This document shows positions 1 through 64,000 of a stretch of 64,000 nucleotides of DNA, one piece after another; position 1 is the first letter of the stretch, and every line of letters starts with the position of its first letter. The translations under genes and the position numbers were made by a program. The notes below the pieces were generated by a model. That model was given only the letters and a program-made list of their open reading frames with translations. It was not told where the DNA came from and made no database searches. The DNA is from Onthophagus taurus (Eukaryota > Arthropoda > Insecta > Coleoptera > Scarabaeidae). The DNA lies in contig NC_091967.1 in assembly GCF_036711975.1 (NCBI RefSeq), forward strand, positions 4,650,001 to 4,714,000, read 5' to 3'.

Positions 1-95
1 ATAGGGCGTTCTTGCACACACTGCTCGAGTAGACGATCATCACGGCTCCGACAAAATGTAATGTCCCTCAAAATGTCCCTCTACTCGGCAACCTA

Positions 96-366
96 CTAAT
101 GCCCAAGGTTTATATATTAAAGGTTGTCTAAGTTCCTATGCTGCAATACTTTGATTTTAGTTTGTGGGCGAAGGGCAAGAGCAGGAGTGTTTCGTGACGT
201 AATCGATCACGGATTGCGCACGCAACCTCATGGCCATGTGGTGCTCCATGCCTTTGTTTAATTTAAATTGCTTGGCGTATTATTTTCCACATGTGACGTA
301 ATGCGCAGTATGATTGCGTACGAACCTAGACAACCTCTTATATATAAACCTTGACTAATGCCTAGC
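96..366. repeat. Foldback (inverted-repeat) element
   Basis: The segment near 96-135 (core AAGGTTTATATATTAAAGG) returns in reverse complement at about 325-366, around a GC-richer centre. Arms of roughly 35-40 bp with a few mismatches suggest a small foldback or MITE-type element. No ORF or target-site duplication was identified. The bases before it (1-95) hold nothing I recognise. Confidence 0.5.
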
Positions 367-367
367 G

Positions 368-937
368 TCAACTCACTCGTGACGTATGCTGCGGTGCTTG
401 GGTGTTACTGCAATCCGCTGTATCGCACGACGCGCGCACCAGTCCACTATCTACCAAACGCTGCCGTACTGTTGACGTAGTGAGTGCGCCTTCCCCTGCC
501 AGTGGCCAAACAGCTCCAAGTTGCCTTGAGGAGGACACATACCACGCTAAAGCACTGAGCACAAGAGCGCGATCCTCGTGTGATGGGGACGCGCAGGGCA
601 GTCCCGGCCGCGGCTGAGGGTACCTATGTCCTACCTCTGACCATTCTCGCCATGCCCGTTGCACTGCCGATAACGACCGCTCGAGACGACGCGCAATTTC
701 ACAGAACGATACACCCTCAATGTGCATACCCACAAACATTCCTCGCCCAAACTCACTTAAGTAACGCGATCGCCCATCCATTGCGCACAGAGTAAGATAA
801 CAATGTGGTCCCTCACACCACACTAAAAACGACCGGTATTTTCCATCCACTTCGGTCTCCATAGCGACGGAATGTTCCACTTGGAAGGGCGACTCAGTCA
901 ACAATGCCGCGACGGAACAACTCGAAACTCCCTGCAT
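368..937 (-). pseudogene. Tc1/mariner-like transposase, N-terminal fragment
   Basis: An open frame of 189 codons. Its middle part, from MDGRSRYLSE onward, reads as the paired-type helix-turn-helix DNA-binding region of Tc1-like transposases: a GVSFCEIARRL helix, then SLSAVQRAWREW, a proline/arginine linker, and a second HTH around SRQLGAVW and STVRQRL. The catalytic DD(E/D) half is absent and the frame ends in unrelated sequence, so this is a broken copy. The roughly 50 residues before the HTH are not typical of the family and may be read-through. Base composition is clearly more GC-rich than the surroundings, which suits a relatively young insertion. Confidence 0.6.
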
Positions 938-1301
938 AAACTCGTCTACAGTAAACCTTTGTACTCCGCAAATATTATGGATTTATCTTCACGCGTTCAG
1001 ATTATATAGGGTGTGCTCGTGAATTAACTCACTTAAGTAACGCGATCGCCCATCCATTGCGCACAGAGTAAGATAACAATGTGGTCCCTCACACCACACT
1101 AAAAACGACCGGTATTTTCCATCCACTTCGGTCTCCATAGCGACGGAATGTTCCACTTGGAAGGGCGACTCAGTCAACAATGCCGCATCGGAACAACTCG
1201 AAACTCCCTGCATAAACTCGTCTACAGTAAACCTTTGTACTCCGCAAATATTATGGATTTATCTTCACGCGTTCAGATTATATAGGGTGTGCTCGTGAAT
1301 T
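750..1301. repeat. Exact tandem duplication, 276-bp unit x2
   Basis: Positions 750-1025 and 1026-1301 are adjacent copies of one 276-bp sequence. I see only a two-base difference (near 893-894 against its partner). The unit spans the start of the Tc1-like frame and its flank, so the second copy repeats the transposase N-terminal codons. Near identity implies a recent duplication, or possibly an assembly artefact. Confidence 0.85.
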
Positions 1302-2290
1302 TCCAACAGTGTAGTTTGAATGTATTCATTAAACTTTTCAGGTGTAACATCAATTTTGCTCTTCGTTTTCTTGTATACCTTTAATTCATTATTTATTAAT
1401 TGCCATACCTTCTTTTGGTTGTTTGGTGCATTATAGATCTCATTTTCGTTTTGCAATTGCTTTTCACGTTTTATTTCGTTTCGTAATTCATTTTCTGTCT
1501 GTTTTTGTACATTGCGCAAGAATACCTACTTAAAATTTCTATGTGTTTATTCTTGTTGGTAAATATTAGTTGGAACGCATACTAGATTGCAATGTAATTT
1601 CTCTTTTAGGACAACATTGGTTAAAGACGGATATCAAATGACTAAAGTATTTCGAAAACAGCATAGTAGGTGAGATCCAATCATTTTCGTTAAAGCAGTA
1701 TCGGGATATTTCTACATTAAAACTGTAAGTGTTTTCATAATTCATGTTCCTACGTTTAATAATTTGTTTGCTTACAGGAATTTCCTTCGGCACAAACACC
1801 TCTAATAATTGTGCATAACGGTCCAACAGATGAAGATTGGTCGTTTGTGAATAGTATTGATCTTTACTGCAATTTGTAATAATATTTTCAATACAAGAAC
1901 GAGATGTTGATGTTTCTCTCGAAGTTTCGAAAATTACACCGTGTAAATTAAAACTCTCAGAAATGTCTTGCAGTTGTACAACTTCATATTTTCCCAATCC
2001 TTGTGTATTTATATTAAAATCTCCCGCAATAAATACTTTTTTATCTCTAATTTCTTCTTGTCTTGAAATATTTTTTGACAGATTTCAAGATTCTCTCCAG
2101 TTGAACGATATATAGTTATTAAAATTATTTTTCTTTTCAGGGATTCAATCGCAGAAATTTCTATATGTTTTTCTATTGATAGTGTCCTTAAATCTAGCCT
2201 TTCTTTAAAGCTTTCCGTTATTAAAGTAAGTTCAGTGGAAGTTAACCAGTGTTCGGTGATAACTACGTAATCAACAGCCATATTCTGCAC
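1299..2290 (-). mobile_element. Non-LTR retrotransposon remnant (endonuclease to linker region)
   Basis: Three consecutive minus-strand open frames with breaks between them read as one decayed LINE. Frame 2009-2290 has ITEHWL and ITIYRS blocks typical of the endonuclease/exonuclease/phosphatase fold. Frame 1566-1997 has the SRSCIENIITN block, the usual end of that domain (S-C-I-D-N-I-x-T-N). Frame 1265-1519 has the charged linker with KKVWQLINNEL. No reverse transcriptase follows: the element is cut at 1299-1301, where the 276-bp duplication begins. Clade not determined. Confidence 0.6.
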
Positions 2291-2496
2291 AGTTGTAATG
2301 AAATGATATTTATTATATTAATATTTAGTATTTTTATTGAATTTTTATTTATCTTGTATAGGAACGTATGGGAAGAAATATGAGGTAATAAAAATAATTA
2401 TATTTTTATTATTAAAATTATAAATTAAATTAATTAATTAATTTTCGTCAACAGTAAAGATAAAATTATGTATAAAAATAAAAACGTTAAATAACG

Positions 2497-5400
2497 TTAT
2501 AACTCTAAATGTTTAATCGTTTCAAACTGATTACTTTCATCGATATTTTTAAACCATTCGTTATAAATCTGGTTAACATCAGTCATATATCTATGAAACG
2601 AAACAATTCCTGGTTGAGATTTAAGTAGATCTGGAGAGTAATCAATTGGTCTTGCCTTATAAATAAAAATTTTATTGTTTATCAATCTAGATATAAAAGG
2701 GGATTTACCTGGTGGAATAATGATGAATGAGTTATATCAATTCCAAGTAGTGCTAAACATATCCCCAAATACATATCGTCGGGTTGTGGTTGTTCCGGGC
2801 AAGTACAAGCTCCTGGTTCTAAAAGTAGTTCAACTAATTTTTTGCTAAGCACCAAACCTCCACCCATCGTAATGTAGTTGTAGCCTTGAGATGAAAATGC
2901 TACGTTTAAACCGTATCTTTCACCAAGAGCTATGACGGATTGGTGATTGTAGCAGCTCAAAAGTTCTCGGAGACGATTTACACTAATTAAAAAAAATTAT
3001 TAAAAATATCCTCTTGAAATGTAGTATAATTAACCCCACTTAATCTGTTGTAATCACCCACCTGAGTATAGTATCATCATCAACTATAACCAACCATCGC
3101 ACATATTGCAACTCTCTCATTTCCTCAGCGGCTCTTCGTATTATATCCGTAGTTTTTAGGCAAAGATCTTTTGGGTTTGAGGTACGCTGATCAATAGTGG
3201 GTATCGTTTTATCTGTAATTCAGAAAATTAATAATTCGACGAAGACATCGAAATAATGTAAAAAAAAATAAGACTTTTCTCGACGGTTCGAATTGAAAAG
3301 TTCTTTCTCACCTTCGGCGTCGCTGAAGAACCGTACGAGGGTCGCGTGCTTGCCCCAAGTGTTCTTGATCGCGGGGACGCGGTCGCCGTGAAATTTCAAA
3401 CACGTCTTCACTGCGAAGTAGATACTTTTGTTGGGAACAGGGTCATCCTGAAAGTTTCTTAACAGTAAAAGACAAAAGTCGTAAAGTGTAAAAAAAAATT
3501 TTATCGACCATTTCCGATTAAATTTAGTAATAACACCCAAATTACTAGAAAGAAATACTTACGCATGTCGTGAAAGGTATAGGATAAGTGGCGCAATTTT
3601 CTGAATTTTCAATGCAAAATCGCTGGTCGTGACGCATTGCAACGCCTCTTCCCTCATCCCAAATGAAGAGGGCCAACTCATGAGAGGGATCTATACTAAA
3701 ATCAGCTTTGCCTTTGGAATTCCGCAGCCTCTCGTTTAAACTGCAAAACCAAAACAAACGAACTCGTCGCGTTGCTTGCAGAATTTAATTTACCGAAACG
3801 ACATTAGCATCTGCCGACGAACGTATTCTAAATTAATTTAAACGTCGAACTAAAAACGTGGTACCCTACATAAAACTTTCTAAACGAATACAAATTAGAT
3901 ATTTATAACTTAAAATCTAAATTCTTTAAAATAAAAAAATAAATCCACCTTTAATCCATTATCATTTCCCAGCGGACTGAAAATTGTAACTGAAAACTTA
4001 CCGTAGTAATAACTTCGTGGTGATGGCGAATCCCGCCGCAATATTGGGATACTTGAAATTCTCGAGATTGTCGTCGTTGAAGAAATAGTGGTGGATTATG
4101 GTCGGTTCGTGATCATATATAGAGTAGCCGACATACTCCTGTGAGAATTAAACTGGTACAGTGAGAAAAGAGATTATTTTAATTTTATTTACTTCCGTTT
4201 TATTGTAATCATTAAGTACTTGTATTAATTTGCTCAATTTTATGCGGGTTCGGTCTTCAGCAAATATTATCCAATGGTTTTTAGATCCATACAAATCCGT
4301 TAATATAGGAATTAAAGGGATAATTGTCCAATCTCCAACGTGAGGAAAATCTAAATGAGATAGGTGGATAATTGGTTTCGTATTCTGTAAGAAAATATAT
4401 AAATAAATCAAAAAAATTTGTCTAAAATAAAAATGGGATTAAAATCGTTTATATTCCTTAACGTGATAAACAATCTAATTTTCGATTGCTAACGCAGTTA
4501 TAATTCACTTAGGAGACGAGTGCAATTTCCGGTTTCGAAGCGAATGGTTCACTAGCCCTATCCACTTCGATTGCGAGGATACGTTTAAATTAGACGTTGT
4601 TTGGTTGGGACCAGTGCTCTGAGTAATTATACATGTACTATTACTGAACTAACGGACAGCACGATTAACTGCTATTCAAACTTAAACTGAACTCTGTCAT
4701 CGAACAATAGATATATATTTTGGGCCAAAGTTTATAAAAAGAGTTATATAAAATTATAACCCCCTGTAATAATGAACTCCACTCGAAGCAAGTTAACGTC
4801 AAAACTTACCATTCCCGATAAGGCTTCCGCTTCTTTTATAAGTAGACGCGTAGAATCTTCGGCAAGTTTGCGATGATAGTCGTTCGGTTGGCTCAGAACG
4901 ACGATCACCAGTTCGGAATCGTCTGCGGAAATGTAAAAATTTAGATTTCAGTCGGATATCATTGCCACTTCGGGTCGTATCCAAAAGAACGTTAATTCCC
5001 GATAAAATAAATTATGCAACACGTTTCGAGGGAGAAAGCAAATGGGACGATAGTCGCAGAAATTCCGTCAAGCGCGCTCTTGTGCTGCCTGTCCCAGTTT
5101 AATTGCTGATAAATAATACACGGCCAATCCTTGCACGATTTACAGTAACTGTCGGCAGATGTAGCAACATTCTAATAAATTATTTTAATGAAACTAAGCA
5201 GAAAAGAGAAATATATTACAAATGTATATAAAATTTGATTAAGCTAATTAAACATTAATCATAAAATCCCGCCGTTTACAGCACATTCAGCCCTAAAACC
5301 CAATTCGGACGGTAATCAACACTTAACCAGTCGTTAATCGACTCTGCGTTAAGTTTGCAATAGATCAAAAATTACTTTAATCGAACGTTCATTGAGAAAA

Positions 5401-8400
5401 ACAAGAGTTTCGCTTTTATCTAAATAAATAAACTATAAATAAAATAGATAAATATATATAAATATTAAGAAACTTGGGAAAAATTCAAGAATCATCATGT
5501 GGCTTAAAAATCGACGATTTTGTGAATGACCCAAAAAACATTAGATTAACTTCAGTTATAAAACTCCTATTATATGATAACTAACTTCAGGTTTAAAATG
5601 TCAACCTCAATTTTGACATATTTGTAATCTTCATTAAAAATCCTTTAAAATGAGTTAAACACGACATATTTATCTTCAATATTAATGAAGTTATGGTCAA
5701 CTTCCGGTTAAGAATGTCAACGTCAATTTTGACATATTTGTAATAGTCGTGAAAAATTTTTTAAAATGAGTCCAAACATACCTTTATATTACTCGAGATG
5801 TAAGCACTTTCCGATTTGAAATGTCAATGTCATTTTGACATATTCTTAATTTTTATAAAATATCTTAATATTTGTCAAAAAATCAAAAATTAAGGTTGGT
5901 ATTAATATTTAAAAATTAAATTGCTATCTTCATTGTTGCTAACTTCGGGTTTAATGTTTTTTTATTCTAACTTTTTTGCTTTTTGAGATAAGTGCGTCAT
6001 CTTTGGACTCATTTTAAAGGTTTTTTAATAAAGAAGACAAATATGTCAAACTTGACGTTTCAAACCGGAAGTGATTATATCTCCATTAATATTAAAGTTA
6101 AATATGTCGAGTTTGGACTCATTTTAAAGGATTATTTATGAAGTTAACAAATATGCCAAAATTAAAAGTGGGAAGTTCGAACTTTTTGTTTTTCTTGTTC
6201 ATCTATTTTTTTCTATAGTAGAATTGACGAAATCGTATGATGCAAATCGGACTTGAAATCGTATAACGTGATCGGCGCTTAGCTTTATCCTTTAAAACAA
6301 ATAATTTGAGTCTTTCGGTATTCTGCATTTTTTCTAAGATAAGTTACACCTTTTGCTACCAGACAGCATGAAAATCTCTAAAAACGATAAAATATCGCTT
6401 AGTCAAGTGATGTTAACGTGGTTCAATTACGTCACTGTTTTATGGTTCGATTTAACTTTAATTTTAAGCAAAACCATAATTAGCCGTTCTAAAATCGAAG
6501 TTCGTGGTACACTTCCAACTAGATGACTGTTTTCTTTTTACGTAGTAAGTTCCATTCCACTAATTCCTTTATTTTCAAGCCTGTTGGATGCCTCCACTCA
6601 TAACCTAGAATTAAAGCTATGGAGGGTAGAAACACTTACTAAGGTCTTGAGTTCGCCACACCGTCAGGTTCGCTTGGGGAATATGAATGAAAGTTGTACA
6701 ATCCAAGCAGAATAGAATGGAATTTATTGACGCCATATAAATATAAAAATTTTTGGACATGTCATAAAATGGAGATATAAAATAATTATATTTTTCGTAG
6801 CAAGTACATAAAAAGATTATCTATTTTCCATAACAAAAATATTAGACCGTCTTATAATAAGTAATCCGAGTCGTATACTCTTATGCAAATGTTGTTTGTA
6901 GTAAGTGTGGGGTTTGTGAGTCCGGTTTTAACATTATTTGCATAAAGTAATTACCGATCGTGGTATGCGGGTCCGATTTCCACCCCAATTCCCGGTGGTA
7001 CATCGAATATCCGGGTACCAGAGGCGGTTTGTTTTCCGTCTAACCCTGAATAGTCCGTGTATCTGTCTATCTGCCTGTCGCTTGTTTATACCTACATTCA
7101 TATATTATTAATCAGTATTATAACTTTATTCTTATTTATTTAAATGAATCCTTTGTAATTTCCGAGTTAACATTTTAGTTTGCGTGAGACAAACGACTAA
7201 ATAAAGGTTTCGCCTTTGGAAAGGTTCAATTTTAGTCGTTCCCGTTTATAGGGGTTGGCCATAAGTAGGTGGGATAGGTAGGTGCATGTTTAACGGCTAT
7301 TGGAAAGAGATAAAGAGGGTCGTGGAAAAGCGGAAGCGTCGCGGCGCCCAGGTGCGGGTCGCCCCTCTTCCCCTCCACCATTCGAACACCGCGCCATCGT
7401 CGACACGTAACTCTTGTTTACGGGGTCCCGATCATCGACTTTGCGATTTCCCGTCTACGGGGATTTATTTTTCCATGAAAGAAGCACTTTTCCGCTTCAA
7501 CAAAATTCCCTGGCGTCTTGGCATCAATCCGCTGATAGCTCTCGGTTACGAATCACATCAATTATTGATACCAAATCAAATATTCTTTCTCCTATATTTT
7601 ATTGAAATAAAAGTTTTCAAAAGAAAAAATAAATTTCTTCATTACTTAACTATTACATCCGGATCATTTAATGTCACACTTAATGGGCAAACTAAAATCG
7701 AAGTCGCATACATTATCTCCACCGAAATCGACAAATCCTTCGGGATCCATTAAAGGGGTCTACCGAAAAGCGCCAATTTCAAATCCCACAAGAACGAAAA
7801 CTTTAAACGAACGTCGTCCAAAGAATCTAATCTAAACTCTCGGTTGTTCTTATTAGCACCAAGGGAAAAAATGGGAACAATAAAGGTTGAGATTTTGATT
7901 AATTCGAGTTAATTTATAAGACACAATATTGTGTTCGCCAGACTGAGCTGGCGGCCTAAGTTAAACGGTTCACGTTATGATGGATGAGGAGAAAGCCAAA
8001 GAACGAACGGTAAAGGGGAGAAGCGTCAAATGCAAGGAAACACCTAACCAACTTGCTACTTTAAGTCTTCAATACGGTGGTGGTCGACGTGTTAAGCTTC
8101 ACCGGTTTCTGGCGCGGCTTCCCTCTAGGTCTAACAAATACTTGATCGATGGTGTCGGGAACAATGAATTGGGTTCTCCCTTCTTGTGGCGAGTAATTTA
8201 GTTATCGCGTGCTGAAGGCGGCTTTCAGAGAACAGATTCCACGAACCCACATTGTTCTTTATTTAATTATGTGACCAAGCAATTTTTACGTTATAATGAA
8301 TCTTCTTTCGATCTTTATTTTCAACACCTGTTAAATTTTTAACGAAAGATTTATATTTAAAAACATTATCCTCTTTGAGTTGAGATCGAAGTGCCGAAGG

Positions 8401-10251
8401 CGACTTTACAAATTGGGTTTGCATGTAAACGTAGGGGCCTCCGATATCCTTAGGGCGATTGACTTCGTTAAATAAAACAAGAGAGCCAACATGGGGGCAC
8501 CTTCTGTCGGGATCGAATTCAATATCCATCGGGGGAGTTTTCAAAATCCGCTCACGTGCTAAGCTATAATCCGTTTCGTGATCCTCAACATCAAACGAAC
8601 CAAACTTGTAAAGGTGAAGATATACGCAAAACAAGAAAAAAAATCATTAAAAGCGTTTACATTCTACGCGAATTATAGTCTCGTTATCTGAATAAAGACT
8701 AACTGAAATTTAGTTCGATGGAGCATGGTCGTAAGCAAATAACCCAATTTTAATGATGAATTATAAGTTTAAAGGGGGTCTTCGTTAGGAATTCAACGGC
8801 GCAAACTCCTAACTAAGACCCGCGCGGATTACAGAAGGTAAACATGGAAATATGGGCGGTAGAACTTTGGCCAAATTTGCCAAATTGCCAGGCTACTTGT
8901 TATACTTGTTATTTGTGTTCGCGGGAACTTTGTCGAGAAAAACGAAAAATAACATGGATGTGCACACTCCACTCTAGCAGAGTATTGTGGTTCTCGGGAA
9001 GTTTATCGCCTCCAGATACATGCCGTCATTGTATCCTTAATATGGACGAGTGTGCCAAAGTTCTATTTAGATTCTTTTATTTTTACAAAAAAAAAAAGAC
9101 TTTTTTGGCAGCTGGACGTGAAATCTGAAGAGTAAATACTTATTTTCAGATAAAATTTTAAAAATCACTCAAACACAACAATGATCAACAAAGATACCAG
9201 TTACTTTATGTCCTCGAAAGAGAAGGAAAAAAATAAAGATAAAAGAGAAAAATTTTAAAAAAGTAATGTTGAATATAGATCAATATGGTACTGAATGAAC
9301 AATACAAAATAAACAGTTAGTTAAGCCCAATCGGATATGGTAAACTCCAAGTTCCATGAGAGAGTCGCGCCGTAATATGCATATCCGCACTTTTCGAACG
9401 CGAATACAATTCCAAAATAAAACAAGATTTATAGGAATGATTTATTGCCGCTAAATTTCAGATTACGAAAGTTAAACATTGTGTTTTCCTCGGCAGTAAA
9501 TCGTAAACACTCGTACCCCAGCATACGGTTTCTCGTTAAGTTATGGCTTTAAAACGAGCAAGTTTTATAATTAATATAGCATAAAAAAGGGGAAGGGATA
9601 AAATTTGTATTGAATAGTGAATGATAAGTGTGAAGTCGTAAAATAAATCGTGTTCGATTTACGAGTGTCATATCCTGATTTCGTCTTGCAACGTGTTTTC
9701 AAGGGTATAACATCATTTATTCCTCGACGATAAAGGAAGCATTCCCCAGGTTATAAAATACGTTTTCCCAGAATAAATAGAGATTCGATCTGAGAAGAAA
9801 ATATTCGCTCGATCGTTTGTTTTAGGTATTTTTCTTTTCTGTAAGACGACTCGTGTTATATTTTCAAATAAAAATGATCGCGAAAACTATTTATAATTTC
9901 CATTATAAAGAATAATCCTATTTTTATATTAAATTAAACCATCTACGTATCTCTACATAAAAGGATAATATATCTCGAAATATTTTCACTCTAAAATAAT
10001 TCAATATACAGTTAACTTTCAACGTCCCTCTTTTGCCTTCATCCTCAAACATTTCATCATGAATTCGCTTTTATTTCACTTCATCAAAAAATTTGAGTTA
10101 ATAAATTTCACTTTACGATTAAAATTCAGAATCATTTTGAGTTATAGAAAGTTTGTAGAAATGTAAATTACTTACCGAGTGCGGAATAGGCTAGTTGAAG
10201 TTGGATAGCGCAGCACATGAGGAAACCAATCCACCAGGAAGTTCTTAACAT
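2497..10251 (-). CDS. B3GLCT: Beta-1,3-glucosyltransferase (B3GLCT-like), 9 coding exons
   Basis: The family adds glucose to O-fucose on thrombospondin type-1 repeats in the ER lumen. Coding exons on the minus strand are 10176-10251, 4810-4922, 4193-4384, 4002-4138, 3563-3740, 3312-3447, 3062-3212, 2709-2982 and 2497-2655. All junctions are GT-AG, phases agree, and the total is 1,416 nt, so 471 residues (human about 498). Residues 1-24 form a signal peptide. The catalytic Fringe-like half has VDDDT at 321-325, GGG at 368-370, PDDMYLG at 395-401 and SLFHQARP at 416-423. The C-terminus is HLEL, which resembles a KDEL-type retrieval signal. An acceptor-like tract ending in CAG lies 2 nt before the ATG, so a noncoding 5' exon is likely. 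Intron 1 is 5.25 kb. Identification is from family knowledge and is strong across exons 3-9. Confidence 0.93.
5567..6200. repeat. Foldback repeat, copy 1 (intron 1 of B3GLCT)
   Basis: The left half holds several degenerate direct units around AATGTCAACCTCAATTTTGA and TTTAAAATGAGT. The right half, after about 5990, holds the same units in reverse complement (GACTCATTTTAAAGG). The whole 0.63-kb block recurs at 13776-14430 with high similarity. No coding capacity. This looks like a non-autonomous DNA element with foldback architecture. Confidence 0.7.
6201..8262. other. Intronic stretch, no gene recognised
   Basis: Part of B3GLCT intron 1. It has a locally GC-richer patch at 7280-7460 and another at 7930-8200. 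Plus-strand frames at 7286-7753 and 7977-8201 are open but show no recognisable domain, and are probably chance ORFs. No repeat family seen elsewhere in the window was found here. Confidence 0.4.
8263..8604 (-). other. Candidate terminal exon of an unidentified minus-strand gene
   Basis: An open frame of 113 codons plus stop follows a plausible acceptor (pyrimidine-rich tract ending in ACAAG at 8605-8609). Its composition looks like real protein, with blocks such as DPDRRCPHVGSLVLFNEV and GGPYVYMQTQF. It lies within B3GLCT intron 1 on the same strand. Joining it to B3GLCT exon 1 would break phase (exon 1 ends in phase 1, this frame starts in phase 0), so it is not a simple alternative last exon. 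Upstream exons of a nested gene were sought between 8640 and 10170 and none could be supported. I do not recognise the family; a fragment captured by a transposon is also possible. Confidence 0.35.
8640..10175. other. Intronic stretch, no gene recognised
   Basis: This is the remainder of B3GLCT intron 1. A plus-strand frame at 8844-9128 is open but compositionally unconvincing. The rest is AT-rich with no repeat or RNA gene that I can support. Confidence 0.4.
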
Positions 10252-11617
10252 ACCTGCGACAAAAAAACAAACCGAAAATGGAAAGTTTCAAATTTTCTTT
10301 CTCTCAGTAAGGATCGCGAAGATTGAATGATCCGACGAACTCTCCGCAAAATACAAATATAGGCGCACTCTTGGGGGCGCGCAATGCTCCGGCGAAAGCA
10401 TGCGCCCTTATCACCCTTATCAACTTTCAAACTATATTCTACATAGGATCCAAACCACCTGCTCGCACTTTAAAACGATTCGCAAACATGAAATATTTTT
10501 AAAATAATGATATGAAGCACATTTTCATATTATATTTTTACATTTTAAAATGATATCTTATATAAACTTGTAATATAATTTTTTACCTTATATTATCCAT
10601 GCTTAAGTTAATTAACAAACTTAAATTTTGATTTATTTGAACTGTCAAATTCTATTCTGTCAAATTTTTAGTGATTTAATTATATTAATGTTGCCCATTC
10701 TTACGTTGCTATGGAAACCTCCTTGATTACAGCAAACTCAAAATGATGGCTATTTTTTAAGGTTATCTTAAAAACGATGACCAATATTGATTTTTTATAA
10801 GAAATGTATAATTAATTTAAATCAAAACAATTTGAATTGTAATTTGTGATAAATCATTTAAAGCTAAAAACAATTAAAAAATATTAAAATAAACAGATTA
10901 ATGGAATAAATGATTCACTTTTCTATTTGTACAGTTGGAAATGTAAATAATATAGAAGAAATGTTTTGAATTCATATTGTTTAAATAATAAGTTATTTTT
11001 ATCTAAAAATATGAACTGTCAAACAGAACATTCCTAACCTACAAAACGAAATTGTACAAGATTTCTTTAAATCTTACATCACAAAAAATAATTTCAACTA
11101 ATAACTTTAACTTAAATAAAACTTACATCTCCAAGACATGATTAACTGTTATGTATTATAATAATTAAAAGAATAAAAATAAAATTTAAACTAAACGGAA
11201 GTTTCAAGAAAATTACATTCCGTGACAACTATTTGTTTACACGTTACTAGCGCCATCTATTAACACTTTTAATAAAAGATTACCCTTTTCATTAATAAAT
11301 ATTTACAAATCTTAATTAAACAAATTTAAGTTAACTAGTTTTAATAAAAAGTTTTTTTAATTTTTACCATATTATTAATAAATTTCAAAAATAGATAGAG
11401 AAAATAATAAAGCGCCATCTATTATCTACAAAATAAATTATGAATATGCACAATGTTGTTCTATACATTACACGTCAATAAATCGGGTAGAAAAGGTAAC
11501 CTAAATATCGTTATCGTAAATTAAACTTTTCATAAATAAATGAACCGGTGATAAGGCCTCTAAAAAACGATTTGATGAGCTGACGCCACGTAGAACCTCA
11601 CCCACCCGGAAAAAGAG
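10252..11617. promoter_or_regulatory. Divergent intergenic region between B3GLCT and malectin
   Basis: 1.37 kb separate two genes transcribed away from each other, so both promoters should lie here. Sequence near 11249-11262 and 11411-11424 repeats a GCGCCATCTATTA motif that also occurs inside the MITE copies at 25, 26 and 31 kb, indicating old insertions. The motif TGACGCCACGTA at 11581-11592, about 26 nt before the malectin ATG, contains CCACG/ACGTGG cores like those of ER-stress elements; this is an inference from motif resemblance only. Confidence 0.45.
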
Positions 11618-12481
11618 ATGTCACGGTACAGGTTATGTACGATTTTAAAAGCTTTAATTGTCGTTCTCCTCATTTTTTCCTCATGTATAAACCATGCTGT
11701 TTGTATGGGACAAATTGTGTACGCGATAAATTGTGGCGGTGAAGCGCACACGGACTCTGACGGTGTGTATTATGAAAGAGATCCCCTTCATGGAAAGATA
11801 GGGACAGCATCAGATTATGGAAAAAGATTTCATATTGGAAGAGTGCCTCAAAACGACCATGTGCTTTATCAAACTGAGAGATATCATACCAACACTTTTG
11901 GTTATGATATCCCTTTATATACGGATGGGGAGTATGTGTTGGTTTTAAAATTCTGTGAAGTTTATTTTAATGGTCCAGATCAAAAGGTTTTTGATGTTGT
12001 TTTGAATGGTGATCATGTTATTATTTCTGACTTGGATATATTTGATAAAGTTGGACGTGGAGTCGCTCATGATGAATATGTTCCTTTTAAAATTTCTAAA
12101 GGTAATAATAATAAATAATTTCTTTTAATATATATTTAAATAAATCATCTTCTTAAAGGAAAACTGTATTATAATGAAGAAGAATCATCAGAAATACGAG
12201 GAAATCGTATCCGTGTCGAATTTATAAAAGGATATAAAGACAATCCAAAGATAAATGCAATGTATGTAGTTAAAGGTAAAGTGGATTCGGTGCCAAAACT
12301 TGCTCCTTTAGAAGTAGAACAAGTTGAAGAAGAACCAGAAATAATACCAATAAAAAACCGAAGACCAAGTGGTCCAAAACAACCAGATCCATACGAAATA
12401 GACGACTCATCAACAATGTTACCAGTGTTCATTGCGATTGGAACGTTTATACCATTATTATTCTGCCTTTGCAGGTTGTGA
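11618..12481 (+). CDS. Mlec: Malectin (ER carbohydrate-binding protein), 2 exons
   Basis: Malectin is a membrane-anchored ER lectin that binds diglucosylated N-glycans on newly made glycoproteins. Exons are 11618-12101 and 12159-12481, joined through a 57-bp GT-AG intron in phase 1; the joined frame is 268 residues plus stop (human about 292). Residues 1-30 are a hydrophobic signal peptide. The malectin domain begins at IVYAINCGGEAH with the DSDGVYYERDPL block, continues through TERYHTNTFGYDIPL and VLKFCEVYFNGPDQKVFDV, and closes at VEFIKGYKDNPKINAM. An acidic, proline-rich linker (EVEQVEEEPEIIPI) precedes a C-terminal membrane anchor at about 248-268. AATAAA follows at 12497. All these match the family order, and no defect is seen. 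Confidence 0.95.
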
Positions 12482-13117
12482 TCTCAAAGACGCGTAATAA
12501 AGAAACTACGACTTTCCTTCTTAAATAAAATAAGAATAAAGAACGTTGTTGTGATTAGGTAAATTTATTAATAATGTACTCTCCAGACTGGCGCACATTG
12601 TACTTTTATTGAATCCTGTACTTAGAATAATTTCTTTTTGGGTAACTATTTTTTGAAAATGAAATGATACACAAATATGAAATCAAGTATTTCTGGTATA
12701 GTATTATTATTTATGCTATTTCGTGTGTCACAGTGTATTAAAGTACAAAGTACTGGTATAATGCACAATTTAGTACTTAATTATTTATAAATGAAATTGT
12801 CTTGTTTTGTGAATTGTTGAAACCTTTTTTGATGGTCTTTTTTTAATATATTGTTATTAATGATATAATGTGGGTTGTTATAACTTTTATTTCTTTTTTT
12901 TTTAATAGAGTCTTAAATAAATATTTTTAAATTAAGTGGTTTATTTACAGTTTCAATATATATCCTTAACTATTTTGTATCTTTTTTATTCTTTTCAGTT
13001 ATAAAATAATCGTTTTACCAAATAGAAGGTTTATTAAAGAGTTTAGCAATATTTGCTGCCCTTTAGCATTCATTAGTCGAATTACATATGTATTCAAAAT
13101 ATTTATTATTACTTTTC
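12482..13117. other. Malectin 3' flank, AT-rich, no gene
   Basis: Contains AATAAA-type signals (12497 and 12534) that probably end the malectin transcript, then AT-rich sequence with no ORF or repeat I can support. Confidence 0.5.
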
Positions 13118-13549
13118 TATACTCTATTTTTTAATTCGGAGGAGTAAAATGAAAAGTCACGTTTACACAGTGTAATTTTTCAAAGCTATTTATTTGGCGG
13201 GATTTTTAAAACCAAAGAGGATTTTAAGTAAACTGTAGTTACGAATTTAATTACTTATTTGTTTAAACATAATAAAAACCAAGGCGTACCTACTTACTTT
13301 GTCCTACATAAAATGCAACATATCAATATAGTTTGACATTAAGATGAGTTTATACATGCATGGATTTAGTGGAGCCAGTAATTGCGCCAGTTCTATACTA
13401 TATGTACACGCCAGTAAAGGTTTACATCAAGGACCGTTGAGTATTGGTTATCCAACTCGAACAAATTGACGTTGACGAGTGAGGTAGGAAACGTGATGTC
13501 ATTGGAGGAAAAGAATAATATACAGGTGCCCGAGATCGTTAAATACCTC

Positions 13550-13660
13550 GAATTCCGAACACTAGATATAGAACTAGAAAGTTTCGGGTTTAGTAATAGT
13601 ATAACGTCTGAAGACGCACGGCTAAACCCGAATTTTTCTAATTCTAGGTCTAGTTTTAGT
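13550..13660. repeat. CTAGAACTAGAAA...CGGGTTTAG hairpin motif
   Basis: Two arms (core AACTAGAAAGTTTCGGG and its approximate reverse complement CCGAATTTTTCTAATTCTAG) flank a short spacer. The same motif family recurs at 14722-14765, 18708-18790, 20978-21020, 25866-26085, 27148-27180 and 42288-42336. No coding content. Confidence 0.6.
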
Positions 13661-13775
13661 GCAATAAAAATATACAACATAGTGATATCTAGCAACATCA
13701 TGTTTGAACTCATTTTAATGTTTTTTTTTAATAAAGAATACATCATAAGAGAACACCATGAAGTTGTCCATTTGT

Positions 13776-14430
13776 CTATTATATGATAAGTAACTTCAGA
13801 TTTAAAATGTCAACCTCAATTTTGACATATTTGTGATCTTCATTAAAAATCCTTTAAAATGAGTACAAACACGACATATTTATCTTCAATATTAATGAAG
13901 TTATGGTCAACTTTCGGTTACAAATGTCAACGTCAATTTTGACATATTTGTAATCGTTGTGAAAAATCCTTTAAAAGGAGCTCAAACATGATACGTTTAA
14001 TTCCAATATTACTCAAGCTATAAGCAACTTCCGATTTGAAATGTCAATGTCATTTTGACATATTCTTAATTTTTATAAAATTTCTTAATATTTGTCACAA
14101 AAACAGAAATACAATTAAAAAGAATCAAAAATTAAGGTTGGTATTAATATTTAAAAATTAAATTATCTTCATTGTTGCTAACTTCGGGTTTAACGATTTT
14201 TATTCTAACTTTTTTGTTTTTTGAGATAAGTGCGTCATCTTTGGACTCATTTTAAAGGTTTTTTAATGAAGATAACAAATATGTCAAAATTGACGTTTCA
14301 AACCGGAAGTGATTGTATTTCCATTAATATTAAAGTTAAATATGTCGAGTTTAGACTCATTTTAAAAGAATTTTTATGAAGTTGACAAATATGTCAAAAT
14401 TAAAAGTTAGAAGTTCGAACTTTTTGGTTT
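13776..14430. repeat. Foldback repeat, copy 2
   Basis: Closely similar to 5567-6200, in the same orientation, with the same left direct units and inverted right units. A further unit of the same repeat occurs at about 14634-14715, so the ORF at 14441-14626 sits between two pieces of repeat. Confidence 0.7.
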
Positions 14431-14440
14431 TTTGAGATAA

Positions 14441-14626
14441 ATACGTCAAGTTTTAAAACCGGCAACAAGAACCGGCCGAAGAAACAGCAGATATTATAGC
14501 AGCAGTGACGATTCTTCGTCGTATGATGACTCTTATGATTCTTACGACTCCTTCAGCGATGAAGAACCAAGGAGACGTGGAGGATGTGGCGGTGGTGGTG
14601 GTAGAAGAAGTGGATGCTGTTGCTAA
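14441..14626 (+). pseudogene. Captured exon-like ORF with Ser/Asp/Tyr and Gly/Cys-rich tail
   Basis: An open frame of 61 codons follows a stop at 14438-14440. It begins with a basic stretch (RTGRRNSRYY), continues with a Ser/Asp/Tyr-rich stretch (DDSYDSYDSFSDEE) and ends with RRRGGCGGGGGRRSGCCC and stop. The low-complexity but codon-consistent composition differs sharply from the AT-rich repeat on both sides. No initiator ATG is present; an AG lies just before the frame at 14449-14450. I read it as the last exon of some gene carried inside a mobile repeat. Family unknown. Confidence 0.4.
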
Positions 14627-14811
14627 CATAATATGAATATGACTCACTTTAAAGGTTATTTTATGAAGATTACGAATATAATAAAATTAAAGTTGACATT
14701 GACAACTGAAAGTTTTTTTCACGGCTAAACCCCACTGTTTCTAGTTCTAGGTCTAATGTTCTAGTTTTAATTGTTATTTAACCCTAAATTCTTGTACATT
14801 TTAATTGATCT

Positions 14812-15375
14812 AAAAATATTTTTTTTTGATTTAATTCACTTACCTTGCTTATAATTTCATCCATTTACCCATTTTGAATTAAATACAACCTTTAAATCCA
14901 ATTAATTATGTGTTTTTCATTAAAAAAGCTTAAATTCAACGTCAATTTTGACAAGCAACTGCAATATTTGGATCTTAATCACCATGGTAACCGAGTCAAG
15001 TTGGATAACCTTAAAATAATAAAATTTTATTCCGACTTTTTTATCAATTCTAACCTAATTTTTATTAATTTTAAAACAATTCGTTACGATTATTTCGCAT
15101 TCATAACAAATTCGTTAATTGTAGTTAATTTAAATCGATTCTAATTAAGAGAAATAAATTAAAAATATCTTTTTTTGATTTAATCCACTTACCTTGTTTA
15201 TAATACCCTAGATAAACCAATTTTGAGTTAAATACAGCCTTTTAAAACCATTAAATAAGACTTTTTCCTTAAAAGAACTTAAATTCAATTTTGACAAGTA
15301 CCTGCAATATTTGGATCTTAATCACCATGGTAACCGAGTCAAGTTGGATAACCTAACAATAATAAAATTATAACC
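14812..15375. repeat. Direct duplication of a ~200-bp segment
   Basis: The block near 14815-15025 is repeated with moderate divergence at about 15165-15370. Both copies carry GGATCTTAATCACCATGGTA followed by ACCGAGTCAAGTTGGATAAC. The frame at 14908-15144 lies in the first copy and is not supported as a gene. Confidence 0.7.
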
Positions 15376-15702
15376 GTTAATATTTCGCTTTATATTTTAA
15401 ATATTTTTTAATTTTATTTTATATTTTTGTATATTGCTTCTTAAGTGAAATACACTATAAATATAAATATAAAAATGTTAATTCTTCCAATGACGTCACA
15501 GCAAGGCCTTTGCGGGGGGATACGTTCATAACAACAGCGTTCATATGGAGTTGGATAACCTTATACAGTATATTTAATCAACGGACCTTGTGCGAAAACA
15601 AAAATAAGTGACACGCCAGTTTCATTTTTAAAGTGTATTGCACAGTGCGCAATATATCGAGTGAACTTTCCGAAGCATGCAAAGTAGTCACTAAACTTTT
15701 AG

Positions 15703-15876
15703 TGCAAAAAGAAGATTAAAGAAATACAGAAAAAGAAACGACGAAAAGGTCGTGCATGGGTTAAACCATGGATTAGTCGTCGATCTACTTTGGGTGCTTC
15801 TGCTAAACTTTTACGAGAACTCGCAACAGAAGATTCTGCAAGCTATAAAAATCCCAAGAAGAAATATTTGAATTAA
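15703..15876 (+). pseudogene. PIF/Harbinger transposase, N-terminal fragment
   Basis: An open frame of 57 codons. After a lysine/arginine-rich start it reads GRAWVKPWISRRSTLGAS, then AKLLRELATEDSASYKN. This matches the conserved start of Harbinger (HARBI1-like) nucleases, whose pattern is W-V-x-P-W-x-x-R-R, then L-L-x-E-L, then E-D-x-x-S-Y. The DDE catalytic domain is missing: the frame stops right after this block. Truncated and inactive. Confidence 0.7.
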
Positions 15877-16004
15877 TTGAATTGCATGAAGAAAATTCAG
15901 TTCTTTGGAATACCAAATCTCAGGAACATAGAAATCGGGAAGCGATGGATGCAATTTTAAGAAGTATTGGAGAGAAATTTAAAAGGGATTTGTACCATTG
16001 GTAA
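15858..16004 (+). pseudogene. MADF-domain fragment (Harbinger accessory protein)
   Basis: A second plus-strand frame overlaps the end of the transposase fragment by about 19 bp in another register. It reads EEIFELIELHEENSVLWNT, then KSQEHRNREAMDAILRSIG. MADF domains start with this pattern: a leading acidic helix, L-W-N, then S-x-x-Y-x-N-R-x-x-x-x-A. Harbinger transposons carry an accessory Myb/MADF-type protein, which supports the pairing. Truncated after about 48 residues. Confidence 0.6.
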
Positions 16005-16150
16005 TATCTAGTTTTATAACAACATAATTTGGTCTTCTGACAGTAAAATTAAGTCTTCTGCTAACAGTATTTGGTTTTTTGGTAGTAGTGTCTAATCTCT
16101 GTTTTGTAACACTCACTCTTCTGCCAGCAATATCTAGTCTCTTAGAGCAA
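15990..16150. repeat. Imperfect 21-bp tandem repeat
   Basis: On the minus strand the sequence translates into seven-residue units: RLDIAGR, RVSVTKQ, RLDTTTK, KPNTVSR, RLNFTVR, RPNYVVI, KLDITNG. The regular 7-codon period shows a 21-bp minisatellite of about seven diverged units. The surrounding minus-strand frame (15979-16239) has no other support as a gene. Confidence 0.55.
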
Positions 16151-16396
16151 TTAAGGCGTTTAAGTTTATATTTTGTAACATCTCGTCGAATTTTCCTAGA
16201 GTAATTTTTACTTAAAACTGACCAATAGCAACACTTCATTTTGGCGCGTCAATTTAAAAATTCTCCTCCGAATTAAAAAATAGAGTATAATAAATAAAAT
16301 AAATCATCAAAAACTTATTTTGCATACTGAATAGATTTATTAAGTAGCGAACATTTAAACATGTTTGAAATATAAATTAATTATAGATAATTATAA

Positions 16397-19300
16397 TTAT
16401 AGAGACTGTGTTAGAGAAAAAGATGCATTTAAAGAAACTGCAACACCACCAGTTTTTCCAGCATACGTAGCTTGAAAACGAAGTCCATACTCAAGAGATT
16501 TAGCCTGTATAAGTTCATAACTTGCAGGAAAATGCGTTACTAAATAATCCCAAGATTCCTTCTTTAAAACTAAAATTTCCACAGTCGTAATTGCCTTATA
16601 CGAATGTTGATAAGGTATTTTTTGCAATCCCTGATTTTCCCCAAACGACATGTTTGCACTTAAAAAGTAACATTGGATTTCTTCATCACCGGATACCATG
16701 TAAGCAGCAACTTCTCCTTTATGAATGAAGTAAATTGCACTATCAACATCACCGCTTTCGACAATATAATTTCCCGGTAAATAGATGCATCGTTTCAAAT
16801 GGATAACTAATTGCCGAAGGAAATCTATGTGGGTGTTTTCAAACAAATAGTGAGATTCGATATGTTGCATATAAAGCGATTTCATGATATCTTGTTTTAA
16901 GTACGAAGGGGCGTCGTATAAAGCTTTAGGCACCCATTCTCCTCTTTGCATATTCCACAATTGTAGGAGATATTCCCACACTAATTTAAAAATTGGTGGG
17001 GATAAATCACGACCCTAATAAAGAAAGTGTATCAAGATAAGTTTGTAAAAAATGAAATTAAAAACCTTTAGGTACTGTTTGAGAATATCAATTTCGTGTT
17101 GATACTTCATCATGATGCTTCGTTCTATCATAATTAATGTGGCAAAACCGCTTATGATGGTTGCAATGATGTATTGAATTAAATATGATACTATTAAAAT
17201 AATTATTAATTGATTGGTGTTGTGTGGGCAAACTAATCTTAACCCGGTGGAAGAAAACATGCTTATAACTAAGGCGTAAGTTACGATTATGGCTGTTCTA
17301 ATCGATTTTGTATCGATAAAGTAAGTTGGACGTCCGACTATGTTATAAACGTATCGGCAAACTCCATCGTCACAACCAAATATTAACCTGCAATAAAATA
17401 TATAATGAATCAATAAAAAAATAAGAAAAAAATTTTAATTACCAAACATTTGCAGTTAATTGAATATAAAATAGTGTCTTGTACAATAAATAAGTCCAAC
17501 GTAGATGTTTACTAACAGTTAATTTTGCGTTACACTGGTTGTAATAGTCTACTAAATAATAATATCTTATTATTCTATTTATGCCAAATAGTTTCGAACC
17601 GCTTGTCATAAATAATGATCCAATTTGTTCGAATGGAAAACAAATCAACAAGTCGAAGGTAAAATATGATTTTAAATACTTAATGGCGATATTCTTCCCG
17701 ATTTTTTCTAAAACCCCCGAATAAGGATCTTGATAATACATACTGAACCCAATAAGCAGATTAATTGCAAATATAACATCGGAAAGAGAAAATAACAGCA
17801 TTAGCACAAGGGGTGTTGGTGTTTTTATATTAATACACAAATTTAATAACGAAGCTGTGCTGGTAATAAAAGATATATGAACGCAAACTATGTATTTCCA
17901 ATATTTATATTTCATTCCCGTGACTGGCAGTATTCTATTAAATCTTTCCAAGTATTTGTGGTACCTCAACAAATGACCTTTAATGCTTCTTAAATATTTT
18001 TTGTGAAATATTTCTGGTGGAACCGTGCACATAAGTGAGATGTTGTATTCTTGTCTAGTTGATAAAATAACGTTAAGAATTTCTTCTGCAGATTCATTCT
18101 TCCAATACTGCAACAATCTATGAAACTCTTTACTCTTAATAGCTAAAAGAGTTATATTTGTTATTGCTTTAGCTGATATCATTTGTCTTTCGCCATTAGT
18201 TGCAGAAAAACAACCAAATACACCCCCTTTTTCCAACAAACACACTGGGCAACTTGCAACGGAAATTTCAACCAACCCGGTATATACAACGTATATATAA
18301 GCTTGAACATCGTTGCATCGAATTACATCAGCCCCTGCTTTATAATGTACTTCTTGTACTCGTTGTGCAACCGCCAATAAAAACGGTTCGGAAGAATTTA
18401 ACATTAATCTCGTCACTCTTAACGTCGATTCATATAAGAAACATATAAATTGAGATCTTAGAAACGGATTAAACTTTGAGCAGATTTTTGCAATGTTTGA
18501 TCCTTGAGTTAGTTTCCAAACCATTTCGTTATGCGCTACAGTTTCTTTTATTAAATGATCGCGAAGTCGGACATCTTTTGCAAATTTTAAAAATTGTTTC
18601 ATACGAGCTTGATAATTTGCTAAATTAATTCCACCTCCAGTCTAAAACAAATCATTCAAATCAAATTTATAAGTTTTAACCTTACAATAAACACGCGTGG
18701 ACTTTCAGTCCTAGAATTTAGAAACATTCGGGATGTGAGGGACAGTTCTAGGACTAGTATTAGTTCTAGTGATAACTCTAGTTTTAGTTGTTATTCAGCG
18801 TTAGGTTGTTGCCTAACGTTGCATTAAAAGGAATGTTGACCACTATTTGAGTAATACAATTAGTCCTGAACAACACCAAACTACAGTGGTAAAAGTTTAA
18901 ACTGCTAATGGCTTAATATATGTAGCAGTAACGTACATGCCACTGAGATATAATCTCAAAGGAGAAATTCTACTACATCTTGACAACAAATTTATACTTG
19001 GAGGAGATTTTAATGCAAAACATATGTCTTGGGTTCTCGCTTGACAAATACAAAAAGAAGAGAACTGAACCATGCAATAGAAAAATATATCGCTTGACTT
19101 CGTAAACATAGAAGAAGAGTTAGGGCTGGACTCAGATCACTTAAAGTAATTATTACTCTAAATAACAAAGAACATTTTACATTAGATAGTAAAATTCATC
19201 TTAATGCTCTTATGAAAACAAGCGAAGACATTGACAATGAAGTCGAAAAGTTCTTAAAAGATATACAAAACGCAGCCTGGGCCTCAACACCAATTTTGAC

Positions 19301-22300
19301 ACCAAAACCTACATCTAATATTTATCCTAAATTTATTAGAGACAAAATTGCAGAAAAACGGAAAGCAAGAAAGAAATGGCAAACCAATAGAATTTCTAGT
19401 GATAAAACTAAATTAAATAAAATAACAGCCGAATTAAGAGCATTAACAGATAGCCACAAACAAAATAATATCCAAAATTACTTAAAAGATCTTACTGACG
19501 ATGCCAGTACTAATTATTCTCTGTGGAAGACAACAAGAAAGCTTAAAGTTCCAAAAACACATACACCTAATTCGAAATAATAATGGAAATTGGGCTAAGG
19601 CAATCAAGAAACAGTGCTAAACATGCTAAATAGTGTCCCTAGCGTAATTCAAAGTGATCAGCAGAGTAATATACCATGTGTAAGAATGAAAGAACTGTAT
19701 TATGAAATACAAAAACTAATTATTGGATAAACATTGAAACATCTACCAAAACGGGCGATTACAAAACTATTACACATAATTAATGCTGCTTTTAAACAGA
19801 AATACTTCCCAAGCGTATGGAAAGTTGCTGAAATAATAATGATACCAAAACCTGGTAAACCTCCCTCTGATGTAACATCATATAGGCCAATATCATTATT
19901 ACCCTTACTATCAAAACTGTTTGAAGAATTACTATTAAAAAGACTAAAACCTGTCATAGAAGAAAAAGCCGTAATTCCAACACATCAATTTGGGTTTCGG
20001 AATAAACATGCATCAATAGACCAAGTGCATATAATAACGAATACTATCGAAATAGCAATGGAAGAAAATAAAGATTGCTCCGCCGTATTTCTGGATGTTG
20101 CACAAGCTTTCGACAAAGTCTGGTTAGGTGGTTTAAATTACAAACTAGACCAAATATTACCATCATCTATTAAAATCGTATCTTTCTGATCGATACTTTA
20201 AACACTTATTCACCACTACATGAAATACGAGCCGGAGTTCCTCAAGGAATTGTGCTTGGCCCAACACTGTACTTACTCTACACATTCGACCTCTTCTACT
20301 CAGGTACCAGAAACTCAGAAACACAGCGATCTTGGCTGTTGCAGAAAATGAAATAGTTGCAGCAAATAACTTTAAATTCAATAGAAAACTTGACCAAACG
20401 ATGGCTAATAAAACTAAATACAAATAAATCGGCATATATAAACTTTACTTATAATAAAGTAAGCTATGTGCCAGTACACATAAATGGCAATGCAATCCGT
20501 ATGACGCTGGATGCCAAACTCAAATGGAAAGCTCACGTCAAAAAAAAAAGTGAGGAACTTGATATCAAATTTAGACACCTGTATTGGCTTATTGGCAGAA
20601 AATTAACGCTATCACTAAGAAACAAGTTGCTAATAAAGAAGCAAGTATTAAAACCAAAATGGACATACGGAATCCAACTGTGGGGTTGACAAGATAAATG
20701 CAAGTCTGATTCAAAGATTCCAGAACAAAGTACTAAGGTGCATACTGAAGCACCCTAGTATTTAAGAAACACCGACCTCCATCGCGACTTGAAAGCAGCA
20801 TCGGTGTCATCAGAAATTGCATCATTCGCATCTAAACAGGTAAAGCAGATTGGAAAAAGCTGCAAAACATTATCTAGTTTAATTTGGTGTTAAAAATAAG
20901 TAACTAATTACTATGTATTTACTAGGTGTTATACAATTGTGCTATGCATAACTTAGAAAAAAAATTGAAAATATTGAACTAAAAGTAGAACTAACACTAG
21001 AACTAGAAACATTCGGGTTTAACATGTCACTGTGTAAGCACGTGTAGAGTATGTCCCAAATTCGTTGTCCTCGTAGGCTATCTCTGAAACTAAAAGAGAT
21101 AGAAAAAATGTTGCTTGCTTATCATGATCTCGTTTTTCAACAAATTGCTAATGCCGAAAACTCCAAACACTTATCGTCTTTTGTTTTTATCCTATCGGAA
21201 AAAACTGAAAAAGTTGAGTTAGGTTAATTTTGTTTACAAATGTTAATCAACTCCGACAAGAGTATTAAATATTGGGTAATGTTATGATAGGTCAGTTTTG
21301 TTTTGAACCCCAATTATAGCGTGAAGAAACCGTAATTAAAGCGTGAAGGAATGTTGTATGTATGTATGTATGTTACGGGGAGTGCGTATACTATACGCGG
21401 CACCTAGGCCCCAACGGGCCCCTTGTACATCCTCCTCTAAGAGGTCTGAGATGATAAACGCGAGCTTAACTCGATTTCTGGCTGATTCCGCTTCCTGACC
21501 GACCCCCCTCACCGGGCGTGATACGGCACAGGCCCAGTGCGGGTTCGCCCCTGTCAGGTGCCGCTCAATGATGCCACTCACTCGCTGGCCCCTCCGTACC
21601 AAGGTGGAGCAAAGCTGCTCATCAACCCTTGGCCCGGGTACGCTCTCACGAGGTGTGGCTTCAAGAACGCTAACGCGCATTCAGCCATGTGTTCAAACCC
21701 CTTACACACATGGGTGATAACGACAACCAGAGGTGTACGACTGGTTGCCGGGACCGACGGCTTAACGTCCCCTCCGAAGGACGGGTGGGCGGCTTGGTGA
21801 ATATGTTTAAACCGGGGCTCGAACCCGGAACGTCTGCGTGTCAACCCGAGAGTTTAACCGCTGAGCCACCGCCCAGCCTTGAAGGAATGTTAAGACCGGT
21901 AGTTTTCTTTTGACACCCCATTAAAGCGTGAAGGAATGTTAAGACAGGTAGTTTTCTTTTGAAACGCCAATTATAGCGTGAAGGAAGGTCGGTTTTCTTT
22001 TGTACCCCAATTATAGCGTGAAGAAACCGTAATTAAAGCGTGAAGAAATGTTAAGACCGGTAGTTTTCTTTTGACACCCCATTAAACCGTGAAGAAATGT
22101 TAAGACCGGTAGTTTTCTTTTGACACCCCATTAAAGCGTGAAGGAATGTTAAGACAGGTAGTTTTCTTTTGAAACGCCAATTATAGCGTGAAGGAATGTT
22201 AAGACCGGTAGTTTTCTTTTGACACCCCATTAAAGCGTGAAGAAATGTTAAGACCGGTAGCTTTCTTTTGACACCCCATTAAAGCGTGAAGAAATGTTAA

Positions 22301-25300
22301 GACAGGTAGTTTTCTTTTGAAACTCCAATTATAGCGTGAAGAAATGTCGGTTTTCTTTTGTACCCCAATTATAGCGTGAAGAAACCGTAATTAAAGCGTG
22401 AAGAAATGTTAAGACCGGTAGTTTTCTTTTGACACCCCATTAAAGCGTGAAGAAATGTTAAGACCGGTAGTTTTCTTTTGACACCCCATTAAAGCGTGAA
22501 GGATTGTTAAGGCAGGTAGTTTTCTTTTGAAACTCGAATTATAGCGTGAAGAAACTCCAATTATAGCGTGAAGGAATGTCGGTTTTCTTTTGAACCCCTA
22601 TAATACCATGACGGACTGTCGGTTTACTATTGTACCCCAATTATAGCGTGAAGAAACCGTAATTAAAGCGTGAAGAAATGTTAAGACCGGTAGTTTTCTT
22701 TTGAAACTCCAATTATAGCGTGAAGGAATGTCGGTTTTCTTTTGAACCCCAATTATAGCGTGAAGGAATGTCGATTTTCTTTTGAACCCTTATTATAGCG
22801 TGAAGAAACCGCAATTATAGCGTGAAGAAATGTTAGGATAGGTCAGTTTTGTTTTGAAATTCCAATTATAGCGTGAAGGAACGTCGGTTTTCTTTTGAAC
22901 CCCTATAATACCGTGACGGACTGTCGGTTTTCTTTTGTACCCCAATTATAGCGTGAAGAAACCGCAATTATAGCGTGAAGGAATGTTAGGATAGGTCAGT
23001 TTTGTTTTGAAACTCCAATTATAGCGTGAAGGAAAGTCGGTTTTCTTTTGAACCCCAATTAAAGCGTGAAGACACTACAATTAAAGCGTGAAGGAATGTT
23101 AGAATAGGTCAGTTTTGTTTTCACCTGTCAATCACCGTGGAAAAAAATATTGGGTAAGGTTAGTTTTGTTTACGGCTTCCCCATACAACGTTTTAATTAT
23201 AATATTCCATCTTTGGCAATAAGTGAGATATTCGCGTTTGTCGTTTTCGCAAATTTTTCACTTTTTGACGATGGCTGTTCGAAGTTTTTGGCATCAGCAA
23301 TTTCTTGAAAAGCGAAATTTCTTTATATCTTCATTTTTTTAGTTTCGAAGATAGCCTACGTGGACAACGAATTTGGGACACCCTGTACTGGAAGGTAAAG
23401 TATACTTACGGTACAACTTGTGAATCCGCTTATAACGATCCATCTTACCATAGAAAGTATCCACATCAAAATAATAAAAGTTGTTAACTCATTTCCACTT
23501 CCAATTCCGAAAATACCAGTTAAAGTTCCTGCGTAAATACATACTACGTAATATAAAGTTTGAATAAATACGGTGTTTGTTGAAAGTATTTCTGGGAGTG
23601 AAGAAGTAGTAATCCAAGTTCTTCCACTACAGTTAATATAAAATTCGGTTTCGGTAACATCAACAAACGAACACGTAAGAATCATCAAAATATTAGTTAT
23701 TGCTAATAAAAATCCAATAAGAAACACCGTATATTTCGCTTTGATTAGTAAAGATCCCCACCACCAAGTAACCAAGCTTTCTAAGTAAGTCATCGACTTA
23801 TAAAACCGATATATTTGTAGAGATCTCAAACAAATTCTCAACAGGGCTTTAGTTTGCATGATATTTCCAGATCCAAACACATAAGCTGATCTTAATAAAA
23901 ACTGTGGTAAAGTTTGGATGATATCTATAGGGAACGAACATCCAATATAATGCTTTGCGGTATAAAGTGGGTGTGTTATCAAGATTCCATCATTATTATA
24001 GTATTGACAATGCAACCGAACATAAACATCTACAGCTGCCACGAAGCAAAAACTTCCCACCAAACCACTCACCACGGCCAATTTCGTCGAAAGCAAATTC
24101 GCCGTTAACAAACCCAAAGTTATGTCAACTAAGATTGTTGTTATTCTAAATGCTTCCCAAGTAATAAAAAATTTTCCTTTGGGGTCAATTGTGCGACGGA
24201 GAAGAACGTAACGTAACCATGACCAATGTTCTAAAATTAATTAATAAATTGTAATGGTAAAATTGATTTAATTTTGAATGTGCTCAATTTTCTTAAGACA
24301 GTAAAATGTAAGTGGCGATGGTGGTGTAATGGTCAGCATAGTTGCCTTCCAAGCAGTTGATCCGGGTTCGATTCCCGGCCATCGCACTTTTTTTTATATA
24401 CAGGCTGTCCCACCTAAGTTGCCTCGGTCCATAGCCAAAAAATGTTTCAAATAAAAGTTGAATCGAATCATATTGTACACATTTTAAAATTAGTTTCAGT
24501 AATGGTGGACTTCCGCTTCTACCGGAAATGGATATCAACTTTGTTATTTTAAATGGAACAACCTGTATAATATTGCAATTTTGGATTCTAAATGGTATCG
24601 TTTTTTAATTATGATGATTTTTGAAAAAAAATTACATTTGCAGCGTCTTATAAATTAAGTAATATTGCCGAAACTGTGAAAGCTAGAAAGATTTGGTTTT
24701 TTGTTTTGGATTAACAATAAAAGAGCACACGTTTGCTAATAAAAAATTATGAATTTATATTATAGAGTGTTATATACGTAGTTAAGAAGGGATCTGTAAT
24801 TTTCGAACTTTTTAATCATGGATAACTAAATTTTTTTAAATGGAATAATATACCAGTTTTTGCATAACTGGATGTAAAATTTAATTTCCTTTCAGTTTTA
24901 TACAGGTGTCATGGTGTCTATCTTCAAAGGTTTTGGAGATATTTCCGATTTTTCAGTTTTTAACGATAGATACTTATTTCGCAGCGCCGGCCACCTTCCC
25001 CTCGCATTTTATCAGACTTGGGACTAGTAGAAATGTAATGGCATGCTTAAAAAATGGCCAACAAAACACAAATAAAAAACAAAACTTTTTTTTAGTGTCG
25101 TCAAAGAAATTGAATTTACAGTTTCCTGTAAATTACGATACTATAACTAAAAATTATTCTACTAAAAATTTATATAAAATTTACTTTATTTTTTAATATG
25201 TAACATTCTAACATGTTAAACTTAGGATTTTTAATTTGACACTTCAGAAAATTTTTGATTACAAACAAATGTTGCTCCTAGATTTACAAAGTACCGCGGT

Positions 25301-28300
25301 TTGACGACATTTTGGCTCGAATGTCAAGCGGGAAATTTAAAACTACAAACCAAAACATAACGCCAAATTTCTTTTCTTTCTTTCTCGTGGTACTCTGAAG
25401 AGTCGAAAGTCCTTTTTACGGCCATTTTTGCAACTCCAAAGGCAACAAGACTGCAATATTTTTGTAAATAAGTGGTGAGATGCAGTGACAAGCTGTCAAA
25501 CCGCCATTTTGGCTCGAAAACGGGCTTCATGAACCGCGGTACTTTGTAAATCTAGGGACTTTAAAAAAATATATATATAAGCGCCATCTATCAATAATTT
25601 ATTAAGTTATTTAATAATAATATTAAATATTAATAAAAAATGTAAAATAATGAAATCTATTCCAACTTTTGTGTAAAACAAATATAAATTAAATAGTTCA
25701 ACAAATGTATTTGTTTCAAATATCAGAAATATGTTTTTTTTAATTTTTAGTTATAATTTACAGGAAACTGTAAATTTAATTTCTTTGACAACACTAAAAA
25801 AAAGTTTATTTTTGCAAGTTTTTACTTTGCATAAGATATCGCTATGCTGCATATTTCTATTGAACTAAAATTAGAACTAAGTTTCGGAAACTTTCTAATT
25901 CTAGGTCTAGTGTTAGTTGTAGTTTTACACTATTATTAGAACTAACACAAGACCTAGAACTAGAATCATTCGGGTTTAGCCGTCTTGAGAGACGTGCGGC
26001 TAAACCCGAATGTTTCTAGTTCTTGATCTAGCGTTAGTTCTAGTTTTACACTAGAACTAACACTAGATTAAAGACCTAAAACTAGAATTATTATAACTAC
26101 CCTATGTGAAGGAAGGAAAATTTTTACTCTTCGTAAAATTTAAGAAGGGTACATAAATTTATTTAAATGGAACACCCCTGTATATTTTATCATATTATGA
26201 ATACAAATAAATTTGTTTATACAACAGTATATGTTACTATTTCGCAGCGTTCATAGTTTTTGAGATATTCAATTGTTCTTGCAAAATATGCCCATTACAG
26301 GTATTTTTAAAAACGATGTAAAAACGACATTTTTTCCAATTTTGCCTTGAAACTATGTCAGACAATAGTCAAAGCCAGTAGGTAGACGATAGTATTCACA
26401 GATATTAGATACACTATACAGATTGTTTATAAAGCTTAGTTACTTTTGATGTTTTTCAAATGGTTTTTTCTTAAGTTTTTTAAATGGAACACCTGTATAT
26501 TGTGTGCTAGTTGAATTACTCATCAAGTTCTCTTCTTTAATAGTTTCTTTAAAATGTCATTAATGTACAGTAATACGAGATTATATAGGTCTATTTCTTA
26601 TTGTTTTAGAATAAAGCTAAAATAAACTTTTTTTTAGTGTCGTCAAAAAAATTAAATTTACAGTTTCCTGTAAATTACGATGCTATAACTAAAAATTATT
26701 CTACTAGAAATGTATACAAAATTTACTTTATTTTCTAATATGTAACATTCTAACATGTTAAACTTTTCGTAATTCATCTTAAAAAACAGAATTTTTAATT
26801 TGACACTTCAGAAAATTTTTGAATACAAATATTGCTGTTTATTTGAATTAAAAAAATATATATGAGCGCCATCTATCAATAATTTATTAAATCGTTTAAT
26901 AATAATATTAAATATTAATAAAAAATGTGAAATAATGCAATCTATTCCAACTTTTGTGTAAAACAAATATAAATTAAATACTTCAACAAATGTATTTGTT
27001 TCAAATATTAGAAATATGTTTTTTTTTTAATTTTTAGTTATAATTTACAGGAAACTGTAAATTTAATTTCTTTGACAACACTAAAAAAAAGTTTATTTTT
27101 GAAAGTTTTTACTTTGCATAAGATGTCGCTATGCTGCATATTTTTGTTGAACTAAAACTAGAACTAGCACAAGACCTAAAACAAGAATTATTATAACTCC
27201 CCTACGTGAAGGAAAGAAAATTTTCTTTGATGAGACATGGCTCAATGAAGGTCTAAGTTGATTACGAAAAGTTATTGTACCTCCAGAATATGTAAGCTAT
27301 CTCGACTTAAATTAATTTGTAGTTTAAAATAACAAAAAAATATAACCTACTCATTTCAAGAAAAGCTTTAGTATACTCATCAATGATAAGCAATTTCCTT
27401 TTATAAACAGTATACGAAAAGGAATCAACTCCTCCTAAAGCTGGTATAACTGAAATCATCGGTGGCAATCTACATCCTTTTTTATACAAAGTATTTTGAA
27501 ATTTTTCAATATGTTCAGTTAGCGACATTTGTAAAGGTTCGTTTGTTAAGGGGTGACTCTTAATAATATCTTGAAAAGTTTCATAGGGCAACTCCAGAAT
27601 TTCAACGGCAGTGATTGTTTGGATCGTTACAAACGATTTAAGGCGATGTAATAATTCCAACGGTGCTAGCATATCTCCCCTTTTTAAGATAACAACACTT
27701 TTACGTTCTTTATCGCCGGGAAGATCTGAAGTCATTGAGCATTTACCACGTACAATTACGTACACGGTCATTGTTAATATCCCAGCGTTCATTAAATGCG
27801 TTCCGGGGGGTAAAACAGAAATTTTCATATGCGCCGCACAAAGCCTGTAATGTTAAGGTTGGATTAAAACGTTACAATAATTAGACTTGGTTTAATCTCA
27901 CTTTACAACTTGTGGCTCAAACGATTGAAATAAAGGCACTAATTTGAGAGTATTCATAATTCTTTCGGTGTATGTATCTGCTTTAAGTTTTTCTGATAAA
28001 CGAAGTATCCCGTGAGGGCCATACAAGTCGGAACCTTCGTTTAGTCGCCAATTAAAATTTAGAATCTTCATTAATCTTTTACGGAGATTCATGTCGATGC
28101 TTCGTTGCTTCATGATATGATCGACCATTTGGATTTCGTCTTGATGAGCGTAACCTTTTCGGACACTTAACACAACGCTGGCTGTTATATCAGCGATGCT
28201 TGTTGTGAATAAGAAATAAGCGAAGTATATCATGATTGTTCGATATATCACATCGGTTAAAAGGTAAGATATAACATCGGTGACTCCTAAAGATAAAAAG

Positions 28301-30634
28301 TTGTTAATAAAAGTGGTTGGGTTGGGTTGTTGTTTTCTTACCGACTCCTAAATATACAGAGGAAATATGATATATAGCGATGCTAAAACGTTGTTCGGAG
28401 GGTATTCTAAATTGGGAAAACCAACTATTCATTATACAAAGATTTTTGAAACACGCAATAGCGTAATATCCTGTAGAAAATAAATAAATCGTTATTAAAT
28501 GAAGTAAAACGTATTTAATAATTTTAAGAAAAATGTTTCTTCGGAAAGGGCTTTTTAATTTCTCATCGATGAGCACGAATAGTTTATAAATTTTAATAAC
28601 TCTTGGTAAAGTAGACAATAACACCAAATCCTTTAGCCCAACATATTTAACTAACAGTGGATATGGAAAGCTGGCCACCACATCGATGAGAAACGTAAAT
28701 TGGACGATCCGATGAAGAAAAATTTCGCCACATTTCGAAATAATCTGCGATTGAAGATTAATGGCGGTCGTTAATTGGAGGTAAATGTCGAAATAATTCG
28801 TCATATCGAGAATGCTTAAATAAACCATGCTTTGAGGCGACACCTCAACATCAAAAAACGCCACTTTCGGAATTAAAATAAACTGCACGCAAATACAAAT
28901 TAAAACAATCCAATCGCAGAAATGACGAAAACTAGATTGAGGCTCCATTATAAGTGGACATTGCGATGTTAAACAAATCGCTTGGATCTTCAATTCAACT
29001 TCTTCACTTAACACCATAAAATCCAAATAAGCCGAGTAAAACGTTTTATCTAATTGTTGCCAAAGACTATCTTGAATCTCCTCTTTTTTATTGATATGCA
29101 AAGCGTGTACAGCTCTCCATTGATGTTTAAATCGTTTCATTGAGACATCATTATCTTCTCTAATTCTTAAATATCTAGTTTTAGAATACAACTTTTTAGC
29201 GCTATCAGTTCTCGATAAAACAAGTTCGTGTATCATTTGCGCCGTCAAACGATGTTGTGCTAAAATCTTTACTAAAGCCGTAGTTTTTAATGTGTGAAAT
29301 TCACAAAACGTGGCACATTTAACACTTGCTGTTCCAATGATTGGGCGAAAAATGTTAAATTCGCCCAATAAAGTCCCAGCGGATAAAGATAAATACGGCG
29401 ATTCGTTATCTTCCGAGGAAAGAACTTGGACAACCCCTGAAACGATGTAAAACATTTTTGATTTTATCTCCCCGGCTTTATAAATATAATCCCCCGGTAA
29501 CATAAATTCACTTCGCATCACCATTGCAATACTCTTTTTAAACGACATATCCGTTATTGTTAACAGATGAGAATGTCTTAAAGCATCCCAAAATATATCT
29601 AAAGCGACAGCTCTTTGAACGGTTACGGGTAACCAAAAAAACGCCAAAGGCATCTTTTTTTCACCCTTGCGTTTTTCCCAAAAAAACTCGTAATAATCAA
29701 TCACTTTTCGTTGAATTTTTTGGTCCACGTTCCAATCTTTAAGAAGATCCATCGTTTTTTTAATGCGTGTTGTAAAATTAAATTGATAAATATGAAGATG
29801 GGAGAAAAGGGCTGTTAATTCGCCCAAAAAAATCATTAAATGCATCGAAAATCCAAGCAGCATCGAAAATATAATAAAAATCCATTCCAATTCTCTATCA
29901 CTTAACACTCTCCCCATCCAATTATGCGCCACAATACTTGAGGTTATATGAAAACTAGTTATCCACCAATGCAACGAATTATTAACGTTAATTGTATCGG
30001 TTGGTACAGCATGGGTCCAATTTCTAAAACCGCAACGAAAACACGCAAACAAATACCAAACGCAAGATAACACGACGCTAATCACCAACACTCTTGTAAG
30101 ATGTTGCATAATTACAACAGCTACGTGATTTATACCAACAGAATTTGTTTTCCTTTTAAAAAAAAGGTACACACTTATAATTCTTAACACCACTTTGATT
30201 CTATAAAAATCAACTGGTTTATATACATTCCAAGTATGTAAATGTAAAAGATAGTGAATTTCATAGTACGGCAATACAGAGATAATATTTAATAATAGGT
30301 GAAGTGGATGAATAGGTTCTTCGGTTCTGCTTCTTCGTTGTTTTGGCATATACCTAAAATTTGTAATTATTAATTTAAATTGAATGAAAAAGGTGTTGAA
30401 TTAAAATAATTACCTATGTATTAAAAGACCGATGATGTTAACAAGAAAGAAAAATTCGAAAGCATAGTAAATGTAAGACCAAGTTTCCGTACTATATTGA
30501 AAGAAAAAATGGATTATGTTTATAATAACATTCAATAACGTTGTTAAAGCAATGAAATAAGCCCATGGTTCGTTAAAGGGAAGAAAAATTAATTTCGAAA
30601 ATACATTTTGTGTCGCTAATTTATCTTCAACCAT
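16397..30634 (-). CDS. Single-chain four-repeat CNG/HCN-like channel (CNGK-type), 8 exons
   Basis: Exons on the minus strand: 30414-30634, 28342-30353, 27902-28286, 27351-27844, 23410-24230, 17443-18641, 17066-17387 and 16397-17014. All junctions are GT-AG, phases match throughout, and the sum is 6,072 nt, so 2,023 residues. Four units follow each other, each with S1-S6-like hydrophobic segments, a C-linker and a cyclic-nucleotide-binding-like domain at about 357-440, 880-967, 1406-1488 and 1895-1975. This is the architecture of CNGK/tetraKCNG, the pseudotetrameric cGMP-gated K+ channel of sea urchin sperm. The filter positions read IVAHNWMGR (~214-222), LGVGVTD (~742-748), TGIFGIG (~1275-1281) and SSTGLRL (~1755-1761), not TxGYGD. 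The first exon may have further 5' noncoding exons. If short-gene predictors split it, the pieces should be rejoined. Confidence 0.85.
18700..18800. repeat. CTAG-rich hairpin motif, diverged copy
   Basis: Carries AGAAACATTCGGG and a run of TTCTAG units (GTTCTAGGACTAGTATTAG), members of the motif family described at 13550. Located in channel intron 5. Confidence 0.5.
18880..20900 (+). mobile_element. Jockey-like LINE remnant in channel intron 5
   Basis: Plus-strand pieces in order: an endonuclease end at about 18900-19045 (VAVTYMPL, then GGDFNAKHMSW), a linker frame at 19212-19580 with KARKKWQTNR, the reverse transcriptase fingers/palm at 19734-20189 (IPKPGKPPSDVTSYRPISLL, then FGFRNKHASIDQVHII and VFLDVAQAFDKVW), and a thumb/C-terminal frame at 20357-20689 (KWTYGIQLWG). 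The catalytic F/Y-A-D-D box between the last two frames is lost in a frameshifted stretch, and stops interrupt every joint. It lies opposite to the host gene. No poly(A) tail or target duplication was resolved. Confidence 0.75.
21311..23115. repeat. Minisatellite of ~30-50-bp AGCGTGAAGGAATGT units
   Basis: Variants of AATTATAGCGTGAAGGAATG, then AGACCGGTAGTTTTC, then TTTTGACACCCCATTAA repeat dozens of times in the same orientation, with alternating short and long versions. The array is interrupted once, by the SINE at 21356-21879. Confidence 0.85.
21356..21879 (-). mobile_element. tRNA-derived SINE with 12-bp target-site duplication
   Basis: A GC-rich 524-bp insert, read on the minus strand. 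Near its 5' end it shows an RNA polymerase III box A (TGGCTCAGCGG, 21868-21858) and box B (GGTTCGAGCCC, 21825-21815) at tRNA spacing. At its 3' end it has a CATA simple tail (21356-21372). It is flanked by TGAAGGAATGTT at 21344-21355 and 21880-21891. That 12-mer is also part of the host minisatellite, so the duplication is consistent with insertion into the repeat. Open frames here (21336-21913) are not genes. Confidence 0.75.
24315..24386 (+). tRNA. tRNA-Gly (anticodon TCC)
   Basis: A 72-nt sequence folds as a complete cloverleaf. The acceptor stem GCGATGG pairs with CCATCGC and is followed by discriminator A. The anticodon loop is CTTCCAA with anticodon TCC, and the T arm is CCGGGTTCGATTCCCGG. 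Internal box A (TGGTGTAATGG) and box B (GGTTCGATTCC) are intact, and a T-run terminator follows at 24388. It lies in channel intron 4, antisense to the host gene. No intron; CCA is not encoded, as in eukaryotes. Confidence 0.95.
24397..24573. repeat. Short TIR element with TATACAGG ends
   Basis: TATACAGGCTGTCCCA near 24398 faces an imperfect reverse complement, TGGAACAACCTGTATA, near 24556-24571. About 175 bp with no coding capacity. It starts immediately after the tRNA terminator. Confidence 0.5.
25080..25815. mobile_element. MITE family copy A (TTTACAGTTTCCTGTAAA ends)
   Basis: The left end has TTTTTTAGTGTCGTCAAAGA, then a subterminal palindrome TTTACAG-TTTC-CTGTAAA. The right end (25745-25815) is the inverted equivalent. 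The interior carries GCGCCATCTATCAATAA and AT-rich sequence shared with copies B-D. A second element is inserted inside it (25273-25557). Confidence 0.75.
25273..25557. mobile_element. MITE nested in copy A (CTAGATTTACAAAGTACCGC ends)
   Basis: Near-perfect 24-bp terminal inverted repeats starting CTAGATTTACAAAGTACCGC. A second inner pair shares CATTTTGGCTCGAA. On the minus strand a 68-codon frame (25324-25530) contains an ATG in good context; it is most likely fortuitous or captured. Confidence 0.7.
25866..26085. repeat. CTAG-rich perfect-type hairpin array
   Basis: The clearest member of the CTAGAACTAGAAA family. Arms of about 46 bp (ending CATTCGGGTTTAGCCG and CGGCTAAACCCGAATG) surround a spacer, TCTTGAGAGACGTG, that itself has the GTCT...AGAC dyad. 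Extra TTCTAG units sit on both flanks. Confidence 0.7.
26126..27140. repeat. Duplicated block, copy 1, containing MITE copy B
   Basis: Begins at TAAAATTTAAGAAGGGTACA and carries two ATGGAACA(C)CCTGTATAT ends, followed by a full MITE of the TTTACAGTTTCCTGTAAA family (about 26582-27105). The block recurs at 30766-31620 upstream of the channel start codon, with small indels. Confidence 0.75.
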
Positions 30635-30765
30635 ATTTAAAATTTTAAATTGGCATTTGTAAGATAATGACTTATAATGTTTATTTTATTAGAATCAGAT
30701 GGCTAAGATTTTTTTATTTATTTATTTTAAAGGGAAAATTTCCTGGATACAAAAAAATATATTCT

Positions 30766-31628
30766 GTTACGTAAAATTTAAGAAGAGTACATAAATTTAT
30801 TTAAATGGAACACCCTGTATATTTTATCATATTATGAATACAAATAAATTTGTTTATACAACAGTATATGTTACTATTTCGCAGCGTTCATAGTTTTTGA
30901 GATATTAAATTGTTCTTCCAAAATGTGCCCATTACAGGATCTTTTTAAAAATGATGTAAAAACGACATTTTTTCCGATTTTGCCTTGAAACTACGTCAGA
31001 CAATAGTCAAAGCCAGTAGGTAGACGATATATTCACAAATATTAGATACACTATACAGATTGTTTATAAAGCTTAGTTACTTTTGATGTTTTTCAAATGG
31101 CTTTCTCTTAAGTTTTTTAAATGGAACATCCTGTATATTGTGTGCTAGTTGAATTGCTCATCAAGTTCCCTTCTTTAATAGTTTTCCTAATATTTAGAAT
31201 TTAAAGAAACATGTATAATAAAATGTCATTATTGTACAGTAATATGGAGTTATATAGGTCTATTTCTTATTGTTTTAGAATAAAGCTAAAAATAAACTTT
31301 TTTTAGTGTCGTAAAAAAAATTAAATTTACAGTTTCCTGTAAATTACGATGCTACAACTAAAAATTATTCTACTAAAGATTTATATAAAATTTACTTTCT
31401 TTTCTAATATGTAACATTCTAACATGTTAAATAATAATAAATAATCCATCTTAAAAAACAGGATTTTTAATTTGACACTTCAGAAATTTTTTGAATACAA
31501 ACAAATATTGCTGTTTATTTGAATTAAAAAAAAAATATATGAGCGCCATCTATCAATGATTTATTAAGTCATTTAATGATAATATTAAATATTAATAAAA
31601 AATGTGAAATAATCTATTCCAACTTTTG
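30766..31628. repeat. Duplicated block, copy 2, with left part of MITE copy C
   Basis: Matches 26126-26960 nearly base for base over long stretches, including TTACTATTTCGCAGCGTTCA and the MITE left end at 31250-31350. It lies between the channel gene and AdoR. The LTR fragment interrupts it at about 31629. Confidence 0.75.
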
Positions 31629-31930
31629 TGTTGTAATGGAAAGTAAAGTATTTGTAGTTGGCGAATATTGCACAATAATTAATCAAGTCAATAAACTCAA
31701 AAAAACGCACCAGTAGGCATACTTGCCAATTCAACAAATAAATTGTGATTGTTATATTGGTAATTAGAAGTAAGCTAACCTTAGACCTGTAATGTAGTCG
31801 TCGTAAGAATAAATAAAGAAAGTAAAGAAAAAAAGTTATTTTAAATAAATTACACTCCAAACCCAAAAGAAATCATACAAAAGTTTAAACATTACATGGC
31901 GACCCTGCCAGTTCAATTATAAATTGGCAT
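31629..31930 (+). mobile_element. LTR retrotransposon remnant: LTR plus primer-binding site
   Basis: The segment 31629-31896 starts TGTTGT and ends ATTACA, as LTRs do (TG...CA), and contains AATAAA at 31810-31820. It is followed directly by TGGCGACCCTGCC (31897-31909), which looks like a tRNA primer-binding site of the TGGCGACC type. No gag or pol follows; the MITE sequence resumes after about 31990. Size and order support a truncated LTR element, superfamily unknown. Confidence 0.55.
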
Positions 31931-31989
31931 TAGAAAAAAAAACAGATTAGGATACAAAGTCAACGAAACAGTATAAAAAGTAAAGTGAA

Positions 31990-32320
31990 AAAAAAATTAA
32001 ATTTTTTGAAAAAAAATATATATATGAGCGCCATCTATCAATAATTTATTAAGTCATTTAATAATAATATTAAATATTAATAAAAAATGTGAAATAATGC
32101 AATCTATTCCAACTTTTGTGTAAAACAAATATAAATTAAATAGTTCAACAAATCTATTTGTTTCAAATATCAGAAATATGTTTTTTTAATTTTTAGTTAT
32201 AATTTACAGGAAACTGTAAAATTAATTTCTTTGACAACACTAAAAAAGAAGTTTATTTTTGGCTTTATTCTAAAACAATAAGAAATAGACCTATCAAACA
32301 CTACATTTTTGTAATTAAGC
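31990..32320. repeat. Right part of MITE copy C
   Basis: Resumes at the GAGCGCCATCTATCAATAAT segment (already present once at 31541) and runs through the inverted right end TTTACAGGAAACTGTAAA to AGAAATAGACCTATC near 32280-32298. About 80 bp of interior is therefore present twice, on either side of the LTR fragment. Confidence 0.65.
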
Positions 32321-32648
32321 AGTCTCTGTAGGTCATCCTCAGTCTCCGCTATGATAACTGCATCATCATAACTGATCATTTTGCCGTTCATTCTGTTGTA
32401 TCACCTGTTGTATAATCTCATCCATGATGAGGATGTGCTAGGAAAAACGACAAATACAATAATAACTTTGGAGTGGGAATGATATGTGATTTATATTTAT
32501 TTCGGAATAAAAATAAAAATACTTTATTGACAGTATTGATGCTTTATTGATTTACACCATTCTTTTTAACATTTAGAAGAAACTCTCTGAGTTAACATCA
32601 AACATCATTTAATTTATAATTTAAGATAATAATCTCAAAAATAAAACA

Positions 32649-35600
32649 TCAACGTCCCAACGAATTGTTGCCGCGTACAATTTCTTTTTTCTTTCGTTTC
32701 TTAAAATCCGGCGACAAAGTACTTTCATCACTTAAACTTGCACTTCTTTGGAATTTCGAGTTCCATAGTTCACTGACGGCCTTAAAGGGACTCGTACTTT
32801 TTAAACTTTTCGAAGGACTCGTATTTTCGCTTGATAATTTTAATCTTTTCCTACAGTTTATATCACCGTTATTTTCTTTGGTAATGGTAATTTTAGCATT
32901 TTTTTCGTAACGTTTCAGTTCGGTTTCGACTAGATAAACATTTCGGGTTGATAGTTGTGGTGATGATGACGATAAAGTTTGTCGGAGACTTGCAATGATG
33001 GGTTGTTCCTTAATTTTTGATAATTCATCTTTTATTGGTTCTTTTTTAATTTCTGTTATGGGTAATGTATCGTCGAGGAAAACATCGTCATCTTCATCGT
33101 AGTTGATATCGTTTAAATAAGACCTATTTTTAGAATTAGAACTATTCGTACTCGTGGAATGTTGCTTTAATTTAAAAGGACTAGAAGGGTGGGTTTGAAT
33201 TCCGGAACTCTCGTTGGATATATTTGATGGATCTTCTGAGATTTTCCAAATATCTCTGTTTTTATCAACGGTTGCGGCGGCTAAAGTAACGGAATTTGAA
33301 ACTATGGATAATAATTTTGGCGGTGTTGGTAGACTCATTGATTTTGTGGTTCGATTAAAATGTATCGGTGATTCTATGTATCTTTTATTTTGGAATCTAT
33401 TTACTCTGGAATCTTGAAATGAATACATTCTGCAATGGTTGAAATTGTTGTTGTAAGTATACGATGCTCTTATAGTTGGATTAGAAGAGGCGCTTCTTCC
33501 CAAAATACTAAAGAATAAATTCTTTAAAGCTTCCCGAAAATCTTTTAAATGATATGCGTATAAAATTGGATTTCCTGCTGAGTTCGCGTGCGACAAGATA
33601 ATACACAACAACATAAAAGTTTCGTTTATTTCACAATCACTACAAAACGCGATGACACAATTCACCGTGTAAAGCGGGATCCAACAAATCATGAAGAATA
33701 ATACTATGATGGAAAGATTTTGAGTTGCTTTTACTTCTCGTTTTTGAGCGGCCCCCAACATTCTGAGCATTGTCCCACCGCTAGTTCTTCCGTTTGTTGT
33801 TGTGCCGTGCGTTGGACTTATTGTAACAATTTGGCGAAGCTAAAATTTTTTAAAATTATTTAATTATAATCACAAATAATATTTATAATTACCTGTTTCA
33901 ATACTACCCTATAAATGTGAGCATAAAACGCAGCCAATAATAAAGCTGGTGTTATTATGGTCCCAAAATACAGAAAAACCAAGTAATTCATATCGACGAC
34001 ACGAAGAAAGTAGCATTTTTGGTTGTATTGGGCATCGTTATTGTACCAACCCATTAATGGCAAAAAACCAATCACTGATCCAGCAAACCAACAAATACCA
34101 ATTATCACTGAAATAGAAAAGAAATAAAATAATAATTAATCTTGTATATGTTTTTCAAAAACGAATTAGTATTTATTATTATAAACATGGTATTTTTGAA
34201 ATAACAGACTTATTAATTCACAAATGTCTTGAATCAAGTTTTCTCGAATCACTTTTTTCAAATCATAATGTCATCAAAATTCATAATACATCAAATTTAA
34301 TTTTTTTAACTTTTGATTTATCCTCAAAATTTTCAAGTGCTTAATAACAATGAGAGAAATCGTTCATATTCAAATTGGTCAAGGTGGAAACAACATTGGT
34401 TCAAAAGTATTAAAATTTGATCGTCAAAATTAATTTAAATGAATAAATTTCTTTGATATAGTTTTGGGAAGTAATCTGCGACGAACATGGAATCACCCCA
34501 CAAGGTTTTTATCGCGGCGATAGTGATTTGCAACTTGAACGAATTAATGTTTTCTTCAACGAAGCAAGTGGACATAAATTCGTTCCGAGAGCGATTTTGA
34601 TTGATTTAGAACCGGGTACGATGGATACTGTGCGTTCATCGGCATTTGGGCAACTTTTTCGCCCGGATAATTTTATTTTTGGAAGAGCTGGAGCGGGGAA
34701 TAATTTTGCAAAGGGACATTACACGGAAGGAGCTGAGCTTTGTGATTCTGCTTTAGATATTATTCGAAAAGAAGCTGAAGGATGCGATTGTTTGCAAGGG
34801 TTTCAGGTTGTTCATTCATTGGGGGGTGGAACCGGAGCTGGGTTAGGAACGTTATTACTTTCTAAAATTAGGGAAGAATATCCCGATAGGATTATAAGCA
34901 CTTTTTCGGTGTTGCCAAGTCCGAAAGTATCAGATGTAGTGGTTGAGCCTTATAACGCTGTTATGTCTATGCATTTTCTCGTCGAAAATTCTGATGAAAC
35001 TTATATGATTGATAACGAAGCTTTGTATGATATATGTTATAGGACATTAAAACTGTCAGCGCCATCATACGCGGATTTAAATCATCTTATTTCTTGTGTA
35101 ATGGCTGGGGTAACGACTTGTATAAGATTCCCAGGCCAATTAAACGCTGATTTAAGGAAAATCATGGTTAATATGGTCCCGTTTCCACGTCTTCATTTCT
35201 TCGTGCCAGGGTTTGCGCCTTTAACATCGAGAGGGGGCGCTCAATATGCGGCAGTAACAGTTCCCGAATTAGTTAGGCAACTCTTCGATGCGAAAAATAT
35301 AATGTGCGCATGCGATCCAAGAAGAGGGCGTTATTTAACTGTAGCTTGCGTTTTCCGAGGTAGAATGTCAACAAAAGAGGTTGACGAACAAATGATGAAC
35401 ATACAAGACAAAAATAGCACATATTTCGTTGAGTGGATCCCAAACAATATCAAATCAGCTATTTGCGATATCCCACCGAGAGGATTAAAATTATGCGGAA
35501 CTTTTATTGGAAACACAACAGCCGTGCAAGAATTATTTAAAAGGATGTGCGAAGCTTTTTCAGCTATGTTTAGGAGGAAGGCTTTTTTACATTGGTACAC

Positions 35601-38600
35601 CGGGGAAGGAATGGAAGAAAGCGAATTTTTAGAAGCTGAAGCTAATTTAAACGATCTTATTTCAGAGTATCAACAATATCAGGAAGCTCAAGCTGATGGT
35701 GATGATGACTACTAATAATAAATCGTTTAAAACTGATATTTTTAGAATTCTTTTAATTTTACGATTTACATAAAATTTAGTCTAAAATTAAAAACAGGAA
35801 AATGTGATAAATTTTATTGTCAATTTATGTTCTATCTAATTTTATCACATCTTAACATGACGTGAAATTCGAACCAAACCCGTTGGTTATTAAATTTAAC
35901 GGAGTTTTTCCGTCTGTAAAACATGGTTTATCTGTTTTCGACACCGCTTGCAATTGATTTAACTCATCAGCAGATAACAAGTCGAATAAATGGAATTGTT
36001 CGCATTGGATGAATCCAATACAAAGTTTGAATTAAAAAAAAATTAAGAATATTATTGGCAATCAATTTCTGTTTACATTTCTGAAATTCAATTACCCAGA
36101 TAATAACAGAATATAATGGAAATATTTCAATTCTGTTGAAGTAAACAACAAAAAAAAAATTCACATAAAAGTGTAGTTAATTAGTTATTTATTTTAAGAG
36201 CGTTTCTGTGTATGATTTAAGATGAAAGCGTTGTATGGAAGTTCAAATATGAGTACTGCGAGAATTTCTTGTTTTGAGAGAGGAACTTCGCTGCGAAACT
36301 TTCACATCTAAACAAATGAGTGATACATCTTGTAGTAATTTAAGTTGCAAAAAAAAAATTAATAATTATATATGATAAACGATTTTATGATTAAATTTGA
36401 TACTAAGCACTATCATAATCCTTAATTGACGAAGATTGATTCGATTATCCTATAAGAAAATCCTATAAAGTGCATTCGCTCTAGTTGTTAATTTATGCTG
36501 AAACGTAGAACTTGACGACCCAACCGGGCAAACATCGATATATCATTGCGAAAGACATCCATTAACGTTGACGTTAGTTTTAAAGCTGCACCTTCTTTAT
36601 AAAGTTCGGTGAACTTATTCTAAAATATTTAGCAACAACTAACTACAAAGAAAATATTATTCTCGTTAAAAAAGAGATTATGTTTCACCCTCAACTAATT
36701 AAACAATAATTTAAGTTTAATAAGGCGTTAACTTAAAATAATGTTCAAAAATGTTTCAAGTTACAAGTTAAACAAACAATGATTCCTGAGAGTCGGAATT
36801 TTTAAAAATGAAACAGAGGATGTTCAATCATCAAGAAATTGCTAGCTATTAGCTTGAAAGTTTGAAGGATAAATGTGAATTTGAATCCTTGTCCCGGTTA
36901 CATGAAGGATTAAATCTTTTTAATGTTTTTGAATTAATATTTGTAAATAGATACTTTAAAATTAATTATTATTGGGTTAACGATTTCCACATCATATTAC
37001 CCTTCAGGTTTTATAGGGTTCAAACAGGTTATTTACGGCCCTTATTAGCCAACTTTTCTTTTCATTGAGAATTGAAATTTCCAGAAAAACTTTTCAATTT
37101 TAAGTTACGTTTGTTTATTCACTGAATTAACCCGGTTTACGATCGTTTCATGCGAAACTTTTTAATCCGTCCACTTCAAATATTTACAGCAGTAAAGTAC
37201 GCGCGATTAATATTGATTTATTTACTTATTTTATAATAAATTTAAAGTGATTACTACTGTTTTCGTTGAATTTCAAGAAATAAATTCATTTAATTTTTGA
37301 AATTACAGATAAACTTTGTGAGAAATCTAAAGAACCACGCTGTATGTAAACTTTTGTCTTTCACTGTATATACGCTCAAAAAAATAGGTGTAGGGTAGAA
37401 ATAAGAATTATTAATCGATATTTTAAAAACATCGAAGTGTATCATAACAACATCAGTATTTTTAAATCGTTTATTAAAAAAGTTAATGTGATAATTAAAA
37501 TTTATTTGCAAATTTTTATCGCCCTCTAGTAGAAGTTGTATTAACTAGAATCTAGTTAATAAAATGTGGCAGGAATCTGTAATTGTGTAATAAATCCAAA
37601 TAATTCACTGTTTAGCGTTTTGTTTACCTGTTTTTTATGGTATTGCTATTGCGTATTACTCATCTTCTATAAGACTAGCTTTATCCAAAAGTAGAGGCTG
37701 TATTTTAATAAATTATCTTCTAAAATCGTATAATGTAATTTGTTTAAACGTGAACCAGAAAATCTCTATATCACCACTACACATTGTGGTCCTTCTTGAG
37801 ACAACTAAAACCGTTTAACTGCCAATTAAAAAAGAGATTAAAATGTTAATCGTATTTAAGTAAGTTCTTTATAAATTTAATTATTAAATGATTTTAGTAC
37901 ATATCTCGCGTTCTAACCTTAAAGTATTGTTTCCGATGGCATTATAATCGAAATCAAAGTATTTATAGACGTACACACCAACATTAACACCACATATTTG
38001 CACATTATAACTCGAATAACCTTATTAAATGTCAAACTGACACATCATTTGATTTTGACAGATATTTGCAATGAAATTCGTACAAAGTCCGTTTTACATA
38101 CAACAAACTAAAAGTGGTTATTTTCCATTTAGAATTTTAGGTTTATTTATTTATTTAATAAATAAAAATGAACAAATCTTGTTTATTTATTTTATTTTTA
38201 TATTTAGCTGGTTGTTTTTTTTAAGTATTTGATTTATTTTAAATTGAAAGAAATTTTCGTTTGTATATTGTTCTTGTTTTGAACTGTCATTTAAGTGACG
38301 TATGATTTAGAATAATTGAGGTTGACAAGTTATGTTTTTTATTTGTTGTAAAATATAATAATGTGAACAAAACCAAACCCTCCGCCACCATATCCCGGGC
38401 CAAACCCCATTCAACCAGGTATTTTTCTTTTTGTTTAATATGTTCAACGCACATTATTTAATATTATTCGTAACCACATTGATATACAAGTATAGGTTAG
38501 GATGCAATAAAGGAATAGATTTCATCATAAAATAGTAAGCAAATTCAATTATTATTAACGACAAAATGAAACTTCCACTCATAAATAATTTACTTACATA

Positions 38601-40174
38601 TGTTCGTGATCTAGATAATATCAAAATACGTAACGCAACATTAATTATTATCTTCCATAAAAAGCCATGAACTGTGGTGTTCTTTGTCGAGACAATTTGA
38701 TAATTAATAGTTAATTTAATAGCCCATTTGTCGTGAATGGATATCGTTTAATTGCATCTTTTATAATATAAACCCACTCACAATGGAATACAATAGATAC
38801 TATGCTAACGTTTTAACGCAGTTCTATTCATTCATGCGTGCAATATTTACTAGTTGTTTCATTCATCATGATTAATAGGTTTCAATTAAGTAATTTAGAC
38901 GCGAATCAATACTTACGTAATTGTTTATTTAATTTAAATTTTGAGTTACAATTTTAAAAGCTCCCAGAAAATGGATTCTATTCGTTATTATGTCAGTGCA
39001 TATATGTATAAAGCTCCGCACCCATAATTTACATAAATCCATGTAAATTAGCAGCATTATAATGAACCCCAACTAAATCTATTAACATTATTTGATATAG
39101 ATTTAGAGTAACAAAAAATCCCACTACGTGGCAACGAAAGAAAAAGCCCTCATAAAAAAGGAAAAATAAAGCTGTCAATGTAACGAGAAAATAAGGGCGT
39201 ACATAAATACTTGACGATCTTCATTCGATCCCGATGAAATGGTTTCGAAAAGCTTTTATGTTTTTACGAAGGCGTGGATATAAAGAGATTTCATTTATCT
39301 ATATTATCCCAAAATAAAGATAAAAAATAATGATGTTAACATTTTTTATCCTTTCGTTTCCTGTTTTCTAATAACTTAATCAATTCTTTTGTAGATATTT
39401 TATGATTCCCTAAAGACAACAAAGTCTCTAGAATTCTCCGGAATAATTTGCATTCGCGCCACTATTCAATCTAGTTAATTAATGAACACGGATGTGTACA
39501 CCGTTCAATTTGCAATTTTATGTTACCTTATTTGAAACTAATTTAGAAATTTTTGTTGTTTTATACATCTGGTGTTAAGCAATATTGCGAGAATCCGTTC
39601 GAAATGGAGAAGCGCAACTCACCATTTAATTAAGAAATATACCAAGTTGGTTTTAGAGCGACATTAACCGGACTTTATTTGTTGAAAATCTCTTTTCTAG
39701 GAAAGTAATTTTAAAGCAACTAAATTTAGTTGAGCAAGTTAATATTATAATTTGTAAGGAATTCTTACCTAATGCAGTTTTTGTTCTTACGTTCCTTGAA
39801 TAACCCATTGGATGTAAAATAGCCCAATATCTATCGACGGATACAGCGACGAGACAAAATATCGAAATTGTACAAAGCACGACGAGTAAGGAAACGGTGA
39901 ATAAGCAAGCGTAAAGATTCGCTGGTAATCCAACAGAAGCCAAGATGGCAAATGGGATTCCTAAAAGGCCGACTAAAAAATCGGCTGCTGCCAATGAAAC
40001 GATGTAATAATTAGTCCTCCTTCTTAATTTTCGCTCCCTTCTAAAAACCAATATGACCATAGCGTTACCGACAACCGCAAAAACAGCGACGAGAACCTCG
40101 CAGATCATATAGTACAAATTCAACTTTCCGTTATCTGTTTCATGTACTTTTGTTGTGTTTATGGTATCAACCAT
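32649..40174 (-). CDS. AdoR: Adenosine receptor, class A GPCR, 3 coding exons
   Basis: Exons 39769-40174, 33893-34107 and 32649-33839 join in phase (406, 215 and 1,191 nt) into 603 residues. Features: N-glycosylation sequon NTT at 6-8; TM1 with GNAMV (Asn37); TM2 with LAAADFLVG; the DRY motif as DRYWAI at 114-119; TM6 with CWIP at 259-262; TM7 with [12 protein letters not shown] at 290-301. SHAN next to NPxxY is characteristic of adenosine receptors. Residues from about 320 on form a long Ser/Thr/Asn-rich tail, as in insect AdoR proteins. An acceptor at 40277-40278 begins a 5' UTR exon that also carries a short upstream ORF. The first coding intron (5.66 kb) contains the beta-tubulin gene on the other strand. 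The receptor senses extracellular adenosine at the plasma membrane and signals through G proteins. Confidence 0.93.
34350..35715 (+). CDS. Divergent beta-tubulin nested in AdoR intron, 2 exons
   Basis: Exons 34350-34406 and 34462-35715 give 436 residues. The MREI start, LGGGTGAG nucleotide loop, [15 protein letters not shown] and SEYQQYQEA blocks are beta-tubulin. Differences from the normally near-invariant sequence: the first loop reads GQGGNN, so Cys12 is Gly and Gln15 is Asn; several internal changes (for example [16 protein letters not shown]). The acidic tail is cut to QADGDDDY, about nine residues shorter than usual. The protein ends in tyrosine, an alpha-tubulin trait. AATAAA follows at 35717. 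The frame is intact, so a functional, tissue-restricted (perhaps testis) isoform is likely, though a young retained duplicate is possible. Expression is not shown by the sequence. Confidence 0.93.
35852..36031 (-). other. Candidate 3' exon of an unidentified minus-strand gene
   Basis: Fifty-nine sense codons and a stop, opened by a stop just upstream. The peptide looks protein-like ([18 protein letters not shown], then [19 protein letters not shown]). AATAAA on the minus strand sits 34 nt after the stop (35818-35813), so this could be the end of a real transcript converging on the tubulin gene. No clear splice acceptor or upstream exon was found. It might be a fragment of a gene nested in AdoR intron 1, or an alternative short last exon for AdoR. 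Family not recognised. Confidence 0.3.
36200..39650. other. AdoR intron 1, remaining part, no gene recognised
   Basis: AT-rich sequence. Frames at 36862-37068 and 37290-37511 have no domain or coding bias that I can support. No member of the repeat families described elsewhere in the window was noticed here. Confidence 0.45.
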
Positions 40175-40851
40175 TTTTAGGGGAAATCTTTCGATTTCTC
40201 TAAATCGCTTTATTAATTTAATTCATCCTAGTTCTTGTGATTTTATTATGATTTTTATTCTTTCTTGAACAGCCATCTGAAATTAAAAAAGAATAATAAA
40301 AATTCAAAAACCCAAAACTGAAATATCTATTTATTAATATAACAATATATTATCGCATTTTATCGACTTTATTTGCTACCCAATATTAGTATTAACATTG
40401 ACACTGTGGCGGTTAATAACCTGATGCCAGGAATTCTAATCGTGCGAATTGCACGCGTTCCCAAATCCCCATCAATCAACACGAATCGTTCAAATTTCGA
40501 TAGAATTTCCATCAGACAATAACTTGCGTATCTCATTTGATGAAGCAAATATTATGAATTGACCGAGGTGGCGAGATTTTGTGCGTGTTGTAAACATGAC
40601 CCACATTTTATAAATTTGGTTCATGCCAAAACAGTTGTTTCCCGATTATTCAACGTTTTCATAATCTTAATAACATAATAATCACCGGATTTTATCGATA
40701 AGTAATAATCATGGTTGTATTATCCATGGTTGAGGTTAATATTTTTTTTGTACTTAAATGTATTATGTTTCAAAAAATATATTACAGGTGGTATGTATAA
40801 AATATTTTTTTACAGTGTTTTCAAATAAATATTTAGGTATCGATTTATTCA

Positions 40852-42133
40852 ATGTTATACAGGTGATTTATAACATACGGAACAGAGTAAAAGGGTAGTT
40901 ACTAGGAACCAAATTGAAAATATTTTCTTAATAATGTTTTGACCACAACTTAATAATCACAAATATATAGAACGTTAAAGTTGAATTAATGGCCGAGCAT
41001 TTCTTATCATATACGGTATTACACTACGTTTAGATTCAAACTGCGAATATTTTGGGGTTACTTAAACAATGTATAATTAACAAAAATAATAAAATGTTTG
41101 TAATATAGCAGTTACGGCTATTTAAAAATTTGTTAAAACGCTCAAACGGTGTTGTTTGTTTCTTAAGAACTGCTGATATAGTAGACGCCACGAGAGCTGG
41201 CAGTAAATCATCGTTTTCCGCTCTTACAAACGCCATACGTAGTTCACAAACCGCTAAAGAGTAAGGTGTGTTAGAAAGAGATAGCATTAGTTTAATATGT
41301 CTGCTGTACAATTCAAATAGACACGTCGAAAAAGTACGTCTGTTCTTCTTAGGCCCACTTTTACCATCCTCCTGATAAACTATCTAGAGGATAGTTGCCA
41401 TGGTTACGACAGTTTTAAGCGCTCTCATTGGCTAAGAACTGGATTTATCTATCGGATAAATTTATCAGGAGGTGGTAAAAGTGGGCCTAAGGGATGTAAC
41501 TCTATAATTATAACCTCAAATCGAAACGTCTTGTGAGCGTTGTCATGAATCTGTTAGTGTTTTCACAAGCCGAAAATGAAATAAATTAATAATTAATGAA
41601 TAAATTATGAATCACTGTTTAAATAAAACTTACTTAATCCCTTGCAAATAATAACCTTTTAAAGTATTTGTTAAATAAATAAATAATTACATAAGTTTTT
41701 GTATAAATTAATTTTAACGATTTTTCGCTGCTTAACCTCTCCTAAATTTAACAATGTTTGACATATAACCTCCATTACTAACCTAACATACATTTAATTA
41801 TATGTGGTGCAATAATCTAAGTCGTACGTCCATATCTTGATTCATACCATTTTTAAACGTCAAGTCACTGCCAGCTCTCGTGGTTTCTACTATACCATAT
41901 TTTTATTGCTGCCAATCCAGTTGATTTGGTTACTTAGCAGCCGACAAGTATTTTAATTATTCTTTACTGAATGTCAGCGATTCCCAAAAATGGACGTTAA
42001 ATTATTTAAAAAATTAACATGCGATATCTGTAACTATTAAGTTTTTAACAAAACATTATTAAGAAATCTCTTCAGTTTTACCTCTAGTACCTACCCCTTT
42101 AGTCTGCACCGTATGTTATAAATCATCCTGTAT
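40852..42133. mobile_element. Long-TIR DNA element (about 110-130-bp ends)
   Basis: Left (40855-40975, starting ACAGGTGATTTATAACATAC) and right (42015-42133, reverse complement ACAGGATGATTTATAACATA) ends align with scattered mismatches for more than 100 bp. Within lies a second inverted pair (CCACGAGAGCTGGCAG at about 41189 and its complement at about 41868), and inside that the MITE at 41349-41490. No transposase was found; the minus-strand frame at 41036-41311 shows no known domain. Confidence 0.7.
41349..41490. mobile_element. 142-bp MITE, TTAGGCCCACTTTTACCA ends
   Basis: Terminal inverted repeats of about 32 bp with one indel, TTAGGCCCACTTTTACCA at the left and its reverse complement ending at 41490, around a short unique centre. 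Innermost of three nested inverted repeats. Confidence 0.85.
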
Positions 42134-42159
42134 ACAAGATATTATTCGTTCGTATTATT

Positions 42160-42275
42160 ATTATACAGGCTGTCCCGAAATGACGTGTACAACGCAAGAC
42201 CACAAGTACCTTGACTAAAAATATGATGATTTAACTCAACTTATCGGCTAAATACAGGATGTCCGGAAATGACGT
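42160..42275. repeat. Two direct copies of TACAGG(C/A)TGTCC-GAAATGACGT
   Basis: TACAGGCTGTCCCGAAATGA at about 42165 and TACAGGATGTCCGGAAATGA at about 42254 lie in the same orientation. They resemble transposon ends of the ACAGG-TGTCC type seen at 23380 and 24398. No element body could be delimited. Confidence 0.5.
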
Positions 42276-42339
42276 ACTGAGAGATACGGCACTAAAACTA
42301 GAGCTAACTCTAGACCCAGAACTAGAAATTTTCGGATTG

Positions 42340-43905
42340 ATTTGGGTTGGGTTGCAACCTTCTTCAGAAAGAAAATTGAAACCCAACCCAACAACTCCAA
42401 ACTAGAAACATAGTGGTTGGGTTGGGTTACAACTTTCTTCGGAAAATACTTCGAACTTGCTTCTGAAGAAAGTTGTAATCCAATCCAACTGGAAACTTGT
42501 TTTGCAATCTTCTTCACAAGCAAGTTCGAAGAGTTTTCTGAAGAAAGAAAAAACATACGGGTTGTGTTGGGTTGCAACCTTCTTCAGAAAACACATCGAA
42601 CTTCATTCTGAAGAAAATGGAAACCCAACCCAACTCGAAACTAGAAATATACTGGTTGGATTAGGTTTTATTCTAAATTACAGCTTATTTATCAATAGAT
42701 ATTGAATATTAATGATTATTTATAGACAAATTATCCGACCTTTGAGAACCTCCTGTAGACGTATGAAGCATGGTACAACATTTTATAATTAAAATTTTCG
42801 CTTTAGAATCGAAAGAAGAATGTCGTGTTTTCTGAACCAACCTGTTGAGTTGCACCTGTATGTTTTTTAGTTTTGGGTTAGGTTGAGTTGCAGCAACCCA
42901 ATCCAAAACTAAAAAACATACAGGTTAGGTTGGGTTGCAACTCAACAAAATGCGTTGCAAAATTAACTTTGCAACCTTTTTCAAAAACAAATTCGAAGTG
43001 TTTTCTGAAGAGAGTTGCAACCCAACCTAACCTGTATGTTTTTTAATTTTGGGTTAAGTTGCAGCAACCCAACCCAAAACAACACTTCGAATTTGTTTTT
43101 TGTTGAGTTGCAGCAACCCAACCCAAAACTAAAAAACATACAGGTTGGGTTGCAACTCAACAAAATGGGTTGCAAAATTAACTTTGCAACCTTTTTCAAA
43201 AACAAATTCGAAGTGTTTTCTGAAGAGAGTTGCAACCCAACCTAACCTGTATGTTTTTTAGTTTTGGGTTGGGTTGCTGCAACTCAACAAAAAACAAATT
43301 CGAAGTGTTGTTTTGGGTTGGGTTGCTGCAACTCAACCCAAAACTAAAAAACATACAGGTTAGGTTGGGTTGCAACTCTCTTCAGAAAACACTTCGAATT
43401 TGTTTTTGAAAAAGGTTGCAAAGTTAATTTTGCAACCCATTTTGTTGAGTTGCAACCTAACCTGTATGGTTTTTAGTTTTGGGTTGGATTGAGTTGCAGC
43501 AACCCAACCCAAAACTAAAAAACATGCAGGTTACGTTGAGTTGCAGCAACCCATCCCAAAACTAAAAAACATACAGGTTAGGTTGGGTTGCAACTCAACA
43601 GGTTGGTTCAGAAAACACGACATTCTTCGTTCGATTCTAAAGCGAAAATTTTAATTGTAAAATGTTGTACCATGCTTCAGAAAACACTTCGAATTTGTTT
43701 TTGAAAAAGGTTGCAAAGTTAATTTCGGGTTGGGTTGGGTTGCAACATTCTTCAAACACAAGTTCGAAGTATTTTTTGAAGAAGGTAGCAATCCAATCCA
43801 GCCCGAAACTAGTTTCATACGGGTTGGGTTTACTGAAGTGTTTACTGAAGAAGGCTGCAACTCAACCCAACTCAAAACTAATAAACATACGGGTTGGGTT
43901 GCAAC
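42340..43905. repeat. Palindromic array of CAACCCAACCC-rich modules
   Basis: Modules built from GGTTGGGTTGCAAC, AAAACTAAAAAACATACAGG and TTTTCTGAAGAAGGTTGC appear many times in both orientations. The segment around 42762-42860 returns in reverse complement at 43576-43676 (for example CATGGTACAACATTTTATAA), so about 0.9 kb forms one large palindrome made of smaller ones. Frames in this stretch are translations of the repeat, not genes. Confidence 0.8.
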
Positions 43906-45080
43906 TCAGAATGTATGCTGTTGGAATCGTCAATAAATATAGCATAACTTTTAAATAATAAAAACATAAGATATTATTACTGAACATAACCTCAAAAATG
44001 ATGAAAAACCTGATGAGTGAACAAACTGATAACTAAATAATGCCGGAATGGACGGAACTGATACTATTAATAATTTATTTACAAGTATATCAAAAGCTTT
44101 TGTATGGTAATATCACCATCATTAGTTTACGCACTGCATCGTAATAATTTTAATCAAGGCCGTATAGCAACTATATCCACTATTAAAACCAGAGAGTGTT
44201 TGCGCTAACATGATTCCCCTCAATAAATGCAATTTGTCTCCAGAATGACTCCACTATTTGCATATGTATATGTATTCACCAACAACTAATACAAATTCCA
44301 ATACCAACGGATACAAGTTTAGTTGCCCAATTTTTATGTTATATACTTCTTTGTTATTCCACAAATAAAGGTTATCATTATTATTATTCAGGAGCTTTAT
44401 AACATTGAAAAATTGTTTTATATAGTCTTCATTCGATCGTGAATTTGAAAAAGTTTACTTGAACGGAAAATTGCTAAAGGCTGTTTTATGGGGACCGCGA
44501 TATTCGCAGTACAGGTCACTTCACGTTATTGAAAAGAAAACAAAAATAATAGAAGTAGAGACTTTTAGACGAGTAATATTTAAGATTGTGCAATAAATGC
44601 AAATACGTAAAACATGTTGTGTTGTCATTAATGTCGAACAGCAACTAGTGAATTCGAGTACCACTCAAAATTTTATTGGTCATCACCGTTTTCGCGCGTT
44701 CCACTTGACCCTAAATCTTTATTACATATTTTCACATCAACAGTCATAATTTTTGCTATATATATCGCATTTGGAGAACCATAAAATGATTTACGACTAA
44801 AAACCGTTATTATATTAAAGATGTATAACATAGTATCCAATAAAATTGTATCAACAAGTATTTAAAAAATTAATTAAGATTTCTTAAGAACACTAAATGT
44901 GTATCACAATTCTTAATATAGTGTTTTTTGCTTGAAAATTTTTTCAATATTATATAAAAGATGGCCCTAAAACCAATTTCTTCTTCTATATTGCTTCATC
45001 CATCTTTAATATCCACTTAGCAAACTAATCCTATAATTTTCAACATTTCTCTTATCACCCTTTTATGAATCAGGGTTACA
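43906..45080. other. AT-rich stretch, no gene recognised
   Basis: No ORF, repeat or RNA gene that I can support. It separates the palindromic array from the 3' end of the LINE. Confidence 0.5.
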
Positions 45081-45109
45081 TTTTACATTACATAGAATAC
45101 ATATCGGGT

Positions 45110-48030
45110 AGGCGGACCAACCAACCTTGCACCGCGACCCTAAGGATCTATTGTACCCCGATAGATATCATTATCAAATTTCACCGTGCAGTCCAATGCT
45201 CTTAACGAACATTAATACCTTGCTCGGCGAAAGGTCATTCAGATCTTTTGAGGAGATAAACTGCGACCCAAAAATCGAGAATCTGATACGGTTAACGGCA
45301 GGGCAGTGGCATAAAACATGCTCAACCGTCTCTGCTTCCTCCGCACATAGTCGGCATTCAACATTGTCGGCTAAACCCAACAAGTTGAGGTGTGCTTTTA
45401 ATCGGCAGTGCCCAGTAAAAACACCCATTAGAACTTTTATGCTATTACGGGCAAGTCTTAAAATATTCCCGGATTTGACAGTGGCGATGTTAATAAACAC
45501 CTTAGCATGTCTCATTCCAGGAGAACTGGTCCACGGTAGGCGAAGTCTCTATATCTAATAATCCTATATTTGGCCATCGCAAATGATACACCAACTGCTG
45601 GTTCCGGTCCCACAAACGCTTCAGCGCTGCCATCTCGTGCTAGCTTATCTGCCGCTTCATTGCCAGCAACACCAGAGTGACCCGGGACCCAGATCAGAGA
45701 GACTCTGTTGTCACAACTCAGTGTGTTTAATGTTTTCTTACAATCATTAACCAGAGCCGACACCGTTTTCACGGCTTGCAGCGCCTGGAGAGCGGCTTGA
45801 CTGTCTGAGAAGATTCGTACTGTCATGTTCTTCACCCCTCTTTCAAGAAGGATTTTAGTACCCATGTCAATAGCAAATACTTCCGCCTGGAATACAGTAC
45901 AGTACGTACCCAGGCTGTAGGCTTGCTTAATTCGAGGTGTCTGGCAGTATACTCCTACCCCTTCAGGCGTTTTTGATCCATCTGTGTACAAGCAAATGTC
46001 TGCCCGAACCAGAGAATTTTCATTTTCGATCCAGGACTGCCGCTCAGGCAGTACAATCTGGTATCGAGCATTAATCACTGATAGTGATACCGCCAAATCT
46101 GACGGCATTGATAGCACAGTATCAGTGCTTATAATGTCTTCCGCAGCCCATTGGTAGGACATGTCGGAACAGTTTTGAGCATATTGCTTAAATCTGTAAA
46201 TGGTTGTTCTAGCCACTTTCTCTATATGCAAATGCAGAGGAGATAGGCCAAGCAGAACCTCCATTGCTAGAGTTGGCGTTGTGCCTATCGCACCAGAGAT
46301 TGCCAATCCAGCTACTCGTTGAATTCGTGAAAGTTTACTGATAACTGAAGTCTGTCGGACTTTCCTATACCAGGCTGCTGCTCCGTATGTGATCATAGGT
46401 CTAACCACAGTCACATAGAGCCAGTACAGTCTTTCAGGGGTAAGACCCACAAAGACTGCGACAAGTCCACAAGGATAGTCTAGCTTTGTGCAAAACTCCC
46501 TGCAAATGTCCATTCCATGACAGGGTTTTGTCTAGGATTACTCCTAGATATTTGACTTCCTTTGAGAAAGGAATTTCTTCACCTTGGATAGTTGGGCGGA
46601 TTAGTCCATCCAACTTTCGCTTCCTGGTGAAGGGCACAACAATTGTCTTTTGCGGGTTTATTGAGAGGTTCTCTCCCTTACACCAAGCGCAAATGGTATC
46701 TAGGGTCACCTGGAGGACTTTAGATATCCTCGGCAAACAGGTTCCTTTGACCATAACGACAATGTCATCAGCATAAGCTTGTATTTCCACACCAACGGCT
46801 TCGACTATCGCAATCAGATCGTCAACTAGGAGGGACCAAAGCAGGAGAGATAACACCCCTCCCGGCCTGAAGCGTATCGTATCACCGTGGAGTGAAGTAG
46901 AAACTATTCTACTATCTAGCATATTGCGGATCCAACCCGCTATAGTTGCTTCCACTCCCCTGTCAAGAGTAGCTCTTTCAAGAGATTGTGGTATTGCGTT
47001 GTTGAACGCTCCCTCTATATCCAGAAACGCACAAACCAAGATTTCTTTATCCTGCAGCGTCCTGGATACTCTACCAACTAAGTTGTGTAGAGCCAATTCT
47101 GCTGATTTTCCCTGCTTGATAAGCATACTGGTGGCGACTCAGTGGACCAGATACCAATGGCACCGTACGGATATACCGTTCCAGAACTTTTTCAAGGGTT
47201 TTCAGCAGAAATGACGTTAGGCTGATGGGTCGAAAGGCATTAGGAGTAGGGACCGAACGGCCCGCTTTGGGTATGTAAGATACCCGTACCTTAGTCCATT
47301 CTGCCGGCACATATTTCCAGGCGACACTCGCTCTGAAAATTTTTACCAAAATTGGCAACAACAAAGACCTCCCCTGCTGTAACAAAGCAGGAAAGATATT
47401 GTCTTCTCCAGGCGATTTGAACGGCTTAAACGTTTGAATTGCCTGGTCCACGGATGTGTAAGTGACGACTTTTCTAGCCACACTCCAATCCGTATTTGAG
47501 GGGCGCTTTGCCTTGCAGGAATAGCCCGCTGTGGCATTATCGGCCCTCATCATCAGGCTTCCTGGGAAGTGAGTCTGCATGAGAAGCTCCAACGAGGCTC
47601 TGATAGAGTCCGTAAAACTACCGTCAGGCCGCCTAAGTGAGCCCAGGGGTAGTGCCGGATCTCTAGCGAGAATCTTGTGAATTCTTGCACTGCTGGGTGT
47701 GTCTTTCACTCCCTCACAGAACCTCCTCCAAGACTCTCTTTTTGCCTTACGTATGTTTTTGGTGTAATTCGTTAGAGCTTGTTTATATTTCTCCCATTCA
47801 CCTAATGCCTTGGCCCGGTTGAAAAGCTTTCGGACCTCTTGTCTTTCGGAGCTAAGAGATTCGTTCCACCAGGGTGTGCCCCGATTACTACTTTTCACCT
47901 TCAGTGGACTGCTACTGTGATATGCAGAGCGAATTGCCACAGAGATCTGCTCCGTGGCTATTTCAACTGAATCAGGGTTATGTGTGCATGTTTCAACTCG
48001 TCTGGTATCCTTGTTTTCCCTTTCAAGCAA
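45110..48030 (-). mobile_element. RT/RNase H LINE (I/R1/LOA-like group), decayed, 5'-truncated
   Basis: Minus-strand order: linker and RT start (48030-47071: WWNESL, then FKPFKSPGEDNIFP, IPKAGRS and FRPISLTSF), RT palm (47126-46434: FLDIEGAFNN, GGVLSLLLW, and an intact AYADDIVV box), thumb and RNase H (46513-45512: LYTDGSKT, AEVFAIDMG, FSDSQAAL and GHSGVAGNEAADKLARDG, giving all four acidic catalytic positions), and a C-terminal zinc-knuckle region (45515-45174: CRLCAEEAETVEHVLCHC). Frameshifts separate the frames and the endonuclease is missing, so the copy is dead. RNase H after RT excludes plain Jockey. GC content is higher than in the neighbourhood. Confidence 0.88.
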
Positions 48031-49595
48031 TCTCTAAAATTCCCTGCTAAAGCTTCCTTTATAATTTGTTCTGTCTCTTCACCATGCATTCCTGTGCTCT
48101 TTAAAATAAGCAATTTGGCACAAGGGGAGGTAAGGGGTCCATAGCAATTGAGTTTGTTAAATGATGTTTTAAAACATAGATTTTCAGAAAGATTAGGTCG
48201 AGTTTAAAAATTTTTTAATTAAAACTCGGGGAAGTGCTTAAGCTCTTTGATCGGTTCAATAAATATTTCCTATAAACGAATTTCCCATTAAATTTACATT
48301 TACAAAATGAACTTTCCGTCAAATAGAAAAAGACGAGATTATAAAAGAAAGGACACGTGTCGGATTGGAATGAAGAGGACGTGTTGTTGGCAAAGATTTA
48401 CGAAGTGCATTGAGAATTCTTTTTGAAACTTAGTTTCGATTGATTTCTAAGTAGAAGATATTCTCGGTCGCAATAAAAAGGAAACGTTCAGTAAAAGTTA
48501 GATTGATACAGTTTTCAACAAATATCTATAAATGTTTTGTTGAGAATTATCTTCTACATCGTGACTTTTTTTAAAACATACTTACGTGTAATTAGAAACC
48601 TCTATTGATTCATTTAAACTCAATAATAACGAAAGTCACGTATACAACGAAAGATATATAACTGTTTTAGGAAAATTACATCCATTTGCCATTAGTTTCG
48701 CGTGCATTGAGTTACAAATGAACTCAACTCTACAAGATGGGACAAGTGATTTAGTTAGGGTTTGCATGAAAACTTAAAGGTTATTATACTCCCTTTTCGA
48801 TTAATATGATTCGTATATATGTATATGTATATAAGTGTTTTGATGCAATACATGCTGCAACGTGTTAAAAATGCAAATGTAGTTATTAACGGGTTAAAAT
48901 AGCGTGTTTAGTTCAACATTTTCCACACCTTCCTTTGTCCAATGAGACGGAAAATAAAATTACCTTGAAAAATGACGTGGAAATACGAATAGGGGTGTAA
49001 TGTTAATTGTTTGTTAAAATATTCAGATAACAAGGAGAATTTATGGATTGAGGGTGTTTTGTTTCTATTGTCAAACCAAATGGTTTGCAAATTAATTAAT
49101 ACGGGCAAATTATTTAATAACCGTTATCTATTTAATAAATTAATTATCTGGAAGTTGATAAACATTTATAACAAGAGTTTAAATGATTTATTTCGTTACT
49201 TCATACTACTAAAATAATTTTATTTCGTAATGTATACACCTCGATAACATTTCAATAGGATATGGATTAAAAACGTCAATATGTAATTATCGTAATAAGT
49301 ATGAAGAGTGGATGAAGCGAAGGTGACCACTTTTATAGGAGCTAATTAATTGCAACCTATGCGTGTGCTTAAAAACGATGAAAGTCTATGGAATGGATAT
49401 AAACGGAAGAAATTCGATTTCGGTTCAACGGTATTGTAAGGCATCAATACCTCTTTAATTTCATACGGACAAGTGTTAATTTACCCCTTCAGACGGTGAA
49501 TATGGTGAAAATTAAAATTGCTGTCCTCTGTACTAATAAATAGAGGTAAATACAAATTTTTTAAGATAAATTTTTGAGTTGTAACACTCTCAGAT
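48031..49595. other. AT-rich stretch, no gene recognised
   Basis: Short frames (48908-49108 and 49011-49217) show no domain and overlap on opposite strands. The bases just upstream of the LINE (48031-48110) form an open minus-strand frame in another register that could be truncated element sequence. Otherwise nothing is seen. Confidence 0.45.
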
Positions 49596-49599
49596 TTAA

Positions 49600-52500
49600 A
49601 AAATTCATACAGTAGTATCTGAAGAATGAATTGAGATATCATCATGAAATAAAAAGCAATTTAAAACATCATTTCTTGGAATCTTCAAATTTCGGAGTTA
49701 TGATTTTTTGAACGCAACCTTACATAACCTTAAACATCAATGTTAGGGTAATTAATCTTTACGTATCTCAAAAACTAATTGATATATTGTAATGAAATAA
49801 AAAACAGTTTAAAGCAAACTTAATGAAGATTTAATCCACCATAAATAATTTCTTATTTTCCATAAACATTGTTGTTATGATTTTTTAAACCCAACTCTGC
49901 ATGTTTGATTATTATGGATATGAAATAAAAATTTTAAAAAATCGTATCTCAAGAACGAATTGAGATATCACCATGAAACAAAAAGCAATTTAAAGCAAAT
50001 TTACTTAGTATTTAATAGTTTAAAGATCATTCCTTGGAATCTTCAAATTTCGGAGTTATGACTTTTTAAATGCAACCTTACATAACCTTAAACATCAATC
50101 TTAGGGTAATTAATCTTTATGTATCTCAAAAACTAATTGAGATATCGTTATGAAATAAAAAGCAGTTTCAAGCAAATGTAATGCAGATTTAATCCACCAT
50201 AAATAATTTCTTATTTTCCATAAACATCGTTGTTATGATTTTTGAAACCCAACTCTCCATGTTTGATTGTTATAAATATGAAATAGAAATTTAAAAAAAT
50301 CGTATCTTAAGAACGAATTGAGATATCATCATGAAATAAAAAGCAATTTGAAGCAAATTTACTTAGTATTTAATATTTAAAACATCATTTCTTGGAATCT
50401 ACAAATTTCGGAGTTATGATTTTTTGAATGCAACCTTACATAACCTTAAACATCAATGTTAGGGTAATTAATCTTTATATATCTCAGAAAATAATTGAGA
50501 TATCGTTATGAAAAAAAAAAGCAGTTTGAAGCAAATGTAATGCAGATTTAATCCACCATAAACAATTTCTTATTTTCCATAAACATTGTTGTTATGATTT
50601 TTTAAACCCAACTCTGCATGTTTGATTGTTATGGATATGAAATAAAAATTTTAAAAAATCGTATCTCAAGAACGAATTGAGATATCACCATGAAACAAAA
50701 AGCAATTTAAAGCAAATTTACTTAGTATTTAATAGTTTAAAGATCATTCCTTGGAATCTTCAAATTTCGGAGTTATGATTTTTTGAACGCAACCTTGCAT
50801 AACCTTAAATATCAATGTTAGGGTAATTAATCTTTACGTATCTCAAAAACTAATTGAGATATTGTAATGAAATAAAAAACAGTTTAAAGTAAACTTAATG
50901 AAGATTTAATCCACCATAAATAATTTCTTATTTTCCATAAACATTGTTGTTATGATTTTTTAAACCCAACTCTGCATGTTTGATTGTTATGGATATGAAA
51001 TAAAAATTTTAAAAAATCGTATCTCAAGAACGAATTGAGATATCACCATGAAACAAAAAGCAATTTAAAGCAAATTTACTTAGTATTTAATAGTTTAAAG
51101 ATCATTCCGTGGAATCTTCAAATTTCGGAGTTATGATTTTTTGAACACAACCTTACATAACCTTAAACATAAATGTTAGGGTAATTAATCTTTATATATC
51201 TCAGAAAATAATTGAGATATTGTAATGAAATAAAAAACAGTTTAAAGCAAACTTAATGAAGATTTAATCCACCATAAATAATTTCTTATTTTCCATAAAC
51301 ATTGTTGTTATGATTTTTTAAACCCAACTCTGCATGTTTGATTGTTATAAATATGAAATAGAAATTTAAAAAATTCGTATCTTAAGAACGAATTGAGATA
51401 TCATCATGAAATAACAAGCAATTTGAAGCAAATTTACTTAGTATTTAATAGTTTAAAGATCATTCCTTGGAATCTTCAAATTTCGGAGTTATGATTTTTT
51501 GAACACAACCTTACATAACCTTAAACATAAATGTTAGGGTAATTAATCTTTACGTATCTCAAAAACTAATTGAGATATTGTAATGAAATAAAAAACAGTG
51601 TAAAGCAAACTTAATGAAGATTTAATCCACCATAAATAATTTCTTATTTTCCATAAACATTGTTGTTATGATTTTTTAAACCCAACTTTGCATGTTTGAT
51701 TGATATGGATATGAAATAGAAATTTAAAAAAATCGTATCTCAAAAACGAATTGAGATATCACCATGAAACAAAAAGCAATTTGAAGCAAATTTACTTAGT
51801 ATTTAATAGTTTAAAGATCATTCCTTGGAATCTTCAAATTTCGAAGTTATGATTTTTTGAACGCAACCTTACATAACCTTAAACATCAATGTTAGGGTAA
51901 TTAATCTTTACGTATCTCAAAAACTAATTGAGATATTGTAATGAATTAAAAAACAGTTTAAAGCAAACTTAATGAAGATTTAATCCACCATAAATAATTT
52001 CTTATTTTCCATAAACATTGTTGTTATGATTTTTTAAACCCAACTCTGCATGTTTGATTGTTATGGATATGAAATAGAAATTTTAAAAAATCGTATCTCA
52101 AGAACGAATTGAGATATCATCATGAAATAACAAGCAATTTGAAGCAAATTTACTTAGTATTTAATAGTTTAAAGATCATTCCTTGGAATCTTCAAATTTC
52201 GGAGTTATGATTTTTTGAATGCAACCTTGCATAACCTTAAACATCAATCTTAGGGTAATTAATCTTTACGTATCTCAAAAACTAATTGAGATATTTTAAT
52301 GAAATAAAAAACAGTTTAAAGCAAACTTAATGAAGATTTAATCCACCATAAATAATTTCTTATTTTCCATAAACATTGTTGTTATGATTTTTTAAACCCA
52401 ACTCTGCATGTTTGATTGTTATGGAAATGAAATAAAAATTTTAAAAAATCGTATCTTAAGAACGAATTGAGATATCACCATGAAGTAAAAAGCAATTTGA

Positions 52501-55500
52501 AGCAAATTTACTTATTATTTAATAGTTTGAAGATCATTTCTTGGAATCTTCAAATTTCGGAGTTATGATTTTTTGAATGCAACCTTACATAACCTTAAAC
52601 ATCAATGTTAGGGTAATTAATCTTTACGTATCTCAAAAACTAATTGAGATATTGTAATGAAATAAAAAACAGTTTAAAGCAAACTTAATGAAGATTTAAT
52701 CCACCATAAATAATTTCTTATTTTCCATAAACATTGTTGTTATGATTTTTTAAACCCAACTCTGCATGTTTGATTGTTATGGAAATGAAATAAAAATTTT
52801 AAAAAATCGTATCTTAAGAACGAATTGAGATATCACCATGAAGTAAAAAGCAATTTGAAGCAAATTTACTTATTATTTAATAGTTTGAAGATCATTTCTT
52901 GGAATCTTCAAATTTCGGAGTTATGATTTTTTGAATGCAACCTTACATAACCTTAAACATCAATGTTAGGGTAATTAATCTTTACGTATCTCAAAAACTA
53001 ATTGAGATATTGTAATGAAATAAAAAACAGTTTAAAGCAAACTTAATGAAGATTTAATCCACCATAAATAATTTCTTATTTTCCATAAACATTGTTGTTA
53101 TGATTTTTTAAACCCAACTCTGCATGTTTGATTGTTATGGATATGAAATAGAAATTTTAAAAAATCGTATCTCAAGAACGAATTGAGATATCATCATGAA
53201 ATAACAAGCAATTTGAAGCAAATTTACTTAGTATTTATTAGTTTAAAGATCATTCCTTGGAATCTTCAAATTTCGGAGTTATGATTTTTTGAACGCAACC
53301 TTGCATAACCTTAAATATCAATGTTAGGGTAATTAATCTTTACGTATCTCAAAAACTAATTGAGATATTGTAATGAAATAAAAAACACTTTAAAGTAAAC
53401 TTAATGAAGATTTAATCCACCATAAATAATTTCTTATTTTCCATAAACATTGTTGTTATGATTTTTTAAACCCAACTCTGCATGTTTGATTGTTATGGAT
53501 ATGAAATAGAGATATCACCATGAAACAAAAAGCAATTTGAAGCAAATTTACTTATTATTTAATATTTAAAAGATTATTTCTTGGAATTTTCAAATTTCGA
53601 AGTTATGATTGTTTGGACACAACCTTACATAACCTTAAACATCAATGTCAGGATAATTAATCTTTACGTATTTCAAAAACCAATTGAGATATTGTAATGA
53701 AATAAAAAACAGGTTAAAGTAAACTTAATGAAGATTTAATCCACCATAAATAATTTCTTATTTTCCATAAACATTGTTGTTATGATTTTTTAAACCCAAC
53801 TCTGCATGTTTGATTGTTATGGATATGAAATAAAAATTTAAAAAAATCGTATCTCAAGAACGAATTGAGATATCATCATGAAATAACAAGCAATTTGAAG
53901 CAAATTTACTTAGTATTTATTAGTTTAAAGATCATTCCTTGGAATCTTCAAATTTCGGAGTTATGATTTTTTGAATGCAACCTTACATAACCTTAAACAT
54001 CAATGTTAGGGTAATTAATCTTTACGTATCTCAAAAACTAATTGAGATATTGTAATGAAATAAAAAACAGTTTAAAGCAAACTTAATGAAGATTTAATCC
54101 ACCATAAATAATTTCTTATTTTCCATAAACATTGTTGTTATGATTTTTTAAACCCAACTTTGCATGTTTGATTGATATGGATATGAAATAGAAATTTAAA
54201 AAAATCGTATCTCAAAAACGAATTGAGATATCACCATGAAACAAAAAGCAATTTGAAGCAAATTTACTTAGTATTTAATAGTTTAAAGATCATTCCTTGG
54301 AATCTTCAAATTTCGGAGTTATGATTTTTTGAATGCAACCTTACATAACCTTAAACATTAATGTTAGGGTAATTAATCTTTACGTATCTCAAAAACTAAT
54401 TGAGATATTGTAATGAAATAAAAAACAGTTTAAAGTAAACTTAATGAAGATTTAATCCACCATAAATAATTTATTATTTTCCATAAACATTGTTGTTATG
54501 ATTTTTTAAACCCAACTCTGCATGTTTGATTGTTATGGATATGACATAGAAATTTTAAAAAATCGTATCTCAAGAACGAATTGAGATATCATCATGAAAC
54601 AAAAAGCAATTTAAAGCAAATTTACTTAGTATTTAATAGTTTTAAGATCATTCCTTGGAATCTTCAAATTTCGGAGTTATGATTTTTTGAACGCAACCTT
54701 GCATAACCTTAAATATCAATGTTAGGGTAATTAATCTTTATGTATCTCAAAAACTAATTGAGACATTGTAATGAAATAAAAAACAGTTTATAGTAAACTT
54801 AATGAAGATTTAATCCATCATAAATAATTTCTTATTTTCCATAAACATTGTTGTTATGATTTTTTAAACCCAACTCTGCATGTTTGATTGTTATGGATAC
54901 GAAATAAAAATTTTAAAAAATCGTATCTCAAGAACGAATTGAGATATCACTATGAAACAAAGAGCAATTTAAAGCAAATTTACTTAGTATTTAATATTTA
55001 AAACATCATTTCTTGGAATCTTCAAATTTCGGAGTTATGATTTTTTGAACGCAACCTTGCATAACCTTAAACATAAATGTTATGGCAATTAATCTTTGCG
55101 TATCTCAAAAACTAATTGAGATATTGTAATGAAATAAAAAACAGTTTAAAGCAAACTTAATGAAGATTTAATCCACCATAAATAATTTCTTATTTTCCAT
55201 AAACATTGTTGTTATGATTTTTTAAACCCAACTCTGCATGTTTGATTGTTATGGATATGAAATAAAAATTTTAAAAAATCGTATCTCAAGAACGAATTGA
55301 GATATCATCATGAAATAACAAGCAATTTGAAGCAAATTTACTTAGTATTTATTAGTTTAAAGATCATTCCTTGGAATCTTCAAATTTCGGAGTTATGATT
55401 TTTTGAATGCAACCTTACATAACCTTAAACATCAATGTTAGGGTAATTAATCTTTACGTATCTCAAAAACTAATTGAGATATTGTAATGAAATAAAAAAC

Positions 55501-56880
55501 AGTTTAAAGCAAACTTAATGAAGATTTAATCCACCATAAATAATTTCTTATTTTCCATAAACATTGTTGTTATGATTTTTTAAACCCAACTTTGCATGTT
55601 TGATTGATATGGATATGAAATAGAAATTTAAAAAAATCGTATCTCAAAAACGAATTGAGATATCACCATGAAACAAAAAGCAATTTGAAGCAAATTTACT
55701 TAGTATTTAATAGTTTAAAGATCATTCCTTGGAATCTTCAAATTTCGAAGTTATGATTTTTTGAACACAACCTTACATAACCTTAAACATCAATGTTAGG
55801 GTAATTAATCTTTACGTATCTCAAAAACTAATTGAGATATTGTAATGAATTAAAAAACAGTTTAAAGCAAACTTAATGAAGATTTAATCCACCATAAATA
55901 ATTTCTTATTTTCCATAAACATTGTTGTTATGATTTTTTAAACCCAACTCTGCATGTTTGATTGTTATGGATATGAAATAGAAATTTTAAAAAATCGTAT
56001 CTCAAGAACGAATTGAGATATCATCATGAAATAACAAGCAATTTGAAGCAAATTTACTTAGTATTTAATAGTTTAAAGATCATTCCTTGGAATCTTCAAA
56101 TTTCGGAGTTATGATTTTTTGAACGCAACCTTGCATAACCTTAAACATAAATGTTAGGGTAATTAATCTTTATATACCTCAGAAAATAATTGAGATATTG
56201 TAATGAAATAAAAAACAGTTTAAAGCAAACTTAATGAAGATTTAATCCACCATAAATAATTTCTTATTTTCCATAAACATTGTTGTTATGATTTTTTAAA
56301 CCCAACTCTGCATGTTTGATTGTTATGGATATGAAACAAAAATTTAAAAAAATCGTATCTCAAGAACGAATTGAGATATCATCATGAAATAACAAGCAAT
56401 TTGAAGCAAATTTACTTAGTATTTAATAGTTTAAAGATCATTCCTTGGAATCTTCAAATTTCGGTGTTATGATTTTTTGAACGCAACCTTACATAACCTT
56501 AAACATCAATGTTAGGGTAATTAATCTTTACGTATCTCAAAAACTAATTGAGATATTGTAATGAAATAAAAAACTGTTTAAAGTAAACTTAATGAAGATT
56601 TAATCCACCATAAATAATTTCTTATTTTCCATAAACATTGTTATGATTTTTTAAACCCAACTCTGCATGTTTGATTGTTATGGATATGAAATAGAAATTT
56701 AAAAAAATCGTATCTCAAGAACGAATTGAGATATCATCATGAAATAACAAGCAATTTAAAGCAAATTTACTTAGTATTTAATATTTAAAAGATCATTTCT
56801 TGGATTCTTCAAATTTCGGAGTTATGATTTTTTAAACCTTAAACATTTTTCCATAATCATCGTTGTTATGATTTAATAAA
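49600..56880. repeat. Satellite, 358-bp higher-order unit (2 x ~179 bp), about 20 copies
   Basis: The anchor ATTAATCTTT recurs at 49751, 50109, 50467, 50826, 51184, 51542, 51900 and on to 56520. Spacing is 358 bp in nearly every step; one 324-bp step (53332 to 53656) reflects a deletion. Inside each unit the half with GTATCTCAAAAACTAATTGA aligns with the half with GTATCTCAAGAACGAATTGA, 177-181 bp apart. Each half carries the short dyad TCTCAA...TTGAGA. Copies differ by a few percent. No coding capacity. The unit lengths are close to one and two nucleosome spacings. Confidence 0.95.
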
Positions 56881-59800
56881 ACTTTTCTCAACTATGTATT
56901 GTTTCTACTAAGCATATTATTCAATATATTTTTATCATAAGTTCTATTTCTGGCAATAACTCAAGGAAATATTTGTGTGCGACTTACAACCACAAGTAAA
57001 TACGCACGTTTCTAATAGTAAAGTTGCCTAAGCACTACACCATAAACTATTGGTATCATAACCAGACCGTAAACAGTTTAAAATAAACTATTTACTTATT
57101 ATTGACATTCAAGATATGCAAGCTATCGCCACTCGACATTGAAAATTCCCATCCAGACACGCTGTAAAATATAATTTTTCTAAAGTTTTTCTTTGCGTCA
57201 TAAAGGAAAACACAAAGTTACTTTAATATTGAAATGATTTACGTCATCAACTATACTGTACTGTTTATTAACAGGATTTGCGTAATAAACAGCATTTCTT
57301 CTTATAATAAACCCCTTCCTAATAAAACGATTAAATTTTATTGTATAATTTGAAACGGCGGCATTCTCGAGCACTTTACATTTAACAATGACTTCTTTTG
57401 TAATTGCATTTGAGACGTTATCTCCTATTATGTTACATCCTTAAGAACTAACTGTAAACAGCATGTTATAACAATAAAGAATCACATAGGTTTTAGCACC
57501 ACTGGTTTATATTGATCTTTGAAAATCCCAAAAAAAGGAATCGACAAATTCAATAAAGTTGAGATGAATTTAATTTATCTCGAATATGTAAATAAAAGAA
57601 TATGTTGTGCAATAAATAGAGAATCTCATCGTTTTGTTTTTAGCTGTAGTGTATGCAAATATCAATCGTAGAAAGGGAAGGTGATAAACGACTTGTAGGT
57701 TCCTTCATCTAATGTATTTCCAGGAAAAAACACGGTCCACGTGAAGAGCAGTTTACATAATTCTTCATTGTCACAAAAAACTTTACGACTTCGTTATGTA
57801 TTCAAAGTGTGTACATTCTTAGTTCGTTGTTTTTTTACTGAGACTATTTCTTTTGAGCACTATAATTTCAAAAAAGTAGCTTTTATTAACAACTTATTGG
57901 AAATAACAAGCTCTCGATAAACGATAAAGATATAATATATAAATATTGCAAATGATTAATGTACAATTCAAACCCCATGTTGTAATGTTTAATGAAATTA
58001 GTCGATAAATGAATTGTTGATAAAGACAGATGGATTTATTACGCAATTTTTGTAAGTGTTTAGATTTGTGTACAATTGATTTCACGTGTAATAGGTAGCT
58101 TTGGCTACTTAAAAAATAAATTATAATATTCTTATTAAATATAACCGCAAAAAAGATAAAATATAAAAAAAAATAGTATAAATAAATTATATCGGAAACC
58201 GCAACCACAAGATCAATTTTTACAAAGTTTTAAGATATCGTAAATATCAAGAAGAATTATTTTATTACCGTACAAAGTATTTTAAAGCTAAATAAAGCTA
58301 AATAAAGCTCGTATAATTCTTTCAACTTTTATCGAAAACAAAGATATGGTCCGTTTACTCCGTATAAGCTGTGATTACTGTTAAAGTGTGCCAAACAATA
58401 AATGGTATAACAAAGAGAAAGATTAAGTGAAACTAACATTGATAGCAGAGAAGATGTGAAACCGAACGATAAATGAAATTCGATACTGAAATTTAGATTA
58501 AACACAGATTGAAATCGAACAAAGTGATTTGGAGAGAATCTTATACTATTAAAATGGACAAAAAGACAGGAATTTGTGAACATATTGGATATCGAAAAAA
58601 AGTTAGGTTTAGAACAGTTGTAAAGTGTCATGTCAAATGTCAAAAATTTAATTTAATGTCACCTTTTTGAAGTTAACGATGTTTACAAATGAACCAATTT
58701 CGGATTTCTCTAATTTAATAATGTTATAATTTACGAAAATTAATAATACTTTAATAGTTATAAAAGAAAAATTAATAATTACTGGTACACATTTAACCCC
58801 TAAAAATTTAACCTTGACAGATATTATAAAAAAAAATTGTTTGTTTTTTTGTGTTGGTATTACCTAGGGTCCCTATAAAATTTATGCCATAAATTTAACG
58901 AAATCCAAATTTACTATAAAAATGTGCCACAAAGTAAACAATTTAATATTAAATTTTAATTATTGAAGTATAATTAGAAAATCGAAAAGGAAATTATGGA
59001 TTTATATTAATATCTGAAGTTCGAACGTCAATGTGACAGAAGTGGATTGACATAACAAAATTTCCTATTAATCGTACCAACGTTTTGACAAGTATTATTG
59101 AAAAAAAATAATATTTAAATTCTGAAGATATAAACAAAAATAGTTTTATCTCTAAAGGAAGTATATTCTAATCATTGTAGATACATCAAGTTGGATATCG
59201 AATTAAAAGAAAATAAATGTAGAATTTAAATTGTGTATTTCTTTTTGACACTTTTAATGACAACTTGTTAAGTTTTAAAAATTTAATTTAATTACTTTTC
59301 TTAACAATTTTTTTAAATTGAAATACAAAGTATACGTTGAGATTACAAAACCGTCAAAAATAGACACTATACAATAGGTGTCATCAATTACGATCGTTTA
59401 AACACCGCAAAGTGTATTCAATCTTGCAACGAAGTAAGTTTAAGAAAATTAAACTCACCTATGCCGGTTTAATTTCAATGTTATTACCCACACACACACA
59501 TTCTATACACAATTATAATTTAATTATAGTTTAAATTTAAAACCTTTTTTCTTATCAGCACCTAATTGTTTTGAAGAAAACTCCAAAAATGTTTTAAGAA
59601 ATTATTCGGAAAAGCGCACGTTTCGCCAAAATTACACAAACCAACAACTTGAACGATATAAATAACTCGTAACATCAAAGTGTTTTCACATATTTCTTCG
59701 AACATTCATTATTTATTTAATATAATCGACTTATTACGCATATTTATGTAATAAACTTTTTGTTGATAGATAGAAATTATCTATCGTTCTTCTACAAAGT

Positions 59801-60195
59801 CTTACATGTAACTAAAAGCGTTGCTTCCATTTCGCTCGGTTCGTTCGCGGTTTACACTTACAGAGTCTGCGCCTAGATAATTCTTGTACGAACACGTTTC
59901 GCACGCAACTTGATCCTTAGCTTTTCGGACAAATGTGATCCCCCTGATATCATTAAGACTTTGCGTGATTGGTGTTAATTAATTTTAGGGGGAATTTAGG
60001 ACTTAAAACGCAAAGAAAAAATTATAAATAACCTATAAATCAATGTTGTTCACTAATTATTGATCAAGATCGATTTTTTATGTAAATGTCTTGCCAAGAT
60101 CGACCGAATGGTTTAAAGTAACCTTCCTGTTTTTTTGCTCTGAGGCCCAGATATATATATTTCAGATTCATGACTTTTTTGGCAATGGACGTTAT
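56881..60195. other. Region between satellites, no confirmed gene
   Basis: AT-rich sequence. Minus-strand frames at 57894-58208 and 58329-58643 are hydrophobic or low-complexity and not recognised. The one distinctive patch is a GC-richer stretch at about 59800-59940, described separately. Confidence 0.45.
59800..59940 (-). promoter_or_regulatory. Candidate promoter / first noncoding exon
   Basis: A GC-rich island with several CpGs lies in AT-rich surroundings. On the minus strand it contains GACTCT followed by GTAAGTG (5' splice consensus; donor GT at 59860-59859), and farther on AAATGGAAGC and a second donor-like GTAAGA. This could be the 5' exon of a minus-strand gene whose body lies to the left, AdoR being the nearest candidate 19 kb away. 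Inference only. Confidence 0.25.
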
Positions 60196-60197
60196 GG

Positions 60198-61897
60198 TCA
60201 CCACTGATTTAGAGCTTATAAATAAAAAATGGTAATAATTGGGTTCAATATTTATATGGATCTAGTCTTTATGGTCCATTACTAAGGTTTTATGTATAAA
60301 AAGTATTTCCCCATCGCTTTTAGTTTTTGAGTTATAATTGAGTTAATTTTCGAAAATCAACAATTTTGATGTTTAATTGGTTTAGAGCTTATAAATAAAA
60401 AATGGTAATAATTGGGTTCAATCTTGTTATGGATTTAGTTTTTATGGCCCATTACTAAGGTTTTATGTGTAAAAAGTATTTCCTCATCGCTTTTAGTTTT
60501 TGAGTTATGATTGAGTTAATTTTCGAAAATCAACAATTTTGATGTTTAATCGATTTAGAGCTTATAAATAAAAAATGGTAATAATTGGGTTCAATCTTGT
60601 TATGGATTTAGTCTTTATGGCCCATTACTAAGGTTTTATGTATAAAAAGTATTTCCCCATCGCTTTTAGTTTTTGAGTTATAATTGAGTTAATTTTCGAA
60701 CATCAACAATTTTGATGTTTAATCGATTTAGAGCTTATAAATAAAAAATGGTAATAATTGGATTCAATCTTGTTATGGATCTAGTCTTTATGGTCCATTA
60801 CTAAGGTTTTATGTATAAAAAGTATTTCCCCATCGCTTTTAGTTTTTGAGTTATACTTGAGTTAATTTTCGAAAATCAACAATTTTGATGTTTAATCGAT
60901 TTAGAGTTTATAAATAAAAAATGGTAATAATTGGGTTCAATCTTGTTATGGATTTAGTCTTTATGGTCCATTACTAAGGTTTTATGTATAAAAAATATTT
61001 CCCCATCGCTTTTAGTTTTTGAGTTATAATTGAGTTAATTTTCGAAAATCAACAATTTTGATGTTTAATCGGTTTAGAGCTTATAAATAAAAAATGGTAA
61101 TAATTGGGTTCAATCTCTTTATGGATCTAGTCTTTATGGTCCATTACTAAGGTTTTATGTATAAAAAGCATTTCCCCATCGCTTTTAGTTTTTGAGTTAT
61201 AATTGAGTTAATTTTCGAACATCAATAATTTTGATATTTAATCGGTTTAGACCTTATAAATAAAAAATGGTAATAGTTGGGTTCAATCTTTTTATGGATC
61301 TAGTCTTTATGGCCCATTACTAAGGTTTTATGTATAAAAAGTATTTCCCCATCGCTTTTAGTTTTTGAGTTACGATTGAGTTAATTTTCGAAAATCAACA
61401 ATTTTGATGTTTAATCGGTTTAGAGCTTATAAATAAAAAATGGTAATAATTGGGTTCAATCTCTTTATGGATCTAGTCTTTATGGTCCATTACTAAGGTT
61501 TTATGTATAAAAAGTATTTCCCCATCGCTTTTAGCTTTTGAGTTATAATTGAGTTAATTTTCAAAAATCAACGTTTTTGATCTTTAATCGATTTAGAGCT
61601 TTTAAATAAAAAATGGTAATAATTGGGTTCAATCTTGTTATGGATCTAGTCTTTATGGTCCATTACTAAGGTTTTATGTATAAAAAGTATTTCCCCATCG
61701 CTTTTAGTTTTTGAGTTATAATTGAGTTAATTTTCGAACATCAACAATTTTGATGTTTAATCGGTTTAGAGCTTATAAATAAAAAATGGTAACAATTGGG
61801 TTCAATCTTGTTATGGATCTAGTCTTTATGGTCCATTACTAAGGTTTTATGTATAAAAAGTTTTTCTCCATCGCTTTTAGTTTTTGAGTTATAATTA
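60198..61897. repeat. Satellite, exact 173-bp period, ten copies
   Basis: The anchor GAGCTTATAAATAAAAAATG (or a one-base variant) falls at 60212, 60385, 60558, 60731, 60904, 61077, 61250, 61423, 61596 and 61769: nine consecutive intervals of exactly 173 bp. Copies differ by a few substitutions with no net indels. The unit includes TAGTTTTTGAGTTATAATTG; its complement shares CTCAAAAACTAA with the 358-bp satellite. It ends about 270 bp before the next gene. Confidence 0.95.
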
Positions 61898-62168
61898 AAA
61901 CGCCATAATGGTGGTTATAACTCGTAAATGATTTACTCGATTATCAAGATCTATAAATCATTTGATTCGCCATATTTTTTCCCGATTAAAGTTGCGGCTA
62001 AAATTTACAGACTAAATCTTAAGCTAATCTCCCATAAGTATACATATTTAGAGGTTTTATTAGAAATAAAAATGCAATAAATTAATGTCTTATAATTTTG
62101 AAGTTATTTTAATTATTTTATGTCAAAAGTCACACAATTTTTCCTCCGAACAAGAATCTAATTAAATA

Positions 62169-63064
62169 ATGGAACCTGATTGCATTGAAGGTACTTCATA
62201 TTTAAAAGACCATCAATGCAAAATCTTAAACTTTCGCACCCAAACGGAATATCTCCTACAAAACGCAATTTTAATGACCGAAATGGGAATGAATATTAAA
62301 GATAAATGCGCTTCCAGCGAACGATACGTTTCATATTTGCGAAATTTGACCGCAAAAGCGGCTAAAAACGTGTCAACTTTACAATCAACAAGCAAAAATT
62401 TTTTACTTCTCGCCCAAAAATTGGTTTGTACCGTAATAGCTTTAATAGACAATGTCCCTTTATCAGTAAACGATCAGTCTTGTTATAACATTAAAATTGA
62501 ATTTGAAAAGTTATTGGGTGTAATTGAGAAGGAATTGGTCGATATTGAAGTTGAAGCGATTGAAACTACTCCGAATATTAATAATTTGATTGAAAAGATT
62601 AAATATTTAGAAGCTAAACAGAAAATGTCCGATAATAATTGTTTGCAGAGAACCGCGAGTGTTAAAAGTGTTAAATCTGACGTGGACGAAAAGTACCCGG
62701 AAAATTTATCAAGGGAATCTCTAATTGATTTAAACACCGTTGTTAATTTACCGCCGGTTCCCGAAGATATTTTCACGACTTGCTCGAATAAACCAACGAG
62801 AACATCAAGTTTATCTTCATTAAAAAGTATGAGGAAGGTGAAATTGTTTTTACAAAGAGCGGCTAATCATTCGGACGATGAAGATTTAAGTTCTGACACT
62901 GAAGAACACGAATTTCCAAAAATTGCAATTGTAAGGTTTTGTTAATTTTAACGTAAAGTGTTGAAAAAAATCTTTTTTAGGGAGATTCACTTGATGATAA
63001 AACTACTACTTTTGCAATACCCAAAAAGCAATTGGGAAATATTAAAGAAGAATCACAATACTAA
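62169..63064 (+). CDS. Uncharacterised protein, 2 exons, 281 residues
   Basis: Exons 62169-62930 and 62981-63064 join in phase 0 over a 50-bp GT-AG intron. The start is the first ATG of the frame. The first ~155 residues look helical with coiled-coil character (YLKDHQCKILNF, then FEKLLGVIEKELVDIEVEAIE). The remainder is Ser-rich and disordered, with SSLSSLKSMRKVKLFLQR and an acidic HSDDEDLSSDTEEHE; the last 27 residues come from exon 2 and end GNIKEESQY. No signal peptide or membrane segment. Codon use and the splice-consistent join support a real gene. I do not recognise a family; an intracellular scaffold or adaptor would fit but is a guess. Confidence 0.75.
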
Positions 63065-63415
63065 AGAAAACTTTTTCGAAATGATTTTTTATTACAATTT
63101 TGTATTCATAAATAATAAAAATGCTTATATTAAAATTGAATTATTACTTAAATTTTTAATCAAATTTTCTAAATTAAATATTTAAATATACAGAAAATTG
63201 TAAAAAACCTTGACACAAAGCGCTTCTAAACAAAAAATTATAATGGAAAAACTGGGCCATACCTCTGCACACGCAAAGCTCGACTCCACCACAATATCAT
63301 CGATCGCCGACCCCTTATTTTTCATTGTGCCTAGGAGGAAATAGATAATTATGGTGAAGATTCGTCGAATATACCTTTCTTAATAAAAAAACATTTCTTT
63401 TTTATAATTCGCCGA
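63065..63415. other. 3' flank of the uncharacterised gene
   Basis: AT-rich, with AATAAA-like signals near 63112. A GC-richer insert at about 63240-63340 has no recognised content. Confidence 0.4.
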
Positions 63416-63700
63416 AATGGTGTCGTCGAAGAAATAAAATTTACAGTTTCCTGTAAATTACGGGGTATTATTTTTTTGATATTTACAAACAAATAATTAT
63501 GTTTATTACACCAATTGTTAATACGAAAATATTTAATGGATTGCATTGTTTTGAAATGGAGAAATATGTTTTTTTAATTTTTAGTTATATTACCGTAATT
63601 TACAGGAAACTGTACATTTAAATTTTTTGACGACACTAAAAAAAAGTTTATTTTTAGCTTTATTTTAAAACAATAAGAAATAGACCTGTCGAACCCTATA
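63416..63700. mobile_element. MITE family copy D (short)
   Basis: The left end GTGTCGTCGAAGAAATAAAA with TTTACAGTTTCCTGTAAA faces the inverted right end TTTACAGGAAACTGTA followed by GACGACACTAAAAAAAAG and AACAATAAGAAATAGACC. It has an internal deletion relative to copies A-C. Confidence 0.75.
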
Positions 63701-63824
63701 TTTTTGTAATCAGAAATCATTTATTAACTAAGTAACAAATTAGCCGTAAATAAATAATAATACTAATACAACATATATATACTAACAAATACCAACTTTA
63801 GTATGAAATTTAAGATAAAAAATA

Positions 63825-63935
63825 TTTGTCTTACAGGAAACTGTAAAAGTAATTTCTTTGACAGTAAAAAAGTTTATTTTTAACTTTATTCTAAAATAAT
63901 AAGAAATAGACCTATCTAACCCCATATATTTGTAA
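63825..63935. mobile_element. MITE family copy E, right end only
   Basis: CAGGAAACTGTAAAAGTAAT, then TTTGACAG and AAAAAGTTTATTTTTAACT, through AATAAGAAATAGACC: the right terminus of the same family without a matching left end. Directly follows copy D. Confidence 0.65.
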
Positions 63936-64000
63936 TCATAAGCCTGGCGATCATTATTATATATATTATAATTTTTAAGTATATATTTTAACTTACAATT

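Follow-up and report, generated by a model that had tools for sequence, protein, structure and literature searches.

The window analysed here, a 64-kb stretch of DNA (bases 4,650,001–4,714,000 of contig C2, in a searched genome of 290.8 Mb and 33 contigs), contains on its minus strand one gene encoding four fused channel units. Each unit comprises the membrane segments S1–S6, a C-linker and a cyclic-nucleotide-binding domain (CNBD). Positions given without a contig name are those of the window. The gene is composed of the following exons:

30414..30634, minus strand: exon 1, start codon and S1–S2 of unit 1; start common to paralogue Q; outside the reach of the profile alignment
28342..30353, minus strand: exon 2, unit 1 from S2–S3 to the CNBD end and unit 2 from S1 into the P loop; covered by the profile alignment from 29785
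27902..28286, minus strand: exon 3, end of the unit 2 P loop, S6 and C-linker; acceptor 28283 in the profile alignment
27351..27844, minus strand: exon 4, unit 2 CNBD and linker to unit 3; in the profile alignment
23410..24230, minus strand: exon 5, S1–S6 of unit 3; in the profile alignment
17443..18641, minus strand: exon 6, unit 3 C-linker and CNBD, unit 4 S1–S5; profile alignment (donor 17485) and comparison with Q introns
17066..17387, minus strand: exon 7, unit 4 P loop, S6 and start of the C-linker; profile alignment and comparison with Q introns
16397..17014, minus strand: exon 8, unit 4 C-linker, CNBD and stop; profile alignment (to 16508) and comparison with Q introns

Spliced in phase, the eight exons (30634 to 16397) give 6,072 nucleotides and 2,023 amino acids, as a preliminary description of this DNA had proposed; the frame has no internal stop, and all seven introns are bounded by GT–AG. 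To check the joints, a profile built from seven paralogues and excluding the window gene (Q being represented by its first frame only) was aligned to the window DNA with a purpose-written spliced aligner. The alignment starts within exon 2 and ends within exon 8, and four of the six introns covered agree with the gene model at both ends. Among them are the joints 27351/24230 and 23410/18641 across the long introns 4 and 5 (3.1 and 4.8 kb), which had been claimed earlier and are recovered here independently of the window gene. The other two introns differ at one end (acceptor 28283 versus 28286; donor 17485 versus 17443). Intron 1 and exon 1 lie beyond the alignment, and exon 1 is supported by the start common to Q (FLPFN...W), the nearest paralogue, which is 36% identical to the window protein. 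The model of Q has three introns, and introns 5–7 of the window gene coincide with them in column and phase; since the window gene supplied one of the seven rows of the profile used to model Q, this match is supporting and not fully independent.

Intron 5 harbours reverse-transcriptase-like frames, recognised by eye (19098–20689; no Pfam model matched the first frame), and a minisatellite with units mostly of 40–49 bp (21880–23121). Elsewhere in the window, most of a beta-tubulin-like gene is found in one long plus-strand frame (34462–35715), situated between two GPCR exon frames of the minus strand (32649–33839 and 39653–40222). It is probably nested in an intron, if both GPCR frames belong to one receptor.

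The cNMP-binding domain (PF00027) exceeds the Pfam cut-off in each of the four units of the window protein, and a genome search with the same model returns the same four places:

29252..29497, minus strand: PF00027 of unit 1, residues 360–441 (Pfam scan and genome search)
27553..27813, minus strand: PF00027 of unit 2, residues 884–970 (Pfam scan and genome search)
18108..18350, minus strand: PF00027 of unit 3, residues 1409–1489 (Pfam scan and genome search)
16541..16783, minus strand: PF00027 of unit 4, residues 1896–1976 (Pfam scan and genome search)

The ion-transport half of the unit-by-unit model search suggested in the preliminary description gave the opposite outcome: PF00520 (Ion_trans) reaches E 1 in none of the four units, and the cNMP-binding domain is the only one returned by the Pfam scan at this threshold. 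The membrane part has diverged too far to be recognised by PF00520, and the assignment of S1–S6 is therefore not based on Pfam. In phmmer searches of the two halves of the window protein against solved structures, SthK, CNGA1, KCNH and HCN were matched. For unit 1 (residues 16–410 of the first half) and unit 4 (residues 517–913 of the second half), the CNGA1 match begins at S1 and continues into the CNBD. No such S1-to-CNBD match was seen for units 2 and 3 among the best phmmer stretches listed, and their S1–S6 were assigned through paralogue alignment and hydropathy only. With these assignments, the earlier claim of a four-fold repeat of six membrane segments, C-linker and CNBD in one polypeptide holds. 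The S4 segments carry 2 to 7 positive residues.

An AlphaFold2 model of unit 1, built from a 4-row alignment of window fragments only, reached pLDDT 52 and pTM 0.31. Foldseek placed SthK and CNG chains first for this poor model; since the TM-scores relative to query length were about 0.3 and the rmsd values ranged from 12 to 29, the result was set aside as evidence. Cysteines 1224 and 1238, which flank the unit 3 turret and are invariant in all nine genes read (see below), could form a disulphide.

The preliminary description presented a single gene. Its four fused units stand, and the gene proves to be one member of a family of about twenty. Eighteen loci (A–R, A being the window gene) have matches touching all four units, and three more (S, T and U) are partial; these counts, derived from whole-genome searches with PF00027, proteins B and A and two parts of gene C, are lower bounds. 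Two of the 18 loci are weaker: in O the only match to unit 4 comes from Pfam, and in F unit 1 is represented by its CNBD only. The family is spread over contigs C1, C2, C3, C5, C6, C7, C10, C11 and C16. Nine genes (A, B, C, D, E, I, J, L and Q), with mutual identity of 18–39%, were read.

Paralogue B carries all four units in one unbroken frame of 2,024 codons and aligns with residues 50 to 1988 of the window protein (E 6.8e-97, one-sequence search). The open frames of D, E, I, J and L (1,933, 2,044, 1,903, 1,908 and 1,917 codons) each match B through units 1 to 4, so that six of the nine genes read have no intron across the units. Of the proteins scanned, B, D and E contain four Pfam cNMP stretches and J three. 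The frames of D, I, J and L begin after the first membrane segment, so that these genes must have one or more further exons upstream. An open frame of 2,020 codons has a probability of about 10^-70 by chance at this base composition; together with the six paralogues having 1,903–2,044-codon frames across the units, this means that the frame of the window gene is not a chance product.

These paralogues bear directly on the explanation by which neighbouring single-unit genes had been misjoined across long introns. The length of introns 4 and 5 and the repetitive content of intron 5 would be in line with such an error. Against this, B, D, E, I, J and L are unbroken through units 1–4, the long joints are recovered from paralogues, and the units form clades by position (see below). 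On this sequence comparison, misjoining could be regarded as already refuted unless the window gene alone had split, and its probability is negligible. A decaying pseudogene is hardly more credible. Pore and ligand motifs are lost and retroelement-like frames lie in an intron, as could be expected of decay; on the other hand, 2,023 codons without a stop and GT–AG at all introns are retained, and the cytosolic ring is conserved. Moreover, 714 residues are identical between A and Q, of which 380 have the same codon and 334 different codons, which argues that the amino acids, and not the DNA, have been held by selection.

Gene C (C3:28463546–28484591; loci L022, L023 and L055) is an intron-rich four-unit paralogue. 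A number of joints in its spliced draft are uncertain, chiefly in the stretch from unit 3 to unit 4, and no introns common to this draft and the window gene were found when looked for. Locus T (C2:1638605–1656668; one piece read, L064) is partial, matches gene C and could be a second filter-bearing member.

Other channel-like loci were noticed in the genome. L029, L031, L033, L034, L045 and L053 represent separate single-unit CNBD channels, HCN-like by eye and present in several copies; mostly they are long open frames, some with degenerate-looking pores, and constitute another expansion. Ion_trans matches in long open frames occur at several places (L013, L014 and L015), which are TRPA-like by eye, with ankyrin-like repeats in at least L013. 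In the red palm weevil genome, PF00520 and PF00027 are listed among the significantly expanded or contracted families, the direction not being given in the excerpt of the source (PMC7314810).

The pore of the window gene lacks GYG/GFG in all four units. GVG is present in unit 2 and GIG in unit 3, while units 1 and 4 have no G-x-G of the pattern searched. The places of three P loops were computed by hand from the exon map:

29909..29962, minus strand: degenerate P loop of unit 1 (no G-x-G)
23491..23541, minus strand: P loop of unit 3 (GIG, no GYG/GFG)
17225..17287, minus strand: degenerate P loop of unit 4 (no G-x-G)

GYG/GFG is absent from 27 of the 28 units of B, D, E, I, J, L and Q, the exception being KGFGK in unit 1 of E; unit 2 of B has GTG. 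For the eight genes other than C, the absence thus extends to 31 of 32 units. Gene C, alone among the nine, has filter-like motifs in all four units (CGFGD, IGIGD, IGFGD and TGTGS in units 1–4, respectively), and the unit 3 pore of locus T reads AIGMGYADM. Compared with solved structures, unit 1 of gene C is nearest to K+ channels of the KAT3/AKT1 type (KAT3, E 1.2e-20), ahead of CNG. By these motifs, gene C is a better candidate than the window gene for CNGK in this genome. Given the G-x-G left in units 2 and 3, some cation conduction by the window protein may persist.

CNG and HCN channels are tetramers of one-unit chains. They have the same domain order (S1–S6, C-linker, CNBD) as the window gene, which differs from them in carrying four units per chain. 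Plant-type AKT/KAT K+ channels and bacterial SthK are likewise single-unit chains, with a K+ filter; KAT3 is the best solved-structure relative of gene C unit 1, and SthK is that of the window protein halves. The filters of CNG and HCN channels, TIGE and CIGYG according to an excerpt of PMC7576140, are not seen in the window gene.

The ligand sites have also changed. The cyclic-nucleotide cassette requires a Glu and an Arg. By motif, none of the 36 units of the nine genes has both; positions were counted ungapped from the cassette Gly, and a different loop length could shift the Arg. All nine genes keep the cassette acid in unit 1 (L has Asp), and A and Q keep it in unit 4 as well; the cassette Arg is seen in B and D (unit 3) and in L (unit 4). 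A reading in which the phosphate-binding Arg was kept in unit 3 of all eight filter-less genes was dropped, the invariant Arg (1463) being located one place before. Loss of a motif is not proof of loss of function.

Conservation was compared among the eight genes without C for the P loop, S6, C-linker and CNBD. In all four units the P loops are less conserved than the C-linker and the CNBD: mean BLOSUM values for units 1–4 are -0.43, -0.19, 0.19 and -0.01 in the P loops versus 1.92, 0.62, 1.38 and 1.94 in the CNBDs. Among these segments the CNBDs of units 4 and 1 come first, followed by the unit 4 C-linker and the unit 3 CNBD; the unit 2 CNBD is poorly kept. S6 varies to about the same extent as the P loops, in unit 3 even more, and the low conservation of the pore may partly be a trend of the membrane part. 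Of the parts compared, it is the cytosolic ring that selection has kept best, along with the reading frame.

The history of the units was addressed by maximum-likelihood trees. When all 36 units of the nine genes are placed in one tree, those of a given position fall into a single clade (support 100/98, 100/100, 100/99 and 100/99), and these clades recur in a tree without J and L (28 units) and in a tree on the C-linker and CNBD alone (36 units). The fusion consequently predates the split of the nine genes, which share a common four-unit ancestor. This argues against the units being unrelated neighbours, a possibility raised in the preliminary description, and the single-frame paralogues point the same way.

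The pairing of units 1+3 | 2+4 is the best in all three outgroup-free trees, with support of 92/86 (36 units), 76/69 (without J and L) and 98/93 (C-linker and CNBD). The AU test rejects neither alternative pairing in any of them (p 0.12 and 0.158; 0.251 and 0.305 without J and L; 0.153 and 0.147 for C-linker and CNBD). In a published tree, CNGK repeats are paired I+III and II+IV, according to the excerpt consulted (PMC7576140). The same pairing is favoured for the present units, and with it descent from a CNGK-like four-unit channel. No CNGK was named among the PDB matches listed for comparison with solved structures.

A separate fusion in this lineage, starting from a CNG- or HCN-like single-unit channel and not from CNGK, would also yield four units in one chain. 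When six single-unit outgroups are added, the 36 four-unit rows are united at only 84/71, and units 1, 2 and 4 group without unit 3 (92/84), leaving units 1 and 3 unpaired; a separate origin could accommodate this, as it could the AU results. The S4 segments of the family, which by eye we take to resemble those of CNG, were counted on the same side. The consistent pairing in the trees without an outgroup and the affinity of gene C unit 1 to KAT3/AKT1-type channels speak for CNGK-type descent instead, and a separate fusion appears unlikely.

CNGK (tetraKCNG) of sea urchin, ascidian, fish, sea anemone, sponge and choanoflagellate is likewise one chain of four 6TM–C-linker–CNBD units, according to the parts consulted of PMC4749565 and PMC8835908; in the first of these sources it is described mainly from marine invertebrates, fish and a choanoflagellate. 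Among the matches listed from the open-licence PubMed Central literature (titles and abstract starts), no insect four-unit CNBD channel was found. The window gene could then be an ordinary CNGK orthologue, that is, a K+-selective sperm channel opened by cyclic nucleotide or pH, and the shared plan, the favoured unit pairing and the filter-like motifs of paralogue C are what such an orthologue would lead one to expect. What distinguishes the window gene from CNGK is the lack of GYG/GFG in all units, the absence by motif of a Glu and Arg pair from every CNBD, and P loops that are poorly conserved among the eight genes compared. In addition, about twenty loci are present in one genome, and two thirds of the genes read (6/9) are intronless across the units. 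Zebrafish CNGK is not gated by cyclic nucleotides, so that the ligand feature is no strict criterion of the family. Orthology with conserved function is thereby weakened for the window gene, and seems improbable to a greater degree than a separate fusion; for gene C the sequence leaves it open. Of the CNGK interpretation offered in the preliminary description, the four-unit plan is retained and descent is favoured by the trees and the gene C motifs, while the window gene does not look like a working-type CNGK.

The reading that we consider probable is that the window gene encodes a 24-helix single-chain pseudotetramer, a derived member of a family of about 20 genes originating from a single K+ channel, most likely of the CNGK type, and that its pore no longer selects K+. 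The four CNBD-channel units would fold into one channel-like pseudotetramer. The family would go back to a single four-unit K+ channel, and among the nine genes read C would be the one that has changed least from it. The cytosolic ring of C-linkers and CNBDs in the window gene is better kept than the pore; the K+ filter motif and, by motif, the standard cyclic-nucleotide contacts have been lost. Because filter and ligand contacts are lost while the ring is kept, the window protein would no longer be a cGMP-gated K+ channel. It most likely serves in membrane signalling, either non-selective or without conduction, with a ring that answers another input, such as pH, a lipid or a protein partner.

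There are precedents for such changes. In zebrafish, CNGK responds to pH instead of cyclic nucleotides, as stated in the excerpt of PMC4749565; the input of a CNGK-type ring can thus change. HCNL1 and SLC9C1, both sperm proteins, are relatives with a VSD and a CNBD in which transport does not proceed through a K+ pore (PMC11700363, PMC6052114). In HCNL1, protons are conducted via the voltage sensor (PMC11700363). These two proteins are not described as four-unit chains in the excerpts of the sources and are compared here by shared domains only.

The site of action would probably be sperm or another specialised cell. Intron-poor, dispersed gene copies are often testis genes. A sperm role is suggested by analogy with CNGK alone and by the intron-poor dispersed copies of the present family. 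More tentatively, and with somewhat less confidence than doubt, the whole set could be viewed as about twenty pseudotetramers in most of which the pore is dead or changed in selectivity. Their working part would be the four-fold CNBD ring, serving non-conducting or proton/non-selective signalling, and the ancestral CNGK-type channel would still be present in the genome.

Marked filter changes in CNBD and Kv-like channels concern individual channels and not clades, with the exception of metazoan CNG, according to the excerpt of PMC7576140. Here eight genes lack GYG/GFG in 31 of their 32 units; if the pattern holds beyond the nine genes read, the family would join metazoan CNG as another exception to this rule. 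The presence of the filter-bearing gene C in the same genome would allow a direct test of what a channel ring does without a pore.
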